From NCBI RefSeq assembly GCF_004307425.1, contig NZ_SEWZ01000003.1:248001-312000 (forward strand): DNA of 64,000 bases, given 5' to 3'. The first letter of the stretch is position 1. Each line of letters starts with the position of its first letter. This DNA comes from Aquirufa antheringensis (GTDB lineage Bacteria > Bacteroidota > Bacteroidia > Cytophagales > Spirosomataceae). The translations under genes and the position numbers were made by a program. This document shows positions 1 through 64,000 of this stretch, piece after piece. Under the pieces are notes generated by a model. That model was not told the DNA's origin, searched no databases, and saw only the letters and a list, made by a program, of their open reading frames with translations.

Positions 1-1
1 T

Positions 2-292
2 TTACAGAAGGCTATTAATGATGGGGCCAAAGAAATTGTGGTCATTGCCTGTCACACCGAGATGATTGAGGGAGGGGACTTTGATTCCGGAGATTTATTA
101 GCCTTAGTCGATCGGGTGATGGATATCGCGGTAAATGAGATTTTGAATGCGGACCTTCGAATGCAGCGTTCGGAAGTGAAATTAACGATTATTCGACCGA
201 AGCAACCTCTCAGCATCGATATCCAACGTTTTACGAAAATGGACATTCGCAGAATGCTTGAAACGGGTTATGCCTTGGGTTTAGAACTATAA
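2..292 (+). CDS. patatin-like phospholipase, C-terminal end (partial)
   Basis: Only the last 96 codons are in the window; the frame is open to the left edge, so the start lies upstream. The visible part has the closing pattern of patatin-like lipid acyl hydrolases: a GAKEIVVIACH strand, an acidic helix, an alternating DIAVNEILNADL helix, the strand LTIIRPKQPL and a final arginine-rich helix ending in GYALGLEL. The catalytic Ser-Asp dyad and the GxSxG motif would lie in the missing part, so activity cannot be judged. The gene converges on frr, with a hairpin terminator between them. Family call by C-terminal resemblance only; other Rossmann-like hydrolases are possible. Confidence 0.55.
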   Translation, partial: LQKAINDGAKEIVVIACHTEMIEGGDFDSGDLLALVDRVMDIAVNEILNADLRMQRSEVKLTIIRPKQPLSIDIQRFTKMDIRRMLETGYALGLEL

Positions 293-297
293 AAAAA

Positions 298-314
298 GCC
301 TCGAATTTCGAGGC
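298..314. terminator. hairpin terminator between convergent genes
   Basis: GCCTCG-AATTT-CGAGGC, preceded by a run of seven A and followed by TTTCT. Read on the minus strand the stem is followed by seven T, so it is a good intrinsic terminator for the pyrH-frr operon; on the plus strand the T-run is weaker. Confidence 0.75.
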
Positions 315-321
315 TTTCTAT

Positions 322-882
322 TTATACTGACATGATGTCTTTCTCCTTTTCGTTAAAGACCTGGTCGATCTTCGCGATGTAGGCATCCGTTTTCTTTTGG
401 ATCTTATCTTCTGCCTCTTTGATCGCATCTTCTGATACGCCATCACCCTTTAATTTCTTGATGCTATTGTTTCCGTCTTGACGGGCATTGCGAATGTTGA
501 TCTTAGCGACCTCAATTTCTTGCTTGCAACGCTTCACTAAATCACGGCGACGCTCTTCAGTCAACGGAGGAATCGATAAACGAATGATTTCCCCATCATT
601 CATTGGATTTAAACCTAAGCTGGAGTTACGGATAGACTTCTCTATCTCCGCGAAAATACCTTTCTCAAAAGGCTTGATCGCAATCGTACGCGCATCTGGA
701 GTGGTCACTGAAGCAGCACCTGAAATAGCTGTTTGCATACCATAATAATCGATGGTCAAACCATCTAACATGGATGGGCTCGCTTTACCAGCTCTAATCT
801 TCGATAACTCAATGTTTAAGTGCTTGATCGCACCGTCCATGGTTTCGACAGTGGCGTCAATATAGAATTCGATTTCTTCCAT
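322..882 (-). CDS. frr: ribosome recycling factor
   Basis: Ribosome recycling factor (186 aa, the normal family length) splits post-termination 70S ribosomes together with EF-G in the cytoplasm. The sequence shows the family hallmarks: the N-terminal helix with LNIELSKIRAGKASPSMLDG (residues about 22-41), the central beta domain with DARTIAIKPFEKG, the LTEERRRDLVKRCKQ helix and the C-terminal KKTDAYIAKID helix. It lies 8 bases downstream of pyrH on the same strand, the classic pyrH-frr pair, so the two are probably co-transcribed from the promoter upstream of pyrH. Confidence 0.97.
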   Translation of the reverse strand: MEEIEFYIDATVETMDGAIKHLNIELSKIRAGKASPSMLDGLTIDYYGMQTAISGAASVTTPDARTIAIKPFEKGIFAEIEKSIRNSSLGLNPMNDGEIIRLSIPPLTEERRRDLVKRCKQEIEVAKINIRNARQDGNNSIKKLKGDGVSEDAIKEAEDKIQKKTDAYIAKIDQVFNEKEKDIMSV

Positions 883-890
883 TTTATCAA

Positions 891-1601
891 TTAACTAATT
901 AATGTTCCTACATCCTCACCCGATACTAAGGCGGCTAAGTTACCCTCCTTGTTCATGTCGAACACGATGATGGGTACGTTATTTTCTTGGCATAAAGTGA
1001 ATGCCGTGGTATCCATAATTTTCAAGCCTTTAGAGATAGCCTCTGAAAAGCTCAAATGCGTATAACGAGTTGCTGTCGCATCTTTCTCTGGATCAGCGGT
1101 GTAGACTCCATCCACGCGAGTTCCTTTTAATACCACATCGGCTTCGATTTCGATTGCTCGAAGAGAGGCAGTAGAATCTGTTGTGAAATACGGGTTACCT
1201 GTTCCTGCACCAAAAATCACGATACGGCCTTTTTCTAAGTGACGCATCGCACGGCGGCGGATGAAGGGCTCGCAAACGGCTTCTACTTTGATGGCTGTCA
1301 TCATGCGGGTGTACAATCCTTGTTTTTCCAAAGAAGCCTGAACCGCCATTCCGTTAATTACAGTCGCTAACATGCCCATGTAATCGCCTTGCACGCGGTC
1401 AATGCCTGCTTTCGCAGCACTCGCACCGCGGAATATATTGCCACCACCAATCACGATAGCTACTTCAACTCCTAAATCATGCACCTTTTTGATTTCAGCG
1501 GCATATTGACCAAGAATGGTTGGGTCAATCACTTCTCCATCTGTCGAAAGAGATTCGCCTGAAAGTTTCAATAAAATGCGTTTGTATTTAGGTTCTTTCA
1601 T
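891..1601 (-). CDS. pyrH: UMP kinase
   Basis: UMP kinase (236 aa) makes UDP from UMP and ATP in pyrimidine nucleotide synthesis; the bacterial enzyme is a hexamer of the amino-acid kinase fold. Visible motifs are the N-terminal [11 protein letters not shown], the glycine loop [10 protein letters not shown] (residues about 50-59), [15 protein letters not shown], the [16 protein letters not shown] segment and the uridine/ATP region [15 protein letters not shown]. Start ATG at 1601 gives the expected N-terminus. First gene of a two-gene operon with frr. Start and length leave little doubt. Confidence 0.97.
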
Positions 1602-1633
1602 GAGGAGCTCGTTTATGTCGATTTTGTGCGATG

Positions 1634-1663
1634 CAAATTTAGGAAAAATCTAGGTCTAGGCAA
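1634..1663 (-). promoter_or_regulatory. promoter of pyrH-frr, Bacteroidota type
   Basis: On the minus strand: TTG (1661-1663), 19 bases, then TAAATTTG (1634-1641), an exact TAnnTTTG -7 box, 33 bases before the pyrH ATG. The -33 element lies in the last codons of the upstream crtW-like gene. The fit to the known -33/-7 consensus of this phylum is seen; activity is inferred. Confidence 0.55.
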
Positions 1664-2351
1664 GGCTTTCGTCCTTGGCTTTGGGTAATTTATACCAAGG
1701 CAAATAGGGATGCGCATGGTGTTCAAAATGATAGCCAAAAAAGTAGCAGGAAATAAACGCCCAAATATGGTTTTTACTTTGGCTTCTTGATTGCTGTTTG
1801 TTGTCCGCTGCGTGTTCACCTCGGTGCGGCAAATAGGTTCCGAAAATAAATAATTGCAGCGTACTCAAGATCGCGGGCACTTCCCAAAACAAGATCAAAT
1901 TCCACATCGGAAACCAGATCTTCAACACATTATAGGTAATGGCCATCGCCAGCACTTGTTTCCAAGTCACATATTGCCAAATAAATTTGAACCACCAGAA
2001 CAAAAAGGGACCCTGGTGTACATCTGGATCATTATCCGTATTGACATGAGCGTGGTGCAAATGGTGTTTGGCACGTAAAGTGCTGTAATCGTTAAAAGCG
2101 AAAAGGATGGTGCATAAACGTCCGATGGCGTGATTTAGGCGAGGATTTTCTGCATAAACTACTCCATGAATGGCATCATGTGAAGTAATGAATAAGCCCG
2201 TGTACATATGCGTTTGAATAAGGATGGCGACGTAAATCCAAGGGTCAGACCAGCTGAAATCTGCGTTGATCCAATAGGCTAAATTCGCGCTCCACAACGT
2301 AATCAATACGATCGCCCAAATAATTCCCTGAAATTTATTTAATTTGCTCAT
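1656..2351 (-). CDS. crtW: CrtW-type beta-carotene ketolase (fatty-acid-desaturase fold)
   Basis: Membrane di-iron oxygenase of 231 aa. The three histidine clusters are present: HDAIH (residues 58-62), HHLHH (96-100) and HFEHH (208-212), with NTDNDPD after the second and FGTYLPHRGEH before the third. The pair FGTYLPHR and FGYHFEHHxHPxxPWYKLP is typical of CrtW beta-carotene 4-ketolases rather than of acyl-lipid desaturases. Likely role: adding a keto group to a carotenoid, as in flexixanthin-type red pigments of Cytophagales. It is alone here, with no other carotenoid gene nearby. It is divergent from the GH43-like gene, 43 bases apart. CAAAACTA at 2388-2395 would be a minus-strand TAnnTTTG box, but no -33 element is clear. 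Confidence 0.75.
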   Translation of the reverse strand: MSKLNKFQGIIWAIVLITLWSANLAYWINADFSWSDPWIYVAILIQTHMYTGLFITSHDAIHGVVYAENPRLNHAIGRLCTILFAFNDYSTLRAKHHLHHAHVNTDNDPDVHQGPFLFWWFKFIWQYVTWKQVLAMAITYNVLKIWFPMWNLILFWEVPAILSTLQLFIFGTYLPHRGEHAADNKQQSRSQSKNHIWAFISCYFFGYHFEHHAHPYLPWYKLPKAKDESLA

Positions 2352-2394
2352 CGATTAGGCCGGATTTGACTGGCACCTATATGACCTCAAAACT

Positions 2395-4179
2395 ATGAAA
2401 ATTGTTCCAGCATTGCTGCTTTTTATTTTGTCTTTTACTTTTTCAGCTAGCGCGCAAACCGTTTCGTCGCCTTCTACTTATTGTAACCCGATGAACTTGG
2501 ATTATGGTTTTACACCTATCCCTAATTTCTCAGAACAGGGGCGTCACCGAGCTACAGCAGATCCCGTGATTTCGTATTTCAAAGGCAAATACTATTTGTT
2601 TTCCACAAATCAATGGGGCTATTGGTGGAGCAAGGATATGTTACAATGGAACTTTGTTTCTCGCCGCTTCTTGCAACCTTACCATAAAGTCTATGATGAA
2701 TTGTGTGCACCAGCGACGCTTACGCTAGGGGACAGTTTGCTAGTGATCGGTTCCACGTATGCGAAAGATTTTACGCTTTGGTATTCCCAAAAACCGGAAA
2801 CGGACACTTGGAAAGAAGCTGTTCACGCCTTTACGGCTGGTGCCTGGGATCCCGCTTTCTTTTTAGATGATGACAACAGGCTTTATTTATACCATGGTTC
2901 GAGTAATTTTTATCCGATGTATGGACAGGAGTTGGATCGCAAGACCTTGCAGCCGATAGGGGAACGCAAGGACTTGATTAAATTAAATGATGAGGTGCAT
3001 GGCTGGGAACGTTTTGGGGAATACCAGGACAATACGTTCTTGAAACCCTTTATGGAGGGAGCCTGGATGAATAAATACAAGGGAAAATATTATTTGCAAT
3101 ACGGCGCTCCGGGGACAGAATTTTCTGCCTACGGCGATGGGGTGTATACGGCAGATCATCCGATGGGGCCGTTTACCTACCAAGCACACAACCCGTTTTC
3201 GTTCAAACCGGGTGGATTTACACGAGGTGCGGGGCACGGAGCGACATTTGAGGGGCAATACGGCAATTGGTGGCATGTATCTACGATCACGATTGCGGTG
3301 AAGAATAGTTTTGAACGTCGTCTGGGACTTTGGCCTACGTATTTTGATGAAGACGGAATTATGTATACGAATACGGCATATGGTGATTATCCCTACTATA
3401 TGCCCACGAAAAAAGTGGATACTCCGTCGGATTTATTCACGGGTTGGATGCTGTTGAATTACAATAAGCCCGTGCGAGTATCCTCGAGTTTGCCGGGTTA
3501 TTCCGCGAATTTTGCGGTAGATGAGCAAATGAAAACCTATTGGTCTGCTGCGTCCTCGAAAAAAGGGGAGTGGATTGAGACGGATTTAGGGGAGATTTCT
3601 ACGTTGAAAGCCTTGCAATTGAATTATGCGGATCAAGATGTTGATTCGAGTTTCTTAGGGAAAATGAATGGTATTTACCATCAATACCAAGTATTAGGTA
3701 GCAAGGATGGCCAGAAATGGGAGTTGATTATCGATAAATCTACGAATAAAACAGACATTCCGCACGATTATGTCGAATTAAAGAAGCCTGTGGAAGTGAG
3801 GTATTTAAAGTTAGTAAATCACCACATGGCGGCGGGTAAATTCGCGATTTCGGGGATTCGGGCCTTTGGTTTTGGACATGGCCAAAAGCCGGGTGTCATT
3901 AAGGATCTATTGGTCTTGCGGGGCGAACATGATTCGCGCAGCGCCTGGTTAAAATGGGGTCACAAGCCGAATGCGACGGGTTATGTCATCTACTCTGGAA
4001 TTGCACCGGACAAAATGTACACGTCAGTGCAGGTTTTTGGGGCAAATGAATATTATTTCAAATCCATGGACCGCGGCAAGACCTATTATTTCCAAATTGA
4101 AGCTTTCAACGAGAATGGCATAGGGGAGCGCGGGCCCATTATTGAATCAAAAATAATCGAGTCAAAATCAGGCCTTTGA
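2395..4179 (+). CDS. secreted GH43-like glycosidase with F5/8 C and Fn3 domains
   Basis: 594 aa with a Sec signal peptide (MKIVPALLLFILSFTFSASAQ). Residues about 50-340 form a five-bladed-propeller glycosidase of GH43 type: RATADPVISYFKGKYYLFST, the WSKDMLQW blade, GAWDPAFFLDDDNRLYLYHG and GHGATFEGQYGNWWHV. Residues about 350-490 look like a discoidin (F5/8 type C) carbohydrate-binding domain (WIETDLGEISTLKALQLNYAD, VRYLKLVNH), followed by a fibronectin III domain to the end. Substrate is not readable; arabinan, xylan or galactan side chains are usual for the family. The last 12 bases overlap the end of the convergent EamA gene. GH43 against GH117-like families cannot be separated by eye. Confidence 0.7.
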   Translation: MKIVPALLLFILSFTFSASAQTVSSPSTYCNPMNLDYGFTPIPNFSEQGRHRATADPVISYFKGKYYLFSTNQWGYWWSKDMLQWNFVSRRFLQPYHKVYDELCAPATLTLGDSLLVIGSTYAKDFTLWYSQKPETDTWKEAVHAFTAGAWDPAFFLDDDNRLYLYHGSSNFYPMYGQELDRKTLQPIGERKDLIKLNDEVHGWERFGEYQDNTFLKPFMEGAWMNKYKGKYYLQYGAPGTEFSAYGDGVYTADHPMGPFTYQAHNPFSFKPGGFTRGAGHGATFEGQYGNWWHVSTITIAVKNSFERRLGLWPTYFDEDGIMYTNTAYGDYPYYMPTKKVDTPSDLFTGWMLLNYNKPVRVSSSLPGYSANFAVDEQMKTYWSAASSKKGEWIETDLGEISTLKALQLNYADQDVDSSFLGKMNGIYHQYQVLGSKDGQKWELIIDKSTNKTDIPHDYVELKKPVEVRYLKLVNHHMAAGKFAISGIRAFGFGHGQKPGVIKDLLVLRGEHDSRSAWLKWGHKPNATGYVIYSGIAPDKMYTSVQVFGANEYYFKSMDRGKTYYFQIEAFNENGIGERGPIIESKIIESKSGL

Positions 4180-5043
4180 TCGGTTGATTTCGTATACCCC
4201 GATTAATAGCACAATCATCGCGATGAATTGTGATAGATATACCTGCTCGCCATCGAAAACGCCCCAACCCACGGCCACTATTGGAATGATGTAGGTCACA
4301 GAACTGGCCACAATCGCGTTCGTCCATTTGATCAATTGATTAAATAACACCATCGCGATGGCTGAGCCGAAAACGCCTAAAGAACAAGCGGCTAAAAACG
4401 GCCACCATTCGATGGCCTGAGAGAAGAATCCAGTGGAGGCTAATAGGATCAATGAAAGTGGTCCAATCGCCATAAAGATGCCCGCCGTAGACGTGAAGGG
4501 ATTTAATCCTGATAATTTGGTCTTCACGATATGTAGGTTAAAACCATACAAGAAGGTAGCTAACACCACCCAAAGTGCGTGGTAATTAAAGTCCACATTA
4601 AATCCTTCTCCACCCACTATCAAGCCGAAACAACCGGCGATTCCTAGTATTATTCCTAGCATCTGGCGCCATTGAAAACCCTGCTTGAACAAAAGAATAC
4701 CTACAATTAACGTAAACAAAGGAGTGAAGGCATTTAGCATCCCTGATAAGGCAGAAGTCAAGTGCTTTCCGGCAATAGAAAATAGGATCGCTGGGATTAA
4801 ATTTCCCGTTAAACCGGCTAATAAAAAGCTTTTCCAATGCTCTTTTTTTACCTCATGTCTTTGCTTTAAAAACACGGGAATGAAGAATATGAAGGCTGCA
4901 AATATGCGCAAAGCACCCACTTGCGGTGAACTGTAATAGACTAAACTTTTCTTCACTAAGATGAAAGAGCTTCCCCAGATTAAGGACAGGGCCGTAAAGG
5001 CTAAGATGACGAGTAATACAGGGGATTTTTGCTTGTTTTCCAT
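4168..5043 (-). CDS. EamA/DMT-family transporter
   Basis: 291 aa, about ten hydrophobic membrane segments in two homologous halves, as in the drug/metabolite transporter superfamily (EamA domain). Typical sequences are LIWGSSFILVKKSL near the N-terminus and the second-repeat helix before INRSKA at the C-terminus. Substrate unknown; family members export amino acids or other small metabolites. Its start codon shares one base with the dusB stop codon (TAATG), so it is translated from the dusB transcript. It overlaps the GH43-like gene tail-to-tail by 12 bases, without room for a separate terminator. Confidence 0.85.
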   Translation of the reverse strand: MENKQKSPVLLVILAFTALSLIWGSSFILVKKSLVYYSSPQVGALRIFAAFIFFIPVFLKQRHEVKKEHWKSFLLAGLTGNLIPAILFSIAGKHLTSALSGMLNAFTPLFTLIVGILLFKQGFQWRQMLGIILGIAGCFGLIVGGEGFNVDFNYHALWVVLATFLYGFNLHIVKTKLSGLNPFTSTAGIFMAIGPLSLILLASTGFFSQAIEWWPFLAACSLGVFGSAIAMVLFNQLIKWTNAIVASSVTYIIPIVAVGWGVFDGEQVYLSQFIAMIVLLIGVYEINRSKA

Positions 5044-6038
5044 TAGGCGTGTAAGGGTTCTCCAGCGTAATGCGCTGCGATTTCGTTTAGAATCCCTTTG
5101 ATTTCTTCGAATTCATAGGTAGTGACTAAACGAGTTCTGAAAGGTTTGAAATGGTCCATGCCACGGAAATAATTCGCGTAATGGCGGCGCATTTCGACGA
5201 TTCCCCCGTGATTTCCTTTCCAGCGGATCGAAAATTCGAGGTGATCGAGGCAAACTTGTAGACGTTGTTGTAGGGAAGGAGGGGCCAAATGTTCCCCCGT
5301 GGCTAAATAATGTTTAATCTCATTAAAAATCCAGGGGTAGCCAATGGACGCCCGTCCAATCATAATGCCATCTACTTCATAACGATCACGGTATTCTTTG
5401 GCTTTTTCTGGCGAATCAATATCGCCATTTCCGAAAATAGGAATTTTGATCCGTGGGTTATTCTTCACTTTTGAGATCAATTCCCAGTCCGCAGCGCCTT
5501 TGTACATCTGTACGCGCGTTCTGCCGTGAATGGTCAAGGCTTGAATCCCGATGTCCTGAAGTCTTTCGGCCACATCCTCAATATTTTTTGTAGAATCGTC
5601 CCAGCCTAATCGTGTTTTAACGGTCACTGGTAAGTGGGTGGCATCGACAACGGCTTTAGTCATCGCCACCATTTTAGGGATATCTTGTAATAAAGCGGCT
5701 CCAGCACCTCTGCAGGCCACTTGTTTTACGGGGCAGCCATAATTAATGTCAATTAAATCCGGTCCTGCCTTCGTGGCGATTTCTGCGCAAGAGGCCATCG
5801 TTTCGATGGAACTACCAAAAAGTTGAATCCCAATCGGGCGCTCATATTCAAAAATATCGAGTTTTTGAACACTTTTTGCAGCGTCCCGAATCAGTCCTTC
5901 GGAGGAAATAAATTCCGTATACATCAAATCAGCGCCATTCGCTTTACAAACCGCACGGAACGGTGGATCTGACACGTCCTCCATGGGCGCTAATAGCAAT
6001 GGAAATGAGCCAAGCTCGATGTTACCTATCTTTACCAT
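5043..6038 (-). CDS. dusB: tRNA-dihydrouridine synthase (DusB type)
   Basis: FMN enzyme that reduces uridine to dihydrouridine in the tRNA D-loop. The 331-aa form starting MVKIGNIELGSFPLLLAPMEDV at 6038 fits the family; a longer frame from 6092 adds 18 residues, overlaps the divergent gene and is unlikely. Visible motifs: APMEDVSDPPFR, IDINYGCPVKQVACRGAG with the catalytic Cys, VTVKTRLGWDD, LTIHGRTRVQMYKG, PIFGNGDI and DGIMIGRASIGYPW. First gene of a two-gene operon with the EamA transporter. A -33/-7 pair lies just upstream. Confidence 0.95.
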   Translation of the reverse strand: MVKIGNIELGSFPLLLAPMEDVSDPPFRAVCKANGADLMYTEFISSEGLIRDAAKSVQKLDIFEYERPIGIQLFGSSIETMASCAEIATKAGPDLIDINYGCPVKQVACRGAGAALLQDIPKMVAMTKAVVDATHLPVTVKTRLGWDDSTKNIEDVAERLQDIGIQALTIHGRTRVQMYKGAADWELISKVKNNPRIKIPIFGNGDIDSPEKAKEYRDRYEVDGIMIGRASIGYPWIFNEIKHYLATGEHLAPPSLQQRLQVCLDHLEFSIRWKGNHGGIVEMRRHYANYFRGMDHFKPFRTRLVTTYEFEEIKGILNEIAAHYAGEPLHA

Positions 6039-6053
6039 TCTGATTAAAAATTC

Positions 6054-6085
6054 CGTAAATTTACGAGCATTATGGTAGATAACAA
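6054..6085 (-). promoter_or_regulatory. dusB promoter with palindromic -7 box
   Basis: On the minus strand TTG (6083-6085), 19 bases, TAAATTTA (6056-6063), then dusB at 6038. The box sits in a perfect 12-base palindrome CGTAAATTTACG (6054-6065), so the same -7-like sequence reads toward the divergent CPBP gene too, but no -33 element is seen on that side and its ATG (6072) would be nearly leaderless. Confidence 0.42.
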
Positions 6086-7022
6086 TTTTCAAGGCCCCGA
6101 ACGTTACATCGGTTTGCTGTCTAAAATCTTAATATTATTCGGATTTTTCCTTTTGGGTGGTTTTATCGGTCAATTTATCGGTTTATTTTCTGTTGTGATC
6201 ATTACAGGAATGCCCATCAATAATGAACTTGTGCTTCAAAAATCCGTGATTGATTTTTTAGTACATCCTCAAAACTATGAAAATGGCTTGCGTGCATTGA
6301 TGTCGTTTCAATGGTTTTCAGCACTTTTTACCTTTGTGGCAAGTTCTTGGGCCTATTTGCGTTGGTCAGAAAAACGCGATTTAAATTCTCTTTCATTAGG
6401 GCCAACACCAGATTATCGCCTGTTTTTGTGGACGATTATTACTCTATTAGTGGGAATGCCCGTGATGGAATTTCTTATCAAATGGAATGAATCTATTGTT
6501 TTTCCGGCCGGTTTCGAAGAAACTGAAAAATGGATGCGTGCCTCTGAAACACAAATGGCAGAATTGACGAAATTTTTACTTGATTTCCGGAGTCCTACTG
6601 ACTTTGCTATGGGTCTAGCGGTCATTGCTGGTTTAGCGGCGCTGGGTGAAGAATTGTTCTTTAGAGGCGTTTTGCAGTCGCTTTTTGAACGTTATACGGG
6701 AAATCATCACGTGGCGATTTGGGTGTCCGCTGGCATTTTTAGCTTTATTCACTTTCAGTTTTTTGGCTTCTTTCCGCGCTTATTTTTAGGGGCCTTTTTT
6801 GGGTATTTGTATGTGTGGAATCGCAATATCTGGATTCCCATTGTGGCCCATTTGTTCAATAATGGCTGGACACTGACCATGCAGTATATGTATCAGCAGA
6901 AACAAATTGCGGTAGATCCGGAGAAATTAGGAGAATTGACGCCTTGGTGGTCAGTGGTGATCTCTTTCGGCTTAGTGGTGTTTTACATACGACGCTTGCA
7001 TAGCATGCGTTTAGAAAAATAA
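6072..7022 (+). CDS. CPBP-family intramembrane metalloprotease
   Basis: 316 aa, about eight membrane segments, with the CPBP (CaaX protease and bacteriocin-processing, Abi) signature: GEELFFRGVLQSLFE (EExxxR, residues about 192-200), SFIHFQFFGFFPRLFLGAFFG with the second zinc-site His, and PIVAHLFNNGWT with the HxxxN motif. It is an inner-membrane protease of unknown substrate. In this group it commonly precedes cdsA, which here follows 5 bases after the stop codon, so the two probably form an operon. Confidence 0.88.
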   Translation: MVDNNFQGPERYIGLLSKILILFGFFLLGGFIGQFIGLFSVVIITGMPINNELVLQKSVIDFLVHPQNYENGLRALMSFQWFSALFTFVASSWAYLRWSEKRDLNSLSLGPTPDYRLFLWTIITLLVGMPVMEFLIKWNESIVFPAGFEETEKWMRASETQMAELTKFLLDFRSPTDFAMGLAVIAGLAALGEELFFRGVLQSLFERYTGNHHVAIWVSAGIFSFIHFQFFGFFPRLFLGAFFGYLYVWNRNIWIPIVAHLFNNGWTLTMQYMYQQKQIAVDPEKLGELTPWWSVVISFGLVVFYIRRLHSMRLEK

Positions 7023-7027
7023 GATTT

Positions 7028-7873
7028 ATGGGTTTACGTGAGATGTCTAATTTGCAACAACGGGTGATCGCAGCTATCATAGCGGTGCCTTTTTTGCTTT
7101 TTTGTGTATTGTTTAGCGACTATACTTTTTTAGGTTTATTCCTGTTAATCGGAGTGGCTGCGCAGCTAGAATTTTATAAATTAGTAGGTAGTATTAGCGA
7201 TAATTTACCACTTACTTTTTACGGAACTTTTTGCGGTGTAGTGCTCCATCTGTTGACCTTTTTTATTGAGAAAGGAGAGATCGCTTACTCGAATTATTAC
7301 ATTTTATCGCCTCTGTTAGCCTTGATTTTCTTCATTAAACTATACAATGCGAAAGACGAAAAGCCCTTTAAAAACATTGCTTATACCTTTTTAGGGATTA
7401 TTTATGTGGCCTTGCCATTCGCCTTGTTAACCGTTTTGGCTTTTATTAAAAACGAAACCTATGACCCTCAAATCATCTTAGGCTGTCTCTTCCTTTTATG
7501 GGCTAGTGATTCTGGGGCCTATTTTGCGGGCACGAAATTTGGCAAGACGAAACTATTCGAACGTGTTTCCCCTAAAAAATCCTGGGAGGGAAGTATAGGT
7601 GGATTAATTGCCGCTATGATTGTCGCTTATGTGTTGTCGATGTATTACACGAATTATGCGTCTTGGCAATGGTTTGGTATCGGAATCATCATTGTAGTAG
7701 CTGGTACCTACGGAGATTTAGTGGAATCTTTGTTTAAGCGAAGTATCAAGATCAAAGACTCTGCAGATACCATTCCGGGTCATGGTGGCTTCTTAGATCG
7801 TTTTGATGGCTTGTTACTTTCGATTCCGTTCATCATTACGTTCTTGAAATTATTTCCAAACGGAAAGCTTTAA
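7028..7873 (+). CDS. cdsA: phosphatidate cytidylyltransferase
   Basis: Makes CDP-diacylglycerol from phosphatidate and CTP, the branch point of phospholipid synthesis, in the inner membrane. 281 aa with about eight hydrophobic helices and the full CDS signature near the C-terminus (SFKRSIKIKD-type: SLFKRSIKIKDSADTIPGHG, then GGFLDRFDGLL). The earlier SDSGAYFAGTKFGK and SPKKSWEGSIGG segments are also characteristic. ATG at 7043 (MSNLQQRV) is an alternative start five codons in and may be the true one. Downstream of the CPBP protease with 5 bases between them. Confidence 0.95.
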   Translation: MGLREMSNLQQRVIAAIIAVPFLLFCVLFSDYTFLGLFLLIGVAAQLEFYKLVGSISDNLPLTFYGTFCGVVLHLLTFFIEKGEIAYSNYYILSPLLALIFFIKLYNAKDEKPFKNIAYTFLGIIYVALPFALLTVLAFIKNETYDPQIILGCLFLLWASDSGAYFAGTKFGKTKLFERVSPKKSWEGSIGGLIAAMIVAYVLSMYYTNYASWQWFGIGIIIVVAGTYGDLVESLFKRSIKIKDSADTIPGHGGFLDRFDGLLLSIPFIITFLKLFPNGKL

Positions 7874-7919
7874 CAGGCTTTAACAGTTCCGAATTCAATT
7901 TTTGCTTAATTTCGGCCTT

Positions 7920-8642
7920 ATGAAAAAACGATTGGCTGTTCGTGTAATAGGTGCGCTGGCTTTCTGCTTGGTATCGCTTACTGCTTTTTCCCAAGGGCAG
8001 GACAAAACAGTCTTATTTCAAGGTCGTGTGGTTGCTTCGAGTAATGCGGAGTTCCTACCTTTGGCCTATATCTTCAATCCCCAAGCCGGTCGTGGTGCCT
8101 TAAGTGATAATTTTGGTCAAGTGGATATGTACGTTTTTCCCGGGGATAGTCTGGTGATTTCCTACATTGGTTACAAGAAAAAATACTATATCGTGCCGCG
8201 TGATACAGATTTAGTGCACCAAGTGATCATTCCGATGGAAGAGATGACGACGATGTTGCGGGAGGTCAAAGTTTTCCCTCATTCAAGCGAGGAAGAGTTT
8301 AAGCAAGCTTTTTTAGCCATGGAATTACGTGATGCAAAAGAGCGAGAGACGGTTAGAAGAAATTTAGAACAGTCTAAATTGAACGTATTCGCCTTGCAAG
8401 CCGGTATGGGAGCCTCTTCGAATTTTAGAAATTTCTCAGATCTGATGATTTCTTCTCAGGCTAACAAGAATTTCTTTAATGATCCGATGTTAGCATTCAC
8501 GAATCCTTTCGCTTGGATCAATTTCATTAAATCGGTGAAGAATGGAGATTTAAAGAAGAAGGATTACAAGAAAGCCTATGAATTTTTGCCAAAGGAGAAT
8601 TTGAATCGACAAATGTTCCTACGCAACCTGAAATCCAATTAG
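7920..8642 (+). CDS. exported protein with carboxypeptidase-D regulatory-like domain
   Basis: 240 aa from ATG 7920 (an upstream in-frame TTG at 7902 would only add six residues). A signal peptide (MKKRLAVRVIGALAFCLVSLTAFSQ) is followed by a beta-sandwich of the carboxypeptidase-regulatory type: FQGRVVASSNAEFLPLAYIFN, GRGALSDNFGQVDMYVFPGDSLVISYIGYKKKYY. The second half is basic and helical (EEEFKQAFLAMELRDAKERE) with no recognised fold. The same first domain is found at the N-terminus of SusC proteins, but here there is no barrel. Probably periplasmic or surface-associated; function unknown. The 3' end overlaps convergent pgeF by 24 bases. Confidence 0.75.
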   Translation: MKKRLAVRVIGALAFCLVSLTAFSQGQDKTVLFQGRVVASSNAEFLPLAYIFNPQAGRGALSDNFGQVDMYVFPGDSLVISYIGYKKKYYIVPRDTDLVHQVIIPMEEMTTMLREVKVFPHSSEEEFKQAFLAMELRDAKERETVRRNLEQSKLNVFALQAGMGASSNFRNFSDLMISSQANKNFFNDPMLAFTNPFAWINFIKSVKNGDLKKKDYKKAYEFLPKENLNRQMFLRNLKSN

Positions 8643-9362
8643 GGCCAGCATTCTACCTGTCACGCCCTTTTCCATTCGGTGTGAAAAGAAGTCTGCATTA
8701 TTCTCCACCGTGCAGGAAGGATCTATCTCTATTTGTTGAATACCTAATGCGCGTAATTGGGCTTCATTCGCAGCTTTTAAATCGACGTGCCATTTGGCCC
8801 CTTTTCGCGTTTTGAATTCTTCCGAAAATTGCGCTGCCACTTCGTCTCCAACTTCGAAATGAGCGAAACTGATGCAAGGTCCAATGTAGACTAATAGGTC
8901 CGCAGGATTAGACCCTCGGTTCTCAATCATGCGTTTGGCAGTTTTCTCAACAATCCTAGCGACTGTTCCTTTCCATCCCGCATGTATGGCCGCACAAACG
9001 CGCGTAACGGGGTCTGCTACTAAAATAGGGGTGCAATCAGCGATTCCCACGCCCGCAAAAACTCCCGGTTGAACTGAAATCATCGCATCGAATCCGGATT
9101 GATATCCAGTTCTACCTGTTACCCAAATTTTATCGCCGTGCACCTGGTAGGAACGAGCTAAATCGGCTGGCGCAATGCCTACGTCAGCGCAAAGAAGAGA
9201 AAGATTCTGTTCAATGACTTCGGGCGCATCATCGGTGTGGACGCCTACGTTTAAAGAGGAATAAGGACCTTCACTCAAGCCGCCGTGGCGAGTGCTAACA
9301 CCCGCCACGAGGCCTGGTATGGATTGAAAAATAGTAGGTCTAACGAAACGACTAGGCGTCAT
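8619..9362 (-). CDS. pgeF: peptidoglycan editing factor / purine nucleoside phosphorylase-like (YfiH, DUF152)
   Basis: 247 aa, Cu-oxidase_4/YfiH family. Members remove wrongly inserted amino acids from peptidoglycan precursors and also show purine nucleoside phosphorylase or adenosine deaminase activity in vitro. Family motifs: STRHGGLSEGPYSSLNVG (residues about 23-40), SYQVHGDKIW with a site His, GIADCTPILVAD with the site Cys, HAGWKGT with the site His, and YIGPCIS. Its start overlaps the end of the upstream gluconate-dehydrogenase-subunit gene by 11 bases, so it is the third gene of a minus-strand operon with the GMC oxidoreductase. Confidence 0.92.
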   Translation of the reverse strand: MTPSRFVRPTIFQSIPGLVAGVSTRHGGLSEGPYSSLNVGVHTDDAPEVIEQNLSLLCADVGIAPADLARSYQVHGDKIWVTGRTGYQSGFDAMISVQPGVFAGVGIADCTPILVADPVTRVCAAIHAGWKGTVARIVEKTAKRMIENRGSNPADLLVYIGPCISFAHFEVGDEVAAQFSEEFKTRKGAKWHVDLKAANEAQLRALGIQQIEIDPSCTVENNADFFSHRMEKGVTGRMLALIGFQVA

Positions 9363-9975
9363 AACTTAAACCATATTGTTTTAATACATCGTCTGGAACT
9401 CCGTTCCATTGATTCGGTGTATTTCCTTTGTATTCGAGGTCTTCGATACCGATTTTAGAGGTATAGAATCCGGTTGCTGTTAAATTGCGCATCAATGTAA
9501 AAAATGATTCTCCTTGGGATAAATGTTTAGGCGTTTTGCCCGGGTACGCGATATCATCTACGATGTTAATCCGCTGTTTGGGCGTAATATCGATGAAGTT
9601 TTTAGAAAAACGCTTATTCGATTCTACATCTAACCAACGTAATCCACCGCGCATAGGCGTCTTAAATTCCGTTTTGTCTTTGACGATGAACTCAATAAAG
9701 GCTGTTACACCTGATTGAGATGCACTGCCAGATTTCTTGTCTGCCGGAATGATGATATCAGATAGCACCGTAATCGTCGCTAACTCGTGTGCGTTCAAGA
9801 ATACTTCCGCTTTTAGCGCAGCTTCTTGTTCCGCTTCATCTTGCGTACGACCGTTCGGTCTTTTGACCGGAACTTTGCCGAGATTTAAATTCTCAATCGC
9901 TTTTTCATCCGGATTGAAAACGGCTAAGCCCAGTGAACTTAAGCCCATATTTTTTAAATAGTCTCTTCTTTTCAT
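9352..9975 (-). CDS. gluconate 2-dehydrogenase subunit 3 family protein
   Basis: 207 aa from ATG 9975 (MKRRDYLKNMGLSSLGLAVF); the longer frame reaching back to 10089 would run into the GMC gene and is rejected. The N-terminus resembles a twin-arginine leader (RRDYLK then a short hydrophobic stretch), and family members are exported with their catalytic partner. The body has ELATITVLSDIIIPADKKSGSASQSGVTAFIEFIV and the helical ending typical of the small gamma subunit of membrane gluconate/glucose/fructose dehydrogenases. One base separates it from the upstream GMC oxidoreductase, its likely catalytic partner. No cytochrome c subunit gene is adjacent. Confidence 0.85.
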   Translation of the reverse strand: MKRRDYLKNMGLSSLGLAVFNPDEKAIENLNLGKVPVKRPNGRTQDEAEQEAALKAEVFLNAHELATITVLSDIIIPADKKSGSASQSGVTAFIEFIVKDKTEFKTPMRGGLRWLDVESNKRFSKNFIDITPKQRINIVDDIAYPGKTPKHLSQGESFFTLMRNLTATGFYTSKIGIEDLEYKGNTPNQWNGVPDDVLKQYGLSYDA

Positions 9976-9976
9976 C

Positions 9977-11734
9977 TTACAGGTTGCCTTTTTTGCGTTG
10001 ATCGATAATGTATTCAGATGTACGTAAGGATAATGCCAAAATCGTCCAAGTCGCGTTTTTATCTCCTTGAGATACGAATGGAGCGGCATCTGCTACGAAC
10101 AAGTTCTTCACGTCGTGCGCTTGGCAGTTCGAATTGAGCACCGACGTATTCTTATCGTTACCCATACGAGCCGTTCCTACTTCGTGAATAATGCGACCTG
10201 GGTCAGCTAAACCGTAGTTGTTTTCTGCGCCTGGTTTCTTGCCCAAAGCCTCGCCACCCATCGAGTGAATAATCTCTTCGAAGGTGTCTTGCATGTGTTT
10301 GGCCTGCTTCACTTCGTAATCGCTCCATTTGTAATTAAAACGAAGCACTGAGATACCGAATTTGTCTACGACGTTCGGATCAATTTCACAATAGTTGTCC
10401 TCGCGAGGCACAGGTTCTCCACGTCCTGCAAAACCGACGTAAGCACCATAGAATCGGCGGTAATCCTCTTTCAAGGTCGCACCATACCCTCCAGCCGCTT
10501 TCTTAATTCCATCGCGGTTGAAATTCTCCCTCCCGTTTAAGCCTTCGATTCCCCAGCCGAAACCGTAGTTAGGCATTCCCATACCACCACCGTATTCGAT
10601 GTGGTAGCCACGTGGGAAGTCTAATTTTTTGTTATCTAACCACCAAGGCGTATACACGTGCATCCCGCCCACACCATCTTCGTTATAGCGTTTCCGGTCA
10701 AATAAAGACGGGATAATCGCGGAACGAGAGGCTCCAGTGGAGTCATTGATGTATTTCCCTACGACGCCGCTGGAATTAGCAATACCATTAGGGAAGCGTG
10801 CGCTTTTCGAATTCAATAATAAACGAGCTGTTTCACCAGCAGAGGCAGCTAAAACAACGATTTTTCCTTTGACAGAATACTCCATCATCGTGCCTGTATG
10901 CACATAAGAAACGCCCGTTGCTAAGCCTGTCACAGGATCTGTCATGACTTCTCGCGCCATGGCGAAAGGAAGTAAAGTCGTGTTACCTGTTTGGACAGCT
11001 GGTTTTACTAATACGGATGAGGACGAGAAATCGGCGTAGGCAGAGCAACCGCGGTTACATTGTCCGCAATAAAAGCAAGAACCACGCTCGTTGTTAATCG
11101 GTTTCGTTAACATCGACATGCGCGACGGATAGGTCGGGATGCCTAAGGCTTTGTTCGCCTTTTTGATCATTAATTCGTGTAGACGAGGCTTAGGAGGAGG
11201 CAAGAAATAGCCATCTGGATCATTTCTTAGGCCTTCATTTGTGCCAAAAACCCCAATCATTTGATCTACCTTATCGTAATAAGGCTTCATATCATCATAT
11301 CCGATAGGCCAGTCATCGCCTAGGCCATCGATACTTTTTCTTTTAAAATCATCTGGACCAAATCGCAAGGAAATACGTCCCCAGTGGTTCGTACGACCAC
11401 CCACCATCCGAGAGCGGAACCAATCAAACTTTGTCCCCTCTTTTCGCGTGTAGGGTTCTCCTTCGATATCCCAGCCACCATAGGCCGCATCAAAATCGCC
11501 AAAATTACGTAGCGAAGAACTCGCTCCGCGGCGAAGCGATTCGTAGGGCCATTTCATTTGGGTCATGTCTTTTGGATCCGCCGGGTCAAAAGGCTGTCCA
11601 GCCTCCAGAATGCACACTTTTGCTCCGGCTTTTGCCAGCGTGTGCGCGGCCATACCGCCACCCGCACCGGAACCTACGATCACTACATCGAAAACCTCTT
11701 GCTGAGATTTAATGTAAATAGAGGAGTTAATCAT
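9977..11734 (-). CDS. GMC-family FAD oxidoreductase (sugar/alcohol dehydrogenase catalytic subunit)
   Basis: 585 aa from ATG 11734 (MINSSIYIKSQQEVFDVVIVG); the longer frame to 11827 would overlap the divergent mutS gene. The FAD Rossmann motif VVIVGSGAGGG is followed by LAKAGAKVCILEAG; the GMC C-terminal block shows GTARMGNDKNTSVLN, NLFVADAAPF and ATWTILALSLRTSEYI. A cysteine cluster C-x2-C-x2-C-x3-C (GSCFYCGQCNRGCS, residues about 210-223) suggests an iron-sulfur site like that of FAD-dependent glucose/fructose dehydrogenases. With the subunit-3 gene next to it this is probably a membrane-linked dehydrogenase of a sugar or sugar acid. No twin-arginine signal is visible, so it may be exported with its partner. 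Substrate unknown. Confidence 0.87.
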   Translation of the reverse strand: MINSSIYIKSQQEVFDVVIVGSGAGGGMAAHTLAKAGAKVCILEAGQPFDPADPKDMTQMKWPYESLRRGASSSLRNFGDFDAAYGGWDIEGEPYTRKEGTKFDWFRSRMVGGRTNHWGRISLRFGPDDFKRKSIDGLGDDWPIGYDDMKPYYDKVDQMIGVFGTNEGLRNDPDGYFLPPPKPRLHELMIKKANKALGIPTYPSRMSMLTKPINNERGSCFYCGQCNRGCSAYADFSSSSVLVKPAVQTGNTTLLPFAMAREVMTDPVTGLATGVSYVHTGTMMEYSVKGKIVVLAASAGETARLLLNSKSARFPNGIANSSGVVGKYINDSTGASRSAIIPSLFDRKRYNEDGVGGMHVYTPWWLDNKKLDFPRGYHIEYGGGMGMPNYGFGWGIEGLNGRENFNRDGIKKAAGGYGATLKEDYRRFYGAYVGFAGRGEPVPREDNYCEIDPNVVDKFGISVLRFNYKWSDYEVKQAKHMQDTFEEIIHSMGGEALGKKPGAENNYGLADPGRIIHEVGTARMGNDKNTSVLNSNCQAHDVKNLFVADAAPFVSQGDKNATWTILALSLRTSEYIIDQRKKGNL

Positions 11735-11758
11735 TTTGTTAATCTGGTTTAGAGAAAT

Positions 11759-11786
11759 CAAAAATAGAAAAATTGGTTTATTTTTG
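11759..11786. promoter_or_regulatory. two opposed -7-like boxes between GMC operon and mutS
   Basis: CAAAAATA (11759-11766; TATTTTTG on the minus strand, toward the GMC gene) and TATTTTTG (11779-11786; toward mutS) form an 8-base inverted repeat. Both match TAnnTTTG. No TTG sits at the expected -33 distance on either side, so these are -7-only candidates in an AT-rich spacer. Confidence 0.33.
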
Positions 11787-11807
11787 TCATTAATAGAAAA
11801 GAAATAT

Positions 11808-14438
11808 TTGGCACGGAAAGCAGACAACGGAGAGGAGCCATTGAAAAAAGGGGAAACCCCACTTTCAAGGCAGTTTAATCAAATCAAGGCGAAATACCCA
11901 GGGGCCATTTTATTGTTCCGGGTGGGGGACTTTTACGAGACCTTTGGCCAAGATGCGGTGAAAGCCTCGAAAATTTTAGGGATTGTTTTGACGCGCCGAA
12001 ATAATGGCAACGCCGATGCTGAATTAGCGGGTTTTCCACACCATTCTTTGGACACCTATTTGCCTAAATTAGTCCGTGCAGGCGAACGCGTAGCCATTTG
12101 TGATCAATTAGAAGATCCGGCGACCGTTAAGGGAATTGTGAAACGGGGTGTTACGGAATTAGTGACCCCGGGTGTTTCATTTAACGATCAAGTACTTGAT
12201 AATAAGCGCAATAACTATGTGGCGGCTATTTCTGTAGAAGAAAAATCTTCGACCTACGGAATTGCCTTACTGGATATCTCGACGGGGGAGTTTATGTGCT
12301 CACAGGGGCCTTTGGCCTATATCCAGAAGTTAGTCCAAAGTTTTCTGCCGGCCGAGATCTTGTATCCGAAGAAACACCGTAATGCCTTCATCGATGCCTT
12401 TGGAGAGCAATTTCACAGCTTTACGATGGAGGAGTGGATTTTTACCCACGAATTCACGTACCCGCTTTTAACACAACATTTTAAGACCAAAAACCTGAAG
12501 GGCTTTGGGATTGAAAATAGTCCGCTAGGTATCATTTCTGCTGGAGTTATCTTACATTATTTAGCCGAAACAGAGCACCGCGCGATCGGTCATATTTCTT
12601 CGATTCAACGCATTGAGGAGGATAAATACGTTTGGTTAGATCGTTTTACCATCCGAAACCTAGAATTAATTCATCCGACTCAAGAGGGCGGAGTTCCCTT
12701 AATTGCACTCATCGACCAAACCTTGACGGCGATGGGTGGTCGTTTACTGCGTAAATGGCTGGTCTTGCCTTTGAAAGATTTAAAAACGATCGAACAACGT
12801 CAAGAAGGCGTGGCGGGTTTACTCGCCTCTTCGAGTTTATTGGATCAAGTTTCGGATTTATTGAAACCTATCGGGGATCTGGAGCGGATGATTTCCAAAG
12901 TCGCCGCAGGTCGCATCAATCCCCGCGAATTAAATGCCTTGAAAAAGGCCTTGCAACAGATTCCCGAGATTAAAACCTTGCTATCGGCTTCTACATCACC
13001 GAGCCTTTCAGGTCTTGCGAACAGCCTCGAAACTTGCGCGGAATTAGTAGATAAAATTGACACGATTTTGCGCGAAGATCCGCCCGTTTTAATGCACCAA
13101 GGAGGCATGATCAAAAGCGGTTATTTAGCGGAATTAGATGAATTGCACGGACTATCTAGCTCCGGCAAGAACTTCTTAGCCGATATCCAAAAGCGCGAAA
13201 TTGAACGCACCGGAATTACTTCTTTGAAGGTTTCTTATAACAAGGTTTTTGGCTATTATTTAGAAGTCACCAATGCGCACAAAGACCGCGTTCCTCCGGA
13301 GTGGATTCGCAAGCAGACTTTAGTCAATGCAGAGCGTTATATCACGGAAGAATTAAAGATTTACGAGGAGAAAATTCTGAGCGCGGAGGATAAAATATCC
13401 GTTATAGAATTCCGTCTATTCCAAGAATTAGTTCAAGATGCTTTGGGTTATATCACTCAGATTCAACAGAATGCGTTGGGTATAGCCACCCTCGATGTCT
13501 TAGCCTCCTTTGCTACGGTAGCGAAGAAGAATAACTATGTTCGTCCATTGTTAAACGAAACGGAGATTCTCGATATCAAAGGTGGTCGTCACCCAGTGAT
13601 TGAAAAACAGTTGCCAGCCGGCGAAAATTATGTCCCCAATGACATCTATTTAGACGATAAAACGCAGCAGATTATGATGATTACGGGTCCCAATATGGCT
13701 GGTAAATCGGCTCTATTGCGTCAAACAGCCTTGATCGTCTTGCTTGCTCAGATGGGATCCTATGTTCCGGCTGAATCCGCGACGTTGGGTTTAGTAGACA
13801 AGGTATTCACGCGCGTGGGTGCTTCAGATAACTTGTCCAAAGGAGAATCCACTTTCATGGTCGAGATGACGGAAACGGCAGCCATTTTGAATAATTTATC
13901 GTCTCGCTCCCTCGTTTTGTTGGACGAAATTGGTCGCGGAACCTCGACGTATGATGGCGTTTCGATGGCATGGGCGATCGCAGAACACTTGCACAATCAT
14001 CCTGCGTATAAGGCCAAAACCTTATTTGCCACCCACTACCACGAATTGAACGAATTAACGCAAGACTTCCCGCGCATTCAAAACTTCCACGTTTCGGTGA
14101 AAGAAGTGGGGAACAAAATCATCTTCTTGCGCAAATTATTGCCAGGCGGAAGTGCGCATAGTTTTGGTATCCACGTGGCTCAATTAGCCGGGATGCCTAC
14201 ATCTCTCGTTTTACGTGCACACGAAATTCTTCAAAACCTGGAGAAAGACCACGTGTTAGAAGACAACATCGATAAGCTGAAAGAGATGCCGAAGGCAAAT
14301 TACCAAATGAGTCTGTTTGGCGCAGAAATTCCGGAAGGCCTCCAAAAAATCGAGGATCAATTAAAGGAATTAGATGTGAATTCGTTGTCGCCTATTGAGG
14401 CGTTGTTGAAGTTGAATGAATTAAAGCGATTGCTTTAA
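11808..14438 (+). CDS. mutS: DNA mismatch repair ATPase MutS
   Basis: Recognises mispaired bases and recruits MutL. No ATG occurs in frame before the conserved region; TTG at 11808 gives MARKADNGEEPLKKGETPLSRQFN, 876 aa, which matches the usual start of Bacteroidota MutS. Residues about 40-46 carry the mismatch-contacting GDFYETFG (Phe-x-Glu), followed by LAGFPHHSLDTYLPKLV and RVAICDQLEDP. The clamp/lever region is intact, and the ATPase shows Walker A GPNMAGKS (about 626-633), ESTFMVEM, Walker B LVLLDEIGRGTSTYDG and ATHYHEL. Divergent from the GMC operon and convergent with nadK; the stop codon runs into a heptad-repeat island. Confidence 0.96.
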   Translation: MARKADNGEEPLKKGETPLSRQFNQIKAKYPGAILLFRVGDFYETFGQDAVKASKILGIVLTRRNNGNADAELAGFPHHSLDTYLPKLVRAGERVAICDQLEDPATVKGIVKRGVTELVTPGVSFNDQVLDNKRNNYVAAISVEEKSSTYGIALLDISTGEFMCSQGPLAYIQKLVQSFLPAEILYPKKHRNAFIDAFGEQFHSFTMEEWIFTHEFTYPLLTQHFKTKNLKGFGIENSPLGIISAGVILHYLAETEHRAIGHISSIQRIEEDKYVWLDRFTIRNLELIHPTQEGGVPLIALIDQTLTAMGGRLLRKWLVLPLKDLKTIEQRQEGVAGLLASSSLLDQVSDLLKPIGDLERMISKVAAGRINPRELNALKKALQQIPEIKTLLSASTSPSLSGLANSLETCAELVDKIDTILREDPPVLMHQGGMIKSGYLAELDELHGLSSSGKNFLADIQKREIERTGITSLKVSYNKVFGYYLEVTNAHKDRVPPEWIRKQTLVNAERYITEELKIYEEKILSAEDKISVIEFRLFQELVQDALGYITQIQQNALGIATLDVLASFATVAKKNNYVRPLLNETEILDIKGGRHPVIEKQLPAGENYVPNDIYLDDKTQQIMMITGPNMAGKSALLRQTALIVLLAQMGSYVPAESATLGLVDKVFTRVGASDNLSKGESTFMVEMTETAAILNNLSSRSLVLLDEIGRGTSTYDGVSMAWAIAEHLHNHPAYKAKTLFATHYHELNELTQDFPRIQNFHVSVKEVGNKIIFLRKLLPGGSAHSFGIHVAQLAGMPTSLVLRAHEILQNLEKDHVLEDNIDKLKEMPKANYQMSLFGAEIPEGLQKIEDQLKELDVNSLSPIEALLKLNELKRLL

Positions 14439-14530
14439 AGATTATAGATAAGAGAGTATAGATAATAGAGTAGAGAGTGTAGATTAGTATTTAATTATCT
14501 CTACTCTTTACTCTATAATCTCTAATCTTA
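14438..14530. repeat. heptad-repeat island A (mutS/nadK)
   Basis: The whole 92-base spacer reads as 13 consecutive 7-base words in one phase: AAGATTA TAGATAA, GAGAGTA TAGATAA, TAGAGTA GAGAGTG, TAGATTA GTATTTA, then the inverted series ATTATCT CTACTCT, TTACTCT ATAATCT, CTAATCT. The second half is roughly the reverse complement of the first, so the transcript of either strand can fold back on itself. It begins in the mutS stop codon and ends in the nadK stop codon. It may serve as a shared 3' end for the two convergent genes, but it has no T-run. Confidence 0.85.
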
Positions 14531-15409
14531 GTTCCGAACATCTAACCCCCAATTCAACTTACTCCTCAACGTCTGCAAGAAATCATCTCCCGGAATTTTG
14601 ATCAATTTCGCAGAGAAAGGAGCCTTTTTGACTTCGATTTTGAAGTGGCTGTCGATGACTTTTGAACGCGAATCCAGCGAGATAAGGAAGTTTTTGCTTC
14701 GAGAGCTTACCTCAAAAGTTAATACAGCTGAACTAGAAACAAGGAGCGGGCGCACATTTAAATTGTGCGGGCTCATAGGTGCAATGATGAATATATCGGA
14801 ACTTGGGATCACTAAGGGACCGCCCACCGCTAACGAGTAACCGGTGGATCCAGTGGCTGTGGATACAATTAATCCGTCTGCCCAATAGGAATTCAAGTAA
14901 TTGCCGTCTACGAAGGCTTTAATAGTAATCATGGAAGACGTATCTGTCTTCATGATGCCCACTTCGTTGAGTCCAAAGCCTTTTCCATCAAAAAAATCAA
15001 CCTCGGATTCTACGGAAACCAAACTTCTGTTTTCGATTCGGTAATTTCCTTGTAAAACGGTGTCTAATGCGGCGCTGATTTCTGGGGGTGACAGGGTGGC
15101 TAAAAAGCCCAATCGGCCCGTGTTGATCCCTAAAATGGGGATTTCCTTTGCGCCTATTTGAGTCAACGTTTCTAAGAGTGTTCCATCTCCGCCAATACTC
15201 CAAGCCATGTCCGCGGATTCTAAACCTTTCTCAGTGGAATAGCTGGGTACTTCTGCCACGGAGAAGCCGTGTTCGAGGAGGTGATTTTTGAAGAAATCGG
15301 AGAGGAGGGGCTGGCAGTTTTTAGCACAAATATCCGCCCACATTTTCTCCATTAAGGGCTTGGTTTCAGCCGAAAAGGTTTTTCCGTGAATGGCTAATTG
15401 TACACTCAT
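14528..15409 (-). CDS. nadK: NAD kinase
   Basis: Phosphorylates NAD to NADP (293 aa, usual length). Motifs: SIGGDGTLLETL (GGDGT, residues 73-77), ILGINTGRLGFLA, GLNEVGI (NE/D motif), DGLIVSTATGSTGYSLAVGGP and APMSPHNLNVRPLLV. It shares one base with the stop of the upstream CBS-domain gene, so it is the last gene of the operon alpha/beta hydrolase - CBS protein - nadK. Its stop codon lies in heptad island A. Confidence 0.96.
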   Translation of the reverse strand: MSVQLAIHGKTFSAETKPLMEKMWADICAKNCQPLLSDFFKNHLLEHGFSVAEVPSYSTEKGLESADMAWSIGGDGTLLETLTQIGAKEIPILGINTGRLGFLATLSPPEISAALDTVLQGNYRIENRSLVSVESEVDFFDGKGFGLNEVGIMKTDTSSMITIKAFVDGNYLNSYWADGLIVSTATGSTGYSLAVGGPLVIPSSDIFIIAPMSPHNLNVRPLLVSSSAVLTFEVSSRSKNFLISLDSRSKVIDSHFKIEVKKAPFSAKLIKIPGDDFLQTLRSKLNWGLDVRN

Positions 15410-16053
15410 TATAGATCAATAAAACGCATTAAATGATCAAAACGATCCTGGTCAACTTCAAGTTGCTCGCCAAAAACAAAGGCTTTTTCTATGAAAATGC
15501 CATGCCTTTCCAGATTAGAAATAATCTTGCCAAAAGTCTCTGTTTGAACTTGTAATACTACATTAGGCTCTTGGAAAAAACTGCGGACGACAAATCCTTT
15601 TTCCTCCTCAATGATGCGAATGATCGTACTGAGGCTGTCTCGAGAAGCTTGGAAAGGGATTCGGATAATGCCTCCGTTTTTGTTTTCTAACCCTGAATTT
15701 AGTAGGAGATTTCCGGCCGTATTTTTGGTCAAATAACCTCTAAATAAACCCCCCGAATTAGTAATGGCGATGAGATCAAAACTTGGTTCATCAAACCAAG
15801 GCAAACTAGCTAACACATCCTCTTCCTCTTCCATGTGAAAGGGGTGGAAATGAGCTTTCAGATCTGATAGGCTTTGGTGAGGAGATAAGGCCTGTGCAAG
15901 TATTTCATCGGAAACGAGTCCTATGAATTGTTTGTTTTCTACCACCGCTAACGCATTTACTTCTTGGTTGCGTAACGTTTTCAGTGCTTTCGCAACTGAA
16001 TCTGTTAAACGCAACACCGGTAAATCATAATTCAGGTTTGATAGCATTAACAT
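15409..16053 (-). CDS. CBS-domain protein
   Basis: 214 aa (ATG at 16047 is an equally possible start). Residues about 8-115 form a CBS pair: LPVLRLTDSVAKALKTLRNQEVNALAVVENKQFIGLVSDE, then a second, weaker half ending in FDLIAITNSGGLFRGYLTKN. Residues about 135-190 look like an ACT-like beta-alpha-beta (IIRIIEEEKGFVVRSFFQEPNVVLQVQTE). CBS domains bind adenine nucleotides. The gene sits one base downstream of an alpha/beta hydrolase gene and shares a base with nadK, which makes a nucleotide-sensing role next to NADP synthesis plausible but unproven. The hydrolase-CBS-nadK order is worth comparing among relatives. Confidence 0.8.
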   Translation of the reverse strand: MLMLSNLNYDLPVLRLTDSVAKALKTLRNQEVNALAVVENKQFIGLVSDEILAQALSPHQSLSDLKAHFHPFHMEEEEDVLASLPWFDEPSFDLIAITNSGGLFRGYLTKNTAGNLLLNSGLENKNGGIIRIPFQASRDSLSTIIRIIEEEKGFVVRSFFQEPNVVLQVQTETFGKIISNLERHGIFIEKAFVFGEQLEVDQDRFDHLMRFIDL

Positions 16054-16054
16054 A

Positions 16055-16816
16055 TTATACTGGGTTCTGGTTTAACCAATCGGTTAAAATTTCGTTGAAT
16101 TCAGTGGGTCTTTCCATCATGGGTGCGTGGCAGCATTTGTCAATGAATCGAAGGGTAGAACCTTGAATTAATTGATTGAATTCATGTCCCACTTCTGGCG
16201 GAGTAATGGTGTCATTTAACCCCCAAATTAGGAGGGTAGGAGCTTTGATACGGACAATATCTTTAGCCATATTATTACGTTGCGCAGATTTTGCTATCGC
16301 GATAATGCGCATCACTTTAGGAATGCTATTCGTGATTTCAAACACCTCATCCACTAATTCTTTACTAGCCGTTTTAGGGTCATAAAAGGTATATTCTACG
16401 CGCTCTTTTATATATTCATAATTCCCGCGCTTCGGATAAGAGCCGCCCATCGAGTTTTCAAATAGGCCAGAGGAACCAGTTAAAATTAAGCGTTGGATCT
16501 TTTCAGGATGGCGTAAGGTGTAAATTAATGCCACGTGCCCGCCTAATGAGTTTCCAATCGCGCTGAACTTATCCAGCCCTTTAAATGCAACAAAGCCCTC
16601 GATAAATTCCGTCAATCCCTCACATCCAGCTTCTTTAATGGGCATTTCGTGGATGGGCATCAGTGGAATAATGACTCTGTAATTTGATTTGAAGTGATTA
16701 ATCACTCCAGCCCAATTGCTTAATGCGCCAAACAATCCGTGAAGTAATAAAAGGGTCTCACCCTGTCCTTCGTCGATGTAACGGTACTCTCCTTCTGCCT
16801 TAATTAGGTACTCCAT
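16055..16816 (-). CDS. alpha/beta-fold hydrolase
   Basis: 253 aa, no signal peptide, so cytoplasmic. The oxyanion loop LLLLHGLFGALSNW (residues about 22-35), the nucleophile elbow GNSLGGHVAL (Ser about 92), the LLIWGLNDTITPP strand with the catalytic Asp, and CCHAPMMERP with the catalytic His make a complete triad. Closest in pattern to the MhpC/haloalkane-dehalogenase-like esterases. Substrate unknown. First gene of an operon with the CBS-domain gene (1 base between) and nadK. It is divergent from the FAD oxidoreductase gene. Confidence 0.87.
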   Translation of the reverse strand: MEYLIKAEGEYRYIDEGQGETLLLLHGLFGALSNWAGVINHFKSNYRVIIPLMPIHEMPIKEAGCEGLTEFIEGFVAFKGLDKFSAIGNSLGGHVALIYTLRHPEKIQRLILTGSSGLFENSMGGSYPKRGNYEYIKERVEYTFYDPKTASKELVDEVFEITNSIPKVMRIIAIAKSAQRNNMAKDIVRIKAPTLLIWGLNDTITPPEVGHEFNQLIQGSTLRFIDKCCHAPMMERPTEFNEILTDWLNQNPV

Positions 16817-16871
16817 TCAGGAATTTTGTATTTATAAACTGCAATTTAATAAAAAGAATGTTAAACAATTT

Positions 16872-16879
16872 TAATTTTG
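16872..16879 (+). promoter_or_regulatory. -7 box upstream of the FAD oxidoreductase gene
   Basis: TAATTTTG is an exact TAnnTTTG box 27 bases before the ATG at 16907. No clear TTG is at the -33 distance. Confidence 0.35.
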
Positions 16880-16906
16880 CAGTGTTTTAAAAAATATAAT
16901 TTATCT

Positions 16907-18070
16907 ATGAAACCTATCTTGATTATTGGTGGTGGAATTGCCGGTTTGCAAGCCGCTACTATTTTACACCAAAACGGCAGAGACTTCATTTTGTTCGAAA
17001 AGCAGGCCAAGGTAGGTGGACGCGTTTCTTCCATAGAAAAAGATGGATTTATTTTAGACCGAGGGTTTCAGGTTTTGCAAACCTCTTATCCGGAAGTACA
17101 ACGTTCCTTAGACTTGACGGCACTTCACCTGCATTTTTTTGAATCGGGCGCCTGGGTTAAAGATCAACTGTTTTTTAATCCCCTTCGCCGACCATTTGAT
17201 TTGTTTTCATCCGATATGCTGACATTCAAAGATGTGTTTTCGTTGGCTAGAATTTGGTTTAGATTGCAAGGTGACGTGCCCGCTTTAGATGGAAATAAGC
17301 AGACAACGCAAGAACTTATTGCATCCTATTCTTTTTCTAATCGGTTCAAGAACGAATTCTTAATCCCGTTTTTTCAAGGCGTATTTTTGCAAGAGAGTTT
17401 GACTCAACCTGCCTCTTTGTTTTTCTATTATTTACATCAATTTCTCTATGGAAATGCAGCGATTCCTGCCAAAGGAATGCAGGCTATTCCAGATCAGATG
17501 GCTGCCAGTTTACCAGCTGATAAACTTCAGTTAAATCAAGAAATTGTCGCTTTAAATGCCACAAGTATTACATTGAAATCAGGTGAAAATATAGCAGGTG
17601 ACGCCGTTATTTTAGCGGTGGATTTGCCAGTGGCTGCGAAGATTTTGGGTTTACAGGCGCCGGAAACCTTAGCCTCTCGAACGTTTTATTTTTCAGCGAA
17701 AAAGGCCTCGAATGAACCTGCCTTATTGCGCTTAGTAGGGGAGCAACACTTGCTCCATTTTACGTGTTTGACGGATGTAAATCCTGGTCTAGCCCCTAGT
17801 GGCAAGGCTTTGTATTCTGCGACAAGTCTTAGCAATAGTTCCGAAAAAGAGGTGAAAGAGGCGTTGCAAAAGCAATTGCCGGGGCGAAAATTGACCCTTG
17901 TTGATAGCTTTGATATTTCTCATTCCCTGCAAAAAGTGGATGACTATGAATGGATTAAAAAGGCGGCTAATGGCATCGTATTAGCTGGAGATTATTTGGA
18001 ATTTCCGTCCTTGCAGGGTGCGCTGCATTCTGGGAGGAAAGCGGCTGAAGAAATTTTGGGAAGATCCTGA
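16907..18070 (+). CDS. FAD-dependent amine-oxidase-like oxidoreductase
   Basis: 387 aa from ATG 16907 (MKPILIIGGGIAGLQAATIL); the frame extends upstream to 16877 but the FAD motif would then sit too far in. It has the N-terminal GGGIAGL dinucleotide fold, the FEKQAKVGGRVSS motif of the flavin amine oxidase/phytoene desaturase superfamily, LDRGFQVLQTSYPE, and the C-terminal FAD block ANGIVLAGDYLEFPSLQGALHSGRKAAEEIL. Similar proteins are annotated as protoporphyrinogen-oxidase-like or carotenoid-related oxidoreductases, but no residue fixes the substrate. With a crtW-like gene in the same window a carotenoid role is conceivable; they are 14 kb apart. Confidence 0.8.
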   Translation: MKPILIIGGGIAGLQAATILHQNGRDFILFEKQAKVGGRVSSIEKDGFILDRGFQVLQTSYPEVQRSLDLTALHLHFFESGAWVKDQLFFNPLRRPFDLFSSDMLTFKDVFSLARIWFRLQGDVPALDGNKQTTQELIASYSFSNRFKNEFLIPFFQGVFLQESLTQPASLFFYYLHQFLYGNAAIPAKGMQAIPDQMAASLPADKLQLNQEIVALNATSITLKSGENIAGDAVILAVDLPVAAKILGLQAPETLASRTFYFSAKKASNEPALLRLVGEQHLLHFTCLTDVNPGLAPSGKALYSATSLSNSSEKEVKEALQKQLPGRKLTLVDSFDISHSLQKVDDYEWIKKAANGIVLAGDYLEFPSLQGALHSGRKAAEEILGRS

Positions 18071-18101
18071 TTTTCGTCAGTCAAATGATGGGTGAATTTT
18101 G

Positions 18102-18109
18102 TACCTTTG
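18102..18109 (+). promoter_or_regulatory. -7 box upstream of the haloperoxidase-like gene
   Basis: TACCTTTG is an exact TAnnTTTG box 20 bases before the ATG at 18130. The longer frame from 18085 would place it inside coding sequence, which supports the later start. The -33 element is unclear. Confidence 0.4.
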
Positions 18110-18129
18110 TGAGGTTAATCAAACCCTAC

Positions 18130-19443
18130 ATGAAAAAAATTATCTTACTTTTCGCTGTATTGTTCGTAGCAGCCTGTTCAAGCTCGAACAAAGACTATCA
18201 AAAAGCGGCTTCCAATCCTGAATTTTTAATTCGCGCGGAAGTGATGTTGACGGAAAGTGTCATTCACGATATTTTCGCTCCCCCCGTATCATCCCGTATT
18301 TACATGTATGCGAGCATCGCAGGATACGAGGCGGCCATACATGGGGAGAAAGGATATAAGTCGTTGGTAGGCCAACTCAATGGTTTCGAACAGGTGACGC
18401 AGCCTGAAAAGGGGAAAGAATATTGTTACCCGCTTGCCTCTACTCGCGCATTTTTGTCTGTGGGCAAGAAATTGACCTTCGCACAAGAATTGTATGAGGA
18501 GTTTGATAAAAAAATGGAAGAAGATTACCGGGCAACGGGGATTCCTGATGACGTTTATGAGCGTTCGATTGCACTTGGTGACTCGATTGCAGAGTCTGTG
18601 ATGAAGTATGCGGCGAAAGATAATTACAAGCAAACGCGAGGATTCCGTTTTACAGTGACAAATGACCCGGGTACCTGGACTCCGACTCCTCCAGCTTACA
18701 TGGATGCGGTTGAGCCTTTTTGGACAAAGATTCGTCCCGTTGGTTTAGACTCATCTGCGCAATTTCAGGCCCCAGTTCCGTCTACATTTGATTTGACTCC
18801 AGGTTCTGCCTATTACAAAGAAGTAATGGAGGTATACACTACCGTGAATAATTTAACGAATGAGCAGCGGGATATAGCTAATTTTTGGGATTGTAATCCT
18901 TTCAAAATGAATATCACAGGTCATGCCATGTTTGCTACGAAGAAGATGTCTCCGGGTGGTCACTGGTTAGGTATTGTGGGTCAAGTTTCTCGTCAAACAA
19001 AAAAATCCCACGTACAAGTGGCAGAGGCGTTTGCAATGACTTCAATGGCTATTTTTGATGGTTTTATTTCCTGCTGGGATGAGAAATACCGTTCGGTGAG
19101 AATTCGTCCTGAGACGGTGATTAATAATAGCATTGATAAAAAATGGATACCGATTTTACAGACACCTCCGTTCCCTGAATATACATCAGGACATAGTACT
19201 ATTTCAAGTGCGGCTGCTACGGTATTGACCGAATTATATGGTGACAAAATTGCCTTTAATGACTCTACGGAGATTCCTTATGGCTTGCCACCTCGTAAGT
19301 TCACTTCTTTTAAGCAGGCGGCAGATGAGGCATCCATAAGTCGTTTATACGGCGGGATTCACTTCCGTCCGGCCTTAGATTTAGGCGTGGTTCAAGGAGC
19401 CAAAGTGGCGCAGCATTTGATGACCAAAGTGAAGACAAAGTAA
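18130..19443 (+). CDS. vanadium-dependent haloperoxidase/PAP2-like lipoprotein
   Basis: 437 aa from ATG 18130, beginning MKKIILLFAVLFVAACSSS, a lipoprotein signal with lipobox Cys. The C-terminal half is the all-helical PAP2/haloperoxidase fold: the pocket motifs KYRSVRIRPETVI, PPFPEYTSGHSTISSAAATVL (SGH) and SRLYGGIHFRPALDLG (RxxxGxHxxxD) bind vanadate or phosphate. Family members are haloperoxidases or acid phosphatases; which applies here cannot be read. Probably anchored in the periplasm or outer membrane. Its stop codon shares one base with the start of the truncated haemoglobin gene, so the two are translationally coupled. Confidence 0.85.
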   Translation: MKKIILLFAVLFVAACSSSNKDYQKAASNPEFLIRAEVMLTESVIHDIFAPPVSSRIYMYASIAGYEAAIHGEKGYKSLVGQLNGFEQVTQPEKGKEYCYPLASTRAFLSVGKKLTFAQELYEEFDKKMEEDYRATGIPDDVYERSIALGDSIAESVMKYAAKDNYKQTRGFRFTVTNDPGTWTPTPPAYMDAVEPFWTKIRPVGLDSSAQFQAPVPSTFDLTPGSAYYKEVMEVYTTVNNLTNEQRDIANFWDCNPFKMNITGHAMFATKKMSPGGHWLGIVGQVSRQTKKSHVQVAEAFAMTSMAIFDGFISCWDEKYRSVRIRPETVINNSIDKKWIPILQTPPFPEYTSGHSTISSAAATVLTELYGDKIAFNDSTEIPYGLPPRKFTSFKQAADEASISRLYGGIHFRPALDLGVVQGAKVAQHLMTKVKTK

Positions 19444-19832
19444 TGAAAAACGACATCACTTCGAAAGCCGATATTAAAACATTTGTGGATGCATTTTATG
19501 CCAAAATGCCCTCAGATGATTTAGTGGGAAAGGTTTTTATGGAAGTGATGCACGTAGATTTTTCGACGCATCTCCCTAAAATGTATGATTTTTGGGAGAT
19601 GTTGTTGTTTCAAGGGACATCCTATAAAGGGGCTCCGATGAGACCCCATTTGCAGATTAATCAGATTCATCCCATTACGCCAGCTCACTTCGAGCGTTGG
19701 TTAGCGATGTTCAGAGAAACGCTTCGCGATTTGTTTGAAGGGCCTAAGACGGAAGAGGCGATTACTAAGGCTGAAAACATCGCGGCCACCTGGGCTTATA
19801 AATTGGATTATTTAACGAAACACCCTGCTTAA
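19443..19832 (+). CDS. group III truncated haemoglobin
   Basis: 129 aa, cytoplasmic. Pattern of group III (P-type) truncated globins: DIKTFVDAFYAKMPSDDLVGKVF at the N-terminus, HLPKMYDFWEMLLFQGTSYKGAPMRPH in the middle (helix E region, with the conserved HLxxMxxFW), and HFERWLAMFRETL with the proximal His (HF-x2-WL). Role in this group is usually oxygen, peroxide or nitric oxide chemistry. Translationally coupled to the haloperoxidase-like lipoprotein, and 1 base before the GHMP kinase gene, so all are probably on one transcript. Confidence 0.9.
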   Translation: MKNDITSKADIKTFVDAFYAKMPSDDLVGKVFMEVMHVDFSTHLPKMYDFWEMLLFQGTSYKGAPMRPHLQINQIHPITPAHFERWLAMFRETLRDLFEGPKTEEAITKAENIAATWAYKLDYLTKHPA

Positions 19833-19833
19833 G

Positions 19834-20889
19834 ATGATCGTATCAACCCCGGGTCGTATTTGTCTTTTTGGCGAACACCAAGATTATTTAGGATTACCGG
19901 TAATTGCGGCGGCGATTTCGAAGCGAATTCAGATTGAAGGTGATTTCAGGGTAGATAATGTGGTACATTTTTCCTTACCAGATGTAGGAGCGGAAGAATC
20001 ATTCGAGCTAAGCTTTCCCTTAGTCTACACGAAAGAACGTGATTATTTCAAAAGTGTGTTAAACGTATTGCACCGGAAGGGACATCGCTTAGCCAAAGGT
20101 TTGGACTTGATGGTGACCGGTACTATTCCTATCAATTCCGGGACGTCCAGTTCGTCCGCTTTGCTGGTATCGTGGGTGAACTTCTTGAACGAAATATACG
20201 GTTTAGGCTATTCCCAAAAGCAAGTAGGTGAGATTACCTACGAAGCAGAAGTACTTGAGTTTTCTGAGCCAGGCGGGATGATGGACCAGTATTCGACAGC
20301 AGTGGGGAATGTGATTTATTTAGCCTCTGTGCCGGAGATTCACATTGAAACATACGCTAGAGAGCTAGGAACTTTTGTTTTAGGAGATTCAGAAGAGCCT
20401 AAAGATACCTTGGGTATTTTGAGTCACGTGAAGTTTGGGATGTTAGGTGGAATGCAGAAAATCCAGGCGAAATTCCCGGATTTTGATTTAGCGACAGAGA
20501 ATGATCCTGCGAAATACCGCGACTTGTTAACAGAGGATGAATGGGTGCTTTTACAGTCGAATATTAGTGATCGAGATTTGTTGTTAGAAGCGAAAGCGAT
20601 GTTTGAAGGAAAAATAGCTTGGTCTGATGAAAAATTAGGTTCTTTATTAAATGAACATCAAGTAAATTTGCGGGAACACAAGCGGATTTCTACGCCCAAG
20701 ATTGACCGAATGATCCAGGCAGCTTTGGAGGCGGGAGCTTTGGGAGGAAAAATAAACGGATCAGGCGGCGGTGGATGTATGTTTGCTTACGCGCCCAAGA
20801 ATCCTGAAAAAGTGGTCGAGGCGATAGAAGCAGTGGGAGGAAAGGCTTACATTATAACGGTAGATAAAGGAACAACGAAAATAAGATGA
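19834..20889 (+). CDS. GHMP-family sugar kinase (galactokinase-like)
   Basis: 351 aa. The three GHMP motifs are clear: GRICLFGEHQDYLGLPVIAAAI near the N-terminus (sugar-binding GEHxDY), the phosphate loop PINSGTSSSSALLV (residues about 104-117), and KINGSGGGGCMFAY (about 313-326). The GEHQDY form is the galactokinase/sugar-1-kinase subgroup rather than mevalonate kinases. It overlaps by 4 bases (ATGA) the following sugar nucleotidyltransferase, so the pair probably makes a sugar 1-phosphate and then activates it to an NDP-sugar. The sugar is unknown. Confidence 0.85.
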   Translation: MIVSTPGRICLFGEHQDYLGLPVIAAAISKRIQIEGDFRVDNVVHFSLPDVGAEESFELSFPLVYTKERDYFKSVLNVLHRKGHRLAKGLDLMVTGTIPINSGTSSSSALLVSWVNFLNEIYGLGYSQKQVGEITYEAEVLEFSEPGGMMDQYSTAVGNVIYLASVPEIHIETYARELGTFVLGDSEEPKDTLGILSHVKFGMLGGMQKIQAKFPDFDLATENDPAKYRDLLTEDEWVLLQSNISDRDLLLEAKAMFEGKIAWSDEKLGSLLNEHQVNLREHKRISTPKIDRMIQAALEAGALGGKINGSGGGGCMFAYAPKNPEKVVEAIEAVGGKAYIITVDKGTTKIR

Positions 20890-21755
20890 AAAAGAGATTA
20901 TTGATTTTGGCGGGCGGTATGGCTTCTCGCATGAAGAAAGCCATGGCAGAAGTGAACAGTGATTTAGATCCTAAATTAGTGGCACAGGCGAATGCAGTGA
21001 CCAAAGGGATGATCCAAGTGGGAAAGAATGGCAAGACCTTGATTGATTACCAATTGTACAACGCACATTTAGCGGGTATCGAAGAAGTAATGTTATTATT
21101 ACATCCGACTGATAGCGTTTCGCAAGAATATTGTGAGTCCTTAATGGCTAAAGATGCCACTTGGGGGATGAAAATCGTCTTCGCTCGCCAGCAAATTGCG
21201 GCGGATCGCGAGAAACCAGCGGGTACTGCAGATGCGGTGTACCAAGCTTTATCACAACACGCAGATTGGCAAACAGGTCGCGTAATCGTGTGTAACTCGG
21301 ATAACTTGTATTCGGTGAATGCGTTGAAGACACTTTGGGCATCTGAGGTTCCTCAAGCCTTGATTTCGTATCACCGCGATAGTTTATTGTATCCAGAGGA
21401 GCGTATTTCTGCTTTTGCCTTGATTCGCACGGATGCAGAAGGGTATTTATTAGAAATTATCGAAAAGCCGACGAAAGAGCAAGCGGAAGAATTAATGGCG
21501 AAGCAAGGTCGATTAGGCGTGAGCATGAATGTGTTTGTGTTTGAGGCGAGCACTTTCTTACCTTATTTGGCTAAAACTCCATTCCATCCAGTGCGTAATG
21601 AAAAAGAATTGCCTACGTCTGTTGTGATGTTTGGAGAAGGGGAAGGTAAAGGATTCTTCGCGATTCCATTAGCAGAGAATGTGCCGGATTTAACTTCTAA
21701 AGAAGATATCTTAGTGATGCAGAAATATTTAGAGGAAACGTATGGTGATTTCTAA
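20886..21755 (+). CDS. sugar-1-phosphate nucleotidyltransferase
   Basis: 289 aa with the nucleotidyltransferase fold: LLILAGGMASRMKK (signature loop, here interrupted and followed by a long insertion before KGMIQVGKNGKTLIDYQL), GTADAVYQAL (base and sugar contact), VIVCNSDNLYSV (metal-binding DxD-like SDN) and EKPTKEQAEEL. The core G-x-A/G-S-R-M-loop differs from the usual GxGTR, so substrate prediction from family is unsafe. Translationally coupled to the upstream GHMP kinase; the pair suggests a salvage route for a free sugar to its nucleotide form. Confidence 0.8.
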   Translation: MKKRLLILAGGMASRMKKAMAEVNSDLDPKLVAQANAVTKGMIQVGKNGKTLIDYQLYNAHLAGIEEVMLLLHPTDSVSQEYCESLMAKDATWGMKIVFARQQIAADREKPAGTADAVYQALSQHADWQTGRVIVCNSDNLYSVNALKTLWASEVPQALISYHRDSLLYPEERISAFALIRTDAEGYLLEIIEKPTKEQAEELMAKQGRLGVSMNVFVFEASTFLPYLAKTPFHPVRNEKELPTSVVMFGEGEGKGFFAIPLAENVPDLTSKEDILVMQKYLEETYGDF

Positions 21756-21794
21756 AGCTTAATGCTAAATTGTGAGTGATAACCTATTCACTCT

Positions 21795-23096
21795 ATGACT
21801 TTATTGATTGTAATTGCTAGCCTTGGCCTTTTAGTACTGTTAATCACGTACTGGAAGGTCAATTCGTTTATATCCTTTTTGCTCGTCAGTATTTTCGCGG
21901 GCGTTTGTTTTGGCTTACCGCTGCCTGATATAGCCAAGTCCATCCAAAAAGGGCTTGGAGATACGCTTGGGTCTTTAGTTGTTATTCTTGTGCTAGGAGC
22001 CATGCTGGGTAAATTAGTAGCTGCTTCTGGGGCTGCAAAACAGATTTCGGGGACTTTAATTGACTTGTTTGGGTTAAAAAACATTACCTGGGGCTTGATG
22101 CTGACGGGTTTTGTGATCGGAATTCCCTTGTTTTATAATGTGGGATTTGTCTTAATGATTCCCTTGATTTTCTCTTTAGTACAACAATACAAGATTCCAC
22201 CGCTGATGGCGGGCGTGCCTATGATGGCCTCCTTGTCTGTGGCGCATGGATTTTTACCACCCCATCCATCTCCAGCGGCCTTAGTGGCGCAGTTTCACGC
22301 GAATATGGGAGAAACCTTAATCCTGGGAATTATGGTAGCGATTCCGGCGATTATTTTGGCGGGTCCTATTTTTGCCAAAACCTTAGCTCATCTCCCCGTC
22401 AAACCCTTAAAATCTTTCGCAGCAGCCGAAGTAGAGGAAACGAATCTGCCGAGTAAAACGGCCAGCTTCATTGCTGCTCTTTTTCCTGTTTTTCTATTAG
22501 TAGGAACGACGATCGCCGAAGTACAAATGCCTGATTCTGCTGTGGTGAAATTTATAGCCGATCCAGCGATGGTGATGCTGGTGGCTATTTTAGTGGCTAC
22601 TTATGTGTTAGGAATTCGCAGAGGGAAGAAAATAGAAGAAGTGATGAACGTGTATGGCGAGGCTGTGAAAGAGGTGGCGATGATTTTATTGATTATTGCA
22701 GGTGCTGGAACCTTGAAAGAGATTTTGTTAATATCGGGGGTAAGCCAGGAAATTGCTTCGTATTTAGGTGGTTTGCCTATTCATCCTTTGGTTTTAGGCT
22801 GGATGATGGCAGCCATCATTCGCGTTTGCCTGGGGTCTGCCACGATTGCAGGCTTGACGGCAGCAGGGATGATCTATCCTTTAGTGGCTGCGGGTGGTGT
22901 AAATGCGAATTTAATGGTGCTAAGTATCGGTGCAGGTAGTCTGATGTTTTCCCATGTGAATGATACGGGTTTTTGGCTATTTAAAGAATATTTCAATTTA
23001 ACTGTGAAAGAGACATTGCGTTCGTGGTCTTTAATGGAGACCATCGTGTCGATTACGGGTTTAGCTGGTGTGATGCTTTTGAATCAATTCTTGTAA
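21795..23096 (+). CDS. GntP-family gluconate/organic-acid symporter
   Basis: 433 aa, about 12 hydrophobic segments. GntP family patterns: LGDTLGSLVVILVLGAMLGK (residues about 56-75), FVIGIPLFYNVGFVLMIPLIF, SVAHGFLPPHPSPAAL and the C-terminal SATIAGLTAAGMIYPLV with FSHVNDTGFWLFKEYF. Members are inner-membrane proton symporters for gluconate or related sugar acids. It starts 39 bases after the nucleotidyltransferase gene and may belong to the same transcript, or to the pectin/sugar-acid routes elsewhere in the window (kduD). Confidence 0.88.
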   Translation: MTLLIVIASLGLLVLLITYWKVNSFISFLLVSIFAGVCFGLPLPDIAKSIQKGLGDTLGSLVVILVLGAMLGKLVAASGAAKQISGTLIDLFGLKNITWGLMLTGFVIGIPLFYNVGFVLMIPLIFSLVQQYKIPPLMAGVPMMASLSVAHGFLPPHPSPAALVAQFHANMGETLILGIMVAIPAIILAGPIFAKTLAHLPVKPLKSFAAAEVEETNLPSKTASFIAALFPVFLLVGTTIAEVQMPDSAVVKFIADPAMVMLVAILVATYVLGIRRGKKIEEVMNVYGEAVKEVAMILLIIAGAGTLKEILLISGVSQEIASYLGGLPIHPLVLGWMMAAIIRVCLGSATIAGLTAAGMIYPLVAAGGVNANLMVLSIGAGSLMFSHVNDTGFWLFKEYFNLTVKETLRSWSLMETIVSITGLAGVMLLNQFL

Positions 23097-23249
23097 ATGT
23101 GCTATTTTATCAAAAAAATACAAAATTACTTATTGTGTGCGTTTTTGTATTTTTCCAAATATTATATGCTCAATAAGCTGTTTTGCAATACAATTAACTG
23201 ATTATTCTCAGTTAATCTCGTATTTATTCGTCAATCTTTTACTTTTTTA

Positions 23250-23281
23250 TTGTTTGTTTATTAACATTTTGTTAATTTACC
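23250..23281 (+). promoter_or_regulatory. promoter-like element of SusC/SusD pair 1
   Basis: TTG (23250-23252), 20 bases, TAATTTACC (23273-23281), 41 bases before the SusC ATG. The same TTG-N20-TAATTTRCC layout precedes SusC pairs 2 and 3. The rest of the 225-base spacer is AT-rich with no other structure except TTAACATTTTGTTAA (23261-23275), a small inverted repeat. Confidence 0.5.
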
Positions 23282-23321
23282 AGCGATAGATTTATCAACA
23301 AATTTTTTCAACCCTAACTAA

Positions 23322-26300
23322 ATGTTCATGAAAAAAAACTTACTCATGACTTTGCTGTTTACCTTACTATCGGTTGCGAGCTTGTTTGCTCAAGATAGAA
23401 AAGTAACAGGAAAGGTGACCTCAGCCGAGGACGGTTCTGGTCTTCCAGGTGTTACTGTTCAAATTAAAGGAACAGGCAAAGGAACACAGTCAGACGCAAA
23501 CGGAAACTATGCTGTCTCAGTTCCAAGTTCAGCCACATTAGTATTCTCTTTTGTAGGCCTGAATCCACAGTCTGTTTCTGTGGGAAATCAATCCGTGATT
23601 GATGTTAAATTGTCTACAGACTCTCGCCAGCTTTCTGAGGTGGTTGTTACGGGTACAGGTACGGCAATCGACAAACGCTCTACTGCGATTGATGTTCAAG
23701 CGATCACAGCGAAAAATTTACCTTCTGTGCCGTCTGCTTCAGTAGACCAAGCGTTAATTGGTAAAATTGCGGGTGCTCAAATTTCTGCTGCGAATGGTAT
23801 GCCAGGTCAACCGGTAAATATCGTTTTACGTGGTATTAATACGATTAACCGGGGTACTTCTCCGATGATCTTATTAGATGGAGTTGAATTAGGTTCTACT
23901 GATCTTAATTCAATCGATTTAAATATCATTGAGCGTGTGGAGGTAATTCAAGGTGCAGCTGCTGCAACAATCTATGGTGCGCAAGGAGCAAATGGAGTTA
24001 TTCAATTATTCTCTAAGAAAGGTAAAGCAGGTAAAATCTCGATTGATATCAACTCTTCGGTGATTAATTCTACTCCTTTAAATGTGGGTAACTTGAGAAA
24101 AGCAGATAAGCATGGTTTCAAAACGAACGCAAATAATGAGGTAATTGGTGGTTCAGGAAATCCTTTGGCTTTAGATCCAATCTATGGAGCATATGGTGAA
24201 AACGTCATCTTAGCAAGTACGGATCCTACGACTAATATTAATAAGGCGTATGACAAGAACTTAAAATACTACGATCACTTTAAGATGTTCTTTACTCCTA
24301 CAACGAACTACAACAATTCTGTGGCTATCTCAGGAGGATCGGATAAAAGTGATTTTAGCTTAGCTTTATCTAATTCAGATAACGCAGGTCCGTTTAAAAA
24401 TGTGGGTGGTTTAAATCGTACGAACTTAACAGCGAACTTAGGTTTTGAATTAGCGAAAGGTTTGAAATTACGTTCGATTACGCAATTAGTTCACACGAAG
24501 AACACGATTAATGATGGAACGGGTCGTTCAATCATTTTCTCTGTATTTAACTCACGTCCATTTGTGGATTATGACTTTAAAGACGCTGACGGTAATTACC
24601 CAGGGTATTTTGGTGATGCGGTAGGTGTAAACGGTTATAACCCGAATGCAGTGAACTACTATACTACGACAGATACAAAGCGAATTGATATTAACCAAAG
24701 TTTGAACTTAAACTATGAGGTGAATAAATTCCTTTCATTAGATGCGAAGTATGGTGTTAACTACCAAACAGACAAGACAAAATATACTTATTTAAACCAA
24801 ACTGGAAATAAGAATATTATGGACCAACAGTATTGGTACTATAACTACAATGGTAATGATGCAACGGGTGAGATCAATAATTACGAATACACTAGTGCAT
24901 TCCAAAACTTATTGGCATCTGCCTTTATTACGACGGATTTACAAAAAGACTTTGGTGTAAATATTCCATTAAGAACTTCTACGCAATTATCGTTTGATTA
25001 CCGTAACAGAGAGACTACATCATACATTTCTTACGGTATCGGTTTACCTAACTATACTCCTTACAACACTTCACAAGCGGCCTCTACGTATGTAGCTCGT
25101 GATTACCGTGAGCCGTTCATTACGTATGGTTATTTAGTGAATCAGCGTTTTGACTATGGTACTTATGGGGGTATCTCAGGTGGTTTCCGTACGGATTACT
25201 CTTCTGCCTTCGGTGCAGCTTCTACGCCACAAACGTTCCCTCGTGGAGATGCTTACTTACGTGTATCTGAATTAGGAATTTTCAAAAATTCAGCGATCAG
25301 CACAACGTTAGAAGATTTTAAATTACGTGCAGCGTATGGTGAGGCAGGTATTCAACCGCGTCCATTTGATCGTTATATCACCCTAAATACAGGTGTTATT
25401 GGTGCAGGTAACGCATTCTTCTTCCCGTTAACGCAATCAAATCCAAACTTGAACGTGGAGATTTCTAAGGAATTAGAGATTGGTACGGATATCGGATTAA
25501 ACTTAGGAAAGAATTCAGCTTGGTTGAATAACTTAAACTTATCTGCTACGTACTGGAAGCGTTCTACTGATAATGCGATCTTTAACGTAGATGCTATTCC
25601 TTCATCAGGTGTAGGTACGGTAAAGGATAATGCCTTCTCTCTTGCTTCTAATGGTATCCAAGCAAGCTTAAATGCGCAGATCTATAAAGATGCGGATTGG
25701 ACATGGAACTTTACGGTAAACTTTGGAAAGCAATCTTCAGAAATTACAGCGGTTCGTGGTGGTGCTGAAGTAGTATTAACTTCTGCTGCTGGTTCTACGG
25801 GTTATATTTTGAAGGCTGGTGAGAAAATCGGACAATTGTACGGTTACTATGGTATCCATAGCTTAGATGCTAAATTACCAGATGGTACAGTCGCTATTCC
25901 AGAAGCTAACCGTGGTTTATATACGGTTGCAAGTAATGGTTGGGTAGTGAACAAGGCGACTAAAGCTCCTTTCTTCTCAGCTAAGCGTTATGCTTTAGGG
26001 GATCCTAATCCAGATTTCAATGCTTCTTTCATCACGGATTTAGCTTATAAAGGAATTATCACCTTTAATATGCAAGTGGATTTAGTTCAAGGAGCAGGTA
26101 TTTACAACCAAACTAAAGGTTGGATGTACCGTGATGGTATTCACTCGGATTACGCACAGCCTATCACGATCGATGGTCAAACAGGTGCTTGGTCTGCATT
26201 CTACCGCGGTGTGTATGCTGCTAGCTCATTTAATGGAACGAAAAATTACTTCTACGAAGATGGTTCTTTTGCTCGTTTGAGAAACGTATCTATCGGTGTT

Positions 26301-26507
26301 GATTTAGTGAGAGCGTTAGGAATTAAAGGATTCAGAAAGTTACAATTAGTGGCGTCTGGACGTAACCTTTACACGTTAACGAACTATTCAGGTATGGATC
26401 CAGAAATCGCTTCAGGTGGTAATAACTCTGCTTGGGATCGTGGTATCGATCACAACACCATGCCTAACTTACGCTCTTACCAGGTACAGTTAAACATTGG
26501 TTTCTAA
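23322..26507 (+). CDS. SusC/RagA-family TonB-linked outer-membrane transporter 1
   Basis: 1061 aa (ATG 23328 is an alternative start two codons in). Signal peptide MKKNLLMTLLFTLLSVASLFA, then a carboxypeptidase-regulatory domain (RKVTGKVTSAEDGSGLPGVTV, about 25-110), TonB plug (about 120-230 with VVVTGTGTAIDKRSTAI and GAAAATIYGAQGANGVIQLF), and a 22-strand barrel ending in the aromatic residue of QVQLNIGF. It carries a nutrient across the outer membrane with its SusD lipoprotein, energised by TonB. The substrate is not readable from sequence. It is followed by a SusD gene after 40 bases; the shared promoter motif is given separately. Confidence 0.95.
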   Translation: MFMKKNLLMTLLFTLLSVASLFAQDRKVTGKVTSAEDGSGLPGVTVQIKGTGKGTQSDANGNYAVSVPSSATLVFSFVGLNPQSVSVGNQSVIDVKLSTDSRQLSEVVVTGTGTAIDKRSTAIDVQAITAKNLPSVPSASVDQALIGKIAGAQISAANGMPGQPVNIVLRGINTINRGTSPMILLDGVELGSTDLNSIDLNIIERVEVIQGAAAATIYGAQGANGVIQLFSKKGKAGKISIDINSSVINSTPLNVGNLRKADKHGFKTNANNEVIGGSGNPLALDPIYGAYGENVILASTDPTTNINKAYDKNLKYYDHFKMFFTPTTNYNNSVAISGGSDKSDFSLALSNSDNAGPFKNVGGLNRTNLTANLGFELAKGLKLRSITQLVHTKNTINDGTGRSIIFSVFNSRPFVDYDFKDADGNYPGYFGDAVGVNGYNPNAVNYYTTTDTKRIDINQSLNLNYEVNKFLSLDAKYGVNYQTDKTKYTYLNQTGNKNIMDQQYWYYNYNGNDATGEINNYEYTSAFQNLLASAFITTDLQKDFGVNIPLRTSTQLSFDYRNRETTSYISYGIGLPNYTPYNTSQAASTYVARDYREPFITYGYLVNQRFDYGTYGGISGGFRTDYSSAFGAASTPQTFPRGDAYLRVSELGIFKNSAISTTLEDFKLRAAYGEAGIQPRPFDRYITLNTGVIGAGNAFFFPLTQSNPNLNVEISKELEIGTDIGLNLGKNSAWLNNLNLSATYWKRSTDNAIFNVDAIPSSGVGTVKDNAFSLASNGIQASLNAQIYKDADWTWNFTVNFGKQSSEITAVRGGAEVVLTSAAGSTGYILKAGEKIGQLYGYYGIHSLDAKLPDGTVAIPEANRGLYTVASNGWVVNKATKAPFFSAKRYALGDPNPDFNASFITDLAYKGIITFNMQVDLVQGAGIYNQTKGWMYRDGIHSDYAQPITIDGQTGAWSAFYRGVYAASSFNGTKNYFYEDGSFARLRNVSIGVDLVRALGIKGFRKLQLVASGRNLYTLTNYSGMDPEIASGGNNSAWDRGIDHNTMPNLRSYQVQLNIGF

Positions 26508-26547
26508 TACAGAATTGAGAAAAAGGTATCATTTAAATTTGAAAAAA

Positions 26548-28179
26548 ATGAAAAATATAAAAATAACCGCGCTTTCCTTTCTGCTTTTAGCTGGATCGGT
26601 TATGTCGTGTAAGGATCAATTGGATATCCAAAATCCTAATCAGCCTACGCCTGCGACGGCTGCTTCTGAGGCTGGAATTATCGCGCTTGCGCAAGGATCA
26701 GTGTATAAAAATGGTTTCACATCGTCTGGTTATAAGTACTATGATGGTGTTGTAGGCGCGTTTTATAATGGCGTATTAGGTATTCATGATTTAATGGGTG
26801 ATGTAGTAGGCGCTGAGGCTGCTAATGCTTACATGAATAATCTTTCTGCACCAGACATGGTGACTTTAGATAATGGCACGCAAGTGGCTAATCCGAATAG
26901 TCCATCTACGCAGAAGGCCTTAATTCGTGCGGTGAATACTAATTCACAACAAGGAGGTAATCCTACTTTCTTAGAGTGGGCTTTAATGTATCAATTAAAC
27001 AATGCGTGTAATACGATCTTAGATGCGGTAGATAAAACTACTTTTTCAGGAGACGCAGCGGCTAAGAAAAATGCGATCAAAGCGTGGGCTTATACTTGGA
27101 AAGGTTTAGCTTATTCTCGCATTGGTTCGATTTATTATGCAGGTTTAATTGTCAATACTCCTTCAGCTACTAATAATGCGTATGTAACAAAAGAGGCAAT
27201 GATTGCGGAGGCAACAGCTAATTTTGATAAAGCGGCGACTGCTGTCAATGCATCTGGTTCTTCAGCTGATTTTGCAGAGATCATCACGAACTTGATTCCT
27301 GATTTCTTCCAAACAGAGAAAGGCGCTGTACCTACAGCTGCACAATGGATTAAGAACTTGAATACGATGAAAGCGCGTAATATTCTAGTAAATAATTCGA
27401 CGGCTACGATGACCGCTGCTCAGTGGGATGCCATCTTGTCTTTAGCGAATGCTGGGGTAGGAGCATCTGATCCAGTTTTCGCTGGTAACACGAACGCGAA
27501 TGGGGATGTGTTCTCTTCCTCTAACTACAATGTAGCGGCGCGTGCGGTAGGTTCTAACGCTTCTGGTAACACATACAAAATCTCTGAACGTTTGATTCAA
27601 GAATTTAATGCAGGTGACCAGCGTTTAGCGCAGAACTTTAAGTTATTCCCTGTTTGGGTAGGTAACTCTGACCGTGGTAACGCGTTCAATACGCGTTATG
27701 CCATTAAAGATGGTGGTAATGGTTTAGCAGGTGTTTACACCTATGTAAACCGTACAGCGGGTAGTGCTGAAATTTTCTTGTTAGGTTCTTATGAAGAAAA
27801 CGAGTTAATGAAAGCAGAAGCGAAGTTGTGGAAAGGTGATGTAGCAGGTGCAGCGGCAAGTATTGATGCTGTTCGTGCTTACCAAGGTGCAGGTTTAGCA
27901 CCGATCTCTTCTACGAATGCAGCTGTGGTAAAAGAAGAATTACGTAAAGAGCGTCGTGTGGCGTTAGCTTTCCGTGGTCTATCATTCTACGATGCACGTC
28001 GTTGGGGTGTGTTAGAAGGCGGTCGCACAGGTGCGGTGGTTATTTCTAAGGATGGTTCATCTATCTCTACGAATGCAACGATTAAGTATGGTTATTTAGA
28101 TTATTGGGATGTTCCAGATAATGAGTTAGCTAATAATCCAGCTGGCGCAGGTTCTGCAACTACTAAAAATCCTAAATAA
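26548..28179 (+). CDS. SusD/RagB-family outer-membrane lipoprotein 1
   Basis: 543 aa from ATG 26548 (MKNIKITALSFLLLAGSVMSC), a lipoprotein signal with lipobox SVMSC. The longer frame from 26497 overlaps SusC and is rejected. SusD hallmarks: N-terminal TPR-like helices (ALMYQLNNACNTILDAVDKTT, AYTWKGLAYSRIG), and the C-terminal ELRKERRVALAFRGLSFYDARRWGVLEG typical of RagB/SusD. It forms the extracellular lid of the SusC transporter and helps bind the nutrient. A good hairpin terminator follows 20 bases after the stop. Confidence 0.92.
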   Translation: MKNIKITALSFLLLAGSVMSCKDQLDIQNPNQPTPATAASEAGIIALAQGSVYKNGFTSSGYKYYDGVVGAFYNGVLGIHDLMGDVVGAEAANAYMNNLSAPDMVTLDNGTQVANPNSPSTQKALIRAVNTNSQQGGNPTFLEWALMYQLNNACNTILDAVDKTTFSGDAAAKKNAIKAWAYTWKGLAYSRIGSIYYAGLIVNTPSATNNAYVTKEAMIAEATANFDKAATAVNASGSSADFAEIITNLIPDFFQTEKGAVPTAAQWIKNLNTMKARNILVNNSTATMTAAQWDAILSLANAGVGASDPVFAGNTNANGDVFSSSNYNVAARAVGSNASGNTYKISERLIQEFNAGDQRLAQNFKLFPVWVGNSDRGNAFNTRYAIKDGGNGLAGVYTYVNRTAGSAEIFLLGSYEENELMKAEAKLWKGDVAGAAASIDAVRAYQGAGLAPISSTNAAVVKEELRKERRVALAFRGLSFYDARRWGVLEGGRTGAVVISKDGSSISTNATIKYGYLDYWDVPDNELANNPAGAGSATTKNPK

Positions 28180-28199
28180 GGATAGATTAATTTATTTTG

Positions 28200-28231
28200 A
28201 AAGAGGCACTATCACAAGATGGTGCCTCTTT
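28200..28231 (+). terminator. terminator of SusC/SusD pair 1
   Basis: A 14-pair stem AAAGAGGCAC(T)ATC / GAT(G)GTGCCTCTTT, with one T-G wobble, and an ACAA loop (28214-28217), followed by a run of T to 28236. Confidence 0.9.
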
Positions 28232-28246
28232 TTTTTGCTTAAATTG

Positions 28247-28279
28247 TTTGCATTTATATTGGAAAACTCCTAATTTGCC
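28247..28279 (+). promoter_or_regulatory. promoter-like element of SusC/SusD pair 2
   Basis: TTTG (28247-28250), 20 bases, TAATTTGCC (28271-28279), 42 bases before the SusC ATG. Same layout as at 23250 and 33078. Confidence 0.52.
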
Positions 28280-28320
28280 AAACTTATTCTATTATTTTTT
28301 CATTAATTAAACTCAACAAC

Positions 28321-31300
28321 ATGAAAAAACTATTACTCATTGGGGTATTGATGATGACTGTTTTCAGTTCATTAATAGCTCAAACAAGGCAAGTAACCGG
28401 TAAGGTTACGGCTTCAGAGGATGGTGCGGCTCTTCCGGGAGTTAGTGTCAGCCTAAAAGGTTCATCTCGTGGTACAACCACGGCAGCAGATGGTACTTAC
28501 AAAATCACAGTAGGAGACGGAGCTGCCATCGTCTTCAGTTTTGTGGGCTATAAAGCTCAAACGGTTTCAGTAGGAAGCCAAAGTTCAATCAACGTAGTTT
28601 TAGCTTCAGATGCGTCTGAGTTAAATGAGGTTGTTGTAACGGCTTTGGGTCTTACACGTACAAAGAACTCTTTACCTTATGCTGCTCAGCAAGTAAAGGG
28701 CGAGGAATTAACTCGTGTTCGTTCTGGTAACGCATTCTCACAACTTTCTGGTAAAGTATCAGGTGTGCAAATCACACAAGGTAACGCAATCGGTGGTTCT
28801 ACTAACGTAGTAATCCGTGGTTCTAAGTCCTTGACTGGTAATAACCAAGCTTTATTCGTTGTAGATGGTGTGCCAGTAGATAACTCTGTGAACAACTCAT
28901 CTAACCAACGTACAGGTCGTGGTGGTTATGACTATGGTAATGCAGCTGCGGATATTAACCCAGATGATATCGAGTCAATGACTGTATTGAAAGGTGCTGC
29001 GGCAACTGCTCTTTATGGTTCACGTGCTTCGAATGGTGTGATCATGATCACTTCTAAGAAAGCGAAGAAAGGTTTAGGTTTAACAATCAACTCAGGTTTA
29101 TCTGTAGGAACGATTGATCGCTCTACTTTTCCTAAATACCAAAACCAATATGGTGCTGGTTACTCTGATCCATACCAAAAAGATGGTTTCTTCTATTTTG
29201 ATGCAAATGGTGATGGACAAGATGATTTAGTAGTACCTACATCTGAAGATGCTTCTTACGGTACGAAATTTGACCCTAGCTTACAGGTATACCACTGGGA
29301 TGCTTTTGATCCTGCTGGTCCTAACTACCAAAAATCAAAGCCATGGGTTGCTGCAGCAAATACGCCAGATAAATTCTATGAGACTGCTATTTCTAATAAC
29401 ACAAACATCTCTTTAGATGGTGCTACAGATAAGGGTACTTTCAAATTAGGATTTACACGTAACGAAGATCGTGGTACTTTACCTAACTCTAAGGTTTCTA
29501 AGAATATCATGAACCTTTCAGGAACGTATGCTATCTCTCCTAAGTTAACGGCATCAGCAACGGCTAACTTCTCAGTAGTAGAAGGTTTAGGTCGTTACGG
29601 TACAGGTTATGATGGATTGAACGTGAATCAAAACTTCCGTCAGTGGTATCAAACAAACGTAGATATCTTGGAGCAAAAGGAAGCGTATTTCCGTAACAAC
29701 AAGAACGTTACTTGGAACTGGTCTGATCCTTCTACTGCAGCTGGATTGAAGCCTATCTATACAGATAACTACTACTGGACTCGTTACCAAAACAAGGAGA
29801 ACGATACTCGTACTCGTATGTTCGGTAACGCGATGTTGAACTACAAAGCAACGGATTACTTAAACGTAATGGGTCGTATCACAATGGATACCTATGATGA
29901 GTTCCAAGAGGAGCGTATCGCTGTAGGTTCTACGGATATCGCTGAGTATTCTCGTTATGATCGTCACTTCGAGGAGATCAACTATGATTTAATCACGAAT
30001 TTTGACAAAAACTTAACGAAAGATTTAAACTTAAAGGCATTAGCTGGTTTGAACTTACGTAAGTCTTTAAACCGTTCTGTTTATGCTATCACAAATGGTG
30101 GTTTGATCGTTCCAGGTTTATATTCAATTGCTAACTCAAAAGGAACAGTTTCTGCTCCATCTGAGTCGTATAACCCACGTGAAGTATTTGGTTTATTCGG
30201 TGGTGCTACGTTAACATACAAAGACTTCTTAACCTTAGACGGAACTGTTCGTCAAGACAAGTCGTCTACGTTACCAGTGGCTAACAATGCATACTTATAC
30301 TATGCAGGTTCAGCTTCTTGGTTGTTCTCTCACCACATCGAAGATTTACCTTGGTTAACTTCAGGTAAGTTACGTGCTAACTATGCAACGGTAGGTAATG
30401 ATGCTCCTTGGGGATCTATCTCTAACGTATACGATCAACCAGCGCCGTTTGGTTCAACGATCTTATTCTCAGTTCCAGGAACTCAAAACAATCCGAACTT
30501 GAAGCCAGAGCAAACGATCTCTAAGGAGTTTGGTTTAGAAATGGCTTTCTTGCAAAACCGTTTAGGTTTTGACGCGACGTATTACCACACTAATACATTA
30601 GATCAAATTTTACCTGCTTCTGTTACGACATCAACAGGTTATAACTCGACTTATGTAAATGCAGGTAACATCGAAAACAGCGGTATCGAATTCAGTCTTT
30701 ATGGTTCTCCTATCAAGACAGCAGATTTCGCTTGGAATGTAAACGTGAACTTTACACGTAACCGTAACAAAGTATTAAGCCTATATAATGAAAGCCAAAA
30801 CTTACAGTTAGCTTCATTCCAAGGTGGTGTTACATTGAACGCAACAGTAGGTGAGCCTTACGGTATCTTGAAAGGTAGAACTTGGAAGTATGTAAATGGC
30901 GAGAAATTAGTGAAAGCTAACGGACGTTATGACATGACGACAACAACTACGAATAATATCGGTAACGTAAATCCTAACTGGATTGGTGGTATCAACAACT
31001 CATTCCGTTACAAGAACGTTACATTTAGCTTCTTGATCGATGTGAAGTCTGGTGGTTCTGTATTCTCATTAGATCAGTACTATGGTGCTGCTACAGGGGT
31101 ATTAGAAGAGTCAGCTTTATTGAATGATAAAGGAAACCCATCTCGTAGCGAAATTTCTGCTGGTGGTGGTGTGATTATGCCAGGTGTGAAAGCAGATGGT
31201 ACACCTAATGATGTTCGCGTTGAAAACTGGTATGGAACATATGGTTATGCTTATAACCCACAACATGCTTTCGTTTACGATGCTAGTTATGTAAAGTTAC

Positions 31301-31527
31301 GTGAAGCAAACCTTACTTATTCTTTACCTCGTGCGCTTGTAGCTAAATTAGGTGGAGTAAAAGGAGTTGATTTATCATTGTACGGACGTAATTTGTGGAT
31401 CATTCACAAAAACCTTCCTCACTCTGATCCTGAAGAGAATCTTTCTGCTGGTAACGTGCAGGGATATCAATCAGGTGCGTATCCTACGACACGTTCGATT
31501 GGATTTAACGTGAAATTATTGTTTTAA
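28321..31527 (+). CDS. SusC/RagA-family TonB-linked outer-membrane transporter 2
   Basis: 1068 aa. Signal peptide MKKLLLIGVLMMTVFSSLIA, carboxypeptidase-regulatory domain (QVTGKVTASEDGAALPGVSV), plug with VVVTALGLTRTKNSLPYA, the motif GAAATALYGSRASNGVIMIT (SusC signature region), and a barrel ending NVKLLF. Its plug contains the additional LPYAAQQVKGEEL sequence of the SusC class that pairs with SusD-like_2 lipoproteins. A transporter for an oligomeric nutrient; substrate unknown. The SusD gene follows after 20 bases. Confidence 0.95.
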   Translation: MKKLLLIGVLMMTVFSSLIAQTRQVTGKVTASEDGAALPGVSVSLKGSSRGTTTAADGTYKITVGDGAAIVFSFVGYKAQTVSVGSQSSINVVLASDASELNEVVVTALGLTRTKNSLPYAAQQVKGEELTRVRSGNAFSQLSGKVSGVQITQGNAIGGSTNVVIRGSKSLTGNNQALFVVDGVPVDNSVNNSSNQRTGRGGYDYGNAAADINPDDIESMTVLKGAAATALYGSRASNGVIMITSKKAKKGLGLTINSGLSVGTIDRSTFPKYQNQYGAGYSDPYQKDGFFYFDANGDGQDDLVVPTSEDASYGTKFDPSLQVYHWDAFDPAGPNYQKSKPWVAAANTPDKFYETAISNNTNISLDGATDKGTFKLGFTRNEDRGTLPNSKVSKNIMNLSGTYAISPKLTASATANFSVVEGLGRYGTGYDGLNVNQNFRQWYQTNVDILEQKEAYFRNNKNVTWNWSDPSTAAGLKPIYTDNYYWTRYQNKENDTRTRMFGNAMLNYKATDYLNVMGRITMDTYDEFQEERIAVGSTDIAEYSRYDRHFEEINYDLITNFDKNLTKDLNLKALAGLNLRKSLNRSVYAITNGGLIVPGLYSIANSKGTVSAPSESYNPREVFGLFGGATLTYKDFLTLDGTVRQDKSSTLPVANNAYLYYAGSASWLFSHHIEDLPWLTSGKLRANYATVGNDAPWGSISNVYDQPAPFGSTILFSVPGTQNNPNLKPEQTISKEFGLEMAFLQNRLGFDATYYHTNTLDQILPASVTTSTGYNSTYVNAGNIENSGIEFSLYGSPIKTADFAWNVNVNFTRNRNKVLSLYNESQNLQLASFQGGVTLNATVGEPYGILKGRTWKYVNGEKLVKANGRYDMTTTTTNNIGNVNPNWIGGINNSFRYKNVTFSFLIDVKSGGSVFSLDQYYGAATGVLEESALLNDKGNPSRSEISAGGGVIMPGVKADGTPNDVRVENWYGTYGYAYNPQHAFVYDASYVKLREANLTYSLPRALVAKLGGVKGVDLSLYGRNLWIIHKNLPHSDPEENLSAGNVQGYQSGAYPTTRSIGFNVKLLF

Positions 31528-31547
31528 TCATCCTTAATTTGATACAG

Positions 31548-32978
31548 ATGAAAAGAATATTTTTAGTATTTGTACCGCTTTTGTTTCTTGCATCAGCTTG
31601 TACAGAGGATCTTGCATCCTTAAACGTAGAGACTAAGAAGCCAGCAGCTATTCCTGCACCTACTTTGTTCTCGAATGCAGTTAAGTCTCTTGCAGGGAAC
31701 TTAGCTACTGCGAGTGTGAACACAAACGTGTTCCGTTTTACGACTAGCCAATGGGCTATGGCCGTATACCAAGATGAAGCTCAATATGATTTCCAAACAC
31801 GTGCTATTCCTAACCAATGGTGGAATGGTATGTACCGTGATGTATTAGCTGATTTACGTGAATCATCTCGTTTAATCAATGCAGATGCGTCTTTACTTCC
31901 TAAGGAGAAAGCGAATAAATTAGCGATCTTGGATATCATGGAAGTATATACTTTCGGTATTTTAGTGAACTCTTTTGGAAATATTCCTTACTCAGAGGCA
32001 CTAGATGCAACTAAGTTGTTCCCTAAGTACGATGATGCGAAAACAGTTTCTGCTGATTTAATCACTCGTTTGAATGCTGATATCACTAAGTTAGATGCAT
32101 CTGCAGCTGGATTTACTTCTGGAGAAGATGTGGTTTACAAAGGTTCAGTAACGAAGTGGGTGAAATTTGCTAACACATTGCGTATGAAATTAGCTATGAT
32201 TGTAGCGGATGAAAACGCAAGTGCTGCAAAAACTGCTGTTGAAGCTTCTGATGCAGGTGCTATCTCAGCATCTACAGATAACGGTTTATTCACGTATTTA
32301 ACTGCTTCTCCTAACCAAAATCCATTACACGTGGATATCGTATTAGGTGGTCGTCAAGATTATATCGCAGCGAAAGACTTAATGGATAAATTAACTGGTT
32401 GGAATGATCCACGTAAAACAGCTTACTTCTCTACAAACAACGCAGGTAACTATGCGGGTGGTATCGTAGGAAAAGTAAACACATACGTAGATTTCTCTCG
32501 TGCAGGTGCTAAAGTAATTGCAGCAGATGCTCCTTACGTATTAGCGGATTACGTTGAAACTGAATTCTTACGCGCTGAAGCAAAAGAAAGAGGATTCAAT
32601 GTAGCTGGTACAGCTGAGCAACACTATAATAACGCGATCACTGCTTCTATCCTATATTGGGGTGGTTCTGCAGCAGATGCAGCGGCTTATTTAGCTCAGC
32701 CTGATGTAGCTTACACGACAGCTGCAGGAAACTGGAAGCAAAAAATTGGTACACAAAAGTGGATCGCTCTTTACAATCGTTCTTTCGAGACTTGGACTGA
32801 GTTACGTCGTTTAGACTATCCAGTGATTACTGCACCAGTCAATGCAAAATCTGGATTCCCTACACGTTTAACGTATCCTAACACAGAGCAAACTTTGAAT
32901 GGAACTGCTTACACAGCGGCTGCAGCAGCAATCGGTGGAGACGTAGTAACGACGAAGTTATTCTGGGATAAGAACTAA
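31548..32978 (+). CDS. SusD-like_2 family outer-membrane lipoprotein 2
   Basis: 476 aa from ATG 31548 (MKRIFLVFVPLLFLASAC, lipobox Cys); the frame's TTG start at 31539 adds three codons. The body follows the SusD-like_2 (PF12771-type) pattern, not RagB: PAAIPAPTLFSNAVKSLA, SFGNIPYSEALDA, WVKFANTLRMKLAM, YVETEFLRAEAKERG and the closing EKWIALYNRS-like stretch QKWIALYNRSFETWTELRRLDYP. It partners SusC 2 in nutrient capture. A 9-bp GC-rich terminator stem follows after 25 bases. Confidence 0.9.
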   Translation: MKRIFLVFVPLLFLASACTEDLASLNVETKKPAAIPAPTLFSNAVKSLAGNLATASVNTNVFRFTTSQWAMAVYQDEAQYDFQTRAIPNQWWNGMYRDVLADLRESSRLINADASLLPKEKANKLAILDIMEVYTFGILVNSFGNIPYSEALDATKLFPKYDDAKTVSADLITRLNADITKLDASAAGFTSGEDVVYKGSVTKWVKFANTLRMKLAMIVADENASAAKTAVEASDAGAISASTDNGLFTYLTASPNQNPLHVDIVLGGRQDYIAAKDLMDKLTGWNDPRKTAYFSTNNAGNYAGGIVGKVNTYVDFSRAGAKVIAADAPYVLADYVETEFLRAEAKERGFNVAGTAEQHYNNAITASILYWGGSAADAAAYLAQPDVAYTTAAGNWKQKIGTQKWIALYNRSFETWTELRRLDYPVITAPVNAKSGFPTRLTYPNTEQTLNGTAYTAAAAAIGGDVVTTKLFWDKN

Positions 32979-33003
32979 TTCTAGTTTTTAGAAAGGAAAA
33001 AAA

Positions 33004-33024
33004 GGGCGACCCGCAGGGTCGCCC
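33004..33024 (+). terminator. terminator of SusC/SusD pair 2 (GCA loop)
   Basis: GGGCGACCC-GCA-GGGTCGCCC, with A-run before and seven T after. Same CCCGCAGGG apex as the two hairpins near 40.3 kb. Confidence 0.92.
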
Positions 33025-33077
33025 TTTTTTTGTTTTATTTTTTTATGAAGTAGATAAAAACAATTTATTGTTAAATT

Positions 33078-33109
33078 TTGTTTATTAATCTGTTAAGCAA
33101 TAATTTGCC
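33078..33109 (+). promoter_or_regulatory. promoter-like element of SusC/SusD pair 3
   Basis: TTG (33078-33080), 20 bases, TAATTTGCC (33101-33109), 41 bases before the SusC ATG. Confidence 0.52.
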
Positions 33110-33150
33110 TTACTATTATTATCTCATCATTTGTTTAAACTAAAGACATT

Positions 33151-36100
33151 ATGAAAAAAACAGTACTATTAAGTATGTTCATGTGGCTAACAGCAATGAT
33201 TCCATTGTTTGCCCAGGACAGATCAATTACAGGTAAGGTGACCGGAGATGATGGTTCGGCTTTACCGGGAGTTAACATTGCCATTAAAGGCACGAGTAAA
33301 GGGACTAACACGGATGTGGATGGTGCTTTTAAATTAAGTGTTTCAGCTAATGCTGTGTTAATTGTGAGTTCAGTAGGTTATTCACCTCAAGAGGTCAAAG
33401 TAGGTAACAGAACCGTGATTAATGTTTCTCTTGCTTCGGCTACTTCTACCTTGGATGAAGTCGTGATCACGACGTTCGGTACAGCCAAGAAAGCTTCCTT
33501 TACGGGTTCCTCTGCGAAGGTTAGTGCAGAGAAACTAGGAGTTAGACCGATTACAAATATCGGTCAAGCGCTAGAAGGTATCGCTCCGGGTATTACAACT
33601 ACGTCCACTTCTGGTCAGCCGGGTTCTGCTCCAGCGGTACGTATTCGTGGATTTGGTTCGATTTCCTCTTCGAATGATCCATTGTATGTAGTGGATGGTG
33701 TACCTTACTCAGCGAGTATTGCTAATTTAAATAATGACGATATTGAGTCGATTACCGTATTGAAAGATGCAGCTTCTACTGCACTTTATGGTGCGCGTGC
33801 AGCGAATGGTGTTGTGATGGTAACGACTAAAAAAGGTACGAAAGGAAAAAATTCGATTAATGTAAAATACACGAAAGGTTTTAATACACGTGCTTTGCCA
33901 GAATACGATCGCGTAGGTGCTGCGGATTACTATCCATTAATGTGGGAGTCGAATCGTAATAACTTAGCTTACCGTGCAACGAACCCTGTAGCCATTGCGA
34001 CAGCGAATGCGACGGCTTCTGCCGGTTTAGGTGCTATTGTAGGTACAGGTTATAATGTGTACAATGTTCCGTTTGCTCAATTAGTAGGTACAGACGGTAA
34101 ATTAAATGCGTCTGCTCAAATGATTTATAACCCAGATGATTTAAACTGGGAAAAAGCAGTGATGCGTCAGGGTATCCGTGATGAGGTAAGTGCAAACTTC
34201 TCTGGGTCGAATGGTAAGTCAGACTATTTCTTGTCTGTGTCTTATTTAAATGACAAGGGATATCAGATTAAATCTGATTACGATCGTTTTACGGCTCGTT
34301 TAAATGTGAACAGCCAAATGAACAATTGGTTCAAAGTGGGTGCTAACATGAATACAACGGTGACGACTTCAAACCAATCTACGGCTGATGGTGGAACTTC
34401 TTTTGTGAATCCATTCTTCTTTACTCGTGGTATGGCTCCTATTTATCCCGTGTATGCGTATGATCCGGCAAGCCCAGGTTCATTCTTGACATTGGAAAAT
34501 GGAAGACGCCGTTATGACTATGGTAACTTAAGTGCTTTAGGCTTATCAAACCGTCCTCAATATGGTGGTCGTCACGTCATTGCTGAAACGGAATTGAACG
34601 AAAACTTCTTCCGCAGAAATTTATTAGGTGGTCGTGCGTATGGGGAGATTTCTTTCTTGAAAGACTTCAAATTCACGAACAGCGTGGGTGTGGATATCAC
34701 AAACGCAAATACCGTTGTTTTTGGTAATCCAGAAATTGGTGACGGTGCTCCAGCAGGTCGTGCTTCAAACACCTTTGAGAATATTACGAATTACAACTTA
34801 TCACAGTTGTTAACGTATAACCACTCGTTTGGAAAGCATAATGTAGATGCCCTAGTAGGACATGAGAATTATAATTTAGTTTCTAATAGCTTAGATGGTT
34901 CTCGTTCGCAGCAAATTTTAGATGGTAACTATGAGTTAATTAACTTCACTACGACGACGAATTTAACATCTCAGTATGATATCCGTCGCGTAGAAGGTTT
35001 CTTCTCTCGTTTGAACTACGATTATGATTCGAAGTATTTCGTGTCGGTATCAGCTCGTAGGGATGGTTCTTCTAAGTTCTATCAAGAGAAGCGTTGGGGT
35101 ACTTTCTACTCTGCTTCTGCTGCTTGGCGTTTAGATCAAGAGGACTTTATTAAGGAATTGACGTTTATCGATAACTTAAAATTGAGAACTTCTTGGGGTC
35201 AAACAGGTAACGATGGTGGTATTAGCAACTATGCTTGGCAGCCATTGTACGCTTTGGGTTGGAATAATGCAACAGAGCCAGGTATTTTACAATCCTCTTT
35301 AGGAAGCAAATCTTTAGAGTGGGAGACAAATACGGCATATGATGTGGCTTTAGAATTCGGTTTGTTCAAGAACAGAATCTCTGGTACCATTGAATATTTC
35401 GATCGTCAGTCGACTAACTTGATTTTTGCTGTGCCTCTTCCTTTATCAGTAGGTATTGGAACGGAAACGCGTAATATCGGTTCGATGTACAACCGTGGTA
35501 TCGAGTTACAGTTAGCTGGGGATTTAGTTCGTACTAAGGATTTTGTTTGGAACGTAGATTTGAATGCCACTAAACTAGAGAACAAAATCACGAAGATGCC
35601 TGCAGAAAGCAAGGAGATCATCGATGGTACGAAGAAGTTAAAAGAGGGTAGTTCTTTATATGACTACTGGTTACGGGAGTACAAAGGCGTTAACCCGGAG
35701 ACGGGTGTGGCGGAATACCGTGCCATCTCATATGTAGCTTCTAACTCGAGAATTACGGCGAATGGTGATACCTTGACGAATAACATCGCTAACGCTCGTT
35801 ATGCTTACAACGGTACGTCTATTCCAGATTTGACAGGATCGGTGAATACTTCTCTACGCTACAAAGGATTCACTCTTTCTGCTTTGATGGTGTATCAATT
35901 AGGAGGAAAGGTGTATGACGCAGCTTATGCTGGTTTAATGGGAGCAGGATACCACAATGCGAAGCACGTAGATATCTTGAAGCGTTGGGTTAATCCTGGT
36001 GATGTGACGAACGTTCCACGTATGGATGCAGGAAGAACGGCTGATTTTGATGCAGCGTCTGACCGTTGGTTAATTGATGCAAGCTTTATGAACATTCGTA

Positions 36101-36303
36101 CGGTTACTTTATCTTACCGTTTACCTAAGTCAATCATGAATCGCTTGAAAATTGATAATGCTCAGGTGTACGTAAGTGGGGAGAACTTCTTAATGTTATC
36201 ACGCAGAAGCGGAATGAACGTTCAGCAGAACTTTGGAGGAACAACAAGTAATGTTTACAGCCCAGCGAAGTCATTAGTTTTAGGTCTATCATTCTCTTTA
36301 TAA
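33151..36303 (+). CDS. SusC/RagA-family TonB-linked outer-membrane transporter 3
   Basis: 1050 aa. Signal peptide MKKTVLLSMFMWLTAMIPLFA, regulatory domain (SITGKVTGDDGSALPGVNI), plug with EVVITTFGTAKKASFTGSS and VLKDAASTALYGARAANGV (a clear SusC motif), barrel to the end (LVLGLSFSL). The KASFTGSSAKVSAEKL plug form is the class that pairs with RagB/SusD lipoproteins. Only 9 bases separate it from its SusD gene, the tightest of the three pairs. Peptidase genes follow (37.9-44.6 kb), so peptide uptake is a possible role; this is inference from neighbourhood. Confidence 0.95.
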   Translation: MKKTVLLSMFMWLTAMIPLFAQDRSITGKVTGDDGSALPGVNIAIKGTSKGTNTDVDGAFKLSVSANAVLIVSSVGYSPQEVKVGNRTVINVSLASATSTLDEVVITTFGTAKKASFTGSSAKVSAEKLGVRPITNIGQALEGIAPGITTTSTSGQPGSAPAVRIRGFGSISSSNDPLYVVDGVPYSASIANLNNDDIESITVLKDAASTALYGARAANGVVMVTTKKGTKGKNSINVKYTKGFNTRALPEYDRVGAADYYPLMWESNRNNLAYRATNPVAIATANATASAGLGAIVGTGYNVYNVPFAQLVGTDGKLNASAQMIYNPDDLNWEKAVMRQGIRDEVSANFSGSNGKSDYFLSVSYLNDKGYQIKSDYDRFTARLNVNSQMNNWFKVGANMNTTVTTSNQSTADGGTSFVNPFFFTRGMAPIYPVYAYDPASPGSFLTLENGRRRYDYGNLSALGLSNRPQYGGRHVIAETELNENFFRRNLLGGRAYGEISFLKDFKFTNSVGVDITNANTVVFGNPEIGDGAPAGRASNTFENITNYNLSQLLTYNHSFGKHNVDALVGHENYNLVSNSLDGSRSQQILDGNYELINFTTTTNLTSQYDIRRVEGFFSRLNYDYDSKYFVSVSARRDGSSKFYQEKRWGTFYSASAAWRLDQEDFIKELTFIDNLKLRTSWGQTGNDGGISNYAWQPLYALGWNNATEPGILQSSLGSKSLEWETNTAYDVALEFGLFKNRISGTIEYFDRQSTNLIFAVPLPLSVGIGTETRNIGSMYNRGIELQLAGDLVRTKDFVWNVDLNATKLENKITKMPAESKEIIDGTKKLKEGSSLYDYWLREYKGVNPETGVAEYRAISYVASNSRITANGDTLTNNIANARYAYNGTSIPDLTGSVNTSLRYKGFTLSALMVYQLGGKVYDAAYAGLMGAGYHNAKHVDILKRWVNPGDVTNVPRMDAGRTADFDAASDRWLIDASFMNIRTVTLSYRLPKSIMNRLKIDNAQVYVSGENFLMLSRRSGMNVQQNFGGTTSNVYSPAKSLVLGLSFSL

Positions 36304-36312
36304 TATAGAATC

Positions 36313-37794
36313 ATGAAAAAGAAATATTTAGGTTATTTTTCGCTTGTATTCGCACTGTTACTTTCATCTTGCGAGGAAGCTTATTTAGATACTACCCCTA
36401 CGGCTAGTATTGATGCTGGGTCAGCATATGCCACTACAAAGAATGCAGCGGCGGCTGTTAACGGTATTTACCGTTCGTTTATTGTTCGTTATTTAAGCTC
36501 TCAAGGTCACTCGGGTCACCCTGCTATGATGATTATTCTTGATCACATGGGAGAAGATATGGTCTTAGGAACTACGGCTGCTTCTTGGCACGTGGGAGAG
36601 ACGCGTTGGACGGCTCACCGTTCTGATGTAAACACGATGGTGCAATTTCCTTATGAGATGTATTACCGCATCATAGGTAATGCGAACATTGGTATTGCTA
36701 ATTTAGACAAGGCGGTAGGTCCTGCGGCTGATCGTAATTCATTGAAAGGGGAAGCTTTAGCATTGCGTGCTTTTGGTTATTTCAACTTAGTGCAATTATA
36801 CGGTAAGCGCTATGACGCAACAGCTAAGCCTAATGCACAGTTAGGTGTTCCTTTAGTTTTAGAGCCTACCACAGAAGGAAAGCCACGTAACACGGTAGAA
36901 GAGGTATACGCTCAGATCAACAAAGATTTAGCGGATGCAGCAGCCTTGTTAACAACTTCCCGTTTGAACAAATCACACATTAATTTAAGTGTGGTGAAGG
37001 GTTTACAAGCACGTGTTGCCTTAGTACAACAAGATTGGACAAATGCGGCTAAGTTTGCAGCGGAAGCGCGTGCAGGATATGCACCTATGACGGCAACACA
37101 ATACCAAGATGGTTTTCAAGATTTGACAAACTCAGAGTGGATGTGGGGTTTTGATCACTTAGAAGATCAAACAGAATATTTTGGAGCTTATCACTCGTAC
37201 ATTTCTTGTAACTATAACTCTACGGTTATTAGAACGTATCCTAAGGTAATTAATAGCTTATTGTACAAGCAAATTCCAGCTACAGACGTAAGAGCTAAAA
37301 TGTGGGTTGAGACACCTACGGCAGCTAACTCAATCGTGCCTCCAGGTGGTGTTCGTCCTAAATTCTTAAATCAGAAATTCAGATTGCCAGGTACGCCATC
37401 TACTTCAGCGCAAGGAGATGTTCCCTACATGCGTGCAGCGGAAATGTATTTGATTGAGGCTGAGGCAAAAGCACGTCTAAATGATGCTGCAGGTGCTTCG
37501 CAAGTATTGTTTGACTTAGTAAAAACACGTGACGCTAGTTATGTGAAGTCAACTAAAACAGGTGTTGCTTTAATTGATGAAATCTTGTTACAACGCCGTA
37601 TTGAATTATGGGGTGAAGGACATCGTTTCTTAGACTTGAAGCGTACAAACGCAGCATTGAATAGAAATGGTACAAATGCTATTGCATCTGTCGCTTTATT
37701 GTTTGATGTGCCAGCAGGAGATGTGCGTTGGGAATTCTTAATTCCTCGTCGTGAGATTAATGCAAATCCAGCGATCGTACAAAATCCATTATAA
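36313..37794 (+). CDS. SusD/RagB-family outer-membrane lipoprotein 3
   Basis: 493 aa; signal MKKKYLGYFSLVFALLLSSC with lipobox Cys. RagB/SusD features: LDTTPTASIDAGSAYATTKNAAAAVNGIY N-terminal helix pattern, LKGEALALRAFGYFNLVQLYGKRYD (the SusD TPR signature), AEMYLIEAEAKARLND and ELWGEGHRFLDLKRT near the C-terminus. Works with SusC 3 at the cell surface. A hairpin terminator follows 16 bases after the stop, then an S9 peptidase gene on the same strand. Confidence 0.94.
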   Translation: MKKKYLGYFSLVFALLLSSCEEAYLDTTPTASIDAGSAYATTKNAAAAVNGIYRSFIVRYLSSQGHSGHPAMMIILDHMGEDMVLGTTAASWHVGETRWTAHRSDVNTMVQFPYEMYYRIIGNANIGIANLDKAVGPAADRNSLKGEALALRAFGYFNLVQLYGKRYDATAKPNAQLGVPLVLEPTTEGKPRNTVEEVYAQINKDLADAAALLTTSRLNKSHINLSVVKGLQARVALVQQDWTNAAKFAAEARAGYAPMTATQYQDGFQDLTNSEWMWGFDHLEDQTEYFGAYHSYISCNYNSTVIRTYPKVINSLLYKQIPATDVRAKMWVETPTAANSIVPPGGVRPKFLNQKFRLPGTPSTSAQGDVPYMRAAEMYLIEAEAKARLNDAAGASQVLFDLVKTRDASYVKSTKTGVALIDEILLQRRIELWGEGHRFLDLKRTNAALNRNGTNAIASVALLFDVPAGDVRWEFLIPRREINANPAIVQNPL

Positions 37795-37810
37795 TTTATT
37801 TTGTAATTTA

Positions 37811-37836
37811 AAGGTGGCTAATTTATTAGCCACCTT
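37811..37836 (+). terminator. terminator of SusC/SusD pair 3
   Basis: AAGGTGGCTAA-TTTA-TTAGCCACCTT, 11 pairs, followed by T-run to 37841. Confidence 0.9.
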
Positions 37837-37856
37837 TTTTTGTTTAAATCTATCCT

Positions 37857-40259
37857 ATGAAAAAATCATTCTTAATTGTAGCGCTTAGCGTCTTATCCTT
37901 TTCTACCTCGTATGCGCAGGACGATGCCTATCAATTACCTCCTAAAGCCATTGCAGACTTATTGCTTGCGAAGCCTACGCCACTTGTGCGTATTGATTCG
38001 AAGGCTGAATACCTGTTGTTATTAGGTCGTAATTCCTATCCTACCGTGGAGGAGCTGGGGCAGCCAGAGATGAAAATTGCGGGTCTTCGCTTGAATCCCT
38101 TGAATTTTTCTCCGTCTCGCCAAAGTCCCATCAGCAGCATTACCTTGCAAACAATCCGTACTGGTGCCAAAGTAGAAATCGCCGGTTTACCTAAAAACCT
38201 AGCTGCCGGATCTATTGCTTGGAATCCATCGGAAACCAAAATCGCTTTTGCACAAACCGAGGTAAACGGTGTGGATTTATATGTGATTGATATCGCCTCG
38301 AAAAAAGCTACACGTGTAAATTCATCTCCATTAAATCAGGTATTAGGAAATGCCTTCACTTGGGTGGACGACCAAACTATTCTATACAAGGTGACGACGC
38401 ATGAGGCGGCCGGAGCTCCTAAACGTCCGATTACGCCTAAAGGACCAACCATTCAACAGAATGTAGGAAAAGCGGCACCAAGACCGACGTTCCAGGATTT
38501 GATTAAATCTCCTTACGATGAGAGTTTATTTTCCTATTATGCAGAAGCCCAATTAGTGGTGTATAAAAATGGTGTGAACAAGAAAATAGGGGAGCCTGCT
38601 TTGTATAATTCTTTTCAATTATCTCCGGACAGAAAGTATATTTTGACGCGTTCTGTTGCGAAGCCTTTTTCGTATGCCGTACCGGCTTATGGTTTCCCTA
38701 CGACGGTGAAAGTCTTAGATTTGGACGGAAAAACGATCAAAGAAATTGCAAAATTACCGTCTTCAGAGAGTGCTCCAGCTGGAAATGATAACGTGCAAAA
38801 TGTGCCGCGTGGATTTGATTGGCGTGATGATGAGCCAGCTTCCTTAGTGTATGCGATGCCATTAGATAGTGGTTATATTAAAAAGCAGGTAGAATTTCAC
38901 GATGCCGTTTATTCTTTATCTGCTCCCTTTACACAGGAGGCCAAAGAATTATTTAAGACGAAGACCCGGTATGCTGGGGTGATTTGGGGAAATACGAAAG
39001 TGGCTTTAGTGACGGAAGTATTACGTGGAAAGCAGACATCCAAAGTAAGTCGTTATTCTTCTGCGGATGGATCAATGGAAGTTTTGTACGAGCGTAATCT
39101 AACGGATGCCTACAAAAACCCAGGCAGTCCGGTGTTAATGAAAAATGCGTATGGTCGCGAGGTGATTCAAATGACGGATAACGGGACTAAGATTTTGATG
39201 AACAACCCGGTGGGTTCTTCGGATCAAGGGGATCTTCCCTTTATCTCGAAGTTTGATTTAGCGACGAAGAAGAATGAGATTATTTGGCGCGCAAAACCGG
39301 GCTACTTTGAACAAGTAGAGGAAGTGATTGATGCAGACAAACTGATCGTTTTAAGCAGAAAGGAATCCCAAACGGAGGTGCCGAACTACTTTATCAAGCA
39401 CTTGTTAAATCCATCGCAGGATAAGGCTTTGACCCAATTTGAAAATCCTTATCCGAATTTAGTGGGTATCACTAAGGAGAAAATCAAATACAAGCGTGCG
39501 GATGGCGTGGACTTAACAGGCGATTTATATCTGCCTAAAGGCTATAACAAAGAAAAAGATGGTCCTTTGCCGGTATTGATTTGGGCTTATCCACGTGAAT
39601 TTAATTCAGCGGCAGATGCAGCGCAGGTTCGTGGTAGCAAAGACCGTTTCACTGTCTTGAGCTGGGCTTCACCTATCTATTATGCGACTCAGGGTTATGC
39701 GATTTTAGACAATGCGGAGATGCCGATTGTGTCTACGGATGCTTCTAAAAAGCCGAATGACAACTTCGTTGATCAATTACGTTTAAATGCTTCGGCGGCG
39801 ATAGACCATTTAGTTCAATTAGGCGTGGGCGATCGCAAGCGTATGGCAGTAGGTGGTCACAGTTACGGTGCCTTTATGACAGCGAATTTATTAGCACATA
39901 CCGATTTATTTAAAGCAGGTATCGCACGTAGTGGGGCATACAATCGTACCTTGACTCCTTTTGGGTTCCAAAACGAAGACCGTACTTACTGGCAAGCTCC
40001 GCAATTGTACTATGAAATGAGTCCATTCAGCTACGCAGATAAAATCAAAGAACCGATTTTATTAGTGCACGGCGAGCAAGATGATAACACGGGTACATTC
40101 CCAATTAACTCGGAGCGTTTATACGCTGCTTTGAAAGGAAACGGAGGAACGACTCGTTTTGTCTACTTACCTTACGAAGCACATAGCTATCGTGGGAAAG
40201 AAAACGTTTTACACTTGCTATGGGAGCAATTCCAATGGTTAGAAAAATACGTCAAGTAA
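37857..40259 (+). CDS. S9-family prolyl-oligopeptidase-like serine peptidase
   Basis: 800 aa, signal peptide MKKSFLIVALSVLSFSTSYAQ, so periplasmic or secreted. An N-terminal beta-propeller (SRQSPISSITL, IAWNPSETKIAF, FQLSPDRKYILT blades) precedes the alpha/beta-hydrolase domain (from about residue 570). The triad is visible: GGHSYGAF (Ser about 668), GEQDDNTG (Asp) and EAHSYR (His). The C-terminal part resembles glutamyl endopeptidases of plant chloroplast and bacterial S9D type more than DPP-IV. It lies directly after the third SusC/SusD pair, separated by a terminator, and would act on imported or surface peptides. Confidence 0.88.
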   Translation: MKKSFLIVALSVLSFSTSYAQDDAYQLPPKAIADLLLAKPTPLVRIDSKAEYLLLLGRNSYPTVEELGQPEMKIAGLRLNPLNFSPSRQSPISSITLQTIRTGAKVEIAGLPKNLAAGSIAWNPSETKIAFAQTEVNGVDLYVIDIASKKATRVNSSPLNQVLGNAFTWVDDQTILYKVTTHEAAGAPKRPITPKGPTIQQNVGKAAPRPTFQDLIKSPYDESLFSYYAEAQLVVYKNGVNKKIGEPALYNSFQLSPDRKYILTRSVAKPFSYAVPAYGFPTTVKVLDLDGKTIKEIAKLPSSESAPAGNDNVQNVPRGFDWRDDEPASLVYAMPLDSGYIKKQVEFHDAVYSLSAPFTQEAKELFKTKTRYAGVIWGNTKVALVTEVLRGKQTSKVSRYSSADGSMEVLYERNLTDAYKNPGSPVLMKNAYGREVIQMTDNGTKILMNNPVGSSDQGDLPFISKFDLATKKNEIIWRAKPGYFEQVEEVIDADKLIVLSRKESQTEVPNYFIKHLLNPSQDKALTQFENPYPNLVGITKEKIKYKRADGVDLTGDLYLPKGYNKEKDGPLPVLIWAYPREFNSAADAAQVRGSKDRFTVLSWASPIYYATQGYAILDNAEMPIVSTDASKKPNDNFVDQLRLNASAAIDHLVQLGVGDRKRMAVGGHSYGAFMTANLLAHTDLFKAGIARSGAYNRTLTPFGFQNEDRTYWQAPQLYYEMSPFSYADKIKEPILLVHGEQDDNTGTFPINSERLYAALKGNGGTTRFVYLPYEAHSYRGKENVLHLLWEQFQWLEKYVK

Positions 40260-40280
40260 GGCGAAAAAAAGGAAGCAAAA

Positions 40281-40305
40281 GAGGGCGCCCCGCAGGGGCG
40301 CCCTC
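40281..40305 (+). terminator. terminator after the S9 peptidase (GCA loop)
   Basis: GAGGGCGCCCC-GCA-GGGGCGCCCTC followed by seven T. 11 pairs, GC-rich. Confidence 0.93.
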
Positions 40306-40328
40306 TTTTTTTAAACACACGCAGCATT

Positions 40329-40356
40329 TTTGTGCTTTATTCTTTGTGCTTTAAAA
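40329..40356. repeat. heptad-repeat island C, left part
   Basis: TTTGTGC TTTATTC TTTGTGC TTTAAAA: four 7-base words after ACACGCAGCA. The same ACACGC(A/T)GCA leader precedes the right part, so the two look like copies of one module, each behind a GC-rich terminator. Confidence 0.65.
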
Positions 40357-40357
40357 A

Positions 40358-40384
40358 GAAAGGCGGCCCGCAGGGCCGCCTTTC
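40358..40384. terminator. second GC-rich terminator (GCA loop), bidirectional
   Basis: GAAAGGCGGCCC-GCA-GGGCCGCCTTTC, 12 pairs, with T-run on the right and A-run on the left (a T-run on the minus strand). Probably ends the convergent M13 peptidase gene as well. Confidence 0.85.
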
Positions 40385-40404
40385 TTTTTTTACACGCTGC
40401 AAAA

Positions 40405-40446
40405 TTTGAACTTTGCTCTTTGCTCTTTGAAATTTGAGAAAGCTTA
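40405..40446. repeat. heptad-repeat island C, right part
   Basis: TTTGAAC TTTGCTC, TTTGCTC TTTGAAA, TTTGAGA AAGCTTA: six words in one phase, the last ending with the stop codon of the M13 peptidase gene. TTTGAAC and TTTGCTC are the same words as in islands D and F. Confidence 0.75.
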
Positions 40447-42474
40447 CCAAATCTTAATCCGATCTTCCGGCTTCTTATATAGCTTATCGCCTGGTTTCAC
40501 ATCGAATGCCTTATACCAAGCATCCATATTCACTGGAGCACCAATGGTACGGTATTGACCAGGTGAGTGTGGATCTGTTAATACTTGTTGTGCCTCTGTC
40601 TCAGGTAGAGAGGAACCTCTCCAAACTTGTGCCCAAGCTAAGAAGAAGCGTTGGTCAGGAGAGAAGCCATCGATTTTCTTCGTTGACTTACCTTGCTTCG
40701 TCATTTTGAATGCTTCGTAAGCCATATTCAAACCACCTAAGTCACCGATATTTTCGCCCATCGTTAATTTTCCATTGACGTGGATGGTGTCTTGAACGGT
40801 GTACGCATCAAATTGCTTACCTAAAAGTTCCGTTCTCGCTTTGAACTTTGCTAAATCGTCCTTTGTCCACCAGTTACGTAAAGTTCCGTCTTTGTCGTAT
40901 TGGCTACCTGAATCGTCGAAACCGTGAGACATTTCGTGTCCGATAACAGCACCGATTCCACCATAGTTGATCGCATCATCTGCGTCAGCAGCGAAGAATG
41001 GGAATTGTAAGATACCTGCTGGGAAAACGATTTCGTTCATCACTGGGCTATAGTAGGCGTTTACCGTTGGTGGCGTCATACCCCATTTGCTTCTGTCCAC
41101 TGGTTTGCCTAATTGCGCTAAGTTTTCTTGGAAGCCCCAAGCACCAGCGCGGCGGATGTTTCCGTAGTATTCAGACGCTGAAATTTCTAAGCCATCGTAG
41201 TTTTTCCATTTGTCAGGATACCCGATTTTAGGCGTAAAGGCGTTTAATTTGGCCAAAGCCTTTTCCTTCGTCTCCGCGCTCATCCAATCTAATTTGTTGA
41301 TGCGAACAGCGAAAGCCTTACGTAGGTTAGCGACTAATTCCACCATTCTAGCTTTCGCCTCTGGCTTGAAATATTTAGCCACATACAATTGACCTAATAA
41401 TTCACCTAAGGTTCCGTCCGTCATCGCTGACATGCGTTGCCATCTTGGGGCTTGTACTTTTTGGCCTGATAATACTTGTGAATACGCAAAGCTCGCTTTT
41501 ACGAATGGAGAGCTTAAATAGCCTGCGCTACTACGCAAAACATTCCATGTTAAATAGGTTTTCCAAGTGTCTACAGGTGTTTCGATCAATAATTTGTTCG
41601 CTGCCTCGAAGAATTTAGGGGCACCTACTAGAATTGAATCTGGAGCAGATGTGCCAAAGTCTTGGAAAGTCAATGCCCAGTTAAAGGCAGGTGTCTTTTG
41701 ATTGAAATCAGCAAAGGCAAACTTGTTATAAGTCTTGTACGGATCACGCATTTCGACACGAGCCATCTGCGCTTCAGCTAATTTCTTTTCTAATTGGAAT
41801 ACGGTTTCAGCATTCGCTTTCGCTTGAGCCTCAGGAGTTCCAGTTAACGTAAACAAGGTCGCTACGTATTTTTTGAATGCCTCCTGAATCTTTAGGCTAC
41901 GTGCATCACTCTTTAAGTAGTAATCGCGATCAGGAAGTGATGTTCCACCTTGTCCTAATTGCGGTACCATTTTCTCTACGTTCTTGCGGTCTTGACCGAT
42001 GTAGAAACCAAATAAAGGAGAAGCAATCCCTGAAGAGCGTAAACGCGCGATTTCAGTAACCACTTGTGACTTGAATTGCAAACCTGCGATGTGTTGTAAG
42101 TCCGCTTGGATAGGAGTGTAGCCTAATTTTTCGATAGCTATACTGTCCATTGCTGCCGCATAGAAGTCAGCGACTCTTCTTTCGACTGAACCTGCGGCCG
42201 CTTTCGTGCCTTTGGTCTCATCTAAAATCGTTTTAATCGCATTGATGTTGAAATCGCGTAATTGGTTGAAGGCACCCCAACGTGTTTCTTTGGCTGGGAT
42301 TGGGTTTTTTCTAACCCAAGGTCCATTAGAATATTCCACGAAGTCATCCCCCGCTTTTACGCTCAGGTTCATGTTGTCGCGGTCAATAAATTTCCCCGGT
42401 TTTTCTTGCGCATATAGGCTGCCGCTGAATAGCAATGAGCCTGCAAGGACGAGTTGTAAGTAATTATTTTTCAT
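40444..42474 (-). CDS. M13-family metalloendopeptidase (neprilysin/PepO type)
   Basis: 676 aa, signal peptide MKNNYLQLVLAGSLLFSGSLYAQ. N-terminal helical domain (VKAGDDFVEYSNGPWVRKNPIP), then the M13 catalytic region: VIGHEMSHGFDDSGSQYD (HExxH, residues about 509-513), NGKLTMGENIGDLGGLNMAYEA (ExxxD motif) and the C-terminal DPHSPGQYRTIGAPVN and the family-typical ending. A zinc endopeptidase that degrades small peptides outside the cytoplasm. It is divergent from the second S9 gene, convergent with the first, and belongs with them to a peptide-degrading group. Confidence 0.94.
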   Translation of the reverse strand: MKNNYLQLVLAGSLLFSGSLYAQEKPGKFIDRDNMNLSVKAGDDFVEYSNGPWVRKNPIPAKETRWGAFNQLRDFNINAIKTILDETKGTKAAAGSVERRVADFYAAAMDSIAIEKLGYTPIQADLQHIAGLQFKSQVVTEIARLRSSGIASPLFGFYIGQDRKNVEKMVPQLGQGGTSLPDRDYYLKSDARSLKIQEAFKKYVATLFTLTGTPEAQAKANAETVFQLEKKLAEAQMARVEMRDPYKTYNKFAFADFNQKTPAFNWALTFQDFGTSAPDSILVGAPKFFEAANKLLIETPVDTWKTYLTWNVLRSSAGYLSSPFVKASFAYSQVLSGQKVQAPRWQRMSAMTDGTLGELLGQLYVAKYFKPEAKARMVELVANLRKAFAVRINKLDWMSAETKEKALAKLNAFTPKIGYPDKWKNYDGLEISASEYYGNIRRAGAWGFQENLAQLGKPVDRSKWGMTPPTVNAYYSPVMNEIVFPAGILQFPFFAADADDAINYGGIGAVIGHEMSHGFDDSGSQYDKDGTLRNWWTKDDLAKFKARTELLGKQFDAYTVQDTIHVNGKLTMGENIGDLGGLNMAYEAFKMTKQGKSTKKIDGFSPDQRFFLAWAQVWRGSSLPETEAQQVLTDPHSPGQYRTIGAPVNMDAWYKAFDVKPGDKLYKKPEDRIKIW

Positions 42475-42531
42475 TTGAAAAAGGTTGATGTGACATTAAA
42501 TTAATTAATTTACTGAATCTAAACTACCCAT

Positions 42532-44565
42532 ATGAAGAAATTGTTACTACTACTGTCCTGCTTTTTAGCATTTAGCCTCTCTGTCCACGCTCAAAAGCCC
42601 ATGTCACATGAGATCATGATCAAGCTGAAGAAAGTAGGAGCTCCTAAAATTTCACCAGATGGTCGCCACGTCATCTATTCCCGCATCGAAACGTCTTACA
42701 ATCTAGAAGAACAAACATCAGACCTTTGGATTGCTGCCACGGATGGTTCTTCACAGCCTAGAAAATTAACCAATTCAAAAGGCGGAGAAGACAATTACCA
42801 CTGGTCTGTCGCTTCAGATAAGATTTATTTCATTGCCAAACGCGATGGCGATGAAGCCCCTCAACTTTACGTTTTACCGTTAGCTGGCGGTGAGGCCCAA
42901 CGTTTAACCACACTTTCCACCGGAGTAAGTGATGTTAAATTCTCATCAGACGGCTCGCGCATTATTTTCTCCAGCCGCGTTTTCCCTACCGCTTTCACGG
43001 ATTCGGCAAGCAAGAAATTAGCGGAAGAAAAGAAGAAAATCAAGACCAAAGCACGTGTCTATCAATCGTTTCCCGTTCGTTATTGGGATTCTTGGTTAGA
43101 TGAAAAACAAGGGCACATCTTCACGATGGACCTAAAGTCAGGTTCAAAGCCCGTGAATTTAATGTCGAATCTAACTCTGGTGAATTCCCCAGGTTTCCGT
43201 TTAGGTTCTTATAACTTCAGTGCTGACGGTAAATCAGTGGTGTTTACGGCAACTACGGAATACAATACCACCGCTTATCAATCGGCAAAATCGAATATCT
43301 ATTCGGTGAGTTTGTCTGGTGGTAAAGAAACGGTTTTAGTAAATGATGAGACTTCTTATACTTCAGCGGAATTTACGGCAGATGGGAAATACCTCATTAC
43401 ATCGGGTTCTGCTATCGGCAATAAATTGTATTACCTGAATCGAATTTACCGCTTTGATGCGTCTTCTTTTTCTGCCAAAAAAGAGCTAGCGGCCACCCTC
43501 GATCGTCCCATCAACGATATGGAGATGGCTGGTTCCTCCATCTTTGCTAGTATTGAAGACCAAGGCGTGGATCGTATTGTTGAGATTTCAGTCGCTGATG
43601 GTTCAGTTAAGCCAGTTTTAGGCGCAGAAATTGGATCTTTTACCGGGTTAAGTTTATCGTCCAATCCCCGTATTTTTGCCTATCAATACCAAAATGTGGC
43701 GACTCCGCCAGAGGTTTGGGTCTCAGCAAATGGTTCATTGAAAGCCATTTCAAAAGCGAATGATGCGGTTTTAGCTGGGTTGGAATTACAAAAACCGGAG
43801 GTGATTTGGACTAAATCATCCAGAGGTAAAATGATTCGTTCGGTCGTTTTGAAACCAACCGGTTTTGATGCCTCTAAGAAATACCCTCTCTTCGTTTTAA
43901 TGCACGGCGGTCCAGCTAGTTCATTCAAAGATGTGTTTGGATACCGTTGGAACCCCTACATTTTAGGTTCGGCGGGCTACGTAATCGTGATGACCGACTA
44001 CACAGGATCTGTGGGATATGGTGAGAAATTCGCTCAAGATATTCAGTTTGACCCGTTCAAAGGTCCAGGGCAAGAAATCCAAGAAGCGGCGGCAGATGCC
44101 ATCAAACGCTTCTCGTTTATTGATGGAACCAAACAAGCCGCGGGTGGTGCTTCCTATGGAGGACACTTAGCCAATTGGATGCAGGCGACTACGTCTCATT
44201 ACAAATGCTTAATCTCACACGCGGGTTTAGTGAACTCGGAGGCGCAATGGGGAACATCGGATGTGATTTGGGGTAGAGAATTGATGAATGGGGGAGCACC
44301 TTGGGTACCTACTAAAACCTGGAAGGAACAAAACCCGATGCGTTTTGCTGCGAACTTCAAAACGCCTATGTTGTTAACCGTGGGCGAAAACGATTTCCGG
44401 GTTCCCATTAATAATACGCTAGAAAATTGGAGCATTCACCAACGTCTTCAAATCCCGAGCAAGTTAATCGTCTTCCCAGGTGAGAATCATTGGATCCTGA
44501 ATCCAGATAATTCGAAGTTCCACTATTCGGAAATACAAGGGTGGTTAGCGATGTATTTAAAATAA
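42532..44565 (+). CDS. S9-family peptidase (dipeptidyl-peptidase/acylaminoacyl type)
   Basis: 677 aa, signal peptide MKKLLLLLSCFLAFSLSVHAQ. N-terminal seven-bladed propeller (KKVGAPKISPDGRHVIYSR, VKFSSDGSRIIFSSR, YNFSADGKSVVFTA), then the peptidase domain (from about 440) with LFVLMHGGPASSF, the nucleophile elbow GGASYGGHLANW (Ser about 540), GENDFRVP (Asp) and GENHWI (His). It cleaves short peptides, probably dipeptides or acyl-amino acids. Divergent from the M13 gene. The stop codon runs into heptad island B. Confidence 0.92.
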   Translation: MKKLLLLLSCFLAFSLSVHAQKPMSHEIMIKLKKVGAPKISPDGRHVIYSRIETSYNLEEQTSDLWIAATDGSSQPRKLTNSKGGEDNYHWSVASDKIYFIAKRDGDEAPQLYVLPLAGGEAQRLTTLSTGVSDVKFSSDGSRIIFSSRVFPTAFTDSASKKLAEEKKKIKTKARVYQSFPVRYWDSWLDEKQGHIFTMDLKSGSKPVNLMSNLTLVNSPGFRLGSYNFSADGKSVVFTATTEYNTTAYQSAKSNIYSVSLSGGKETVLVNDETSYTSAEFTADGKYLITSGSAIGNKLYYLNRIYRFDASSFSAKKELAATLDRPINDMEMAGSSIFASIEDQGVDRIVEISVADGSVKPVLGAEIGSFTGLSLSSNPRIFAYQYQNVATPPEVWVSANGSLKAISKANDAVLAGLELQKPEVIWTKSSRGKMIRSVVLKPTGFDASKKYPLFVLMHGGPASSFKDVFGYRWNPYILGSAGYVIVMTDYTGSVGYGEKFAQDIQFDPFKGPGQEIQEAAADAIKRFSFIDGTKQAAGGASYGGHLANWMQATTSHYKCLISHAGLVNSEAQWGTSDVIWGRELMNGGAPWVPTKTWKEQNPMRFAANFKTPMLLTVGENDFRVPINNTLENWSIHQRLQIPSKLIVFPGENHWILNPDNSKFHYSEIQGWLAMYLK

Positions 44566-44570
44566 AAAAA

Positions 44571-44654
44571 AGTCGCTAGTCACTAGTCGCTAGTCTAAAG
44601 TGAATGAGTCTAAAATTAGTGACTCCCGACTATCGACTAGTGACTATCGACTAC
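44571..44654. repeat. heptad-repeat island B (S9/Gfo)
   Basis: Twelve words in one phase: AGTCGCT AGTCACT, AGTCGCT AGTCTAA, AGTGAAT GAGTCTA, AAATTAG TGACTCC, CGACTAT CGACTAG, TGACTAT CGACTAC. The right half is the approximate reverse complement of the left, so it can form a long imperfect hairpin. It lies between the convergent stop codons of the S9 peptidase and the Gfo/Idh gene and includes the latter's stop codon. Confidence 0.85.
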
Positions 44655-45721
44655 AGCTTCACCATCTCCCCCGTCCTCACCGACTCATCACACGCAAAAG
44701 CGATGCGTAAACTGTTAACGGCATCCTCCACGTGATCTGTTAGGTCGATATTTTCAGTTATGGCTTGTAGGAAATAGGCCTGCTCGCGATCGCAAAGACC
44801 TTGGTGATCCGGTTCATCCGTTAGGTTAACCCATTCGTCTTCTTTCGTGAATTCGTTTTTTGCATCGATGTCTGCGTGGTGTACACGCAGGGATTCTGTT
44901 TTCGTGTGTGATTCCACGTCATCGGATTTTCCCTCGCCGCCGGCATTTTTTGCGACGATGGAAACAGAACCTTTAGGCCCAAAAACATCTTTCACAAAAT
45001 ACGCATTCTGTGAGATCATGGGACCCCAGCCGGCCTCGTACCAACCTACGGAACCATCTTCAAAGTGAATTTGTAATTGACCATAATTATAGTTTCCAGC
45101 CGGAATATCTTCCGTCATTCGCGCGCCAATGGCCGAAACACGCAATGGTTTCGAGCGAGTCATTTGGCACATTACATCAATATAGTGTACCCCACAATCG
45201 ACGATAGGGCTTAGCGATTTCATCAAATTACGGTGCACATCCCACATGTAGCCATGGGATTGTTGATTTAAGTTCATCCGCATGACCAACGGTTTTCCCA
45301 TCGTCTTAGCGATTTCGATGAACTTGATCCAAGACGGATGGTGGCGTAAAATGTAGCCCACCACGAGTTTCTTGCCACTTTTTTGAACAGCTTCAGCCAC
45401 CCGAATAGCGCCAGCTAATGAATCGGCGATTGGTTTTTCTAAGAAAACGTGACAATCAGCTTCTAATGCGGCGATGGCATAGGCTTCGTGGGTATCTGGG
45501 TAAGTGGAGATACAAACCGCATCTGGTTTGGAGTCTGATAAGGCGGTGTAATAGTCGCTGTACAGCTTTTGGCCCCCACCTAAAGCTTCATTCAATGCTT
45601 CCTTGCTATTTCCCGGGGAAACGAGTCCGCAGATTTCAAATCCGGCTACGTTTTGGTAGGCTTTCGCATGAGAGGCTCCCATGTTTCCGCAACCCACCAC
45701 GAGCACGCGTATATTTTTCAT
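44651..45721 (-). CDS. Gfo/Idh/MocA-family oxidoreductase
   Basis: 356 aa. N-terminal Rossmann fold VLVVGCGNMGASHAKAY (GxGxxG), then the EKP motif in CHVFLEKPIADS (residues about 90-101), with the conserved DCGVHYIDV dehydratase-like region in the second half (residues about 175-183, typical active-site H). No signal peptide, so cytoplasmic. Substrate is a sugar or polyol derivative of unknown kind. It is convergent with the S9 peptidase, and divergent from the esterase-pectinesterase gene. Confidence 0.9.
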   Translation of the reverse strand: MKNIRVLVVGCGNMGASHAKAYQNVAGFEICGLVSPGNSKEALNEALGGGQKLYSDYYTALSDSKPDAVCISTYPDTHEAYAIAALEADCHVFLEKPIADSLAGAIRVAEAVQKSGKKLVVGYILRHHPSWIKFIEIAKTMGKPLVMRMNLNQQSHGYMWDVHRNLMKSLSPIVDCGVHYIDVMCQMTRSKPLRVSAIGARMTEDIPAGNYNYGQLQIHFEDGSVGWYEAGWGPMISQNAYFVKDVFGPKGSVSIVAKNAGGEGKSDDVESHTKTESLRVHHADIDAKNEFTKEDEWVNLTDEPDHQGLCDREQAYFLQAITENIDLTDHVEDAVNSLRIAFACDESVRTGEMVKL

Positions 45722-45789
45722 GTTAATCGATTTAGAATCGTAAATTAGGAAGAATGATTAGAATAATCGAAACTTCGCCTTTACAAATT

Positions 45790-47667
45790 ATGCGCATCCT
45801 CCTTATTTTCTTGCTTATGGGTTCCTTGAGTCTTCAGGCCCAAAACAAATCAGGCATCACGGGCAAGCCTGATACGTCCTTTACGAATTATGCTGCCTTG
45901 CAAATGGTAGTGAAACAGGATCCCACGATTCGCTTAGCCGAAGTTCAAAGTTCAAAGAGCAAAGTTCAAAGTTTTGTTTACAAGACAATAGATAAACGGA
46001 AACTCGTGGTGGATGAATATGCGGTCTCTTCCACTCGCAAGCTACCTACGCTCGTATTTTTCCATGGAGGTGGCTGGAGAACGGGGCATCGTTCACAGCA
46101 TATTCCTTTAGCAAAAGCCTTAGCAGATCGCGGATATCGGGTCTTTTTAGTCGAATACCGTTTATCCACGGAAGCTTTATACCCTGCTGCGATGCTGGAT
46201 GCACATGCTGCTTTGCAATGGGTTTCGAAACGTCAGAATGTGGGAGAAATCTATGTGGGAGGTTATTCAGCTGGGGGCCAAATGGCTGCGCTCCTAGGTT
46301 CCGTTCAAGATGAAAATACCTACGGCAAAGGAGTCAAATTAGCCGGGACCATTGATATCGATGGGATATTGGCTTTTATTCACCCGGAATCAGGAGAGGG
46401 AGATGATAGCAAACGTATCTCAGCAGCGACCCATTATTTTGGGTATAACAAGGTAGAGGGCGAGGCAATCTGGAAGGAGGCTTCCGCTTTGAGTCACGTG
46501 ACGAAAGGCGATCCGCCGGTATTATTCTTAAATTCGAGCGATGAGCGGATGCACGCAGGGCGTGACGATTTTAGGCAGAAAATGGCTGATTTTGGTATAC
46601 ATTCAGAGTATCACACGTTCGAAAATTCTCATCATACCTTCGTATTAATGAATCACTGGTTCAATCAGGTGGTGGACCGAATGGATCGTTTTATGCGCAA
46701 ACGTTTAGTGGTGGGAACCGATTTCAAGACGATACAATCCGCAGTAGATGTAGCTCGTCCTGGTCAGGAGATTTTCATTAAAAATGGCAATTACCAAGAA
46801 AAGGTATTCATCGATTCATTGAAACACCATTTGTCTTTTGTGGGCGAAAGCAGGGATGGCGTGGTGTTGCGGGAGACGATTGCGCGGGATATTTGGCGTT
46901 GTTCAAATCCAGATGATTATGGTGCTGGGGTGTTGAATATCAAAGGGCACGATTTGTCATTTCGGAATATGACTATTATGAATGAATATGGATTCAATGC
47001 AACAAAAGATATATCGATTCCTTGTTTGAACGAGGCTGGAAAGGAGACGACCACGACCGTCCAAAAATATGCCTTACCAAGGGAAAAGGGAGAGAAAGAA
47101 GGGGAGAAGATCGTCCGTGTAGATGGGCATCAATTTGCAGTTCGTACGATGCCCGGTGCCACCCGATTGTCTTTCGAGCATTGTACCATCCGATCAGGTG
47201 GCGGTGATACGGTAAGTCCTTGGGACGTGAATGCGGGAATGTATTATTTGAATGACTGTTTGATCGAAGGGGGAGTGGATTTGTATTGTCCGCGTGGCTA
47301 TGCCTTGGCTGAGAATTGCACTTTTGTCTGCCATAATACGAGTGCGGCGATTTGGCACGATGGTTCAGGAGAACAAGGGGCGAAGACCGTTTTAAAAAAT
47401 TGTCGTTTTATTGGGGATCCGGGGTATAAATTAGGTCGCTATCATAGGGAGGCACAATTTTATCTTTTGAACTGTTCTTTTGATAAAAATATGGCGGACG
47501 CACCTATCTACCAATCGGGCGATCGAGTGCTCAACTGGGGTCATCGCGTGTATTATGTGGATTGCCATAAGGATGGAGGCGACTTCGTTTGGCATAAAAA
47601 TAATACGTCGGTGAAAGCTAGTGACCTGACCTTCAAGACTATTTTTGGCAGAAATTGGAAAAAATAA
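45790..47667 (+). CDS. secreted esterase-pectinesterase fusion
   Basis: 625 aa from ATG 45790 (MRILLIFLLMGSLSLQAQ signal); the longer frame from 45754 puts 12 residues before it and is less likely. Residues about 60-290 are a BD-FAE-type carboxylesterase: LVFFHGGGWRTGHRSQHI (oxyanion HGGG), GGYSAGGQMAAL (nucleophile Ser), SSDERMHAG (Asp) and NSHHTF (His). Residues about 300-620 are a right-handed beta-helix of pectin methylesterase type: VVGTDFKTIQSAVDVA (start), GESRDGVVLRE, LSFRNMTIMNEYG, HGSGEQ-like WHDGSGEQGAKTVL. Together they could remove both acetyl and methyl esters from pectin. Near the mature N-terminus (residues about 51-62) lies an in-frame heptad repeat encoding VQSSKSKVQS. Confidence 0.85.
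   Translation: MRILLIFLLMGSLSLQAQNKSGITGKPDTSFTNYAALQMVVKQDPTIRLAEVQSSKSKVQSFVYKTIDKRKLVVDEYAVSSTRKLPTLVFFHGGGWRTGHRSQHIPLAKALADRGYRVFLVEYRLSTEALYPAAMLDAHAALQWVSKRQNVGEIYVGGYSAGGQMAALLGSVQDENTYGKGVKLAGTIDIDGILAFIHPESGEGDDSKRISAATHYFGYNKVEGEAIWKEASALSHVTKGDPPVLFLNSSDERMHAGRDDFRQKMADFGIHSEYHTFENSHHTFVLMNHWFNQVVDRMDRFMRKRLVVGTDFKTIQSAVDVARPGQEIFIKNGNYQEKVFIDSLKHHLSFVGESRDGVVLRETIARDIWRCSNPDDYGAGVLNIKGHDLSFRNMTIMNEYGFNATKDISIPCLNEAGKETTTTVQKYALPREKGEKEGEKIVRVDGHQFAVRTMPGATRLSFEHCTIRSGGGDTVSPWDVNAGMYYLNDCLIEGGVDLYCPRGYALAENCTFVCHNTSAAIWHDGSGEQGAKTVLKNCRFIGDPGYKLGRYHREAQFYLLNCSFDKNMADAPIYQSGDRVLNWGHRVYYVDCHKDGGDFVWHKNNTSVKASDLTFKTIFGRNWKK
45941..45975 (+). repeat. heptad-repeat island G, inside coding sequence
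   Basis: AAGTTCA AAGTTCA, AAGAGCA AAGTTCA, AAGTTTT: five 7-base words, the first 34 bases identical to 58194-58227 in island D. Inside the open reading frame they encode VQSSKSKVQS and leave the frame intact. Confidence 0.85.
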
Positions 47668-47671
47668 TTTA

Positions 47672-47698
47672 TTGTATCATTAAAATACATTAACTTTG
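47672..47698 (+). promoter_or_regulatory. promoter of the TIM-barrel isomerase gene
   Basis: TTG (47672-47674), 16 bases, TAACTTTG (47691-47698), an exact TAnnTTTG box; the ATG is at 47725, giving a leader of about 20 bases. The spacer is slightly short for the consensus. Confidence 0.5.
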
Positions 47699-47724
47699 TT
47701 CTGTTACCTCTAAACTTATCAACT

Positions 47725-48615
47725 ATGAACTCGAGAAGAAGATTTCTTCAGCAGTCTAGCGCTTTTCTAGCGGCTAGCGTTTTAGCACCTCGTTTCTTAT
47801 CTGCACAATCGTTTACCAATCGTCCGGTGGGTATTCAATTGTTTACCTTTTTTGGAAAATTTGACCAAGATGTAAAAGGGAATTTGCAGAAGATTGCGGA
47901 GCTAGGCTATACGGAGATTGAATCTGCTTTCTCGATGTTACCCGGTTTTTATGGGATGAAAGGCAAAGAGTTTATGGCCTTGAACAAGGATTTAGGATTG
48001 AATTGGGTTTCGCATCACGTGGTGGGAGCACCCTTGAAACCTCGTCCCGGAATGGACATGTCGCGTTTTCCTAAGATGGTTAATTTGCGCGATGATGCGC
48101 AGCAAGCGGTGGATAATGCAGCGGAGGCAGGTGTAAAATACCTCGTGTGCGCCAATATCCCGATTGATACAAAAGAGGAAGTTGCTCAGGCAGTTGAAAC
48201 CTTAAATAAAGCAGGAGAATTAGCGAAGAAAGCAGGACTTACGTTCTGTTACCATAACCACGATGCAGAATTTAAAGCGGTAGAGGGCCCAAAACCTTTC
48301 GACGTATTCGCCTCTCAAGTACCTGCCGACTTATTGAAGTTTGAATTAGATTTGGGTTGGGCTTCAAAAGCGGGAGTAGATGTGGTTGAATTGTTCAAAC
48401 AACATCCTGGCCGTTTCCCTCTATGTCATATAAAAGACTTCGACTCAGAATTTAAAAATATTCTCCCAGTGGGAGAGGGTGTGGTGAACTACAAGCGCAT
48501 TTTTGATGCGGCTAAATCAGGAGGCCTAGAGCACTTCTTTGTAGAGCATGATTTCCCGAAAGACGCTTTCGAAAGCCTTCGCATCAGCAAGAAGGCTTTG
48601 GACGCCATTTTATAA
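47725..48615 (+). CDS. sugar phosphate isomerase/epimerase-like TIM barrel, Tat-exported
   Basis: 296 aa. The N-terminus MNSRRRFLQQSSAFLAASVLA is a twin-arginine leader (RRRFLQ). The rest is the xylose-isomerase-like TIM barrel (AP endonuclease 2 family): VGIQLFTFFGKF, IESAFSMLPGFYGMKG, WVSHHVVGAP, TFCYHNHDAEFKAVEG (metal-site His), KFELDLGWASKAG (metal Asp/Glu), PLCHIKDFDSEF and the metal-site Glu of FVEHDFP. Members act on sugars or inositols; no substrate can be read. An exported copy is common in carbohydrate clusters of this phylum. Confidence 0.85.
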   Translation: MNSRRRFLQQSSAFLAASVLAPRFLSAQSFTNRPVGIQLFTFFGKFDQDVKGNLQKIAELGYTEIESAFSMLPGFYGMKGKEFMALNKDLGLNWVSHHVVGAPLKPRPGMDMSRFPKMVNLRDDAQQAVDNAAEAGVKYLVCANIPIDTKEEVAQAVETLNKAGELAKKAGLTFCYHNHDAEFKAVEGPKPFDVFASQVPADLLKFELDLGWASKAGVDVVELFKQHPGRFPLCHIKDFDSEFKNILPVGEGVVNYKRIFDAAKSGGLEHFFVEHDFPKDAFESLRISKKALDAIL

Positions 48616-48662
48616 TCCGCCTAACGGTTTTTTAGTGTTTAATGATTGAATTTTGATTCTGG

Positions 48663-48691
48663 AAAAACATCCCTTTTTAGGGGATGTTTTT
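48663..48691. terminator. bidirectional terminator between isomerase and amylosucrase genes
   Basis: AAAAACATCCC-TTTTTAG-GGGATGTTTTT, 11 pairs; U-runs on both sides. It separates two convergent genes. Confidence 0.88.
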
Positions 48692-50608
48692 TTATTTTAA
48701 GACATAAAACTGATAGGGTGCGAAAGCCAAATGATCGTGATCCATCCCGATCTGAACCGTTTTGCCTGACCATAAGTCTTTCATAACTGTCGCCCGTTCT
48801 CCGAATGCACCTAACATATAATAGGTCACCTCTTGTGGCTCAGCGCTAAAGTTGAATAAGAAGTAGACTTTTTCTCCATTCAGGTAGCGCTCAAAACCGA
48901 TGATCGAATTGTTGTGCACCTCTAACCAGTGAATATTTTTCAAGTCAGCCACCACTTTTAGTGATTTACGCAGCTTGATCAATTTTTGTAGATTCGAGAA
49001 TACCTTATTTTCGATGGAATCCGCTTTATCTACTGCCTCATTCTTCTTCCAATCAATGATCGGGCGGTGCATCCAGCGGTTATCGTATGATTTACCTGGA
49101 TCCTGTAAATAGGTATAGTCGTTCGTGTAGGCGGCCTCGTCGCCATAGAACAACATCGGTACGCCGCCCACAAATAGACTTTGCGCTTGCATCATCGTGA
49201 TTTTGTCGATGGAAGTCTGGATATCTGCCGCATTTTTAGACGCGATGGCTTTCTCTAAACCACATAAGGAGGCTAACGAACCTGAAAGACGCGCATCCTG
49301 TGTTTTGGGATTTACGGCAAACAGGGCTCCAGTCGCAGGAGACTCGATGCCGCCGCTGTAATAGTTTTTGATATAAGAGCGGTGATCGTAGGGATTAAAT
49401 CCCGCTTGTTCGATCATCCAATCGTCATAACCTAAGCCGATATCATCGTGGCAACGGGTGTAAGTTAACCAGGTCGCGCCTTTCGGTTTGCGCAATAATT
49501 CGTTTTGAGCGGTGCGCATCACGCGGATATCGCCGGTAGCCAAGGCATCCCATTGAACGGCCATTTGAGTGGCGTTATAGGCGAAGTCACACTCGTGTGT
49601 AGAGAAACGACCCGTTCCGAAGTATTCCATTATCTGGGCTGGAGCCACAATGGCTTCGCCTAAAATGGCCATTCCAGGTGTTGCCACCTCCACGCACATC
49701 TTAATTAATTGCAATAATTGGTGTGCTTCGGGAAGGTTTTGGCAGGCAGTTCCCATTTGTTTCCAAATGAAAGCCGGCGCATCGATGCGGACCACGTCTA
49801 CCCCTAAGTTGGCGTAGTAAAAGACGTTTGCGAGCATTTCTACGAAGACTTTGGGATTCGTATAATTCAAATCCCATTGGTAATGGTGGAAAACCGTCAT
49901 CACCCATTTATCCATTTTTTCGTCGTACGTGAAACTACCAGGTGAACTTTCTGGGAAGATTTCTGGCATTGTTTCCTCCATCACATCCGGGATGCGACGG
50001 TCGTCGTACATGTAGAAATAGTCTTGGTATTCTTTGATGCCAGCCTTCGCAAGCTTAGCCCATTCGTGGTGATGCGACGTATGGTTTAACACGATGTCGA
50101 TCATCAAGTACATATCTTTTTGTTGCAGGGCCTTTTGGAACTCGCGTAAATCTTCAATTGTTCCTAATTTCTCCTCCACCACTCGGAAATCTTCCACCGC
50201 ATATCCGCCATCACTCTCGCCCTCGGGGCTTTTGAACAAGGGCATCAAGTGAAGAAAATTCACACCTAATTTCTCTAAATAAGGAAGCTTTGCGGGTAAA
50301 TCGGTGATCTTTCCGGCGAAGCGATCCACGTATAAACTCATTCCCACCAGATCTTGGCTTAAAAACCAATTCTCTTCTTTCTTCGCCTTGCCTTCATCTC
50401 GCTTTTTTAGCTCTGGGCTGCGATCCGCATAGGCTTGAAAAATAGTTTGGATTAAATCGCTAAACAAAGGACTATCCCCGTAGATCGCTCTGAAATGATT
50501 TTGAATATCATCCAAATTAGCTGTCAAACGTTCTTGAAAGCTAGCGTCTTTAATTTTATATGATTTCACAAGCGCATTCGCCTGTTTTTGAAGAGCGGAA
50601 TTGTACAC
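48692..50608 (-). CDS. amylosucrase-like GH13 alpha-amylase family enzyme
   Basis: 638 aa from a GTG start at 50608; no ATG lies close enough upstream. No signal peptide, so cytoplasmic. The GH13 barrel motifs are MYLMIDIVLNHTSHHHEW (region I), GVDVVRIDAPAFIWKQMGT (nucleophile Asp), MAILGEAIV (acid/base Glu) and YTRCHDDIG (third Asp). The QNLPEAHQLLQ sequence after region II and WDLNYTNP are typical of amylosucrases, which turn sucrose into alpha-glucan and free fructose. This fits the two upstream genes, fructokinase and MFS sugar transporter. Sucrose hydrolase or sucrose-phosphorylase-like activity is the alternative. Confidence 0.85.
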   Translation of the reverse strand: MYNSALQKQANALVKSYKIKDASFQERLTANLDDIQNHFRAIYGDSPLFSDLIQTIFQAYADRSPELKKRDEGKAKKEENWFLSQDLVGMSLYVDRFAGKITDLPAKLPYLEKLGVNFLHLMPLFKSPEGESDGGYAVEDFRVVEEKLGTIEDLREFQKALQQKDMYLMIDIVLNHTSHHHEWAKLAKAGIKEYQDYFYMYDDRRIPDVMEETMPEIFPESSPGSFTYDEKMDKWVMTVFHHYQWDLNYTNPKVFVEMLANVFYYANLGVDVVRIDAPAFIWKQMGTACQNLPEAHQLLQLIKMCVEVATPGMAILGEAIVAPAQIMEYFGTGRFSTHECDFAYNATQMAVQWDALATGDIRVMRTAQNELLRKPKGATWLTYTRCHDDIGLGYDDWMIEQAGFNPYDHRSYIKNYYSGGIESPATGALFAVNPKTQDARLSGSLASLCGLEKAIASKNAADIQTSIDKITMMQAQSLFVGGVPMLFYGDEAAYTNDYTYLQDPGKSYDNRWMHRPIIDWKKNEAVDKADSIENKVFSNLQKLIKLRKSLKVVADLKNIHWLEVHNNSIIGFERYLNGEKVYFLFNFSAEPQEVTYYMLGAFGERATVMKDLWSGKTVQIGMDHDHLAFAPYQFYVLK

Positions 50609-50614
50609 AGTCTA

Positions 50615-51556
50615 TTAATTAAAAATACTATTATTTAAGTTTTTGAAGGCCTCCATCGCACCTAGGTATTCACAGGTTCTGGCACCAGCCTTGTTCGCGT
50701 TTTCTATCATTTTTTTCCAAGCAGAAAAATCAAGATCCTGGATGTTTAATCCATCTAATTGATAAAGTACCGCACCCACAAAGGCATCTCCAGCCCCCGT
50801 CGTATCGACTGGTTTCACCGGAATACTCGGAATGATATAGGTTTTACCTGCCAAACCCAATAGCGTGCCCTCTTTTCCTAAGGTAATGGCGAATACGCCT
50901 GGACATAGGCTTAATAATGTATCTGTCGCCTCTTCTAAGGTCTCCGTTTCTGTGATTAACATCGCTTCTTCATCCGAAAGCTTCGTAAAATCGGCTTCCT
51001 TCAAGAAGAGTAGACTTTGCTTAATGAAGGACGGTATTTTGTCGCCAAACAACAAATGGCGGTAATTCGGGTCAAAACTAACGATTTTGCCGTCTTTTTT
51101 CGCCCGGTCTTTCAAGGAATAATACGCCGCATTCAAAGGGCCAGCTAAGAAGGCTGTCGCCGATCCGAAGTGAACAATGTTCACACCTGCTAAATCAATA
51201 GCCGCTACTTCAGCCTCCGTTAATTCGGCATCTGCGCCCCGGTTAAAAACGAAATCACGTTCTCCATCTAATAGTAAGGAAACGAAGGCAAAAGTCGTAA
51301 AGGTCCGAGGGTCCAAGTGAACGTGTTTCGTGTTCACGTTGAATTCTTGCATCACCGAGATCATTTGGCGACCAAAAGGATCATTCCCCACTTTTGCACT
51401 CAAGCTCACCTCGCCACCCAACGCGCCGATGGCTGCTGCTACGTTTGTGGGAGCTCCTCCTGGTTTTTTTAAGAAATTTTGACCGTCTGATAGGCTAGAA
51501 CCTTTGTCAGTACAAATCATATCAATCAAGGCTTCGCCTATACAAATGACACTCAT
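50615..51556 (-). CDS. PfkB-family fructokinase
   Basis: 313 aa. PfkB ribokinase-fold motifs: VICIGEALIDM at the N-terminus, GGAPTNVAAAIGALGG (sugar-binding, residues about 33-48), and the catalytic TTGAGDAFVGAVL near the C-terminus (about 253-265; D as base). The EALIDMICTDKGS form is typical of fructokinases. With amylosucrase 6 bases downstream and a sugar transporter overlapping by 4 bases upstream, it most likely phosphorylates the fructose freed from sucrose. Confidence 0.88.
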   Translation of the reverse strand: MSVICIGEALIDMICTDKGSSLSDGQNFLKKPGGAPTNVAAAIGALGGEVSLSAKVGNDPFGRQMISVMQEFNVNTKHVHLDPRTFTTFAFVSLLLDGERDFVFNRGADAELTEAEVAAIDLAGVNIVHFGSATAFLAGPLNAAYYSLKDRAKKDGKIVSFDPNYRHLLFGDKIPSFIKQSLLFLKEADFTKLSDEEAMLITETETLEEATDTLLSLCPGVFAITLGKEGTLLGLAGKTYIIPSIPVKPVDTTGAGDAFVGAVLYQLDGLNIQDLDFSAWKKMIENANKAGARTCEYLGAMEAFKNLNNSIFN

Positions 51557-52863
51557 GCGGATTTTTTAGAAGGGGATGGTTGAATAAAGGCAGTCGCTAG
51601 GGCTGCAATGGCTAATAAAGCTCCTGCAAAGGTAATCGCATTTCTGGGATCGTTGTCTAAAAAATGCTTTAAAATGTAGCCAAATGATATATTTTGTAAG
51701 ATCATCGGGATTACAATCATCATATTAATAATACCCATGTAGACTCCGTAACGCTCCTTAGGAATATCGCTAACCACTAGTAAATAGGGGATTCCCATCA
51801 TACTTGCCCAACCGATTCCGAAGCCAGAAATAGCGAAGAATAACAAGTTCTTGTTTTCGATGTGAGGGAAAGCGAGGAAACCGGCAGCTGCTAAAATGAG
51901 GCAGATCATGTGCACGGATTTGGCCCCATATTTCTTTGCAAAACCGGCTAAAGCTAAAGCCGATAAGAAAGTAACGATGTTGTACCATCCATTCACTAAA
52001 CCCGTCCAGGAAACGGCCTTTTCATACAATTCCGGATTGTCCTTCGGTGTTGCGTTCCAAACAGACAAGGCGATACTCTTCGAGGAATTTTGCCAATAAC
52101 AAAATAAGGCATACCACTGGAATAAGTACACTAAAGCTAATTGCCACATTACTTTGGGCATTTCCCCGATCGCGTGGAATATCTCAAAAATGGATTCTAA
52201 AACGCTCGTTTTGCGCGATCGAATCTCAGCTAATTCCTCAGCGGTCGGTTCAATTTCCGTGGTCGTGTGCATACTCCACCAGATAGACCCGATGGAACAA
52301 ACGGCCCCTAAGAAGAAGGAAGCATAAACCCAGGTAGGTAACGAACCGGTCTTGCCGATGAATATCATAGGGAAGATGAAGAGGGATAGGTTGGCTAAGG
52401 TTTGGCCAAAACCCGTGAAAAAACTCTGCATCTGAAAGCCTGTAGGCTGTTGATCGTCATTTAATTTATCAGCGACAAAAGCACGGTAAGGCTCCATCGC
52501 CGTATTATTTCCAGCATCCAAGATCCATAATAAACTCGCGGCCATCCACAACGAAGACGAGAAAGGATAGAGTAAAAGGCAAATGCTACACAATAGGGCG
52601 CCTATGAAGAAATAAGGTTTGCGGCGACCCCAATGAGGATGCCAGGTGCTGTCACTCATCGCACCGATGAAAGGCTGTATCAATAAGCCCGTCACCGGGC
52701 CAGCTAGGTTTAATAAGGGGATTTCGTCAGGACTCGCTCCTAGGAAATCGTAGATAGGATTCACCGCACTTTGCTGCAATCCGAAACTATATTGAATACC
52801 AAAAAAGCCAACGTTCATGTTGACAATCTGGCTAAAACTTAAAGAGGGTTTCCGTAAGGACAT
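51553..52863 (-). CDS. MFS sugar transporter (sucrose/maltose type)
   Basis: 436 aa from ATG 52863 ([19 protein letters not shown]); the frame to 52917 adds 18 weakly conserved residues. About 12 hydrophobic segments. Features of the glycoside-pentoside/SUT-like MFS group: [43 protein letters not shown] (the loop 2-3 R-D-x-RRxP motif) and [17 protein letters not shown]. Such carriers are proton symporters for disaccharides. It shares the ATGA overlap with the fructokinase start and heads the operon, so sucrose is the likely substrate. Confidence 0.85.
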
Positions 52864-52886
52864 GTCTGATAGGTTTATTAGTAGAT

Positions 52887-52918
52887 TAAATTTAATTATT
52901 CTACTCAAGACCTGCAAA
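52887..52918 (-). promoter_or_regulatory. promoter of the sucrose operon
   Basis: On the minus strand: TTTG (52915-52918), 20 bases, TAAATTTA (52887-52894), 24 bases before the ATG. The -7 box lies in a dyad AGTAGA - TTAAATTTAATTAT - TCTACT, which could be an operator. Confidence 0.45.
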
Positions 52919-52937
52919 CTGTCCTACACTGTTGACC

Positions 52938-53654
52938 TTAATATTCTTGATTTAGGGGGTGAATCATCAATTCATCGATCACCACGTGCGCTGGTTGGTT
53001 CATCACATAAAAGATGCTATTCGCCATATCTTCTGGACTTAACCAACCTGCGTGCGATGGATCTCCGGCAGGATCCGCATGAAAATGAGAATCTACTAAT
53101 CCAGAATAAATCGTGCTTACTTTGATGCCGTCTCGTCTCACCTCTTTTCTTAGGGCTTCTGTGAACGCGTGCTGTGCATATTTAGAGGCGCAATAAAGAG
53201 ATCCTCCGTCAAAAACACGTTTCGCCACATCAGACGCAATCGAGATGAGGTGGCCTTTTTTAGCGGCTTTTAGGTGCGGCAGAGCTTTTTGGCAAAACAA
53301 AAAAGTCCCTTTTACATTCGTATCAAACACCTGATCCCATTGTGTCGCAGTATAGGATTCAGTCGGGCCAAAAGCCCCAATCCCTGCGTTATTAATCACA
53401 AAATCAATATGCCCAAAAGTATGTACCGTTTTCTCCACCGCATCCGAGACAAAAGCCTCGTCAGATACATCCCCATCGAAATAAAGTGGGCGATGTCCAA
53501 TCTCGGTAATTTCTGCCGCCAGGTCTTTCAATTCCCCTTTATTACGTGCGACTAAACTTAATTGGAAGTTGTTTTTTGCTAGTAATAAAGCGAGCGCTCG
53601 GCCTATTCCGCGCGAAGCTCCAGTGATGATGGCCGTAGGAAGTGAATTTGACAT
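52938..53654 (-). CDS. SDR-family short-chain dehydrogenase
   Basis: 238 aa. NADP-binding motif TGASRGIGRALALLLA (TGxxxGIG), the NNAGIG segment, the catalytic Ser (HLISIASDVA) and YCASKYAQHA (YxxxK). Closest in pattern to 3-ketoacyl-ACP-reductase-like and sepiapterin-reductase-like SDRs; substrate unknown. It lies upstream of the sucrose operon on the same strand but separate from it; a minus-strand TAAATTTA box with TTG 21 bases upstream (53672-53703) may be its own promoter. Divergent from the lipid kinase gene. Confidence 0.87.
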   Translation of the reverse strand: MSNSLPTAIITGASRGIGRALALLLAKNNFQLSLVARNKGELKDLAAEITEIGHRPLYFDGDVSDEAFVSDAVEKTVHTFGHIDFVINNAGIGAFGPTESYTATQWDQVFDTNVKGTFLFCQKALPHLKAAKKGHLISIASDVAKRVFDGGSLYCASKYAQHAFTEALRKEVRRDGIKVSTIYSGLVDSHFHADPAGDPSHAGWLSPEDMANSIFYVMNQPAHVVIDELMIHPLNQEY

Positions 53655-53694
53655 ATTGATTTATTTTATGTTAAATTTAAACAATTCTATGATT

Positions 53695-54534
53695 ATGAGT
53701 CAAAAAATAGCGTTTCTTATCAATCCCCTCAAGAAGACCGTTGCCATTGCGAACTATTTTTCTTGGGTAATCGAGACCGTAAAGGTAGAGAAATCGGATT
53801 GGGAAATTCAGCTTTTTGCGAAAGAATGGCCATCTGAGCTAAGTGATTTTGATCAAGTTTGGGTGATGGGTGGCGACGGGACATTCAATTATTTTGTGAA
53901 TAAATACCGTTCTATTACGTTACCAATCGCCTTATTCAAAGGAGGTACAGGAAATGATTTTTATTGGAAATTATATGGAGATCGATCGAGACGTGCACAT
54001 TTAGATGAGGTATTAGCTGGTCACGTGGAAGCATTTGATGCCGGGGACTGTAATGGGCAACTTTTCTTGAATGGGGTTGGGATCGGAATCGAAGGAGAAG
54101 TATTGAAGTCGATGGATTCCATTCGCTACTTTAAAGGTGGCCTGGGTTATTATTTAGCCGCTATTCCTAATTTATTAAAGTTTAAGACCTATCAAATTCT
54201 AGGCGGCCGAGAGGTATTCCTCTGTATGGTTTTCAATTCTTCTAGGGCAGGTGGAGGTTTTCATTTCTTCCCCAAAGCCTCCGTTCAAGATGGCCTGCTC
54301 GATGTATTATATTGTCAACCGATACCGGTTTGGAAGCGGCTTTATTACATGCCCATTATACAATCAGGGAAACATGTGAATCTGCCGATTGTGGAATTCT
54401 CCCAAACGAAAAAGATCAGCATTAAAACCAGTCGTGTCCTGAGTGCACAGGTTGACGGAGAAGTCCAAACGTCTGACCAATTTGATTTCCAAGTTCTTCC
54501 TGCTAAATTTAAGTTCATTGTACCTCCATTATGA
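53695..54534 (+). CDS. diacylglycerol/lipid kinase family protein (YegS-like)
   Basis: 279 aa from ATG 53695 (MSQKIAFLINPLKKT); the longer frame runs through the divergent SDR gene and is not real. The diacylglycerol-kinase catalytic domain shows FLINPLKK at the N-terminus, VMGGDGTFNYFVNKY (GGDGT, residues about 60-66) and PIALFKGGTGNDF (GTGND). The C-terminal half is the beta-sandwich seen in YegS and DgkB (GFHFFPKASVQDGLLDVLYC). It phosphorylates a lipid, probably diacylglycerol or a related sphingoid. Overlaps the amidohydrolase gene by 4 bases. Confidence 0.9.
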   Translation: MSQKIAFLINPLKKTVAIANYFSWVIETVKVEKSDWEIQLFAKEWPSELSDFDQVWVMGGDGTFNYFVNKYRSITLPIALFKGGTGNDFYWKLYGDRSRRAHLDEVLAGHVEAFDAGDCNGQLFLNGVGIGIEGEVLKSMDSIRYFKGGLGYYLAAIPNLLKFKTYQILGGREVFLCMVFNSSRAGGGFHFFPKASVQDGLLDVLYCQPIPVWKRLYYMPIIQSGKHVNLPIVEFSQTKKISIKTSRVLSAQVDGEVQTSDQFDFQVLPAKFKFIVPPL

Positions 54535-55949
54535 AAAAAATACTCTTATTCGCCTTAGTTAGTCTACAAGCCTTTTCACAAGACGCAGACAAAAAGAAAG
54601 TCTTAGCCAGAATTCAACAACAAGAATCACATTACAGTGCCATCGCACAGAAAATCTGGAATTACGCCGAAGTCGGATATAAAGAAAAACAATCCTCTGC
54701 TCTCTTGCAGGAAACCCTGAAACAAGCTGGTTTTACGATAGAGTCAGGTGTAGCTGGAATTCCAACTGCTTTCGTGGCGACTTATGGACAAGGAAAACCG
54801 GTCATCGGAATTATGGCCGAATACGATGCCTTGCCAGGTTTATCACAAGATTCCATTCCGACTAAACGCTCCTTGGGAGGAGCCTCTGGGCACGCTTGTG
54901 GCCACCATTTATTTGGTACTGGTTCCTCTGCTGCGGCTATCGCCGTAAAAGAATGGTTAAAAGAAACCGGCGGAAAAGGAACGATTAAATTATACGGATG
55001 TCCGGCTGAAGAGGGTGGATCCGGAAAAGTATACATGGTTCGGGAGGGTTTATTCAATGACGCCGATGTGATGTTGCACTGGCATCCGAGCGATGCGAAT
55101 TCGGTTTCGACGGGGTCATCTTTGGCAAACAAAACGGGTAAATTCCGCTTCTATGGTCTTTCATCACACGCGGCGGCCTCACCAGAAAGAGGACGATCTG
55201 CTTTAGATGCGGTGGAGGCGATGGACTTTATGGCCAACATGATGCGCGAACATGTGCCCTCTTCTACGCGTATTCACTACGTGATTACGAACGGGGGTAA
55301 GGCGCCTAATATCGTCCCAGATTATGCGGAGGTCTATTATTACGTGCGTTCACCGCAGCGCGACATTGTTATGGACGTGTGGAATCGCTTGGAAAAAGCG
55401 GCAGAAGGTGCAGCTCTAGGAACAGGAACTCGCTATGAATTAGAAGTAATCGGTGGGGTGTATGAGATTTTGCCAAACGAAAAGTTAGCAACTCTTATGA
55501 ATTCAAACTTGCAAACGGTGGGAGGATATATCTTGAATCCAACGGAATTAGCTTTCGCTAAACAAATTCAACAAACTCCAGGCATGTTGCAGACGGATTT
55601 AGCGTCTACTTCTTCTGTAGTTCCGGGTCGTCCTGATCCAAGCGGCGGAGGCTCGACGGATGTGGGGGATGTAAGTTGGGTAGTTCCTACGATTGGTTTA
55701 GGAACGGCGACTTGGGTTCCAGGAACGACCGCGCATAGCTGGCAAGCGGTAGCAGCTGGAGGTACGAGTATTGGTAAAAAGGGGATGATGGTAGCTGCCA
55801 AAACGATCGCAGGAACGGCCATGGATTTATTTAAAAACCCAGCTTTAATAGAAGCCGCTAAAGCGGAGTGGTCCAAGCGTAAAGGCGCTGAATTTAAATA
55901 CAAGGCTCTTTTAGGTGATCGCAAGCCGGCTTTGAATTATAGAGATTAA
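54531..55949 (+). CDS. M20-family amidohydrolase (AbgB-like), exported
   Basis: 472 aa; signal peptide MKKILLFALVSLQAFSQ. M20 dinuclear metal sites: GHACGHHLFG (His/Asp-like, residues about 121-130), AEYDALPG (metal Asp), GCPAEEGGSGK (catalytic Glu-Glu) and the dimerisation lid. The KLYGCPAEEGGSGKVYMVREG and TDVGDVSW patterns match the p-aminobenzoyl-glutamate hydrolase subunit B/M20D amidohydrolases. It probably cuts an N-acyl or amide bond in the periplasm; substrate unknown. Translationally coupled to the lipid kinase gene. A UUCG-loop terminator follows. Confidence 0.9.
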   Translation: MKKILLFALVSLQAFSQDADKKKVLARIQQQESHYSAIAQKIWNYAEVGYKEKQSSALLQETLKQAGFTIESGVAGIPTAFVATYGQGKPVIGIMAEYDALPGLSQDSIPTKRSLGGASGHACGHHLFGTGSSAAAIAVKEWLKETGGKGTIKLYGCPAEEGGSGKVYMVREGLFNDADVMLHWHPSDANSVSTGSSLANKTGKFRFYGLSSHAAASPERGRSALDAVEAMDFMANMMREHVPSSTRIHYVITNGGKAPNIVPDYAEVYYYVRSPQRDIVMDVWNRLEKAAEGAALGTGTRYELEVIGGVYEILPNEKLATLMNSNLQTVGGYILNPTELAFAKQIQQTPGMLQTDLASTSSVVPGRPDPSGGGSTDVGDVSWVVPTIGLGTATWVPGTTAHSWQAVAAGGTSIGKKGMMVAAKTIAGTAMDLFKNPALIEAAKAEWSKRKGAEFKYKALLGDRKPALNYRD

Positions 55950-55957
55950 AATAAAAT

Positions 55958-55974
55958 AGGCTTCGGCCTTTTTT
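55958..55974 (+). terminator. UUCG-loop terminator after the amidohydrolase gene
   Basis: AGGC-TTCG-GCCT followed by six T. Short stem with a stable tetraloop; ends the lipid kinase/amidohydrolase transcript before the arsR gene. Confidence 0.75.
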
Positions 55975-56018
55975 ATTTACTTCATTCATCGTAATATTGC
56001 AATGTAATAATTAAACAA

Positions 56019-56354
56019 ATGGGAATCACCAAAACAGACCTCTTTACAGAAGAACAAAATGCGATTGCGCAGATGGCCAAAGTACTCGGACATCCCGCAC
56101 GCGTCGCGATTTTGCAGTATTTGGTGAAATCCAACACCTGCATCAACGGAGACCTTGTCCAAGAATTAGGTCTAGCCCAAGCCACTGTTTCCCAGCATCT
56201 ACGAGAATTGAAAGAAGTGGGGTTTATTCAGGGAACGATTGAAGGCGTCTCGGTTTGTTATTGCATTAACCCGGAAAAGTGGGCGGAGTTTAGCCAGCTT
56301 TTTGGGGAGTTTTTCGAAAATTATTTTGTTGCACAAAAATCTAATTGCTGTTAA
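56019..56354 (+). CDS. arsR: ArsR-family metalloregulator
   Basis: 111 aa. Winged-helix ArsR/SmtB repressor: LGHPARVAILQYLVKSNTCINGDLVQELGL, the recognition helix AQATVSQHLRELKEVGFIQGTIEG, and the wing YCINPEKW. Cys near TCINGDL, the VCYCI pair and the C-terminal KSNCC are candidates for the arsenic-sensing thiols, but the usual CVC motif of the sensing helix is not present. First gene of an operon; arsI follows after one base. It should repress its own operon in the absence of arsenite. Confidence 0.93.
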   Translation: MGITKTDLFTEEQNAIAQMAKVLGHPARVAILQYLVKSNTCINGDLVQELGLAQATVSQHLRELKEVGFIQGTIEGVSVCYCINPEKWAEFSQLFGEFFENYFVAQKSNCC

Positions 56355-56355
56355 T

Positions 56356-56874
56356 ATGTCAACTTTTCCACGAATGCACGTCTCCTTGTATGTCAGCAAT
56401 TTAGCGGCATCGGTGAATTTTTACTCGACTTTTTTCGGTCAGCCAGCCACAAAAGTGAAGCCGGGTTATGCGAAATATGTGTTAGATAGTCCCTCTTTGA
56501 TTATCTCGTTTATTGAAAATCCAGAGCGCGTTCAGGCAAACTTCGGTCACTTAGGTTTCCAAGTAGAAACTTCGGAAGAGATGAATGCCCGTTTAGAAGT
56601 GGCTAGAAAACAAGGGATTGTTTCCAAAGAAGAAATAGGGACATCCTGCTGCTTCGCCGTTCAAGACAAATTCTGGGCTACGGATCCTGACGGTGTTCAA
56701 TGGGAAGTGTATTATTTCCACGAAGATGCAGAATTCAATGACCCACATTATGCAGCGCAGGATGCATCCGCATGTTGCATGCCTCCAGCAGCAGTGGCTG
56801 AAGAAAAACCAAAATTAAAAATCGCCGAAGTGCAAGCCGCAAACGCATGTACCCCAGGCTCAGGATGTTGCTAA
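56356..56874 (+). CDS. arsI: ArsI/CadI-family C-As lyase-like VOC metalloenzyme
   Basis: 172 aa from ATG 56356 (MSTFPRMHVSLYVS); the longer frame starting in arsR is not real. It has the vicinal-oxygen-chelate fold with the ArsI metal ligands at H8 (MHVSLYV), H65 (GHLGF) and E117 (VQWEVYYF), and the vicinal cysteine pair C98-C99 (GTSCCF), the trivalent organoarsenical binding site. The extended cysteine-rich tail (SACCMPPA, ACTPGSGCC) is unusual for the family and may bind metal. ArsI cleaves the C-As bond of methylarsenite and roxarsone. The CadI label is an older name for the same family. Confidence 0.88.
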   Translation: MSTFPRMHVSLYVSNLAASVNFYSTFFGQPATKVKPGYAKYVLDSPSLIISFIENPERVQANFGHLGFQVETSEEMNARLEVARKQGIVSKEEIGTSCCFAVQDKFWATDPDGVQWEVYYFHEDAEFNDPHYAAQDASACCMPPAAVAEEKPKLKIAEVQAANACTPGSGCC

Positions 56875-56875
56875 G

Positions 56876-57481
56876 ATGAAGGATAGTTTAAACCAAAATT
56901 TGGAACAAATTCTCTCCCTCGAAATCCCAACCGAGCGCCGAGAAATACTACAAGTCTTGATTGATTACATCAAAGACAAACGCAAAAAAGAGCAGCCGAT
57001 TCGACTGAATTTTATCTGCACGCACAACTCGCGCCGCTCTCAATTCTCACAAGTCTGGGCCCAAACCGCCGCTGACTATTTCCAAATCCCTGCCCAATGT
57101 TATTCTGGCGGGGTGGAGGTGACGGCTTGCAACGAACGCACCGTGGCTTCCCTAGAGCGAATGGGTTTCATTGTCTCTAAACACGGCCATTCCAACCCCA
57201 TCTATTTCGCCTTGCACACGCAGGATTCACGTCCCATCATTCTTTTTTCGAAACTATATGATGACGTCATAAATCCGCACGGCATTTTTGCGAGCGTCAT
57301 GACCTGTTCACACGCAGATGAAAATTGCCCTTTCATCCCAGGTGCGGAAGCTCGAATTCCGGTACGTTATGAGGATCCCAAAGCTTTTGACGATACCACA
57401 GAGGAGGCTGCGCAATACGATGCAAGATCGAGGCAGATAGCGGGAGAGATGTTTTATGTGTTTTCGAGGGTGACAATCTAG
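56876..57481 (+). CDS. arsC: arsenate reductase (low-MW phosphatase type)
   Basis: 201 aa. The low-molecular-weight phosphatase fold is clear: FICTHNSRRSQFSQVW (P-loop C-x5-R, catalytic C48, here CTHNSRR rather than the common CTHNSAR), SGGVEVTACNERTVASLERMGF, and the DPKAFDDTTEE stretch near the C-terminus. An N-terminal helix of about 40 residues precedes the fold. It reduces arsenate to arsenite. Third gene of the operon arsR-arsI-arsC. No acr3, arsB or other efflux gene follows; the next plus-strand gene is a sugar dehydrogenase 0.9 kb on. Confidence 0.88.
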   Translation: MKDSLNQNLEQILSLEIPTERREILQVLIDYIKDKRKKEQPIRLNFICTHNSRRSQFSQVWAQTAADYFQIPAQCYSGGVEVTACNERTVASLERMGFIVSKHGHSNPIYFALHTQDSRPIILFSKLYDDVINPHGIFASVMTCSHADENCPFIPGAEARIPVRYEDPKAFDDTTEEAAQYDARSRQIAGEMFYVFSRVTI

Positions 57482-57491
57482 ATTTCTTTGC

Positions 57492-57558
57492 AGTTAATTT
57501 ACAGGTATTTCTGAAAATGTCCTTCGAAATATTTTCGCGAAATACCTGTAAATTAGCT
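57492..57558. repeat. long inverted repeat after arsC
   Basis: A perfect 17-base inverted repeat: TAATTTACAGGTATTTC (57495-57511) and GAAATACCTGTAAATTA (57539-57555). Inside, GAAAAT (57513-57518) pairs with ATTTTC (57531-57536), and the outer arms gain three more pairs with a T-G wobble. The whole can fold as a 67-base hairpin with a 12-base loop. It starts 10 bases after the arsC stop and has no T-run, so it is not a simple intrinsic terminator. It may be a small mobile-element remnant or a 3' end structure. Confidence 0.85.
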
Positions 57559-57619
57559 TGCAAACAGTAAATCTTTCTTCATATCTCTTAATCTGAAGTA
57601 CGTGGAGGCGGACATCGTT

Positions 57620-57752
57620 AGTCACTATTCGATAGTCCGGAGAAAATGAGATTAGAGATTATAGAGTCTAGATTGAAAAAATTCACCATTCACCATTTAC
57701 CATTCACCATTTACCATTCACCATTTACCATTCTCTCTACTCTATAATCTTA
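57620..57752. repeat. heptad-repeat island E (arsC/SnoaL)
   Basis: Nineteen words in one phase: AGTCACT ATTCGAT, AGTCCGG AGAAAAT, GAGATTA GAGATTA, TAGAGTC TAGATTG, AAAAAAT TCACCAT, TCACCAT TTACCAT, TCACCAT TTACCAT, TCACCAT TTACCAT, TCTCTCT ACTCTAT, AATCTTA. It joins the AGTCACT word of island B, the GAGATTA words of island A and a TYACCAT block of its own, all in register. The last word ends in the SnoaL-like stop codon. Confidence 0.88.
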
Positions 57753-58175
57753 CGAGGTGTGATCCCTCACCACCAGCCACTTCCCCTTTACCTTCTTCAT
57801 CAACAACGTAAAATAGCCACCCACATCACCCACGGTTGGTCTTGTCAAATGCCAGCGGCCTAATACCCAAGCCGTTTTTCCTGCTGTAATATCTACTTCT
57901 TGAATGTCAAAATCTAACGTGCCCATCGTCTCGCGATTGGGATATGATTTTAAATAGCGTTTCAACGTCGCCTCCCAGCCTGAAACGACGCCAGACTTTC
58001 CAATGAACTTTAGATTAGGGGATTTTTCGTAGTATTCCATAAAGCCCTCAATATCGCCCTTGTTCCATAGTTTAATCTGAGTTTGCAGGACAGACTTGAT
58101 TTCGTTTTCGTCTTTATTTGTTTGAGCGAAAAGAAGGGATGGGATGAAGAGGAGGAGGTAGAGGAGTGTTTTCAT
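57750..58175 (-). CDS. SnoaL/NTF2-like protein, exported
   Basis: 141 aa, signal peptide MKTLLYLLLFIPSLLFAQ. NTF2-like cone: IKSVLQTQIKLWNKGDIEGFMEYYEKSP (the usual DIEGF-x-YY start), WEATLKRYLKSYP, GTLDFDIQEVDI, GKTAWVLGRWHLTRP and FTLLMKKVKGKWLVVRDHTS. It fits the DUF4440/SnoaL-like group, which has no single function; the fold can bind a small ligand. It is in the spacer between two heptad islands, and both its stop and its upstream region are next to them. Signal peptide indicates the periplasm. Confidence 0.85.
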   Translation of the reverse strand: MKTLLYLLLFIPSLLFAQTNKDENEIKSVLQTQIKLWNKGDIEGFMEYYEKSPNLKFIGKSGVVSGWEATLKRYLKSYPNRETMGTLDFDIQEVDITAGKTAWVLGRWHLTRPTVGDVGGYFTLLMKKVKGKWLVVRDHTS

Positions 58176-58191
58176 ATTGTAAGTTTATTTA

Positions 58192-58331
58192 CAAAGTTCA
58201 AAGTTCAAAGAGCAAAGTTCAAAGTTTGAATCAGTTTTTCTGAGTTTATCCCTGAAAGGGATTCCATCTTTGAACTTTGAACTTTGCTCTTTGTGATTTT
58301 CTGTCTACTGGCCACTGTCCACTGACTACTG
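58192..58331. repeat. heptad-repeat island D (SnoaL / sugar dehydrogenase)
   Basis: Twenty words in one phase over 140 bases: CAAAGTT CAAAGTT, CAAAGAG CAAAGTT, CAAAGTT; then six less regular words containing the hairpin ATCCC-TGAAA-GGGAT (58248-58262); then TTTGAAC TTTGAAC, TTTGCTC TTTGTGA, TTTTCTG TCTACTG, GCCACTG TCCACTG, ACTACTG. A 21-base inverted repeat pairs 58206-58226 with the TTTGAAC arm. It is between divergent genes, so it is not a terminator for either. Confidence 0.88.
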
Positions 58332-58416
58332 ATTTTGGCATTTCGTCTCATTTTCCACCTAACAATTTTTAAAATCCGATTATTGTATCATTTTTGTAGA
58401 ATAATAAATTAGACCT

Positions 58417-61248
58417 ATGATTAAGAAAATTACGCTAGCCATTTTACTGGCTTTTCCTGTGCTTTCTTCGCTTGCGCAGGCCCCCGATGAAAATCGTTTT
58501 GTGAAGTCTGTTTTGGTAGACAAATTAGATGAACCAATGGAGTTTACCTTTTTGCCAGATGGACGTATCCTGTTTGTAGAACGCAAGGGAGATGTGAAAT
58601 CTTATGATACGAAGACCAAAGAGACGAAGACAATCGCTCACTTAAATGTCAACACGAAATACAAGAACCGTTTGGGTCAAGAGCGTGTGGCAGAGGAGGG
58701 ATTGATGGGTATTGTTTTGGACCCTAACTTTAGCAAAAATCACTGGTTATACCTTTATTATGCGCATCCAACGGAGACTAAGCACATTTTAGCGCGTATG
58801 GAATTGCGTGGCGATGAGTTATTAGTAGAGCAACAAAAAGTGCTTTTAGAGGTTCCTACGCAGCGTGAGGAATGTTGCCATACGGGTGGTGGAATGGTTT
58901 TTGACAAATCAGGAAATTTATTCTTAACCGTAGGAAATAATACAAGTAACAGTAATTCAGATGGTTATGCTCCTATCGATGAGCGTCCGGGTCAAGCGTA
59001 TTGGGATGATCAACGTGGTGCGTCGAATACGAATGATTTACGCGGAAAGATTTTACGCATTCACCCAGAGGCGAATGGTACCTATACGATTCCAAAAGGC
59101 AATTTATTTGCGCCTGGAACACCTAAGACGAAGCCAGAAATTTATACGATGGGTCACCGCAATCCTTGGAGACCGAGTATTGACTCGAAAACGGGTTTCT
59201 TATATTGGGGTGAAGTAGGTCCGGATGCGTCAGTAGATTCAGAAAAAGGTCCACGCGGGTATGATGAGTTTAATCAGGCCAAAGGTCCAGGTTATTACGG
59301 CTGGCCGTATTTCATTGGAAATAACCAAGCCTATGCGGATGTAAACTTTGAGACGATGGCGATTGGACCTAAATTCAATCCAGCGGCTCCAATAAACGAA
59401 TCCCCTAATAATACCGGTTTACGTGAATTGCCAGCGGCGACGAAGGCGATGATTTGGTATCCGTATGGAACGTCAGAGGAGTTTCCTTTAGTGGGTTCAT
59501 CAGGTCGTTCAGCGACGGGAGGTCCAGTTTTCAGAAAGGCGGATTTTGCAGGTGCGAAACGCGCATTTCCATCGTATTACGAAGGAAAATGGTTGATCGT
59601 AGAGTTTATGCGTGGCTGGATTATGGCAGTTACCATGGATGAAAAAGGAGATTACAAGTCGATGGAGCGCTTTATGCCCTCTACGACTTTTGGCTCTGCG
59701 ATCGATATGGACTTCAGTCCTGAAGGAGATTTATATGTATTAGAATATGGTTCGGCTTGGTTCCGCGGAAATGAAAATGCGCGTTTGGTGAAGATTGAAT
59801 ACCAAGGCGGAAACCGCAAGCCGTATGTAGAAGCATCTTCAGCTAAGAAGGCGGGTGCTGCTCCATTCACAACGACTTTATCTGCAGATGGAACGAAAGA
59901 TTTCGACGGAGATAAGTTGACCTATACGTGGACAGTCAAGAAGGCCGGCAAATTCGTGAAAAATTTATCAGGAGCTAATCCGACTTTGCAATTGAGAGAT
60001 GCGGGTAAATACGAAGTGACTTTGAAGGCGGCAGATCCGAAAGGATTATCGAACACGGCTTCTTTGGAAATCTTAGTGGGTAACGAAGCTCCAGTAGTGG
60101 ATATCGCGGTGGAAGGAAACAAATCGTTCTATTTCGAGGGGCAGCCTTTGAAATACGAAGTGAAAGTTGAAGATAAAGAAGACGGAACGCTAGGTAAAGG
60201 TATTGCCAAAGAGGCAGTTGCAGCGACCGTGGATTATGTAGCTTCAGGGTATGACCCGATCGAGATGGCGCAATCGCACCGCAAGGCTGATAGCGATTTA
60301 TTTGCCTCTGCAGGTCTTCGTTTAATCAATGCAAGCGATTGCAAGTCTTGTCACCAAATGTCTGTTCGCTCAGTAGGGCCATCGTACAAGGAAGTGGCTG
60401 AGAAGTACAAAGGCCAAGATATGGTGGAGAAACTTTCTGACAAGGTAATTGTTGGTGGAATGGGCGTTTGGGGCGAACATGCGATGTCTGCTCACCCGAA
60501 TATCTCGAAAGCAGATGCGAAAGCGATGGTGAACTATATCTTGAGTTTAGGAGATGCCAAAGCAAGTAATGCCATCGCCACCTCAGGAACCTTAGGTTTG
60601 AAAAAGCCAGCGGATCAATCATCTTCAAAAGGGGTATTCGTGGTTCGCGCGACTTATTTAGATAAAGGAAATAAGAAGATGGCTCCAGTTCAATCGGAGA
60701 AATGGTTGTTCTTGCGTCACCCAGCCTTGAACGTGGAGAAAGCGGATATGACCAAAGGTATTTTGCAGTTGATCACGCCAGGTCGTTCGACGAATATGGT
60801 GGGTCAAAATCCACACTTAGGTTACAAGGATTTAGATCTAACTGGAATCTCAACAATTGAAATTTCAGCTTCAGCACAAGTGCGTTCTAACGCCGCGGGT
60901 GGTGTGATTGAAATTCGGTTAGATTCTCCTACGGGAACGGTTATTGGTCAAACAGCACCGATCGAAGTGTCACAAGGTGGATTTGGTGGACCTCCTCCAG
61001 CTGCGGCTCCAGGAAAGGGTGCGCCACTAGGAACAGGAGTAGCTGCGCCAGCTTCAGCGCCTGCTGCACCTGCAGCTCCAGCGGCACCGGCTGGTCAAGC
61101 GCCACGTAGAATGAATGGTCCATCTGCCCAAAAAGTAGCCATCCAAGCCACTTCAGGTTCTCATGATCTGTATTTTGTGGCAGTTAACCCGAAAGCAACC
61201 GAACAACAAATCGTCGTGCAGATCTCGGGTATTGAAATGAAAAAATAG
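58417..61248 (+). CDS. PQQ-type sugar dehydrogenase with PKD and cytochrome c domains
   Basis: 943 aa, signal peptide MIKKITLAILLAFPVLSSLAQ. Residues about 30-460 are the six-bladed glucose/sorbosone dehydrogenase: LDEPMEFTFLPDGRILFVERKG, HTGGGMVFDKSGNLFLTVGNNT, LRGKILRIHPEANG, MGHRNPWRPS, PGYYGWPYF and a blade with GPVFRKADF. A PKD domain follows (about 475-560, AAPFTTTLSADGTKDFDGD). A haem c site CKSCH is at 642-646 with the axial Met near MGVWGEHAM. A low-complexity proline/alanine stretch (PAAAPGKGAPLGTGVAAPAS, about 865-900) precedes a final domain. It oxidises a sugar in the periplasm and passes electrons on through the haem. Confidence 0.87.
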   Translation: MIKKITLAILLAFPVLSSLAQAPDENRFVKSVLVDKLDEPMEFTFLPDGRILFVERKGDVKSYDTKTKETKTIAHLNVNTKYKNRLGQERVAEEGLMGIVLDPNFSKNHWLYLYYAHPTETKHILARMELRGDELLVEQQKVLLEVPTQREECCHTGGGMVFDKSGNLFLTVGNNTSNSNSDGYAPIDERPGQAYWDDQRGASNTNDLRGKILRIHPEANGTYTIPKGNLFAPGTPKTKPEIYTMGHRNPWRPSIDSKTGFLYWGEVGPDASVDSEKGPRGYDEFNQAKGPGYYGWPYFIGNNQAYADVNFETMAIGPKFNPAAPINESPNNTGLRELPAATKAMIWYPYGTSEEFPLVGSSGRSATGGPVFRKADFAGAKRAFPSYYEGKWLIVEFMRGWIMAVTMDEKGDYKSMERFMPSTTFGSAIDMDFSPEGDLYVLEYGSAWFRGNENARLVKIEYQGGNRKPYVEASSAKKAGAAPFTTTLSADGTKDFDGDKLTYTWTVKKAGKFVKNLSGANPTLQLRDAGKYEVTLKAADPKGLSNTASLEILVGNEAPVVDIAVEGNKSFYFEGQPLKYEVKVEDKEDGTLGKGIAKEAVAATVDYVASGYDPIEMAQSHRKADSDLFASAGLRLINASDCKSCHQMSVRSVGPSYKEVAEKYKGQDMVEKLSDKVIVGGMGVWGEHAMSAHPNISKADAKAMVNYILSLGDAKASNAIATSGTLGLKKPADQSSSKGVFVVRATYLDKGNKKMAPVQSEKWLFLRHPALNVEKADMTKGILQLITPGRSTNMVGQNPHLGYKDLDLTGISTIEISASAQVRSNAAGGVIEIRLDSPTGTVIGQTAPIEVSQGGFGGPPPAAAPGKGAPLGTGVAAPASAPAAPAAPAAPAGQAPRRMNGPSAQKVAIQATSGSHDLYFVAVNPKATEQQIVVQISGIEMKK

Positions 61249-61269
61249 TCTTTTGATTATAGTAATTCT

Positions 61270-61310
61270 GGGGTCCTCTCTGCTTTAATAGAGAGGACCC
61301 CTTTTTTTTT
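61270..61310 (+). terminator. terminator abutting the next start codon
   Basis: GGGGTCCTCTCT-GCTTTAAT-AGAGAGGACCCC (61270-61301), 12 pairs, followed by nine T (61302-61310); the ATG of the GH105 gene is at 61311. Confidence 0.93.
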
Positions 61311-62606
61311 ATGCGCTATACCTTAATTTTGTTGTTGATTTCTGGCTCCTTATTGGGCCAAAAAAACATCACCACCGCTTCGGACGCCACGGCGCCACTC
61401 CACGCATTACAGCCAGATTACCCCACGCCTTACGGTGCGCCTACAGTTGAAAATATCCAAAAAACCATCGACCGCGTCTTCGCTTATTTAGAAACGGCGA
61501 CACCTGATCGTTTTGTGGATAAGACGAGCGGCGCAGAAGTGAAAACCTATAACGCAAATGCCCTATTTAGCAAGGGAGATTTTCGTCCGATTTCGTACGA
61601 ATGGGGCGTGACTTATTCCGGAATGCTGGCTTTAACGGAAGTGACCGGAGATGAGAAATACAAAAACTATGTTTTTAATCGCTTGAATCTGATTAATTCG
61701 GGTGTTCCGGAAGCTATAAAGATTCCAGCGGAACAATCACACGTATTGAAAGGTTTAGTTCACCCTCGTGCTTTGGATGACATCGGAGCGATGGGAATGG
61801 CGGTGATTAAGGCGAAAAAAGCCGGATTTACGACCGATATGTCTTACATCACGAAGCGTGCTTCGGATTTTATCTTGAAAGAAGAGCATCGCTTACCGGA
61901 TCGCACTTTGGTGCGGATTCGTCCATTACACCACACGATGTGGCTAGACGATGTCTATATGGCCATTCCTGCGTTGTTGCAGTTAGGGGAATACGAGGAG
62001 GCGGTTTTTCAGTTCAATGCCTACCGCAAACGGATGTTCAATCCGAACCAAAATATTTACATGCACGGTTATTTAGTGGACGCGACAGAACATCCTGAAT
62101 TTCATTGGGGGCGCGCGAATGGCTGGGCCTTGTTGACCAACTGCGAATTATTGGAGTATTTGCCGGCGAATCATCCGGCTCGTCCGGAGATTTTGGCCCA
62201 ATTGAAAAACCACTTGAAAGGGCTGATGGCTTTGCAGGATGGGACGGGATTTTGGCATCAATTACTGGATAAAAACGATTCCTATTTAGAGACATCTTGT
62301 ACGGCGATTTATACCTATGTTCTTGCCAAAGGCATCAACAAAGGCTGGCTCGACCCTAAAACTTATGGTCCGGCAGCGATATTAGGTTGGAATGCAGTCA
62401 ATACGAAAGTAAACGAAAAAGGCCAGGTGGAAGGGACTTGCGTGGGAACAGGTTTAGCCTGGGATCCTGCTTTCTACTATCACCGCCCAATTTCACCATT
62501 TGCGGCACACGGCTATGGTCCCGTTTTATTAGCTGGAGCAGCCATGATGGATTTAGTGAAACATCACACTTACCAAATCAATGATTCTGCCGTACATTTG
62601 AAATAA
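61311..62606 (+). CDS. GH105/GH88-type unsaturated uronyl hydrolase, exported
   Basis: 431 aa, signal peptide MRYTLILLLISGSLLGQ. The (alpha/alpha)6 barrel of unsaturated rhamnogalacturonyl hydrolases is suggested by FRPISYEWGVTYSGMLALTE (general acid Asp region), HHTMWLDDVYMAIPALLQLG, FHWGRANGWALLTNCELLE, DGTGFWHQLLDKNDSYLETS and GYGPVLLAGAAMMD. It would remove the 4-deoxy unsaturated uronic acid left by pectate or rhamnogalacturonan lyases. KduD, which handles the next step products, is 2 bases downstream. Its ATG directly follows the T-run of a terminator. Confidence 0.85.
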   Translation: MRYTLILLLISGSLLGQKNITTASDATAPLHALQPDYPTPYGAPTVENIQKTIDRVFAYLETATPDRFVDKTSGAEVKTYNANALFSKGDFRPISYEWGVTYSGMLALTEVTGDEKYKNYVFNRLNLINSGVPEAIKIPAEQSHVLKGLVHPRALDDIGAMGMAVIKAKKAGFTTDMSYITKRASDFILKEEHRLPDRTLVRIRPLHHTMWLDDVYMAIPALLQLGEYEEAVFQFNAYRKRMFNPNQNIYMHGYLVDATEHPEFHWGRANGWALLTNCELLEYLPANHPARPEILAQLKNHLKGLMALQDGTGFWHQLLDKNDSYLETSCTAIYTYVLAKGINKGWLDPKTYGPAAILGWNAVNTKVNEKGQVEGTCVGTGLAWDPAFYYHRPISPFAAHGYGPVLLAGAAMMDLVKHHTYQINDSAVHLK

Positions 62607-62608
62607 TT

Positions 62609-63373
62609 ATGAAAAACACGTTTGATTTAACAGGAAAAATAGCGCTAGTCACGGGTTGTAAGCGAGGAATCGGAATGGCGATGGCGCTAGGTTTAGCCGA
62701 GGCAGGAGCAGATATTATTGGGGTTTCGGCTAATTTAGAATTGTCGGGTTCTCAGGTTTCCAAAGCGGTAGAAGCTTTAGGTCGCAAATTCAAAGCTTAC
62801 CAAGCTGACTTCTCAAATCGCGATTCAATGTATGCTTTCATCAAACAGTTGAAAGCTGACTATCCTCGTATCGATATTTTAGTGAACAACGCAGGAACCA
62901 TTTTGCGTAATCCGGCAGCGGAACATTCGGATGAGTTTTGGGATGAGGTTTTAGAAGTCAATCTGTCATCTCAGTTTATTTTGAGCCGCGAAATCGGTGC
63001 TCGGATGATTACTGAAGGCAGTGGAAAAATTATTTTTACGGCTTCTCTATTAAGCTTTCAAGGGGGCATCAATGTGCCGGGTTATGCTGCCAGTAAAGGT
63101 GGTATTGCTCGTTTAACGATGGCTTTAGCTAACGAATGGGCAGGGAAAGGAGTAAATGTGAACGCGATTGCTCCAGGGTATATTTCCACCGATAATACGA
63201 CGGCATTGCGCGAAGATAAAGAGCGCAGCGCTTCTATTTTAGGACGAATTCCGGCGGGAAGATGGGGAGAACCAGAAGACTTTAAGGGTCCGGTGGTGTT
63301 CTTAGCCTCTGAAGCCTCTAACTATGTTCACGGAACCATTTTGACCGTCGATGGCGGCTGGATGGGCCGGTAA
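62609..63373 (+). CDS. kduD: 2-dehydro-3-deoxy-D-gluconate 5-dehydrogenase (KduD-like)
   Basis: 254 aa, SDR fold: LVTGCKRGIGMAMALGLAEAG (TGxxxGIG), NNAGTILRNPAAEHSDEFWD, the catalytic Ser (TASLLSFQG), and PGYAASKGGIARLTMALANE (YxxxK). The C-terminal block APGYISTDNTTALREDKERS with RIPAGRWGEPEDF is characteristic of KduD, which oxidises 2,5-diketo-3-deoxygluconate in pectin breakdown. It lies 2 bases after the GH105 gene and before a GH88 gene. No kduI is in the window. Confidence 0.9.
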   Translation: MKNTFDLTGKIALVTGCKRGIGMAMALGLAEAGADIIGVSANLELSGSQVSKAVEALGRKFKAYQADFSNRDSMYAFIKQLKADYPRIDILVNNAGTILRNPAAEHSDEFWDEVLEVNLSSQFILSREIGARMITEGSGKIIFTASLLSFQGGINVPGYAASKGGIARLTMALANEWAGKGVNVNAIAPGYISTDNTTALREDKERSASILGRIPAGRWGEPEDFKGPVVFLASEASNYVHGTILTVDGGWMGR

Positions 63374-63380
63374 CAAATTT

Positions 63381-63494
63381 CAAAGACCAAAGAGCAAAGT
63401 TCAAAGTTCAGAATTTTCCTATTTGCTCTTTGAACTTTGCTCTTTGAATAGTAGCCTCTGAACTTTGAACTTTGGTCTTTTAACTTTGAAAAAA
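63381..63494. repeat. heptad-repeat island F (kduD/GH88)
   Basis: Left arm CAAAGAC CAAAGAG, CAAAGTT CAAAGTT (63381-63408); right arm in one phase from 63422: TTTGCTC TTTGAAC, TTTGCTC TTTGAAT, AGTAGCC TCTGAAC, TTTGAAC TTTGGTC, TTTTAAC TTTGAAA. The right arm is the reverse complement of the left with one heptad missing. TAACTTTG (63481-63488) inside it is an exact TAnnTTTG promoter box 7 bases before the GH88 ATG. Confidence 0.85.
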
Positions 63495-64000
63495 ATGAAA
63501 AAATTAACTCTATTATTCGCATTAATCTCCACCTCCCTTTTCGCGCAGAAAATCGATGTGGACAAACAAATCGCGTTAGCAGGCCAACAATATCAATTGA
63601 TGCTGGCGGCACAACCAGATACGAGCACGACGGTGCACTCGGCGAAGCAAGATGGGACCTACAGAAATATGCCATCGAAGTGGTGGTGTTCTGGGTTTTT
63701 CCCGGGCGGACTTTGGTTCTTATATGAAAAGACCAAAGATCCGAAATGGGAATCAGCAGCTCGTTTGTGGACGGCGGCAGTGAAGAAGGAGCAGTTCAAT
63801 ACCGGGACGCACGATTTAGGGTTTATGATGTACGATTCTTTCGGGAATGGCCTGCGTCTGACGAAGGATCCGGAGTATAAGAAAGTGTTGATTCAGTCTG
63901 CCAAATCTTTGGCGACACGTTTCGATCCCAAAATCGGCTTAATTAAGTCTTGGAATGGTTTCAAAGGAGGATACCAATATCCGGTGATCATCGATAACAT
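63495..64000 (+). CDS. GH88 unsaturated glucuronyl hydrolase, N-terminal part (partial)
   Basis: The first 168 codons, running off the right edge without a stop. Signal peptide MKKLTLLFALISTSLFAQ, then SKWWCSGFFPGGLWFLYEKT, the GTHDLGFMMYDSFGNG segment with the conserved catalytic-site Asp of GH88, and the last visible residues PVIIDN, where the second conserved Asp lies. It should cleave unsaturated glucuronyl/galacturonyl residues from oligosaccharides in the periplasm. It follows kduD across heptad island F. Confidence 0.85.
   Translation, partial: MKKLTLLFALISTSLFAQKIDVDKQIALAGQQYQLMLAAQPDTSTTVHSAKQDGTYRNMPSKWWCSGFFPGGLWFLYEKTKDPKWESAARLWTAAVKKEQFNTGTHDLGFMMYDSFGNGLRLTKDPEYKKVLIQSAKSLATRFDPKIGLIKSWNGFKGGYQYPVIIDN

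Follow-up and report, generated by a model that had tools for sequence, protein, structure and literature searches.

Islands of tandem 7-base words occupy the same gene spacers in related species of one genus, while the words from which they are built are replaced by others. Site and sequence come apart in this feature: the rule of place and shape is separable from the rule of sequence. We regard the islands as genuine and non-random. They belong to a type of repeat already known, and the way in which they change is unusual; new are the several words per genome, the conserved sites and the word swapping. This main result comes from the comparison of species and lies outside the coordinates covered by the preliminary description of this DNA.

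The window is the whole stretch of 64,000 nucleotides that was analysed, from Aquirufa antheringensis (G000:C3:248001-312000; the G000 genome has 2.50 Mb in 11 contigs), and the genus sample consisted of 38 genomes. The closest named relatives (L061-L067) are 'Cytophagaceae bacterium' MAGs with a freshwater habitat, as judged from their names. Lag matching was scanned over 452 kb of G000 (the window and a further 388 kb) and 500 kb of G011, and genes were simple longest-ORF calls without curation. Coordinates of arms and blocks refer to the + strand of the window.

The intergenic DNA of both samples was raised at lag 7 and its multiples only. In G000, 32 segments were found at lag 7 and 26, 14 and 7 at lags 14, 21 and 28, compared with 0-3 at those lags between 4 and 30 that are not multiples of 7; G011 had 22 lag-7 segments. 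Coding DNA had no raised lag-7 matching, with 8 (G000) and 5 (G011) lag-7 segments inside called ORFs. The 7-base periodicity proposed in the preliminary description is therefore real and stands above that at other lags, its count of seven islands in 64 kb is also reached by our own cut, and words are common to several islands, as it had claimed. The tandem 7-base unit, dispersed and intergenic, is that of the STRR-like and Xanthomonas/Nostoc-type heptameric repeats.

Almost all arrays (128 of 131, from ten genomes) fit six word families, which read on the pyrimidine strand are CTTTGnn, CTTTATG/CTTTGTG, TCTMTAM, TTYACCA, GACTnnn (the reverse of AGTC) and ACTGnnn (the reverse of CAGT); the six patterns were drawn up after the arrays had been read. 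Each family has near-fixed and variable unit positions, and this conserved core with few variable positions, likewise known from heptameric repeats, is partly due to construction, as the arrays were phased on the core. Of the well-anchored indels, 26 of 33 inside islands had a length divisible by 7, and outside islands this held for 1 of 19, with seven loci in each group. Collapsed by locus and length, the numbers are 14/20 and 1/18; with the strictest anchoring they are 9/9 and 1/4, and with loose anchoring 42/115 and 11/103, many of the inside cases then being forced alignments of unlike words. Slippage by 7 is thus also at work, and the preliminary expectation that strains differ in length by multiples of 7 was largely borne out.

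The conservation of sites is most evident between G000 and G011. Of 298 spacers common to both genomes, 17 carry islands in G000 and 16 in G011, and 15 of these are the same (p 3e-22); limited to the 115 spacers of at least 40 bp in both, the association remains (p 9e-16). The mean probability of word agreement at the 15 orthologous loci was 0.22, no different from unrelated loci, for which it was 0.25 within one genome and 0.18 across different genomes; over all 190 orthologous pairs of ten genomes it was 0.29, a little above unrelated loci. Nine of the 15 loci had no dominant word in common, four had some and two agreed fully. The score takes the dominant word per array and understates likeness at least at C3:178728, which scored 0, yet has CTTTATT-type words visible in both genomes. 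Median identity between G000 and G011 was 48% for island spacers (n=18) and 93% for plain spacers (n=93; p 1.6e-10). At C3:189448, CTTTG and TCTMTAM versions occur in spacers of near-constant length (210-214 bp, seven genomes), and C3:194487 has three alleles (TTYACCA, CTTTG, TCTMTAM) among ten genomes.

A particular structure was seen at C3:194487: in the orthologues of G025, G029, G011, G023 and G037, the 3' end of the neighbouring gene forms a hairpin with an inverted copy of itself, which suggests inverted duplication of gene ends. The inverted copy was not seen in G000, G008, G027, G013 and G017.

Words also differ between G025 and G008, which are sisters in the tree and have blastn identities of 97.4% (7,985 bp) and 93.4% (3,756 bp) in the stretch compared. 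Genome completeness is 81% for G025 and 85% for G008. Queries with 22 islands of G008 yielded 10 resolved counterparts in G025, and three further spacers brought the number to 13 (of the 12 remaining queries, 11 had no unique match and one, the first island of L210, lies at a contig end). Flank identities over these 13 spacers were 85-99%. The main word had changed at five (194487, L215, L216, L218, L219), the word was kept with a changed structure or a gained block at another five (190801, L207, L208, L213, L222), and little had changed at three (189448, the first island of L209 and the second of L210). At C3:194487, one sister has a CTTTG hairpin and the other a TTYACCA hairpin, between flanks of ~110 bases on each side that are about 96-98% identical up to the island. 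At L215 and L216 the swap stays within a pair of related families, CTTTGnn and CTTTATG, with both arms changed together and, at L216, the GCGGC stem between the arms kept in both versions. The change at L219 (CAGT versus AGTC) is anchored on one flank only, and L222 of G025 has an extra arm-terminator-arm cassette that is absent from G008.

Island E (57620-57752), on which the preliminary description was centred, is 133 bp long. Within it, 80 of 126 positions match at lag 7, in comparison to 27-38 at lags 3-21 other than 7, 14 and 21, and all three word families named previously are present: an AGTC-word block (AGTCACT ATTCGAT AGTCCGG; 57620-57640), a purine-rich arm (GAGATTA GAGATTA TAGAGTC TAGATTG, including AGATTATAGAGT; 57648-57675) and a TTYACCA array of 7.6 copies according to TRF (57681-57733), whose copy number varies among relatives. 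These are followed by a pyrimidine-rich arm, CTCTCTACTCTATAATC (57734-57750), which pairs with 57648-57675: AGATTATAGAGT near 57650 is the inverted counterpart of ACTCTATAATCT near 57738. The inverted-repeat make-up of many islands had been overlooked. The reading of E as 19 consecutive heptads without a phase slip does not hold, since neighbouring heptads at the word changes match at 1-3 of 7 positions, which is chance: 2 at AGTCCGG/AGAAAAT, 1 at AGAAAAT/GAGATTA, 2 at TAGATTG/AAAAAAT and 3 each at AAAAAAT/TCACCAT and TTACCAT/TCTCTCT. The phase at these junctions is therefore set only by the rotation chosen for each word, and we reject the argument from an unbroken register across words. Folded as a whole (57640-57755, minus strand), island E is no better than shuffles (z -0.79). 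Five outgroup genomes (L046-L050) have an intergenic gap of 4 bp at E; in the nine closest genomes, G000 included, the gap measures 129-296 bp and is filled with differing palindromes and arrays.

The same spacer has a palindrome with the recurrent core GAAAATGTCCTTCGAAATATTTTC and arms peculiar to the site (57493-57558), which is also present in G029, G011, G017, G025 and G013. It belongs to a second palindrome family with a core of about GAAAATGTCCTTCGAAATATTTTC or GAAATYGTGCTNCGCAATNATTTC, found in the window at 57493-57558, in G000 at C3:120361, 150159, 190813 and 305514 and in G011; the complementary arms at the four G000 sites are 14-21 bp long and differ by site. Every match of this family in the G000 and G011 samples is intergenic.

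The islands of the window lie at about 14439-14527, 40329-40437, 44571-44653, 45941-45973, E, 58192-58332 and 63374-63490. Six stretches were folded as RNA, and in four of them the heptads form a strong hairpin (z between -4.87 and -8.04); island E is not among these four. Island A consists of a purine-rich arm (AGATTATAGATAAG...; 14439-14483) and a pyrimidine-rich arm (TCTCTACTCTTTACTC...; 14498-14527) and folds with z -4.87 (14435-14535); a MutS gene with five Pfam domains (11736-14438) ends directly at this island. The strongest hairpin (44565-44660, z -8.04) has a 5' arm of AGTC words (44571-44595) and a 3' arm of GACT words (44628-44653), the site of the latter being occupied by CAGT words in G011 and G017. 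The stretch 58185-58332 (z -5.53) has a purine-rich AAAGTTC/AAAGAGC arm (58192-58226), a pyrimidine-rich CTTTGAA/CTTTGCT arm (58268-58293) and a CCACTGT/CTACTGA block (58301-58332), and at 63374-63490 (z -6.29) a purine-rich arm of AAAGACC/AAAGAGC/AAAGTTC (63374-63415) stands before pyrimidine-rich CTTTGCT/CTTTGAA/CTTTGGT blocks (63422-63490). This last site, at window position 63373, has CTTTG words in G000, G029, G017 and G027, TCTMTAM words in G011, G037 and G023 and CTTTATG words in G013. In the remaining islands, a CTTTGTG/CTTTATT block (40329-40352) stands beside a GC-rich terminator-like hairpin, and it is this hairpin and not the heptads that gives 40325-40430 its z of -4.97; a CTTTGAA/CTTTGCT block (40402-40437) is a single arm, replaced by TCTMTAM words in G011 and G013. 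The AAAGTTC/AAAGAGC block at 45941-45973 lies inside a longest ORF call (45754-47667), the true start of which may be downstream of the called one. An Rfam scan of the window gave no match at gathering score.

The arms have a fixed order. Among 50 pairs of adjacent arrays within 160 bp of each other in ten genomes, which are not independent, 35 were purine-then-pyrimidine, 8 pyrimidine-pyrimidine, 7 purine-purine and none pyrimidine-then-purine; 24 of the 35 have the same word in both arms, and 10 of the 15 loci have the purine-to-pyrimidine arrangement. The known heptameric repeats likewise form inverted pairs in convergent orientation. Arm complementarity did not exceed that of the same heptads shuffled in any of 23 cases at p<0.05, with 17 of the 23 above the mean. 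Shuffled heptads thus pair about as well, which argues against tight selection for pairing and against the templating of one arm on the other; such quasi-palindrome correction is not supported as the principal cause. Placement favours convergent genes: islands are present in 11 of 26 convergent and 9 of 115 other spacers of at least 40 bp in G000 (p 6e-5) and in 12 of 27 and 9 of 132 in G011 (p 6e-6). For 40 of 59 arrays in G000 and G011 the nearest gene end is a 3' end; 32 of these 40 arrays have the purine-rich word on the sense strand, compared with 6 of the 19 that are nearest to a 5' end. The heptad stems that we read are not G+C-rich; at some sites the arms flank or adjoin a G+C-rich hairpin of its own with a T run. 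A GC hairpin, GGAATCCCCTGCGGGGATGA, occurs 10 times with at most 4 mismatches in G000 C3:1-452000, nine times intergenically and in some cases between heptad arms.

The explanation that we prefer, and whose being right or wrong we judge about equally probable, is that these are heptad hairpin islands of the STRR/Xanthomonas kind that change by slippage of 7, by copying of cassettes between islands and by exchange between species, at sites that are kept by a gene-end hairpin. Arrays would lengthen and shorten through slippage of 7; whole arms or cassettes would pass from island to island by ectopic conversion or end-joining and would also be exchanged between species, and each genome would thereby drift to its own word set. 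A hairpin at the end of a gene would be useful or tolerated, above all between convergent genes, and its site would be retained for that reason; it may limit read-through or mark RNA 3' ends, a function that we infer only. Of the models considered, copying has the best support, short of proof. G000 contains a composite block of 256 bp shared at 91% between C3:4, which is at a contig start, and C1:4816, and a block of several modules of 125 bp shared at 83% between C3:402074 and C1:350514, in a comparison that covered the C3 sample and seven C1 loci. These shared blocks, among which no donor-recipient event was caught, suggest copying between loci. The preliminary description had argued that a single heptad-making or heptad-copying process is at work and that the loci did not slip independently. 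Its argument from phase fails at the word junctions, but its conclusion gains support from other evidence: the six families that cover 128 of the 131 arrays, composite blocks at unrelated loci and word replacement between sister genomes. Against the preferred explanation stand the seven island indels (of 33) whose length is not divisible by 7, the true GC terminators that accompany some islands, the pairing of arms no better than that of shuffled heptads, the poor folding of island E as a whole and the word agreement of 0.29 over all orthologous pairs. The absence of the palindrome-cutting nuclease SbcD may permit palindromes: the SbcD model matched in none of the 38 genus genomes and in 13 of 14 controls. 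As it is unmatched also in island-free relatives, it cannot explain the difference in islands, and we reject SbcD loss as a sufficient cause.

A trans-acting rewriting of the whole genome, with site, arm order and 7-base step fixed and the word free, would account for the different lexicons of relatives at the same sites, but we consider it unlikely. We think similarly of ordinary tandem repeats, each array arising alone by polymerase slippage that favours 7 bases and then drifting. Indels are indeed mostly whole heptads, 7 is the only unit size and a heptamer excess has been described in many bacteria (PMC4692102); however, independent arrays should not draw on six families, and neither the single arm order (35 to 0) nor the multi-word blocks common to several loci nor the differing words at shared sites of close relatives would be expected. 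Selection for gene-end hairpins as bidirectional terminators or RNA 3'-end protectors, with a free stem sequence and neutral turnover of words, is somewhat unlikely as the main explanation: enrichment in convergent spacers, the fixed purine-to-pyrimidine order, strong stems and purine-rich sense-strand words beside gene 3' ends (32 versus 8 in G000 and G011) are in its favour, but pairing is not significantly better than for shuffled heptads, single arms and divergent-spacer islands occur, canonical terminators stand beside some islands, and it explains the sites, not the unit of 7 or the small lexicon.

The alleles of C3:194487 recur across clades, each in two or three of them and with shared loop details, and between-species exchange may therefore account for part of the swapping. 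As a full account, in which homologous recombination over short tracts would have reshuffled old alleles between freshwater relatives, it is quite improbable. G011 has a different nearest relative in each of the trees built from two 20 kb regions (G000 in one, G029 in the other), as recombination would cause, but the origin of the alleles is left unexplained, the ~110-base flanks of C3:194487 stay about 96-98% identical between G025 and G008, and word counts differ genome-wide among relatives. Mobilisation of REP-like palindromes by a Y1 (RAYT) transposase would fit the many dispersed intergenic copies and is hardly credible: Y1_Tnp (PF01797) was found in none of the 18 island-bearing genomes, several of which are incomplete, and in 12 of the 20 others, and there is no fixed element consensus. 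The islands resemble REP/RAYT systems in having many short palindromes between genes and differ from them in the tandem heptad make-up, the absence of a fixed consensus and the Y1 transposase that was not found; we reject this identity.

Heptameric intergenic repeats are known from several phyla, with a mechanism that is so far undemonstrated. The cyanobacterial STRRs, proposed previously as the analogue, are a fair comparison, as they are also heptanucleotide tandem repeats (as cited in PMC4692102), likened here by description, but closer published cases exist. Xanthomonas GGGAATC (GGGANTN) and Nostoc GGGGAYT are single-word intergenic heptameric repeats of unknown function; many form convergent inverted pairs, with 70 cases and 186 arrays in one species, and two species mostly share the gene spacers that they occupy, with length and sequence changed (PMC4692102, which also cites earlier work for the idea of a polymerase footprint and the heptamer excess). 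Our islands are like these repeats in their conserved core with free positions and in being dispersed, intergenic and inverted in pairs. They are unlike them in having six families and family replacement at the same site instead of one G-rich, quadruplex-forming word: the six cores lack G runs, and GGG occurs only in the variant GACTCCC/AGTCGGG. Beggiatoaceae, cyanobacteria and five Bacteroidetes have TAACTGA direct repeats, which are intergenic, in some genomes mixed with other heptamers, and differ between two close Cyanothece strains by indels mostly in 7-nt increments (PMC4679880). Our CAGTTAT-type words are the reverse complement of that unit. In its main genome, however, the TAACTGA repeat is placed mostly just upstream of start codons (PMC4679880), a position not favoured by our islands, which prefer convergent spacers, are mostly nearer to gene 3' ends and are often inverted. 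For word-for-word replacement of heptads at conserved sites we found no prior report among titles and abstracts of the open-licence literature.

The lexicon differs between genomes of the genus, with the caveats that pattern matches overlap along arrays, so that a few long arrays weigh heavily, and that counts across genomes are not independent of descent. CTTTG arrays gave 6-124 matches in the ten genomes around G000 (124 in G000, 6 in G011) and 0-1 elsewhere among the 38. AGTC arrays are present in 17 genomes and CAGT arrays in 18; together they mark 18 island-bearing genomes, and the other 20 have neither. AGTC outnumbers CAGT in G000 (220:14) and G025 (58:12), and the reverse holds in G011 (1:77) and in G008 (1:138), the sister of G025. 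Sister-clade counts are less clean than those of G000, as the reversed control pattern also matches there (AGTC in G002 up to 42; 0 in G000), and in the sister-clade genome G014 none of five segments fit the six families, other words being used. In four island-poor genomes, 80 kb contained a single segment each. Since a single genus offers 18 genomes with islands, 20 that are island-poor and the close pair G025/G008, the origin of the 7-base step can be tested by comparison of genomes and of strains.

Beyond the genus, 36 named loci that had not been chosen for repeats (L068-L103; 585,954 bases) gave 8 segments at lag 7, fewer than at lag 8 (9) or lag 15 (12); heptads as a general habit of Bacteroidota are thus unsupported. 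CTTTG arrays were found in 16 of 291 genomes of the order, the own genome included, and heptad arrays are also present in six genomes of other genera, in regions that were chosen for CTTTG and therefore give no rate; their words coincide in part with ours, and some of the arrays are inverted with the same arm order. In the order-wide search, the control pattern (repeated GTTTCNN) itself had 415 matches in G177 and 41 in G315; other genera may have heptad words of their own.
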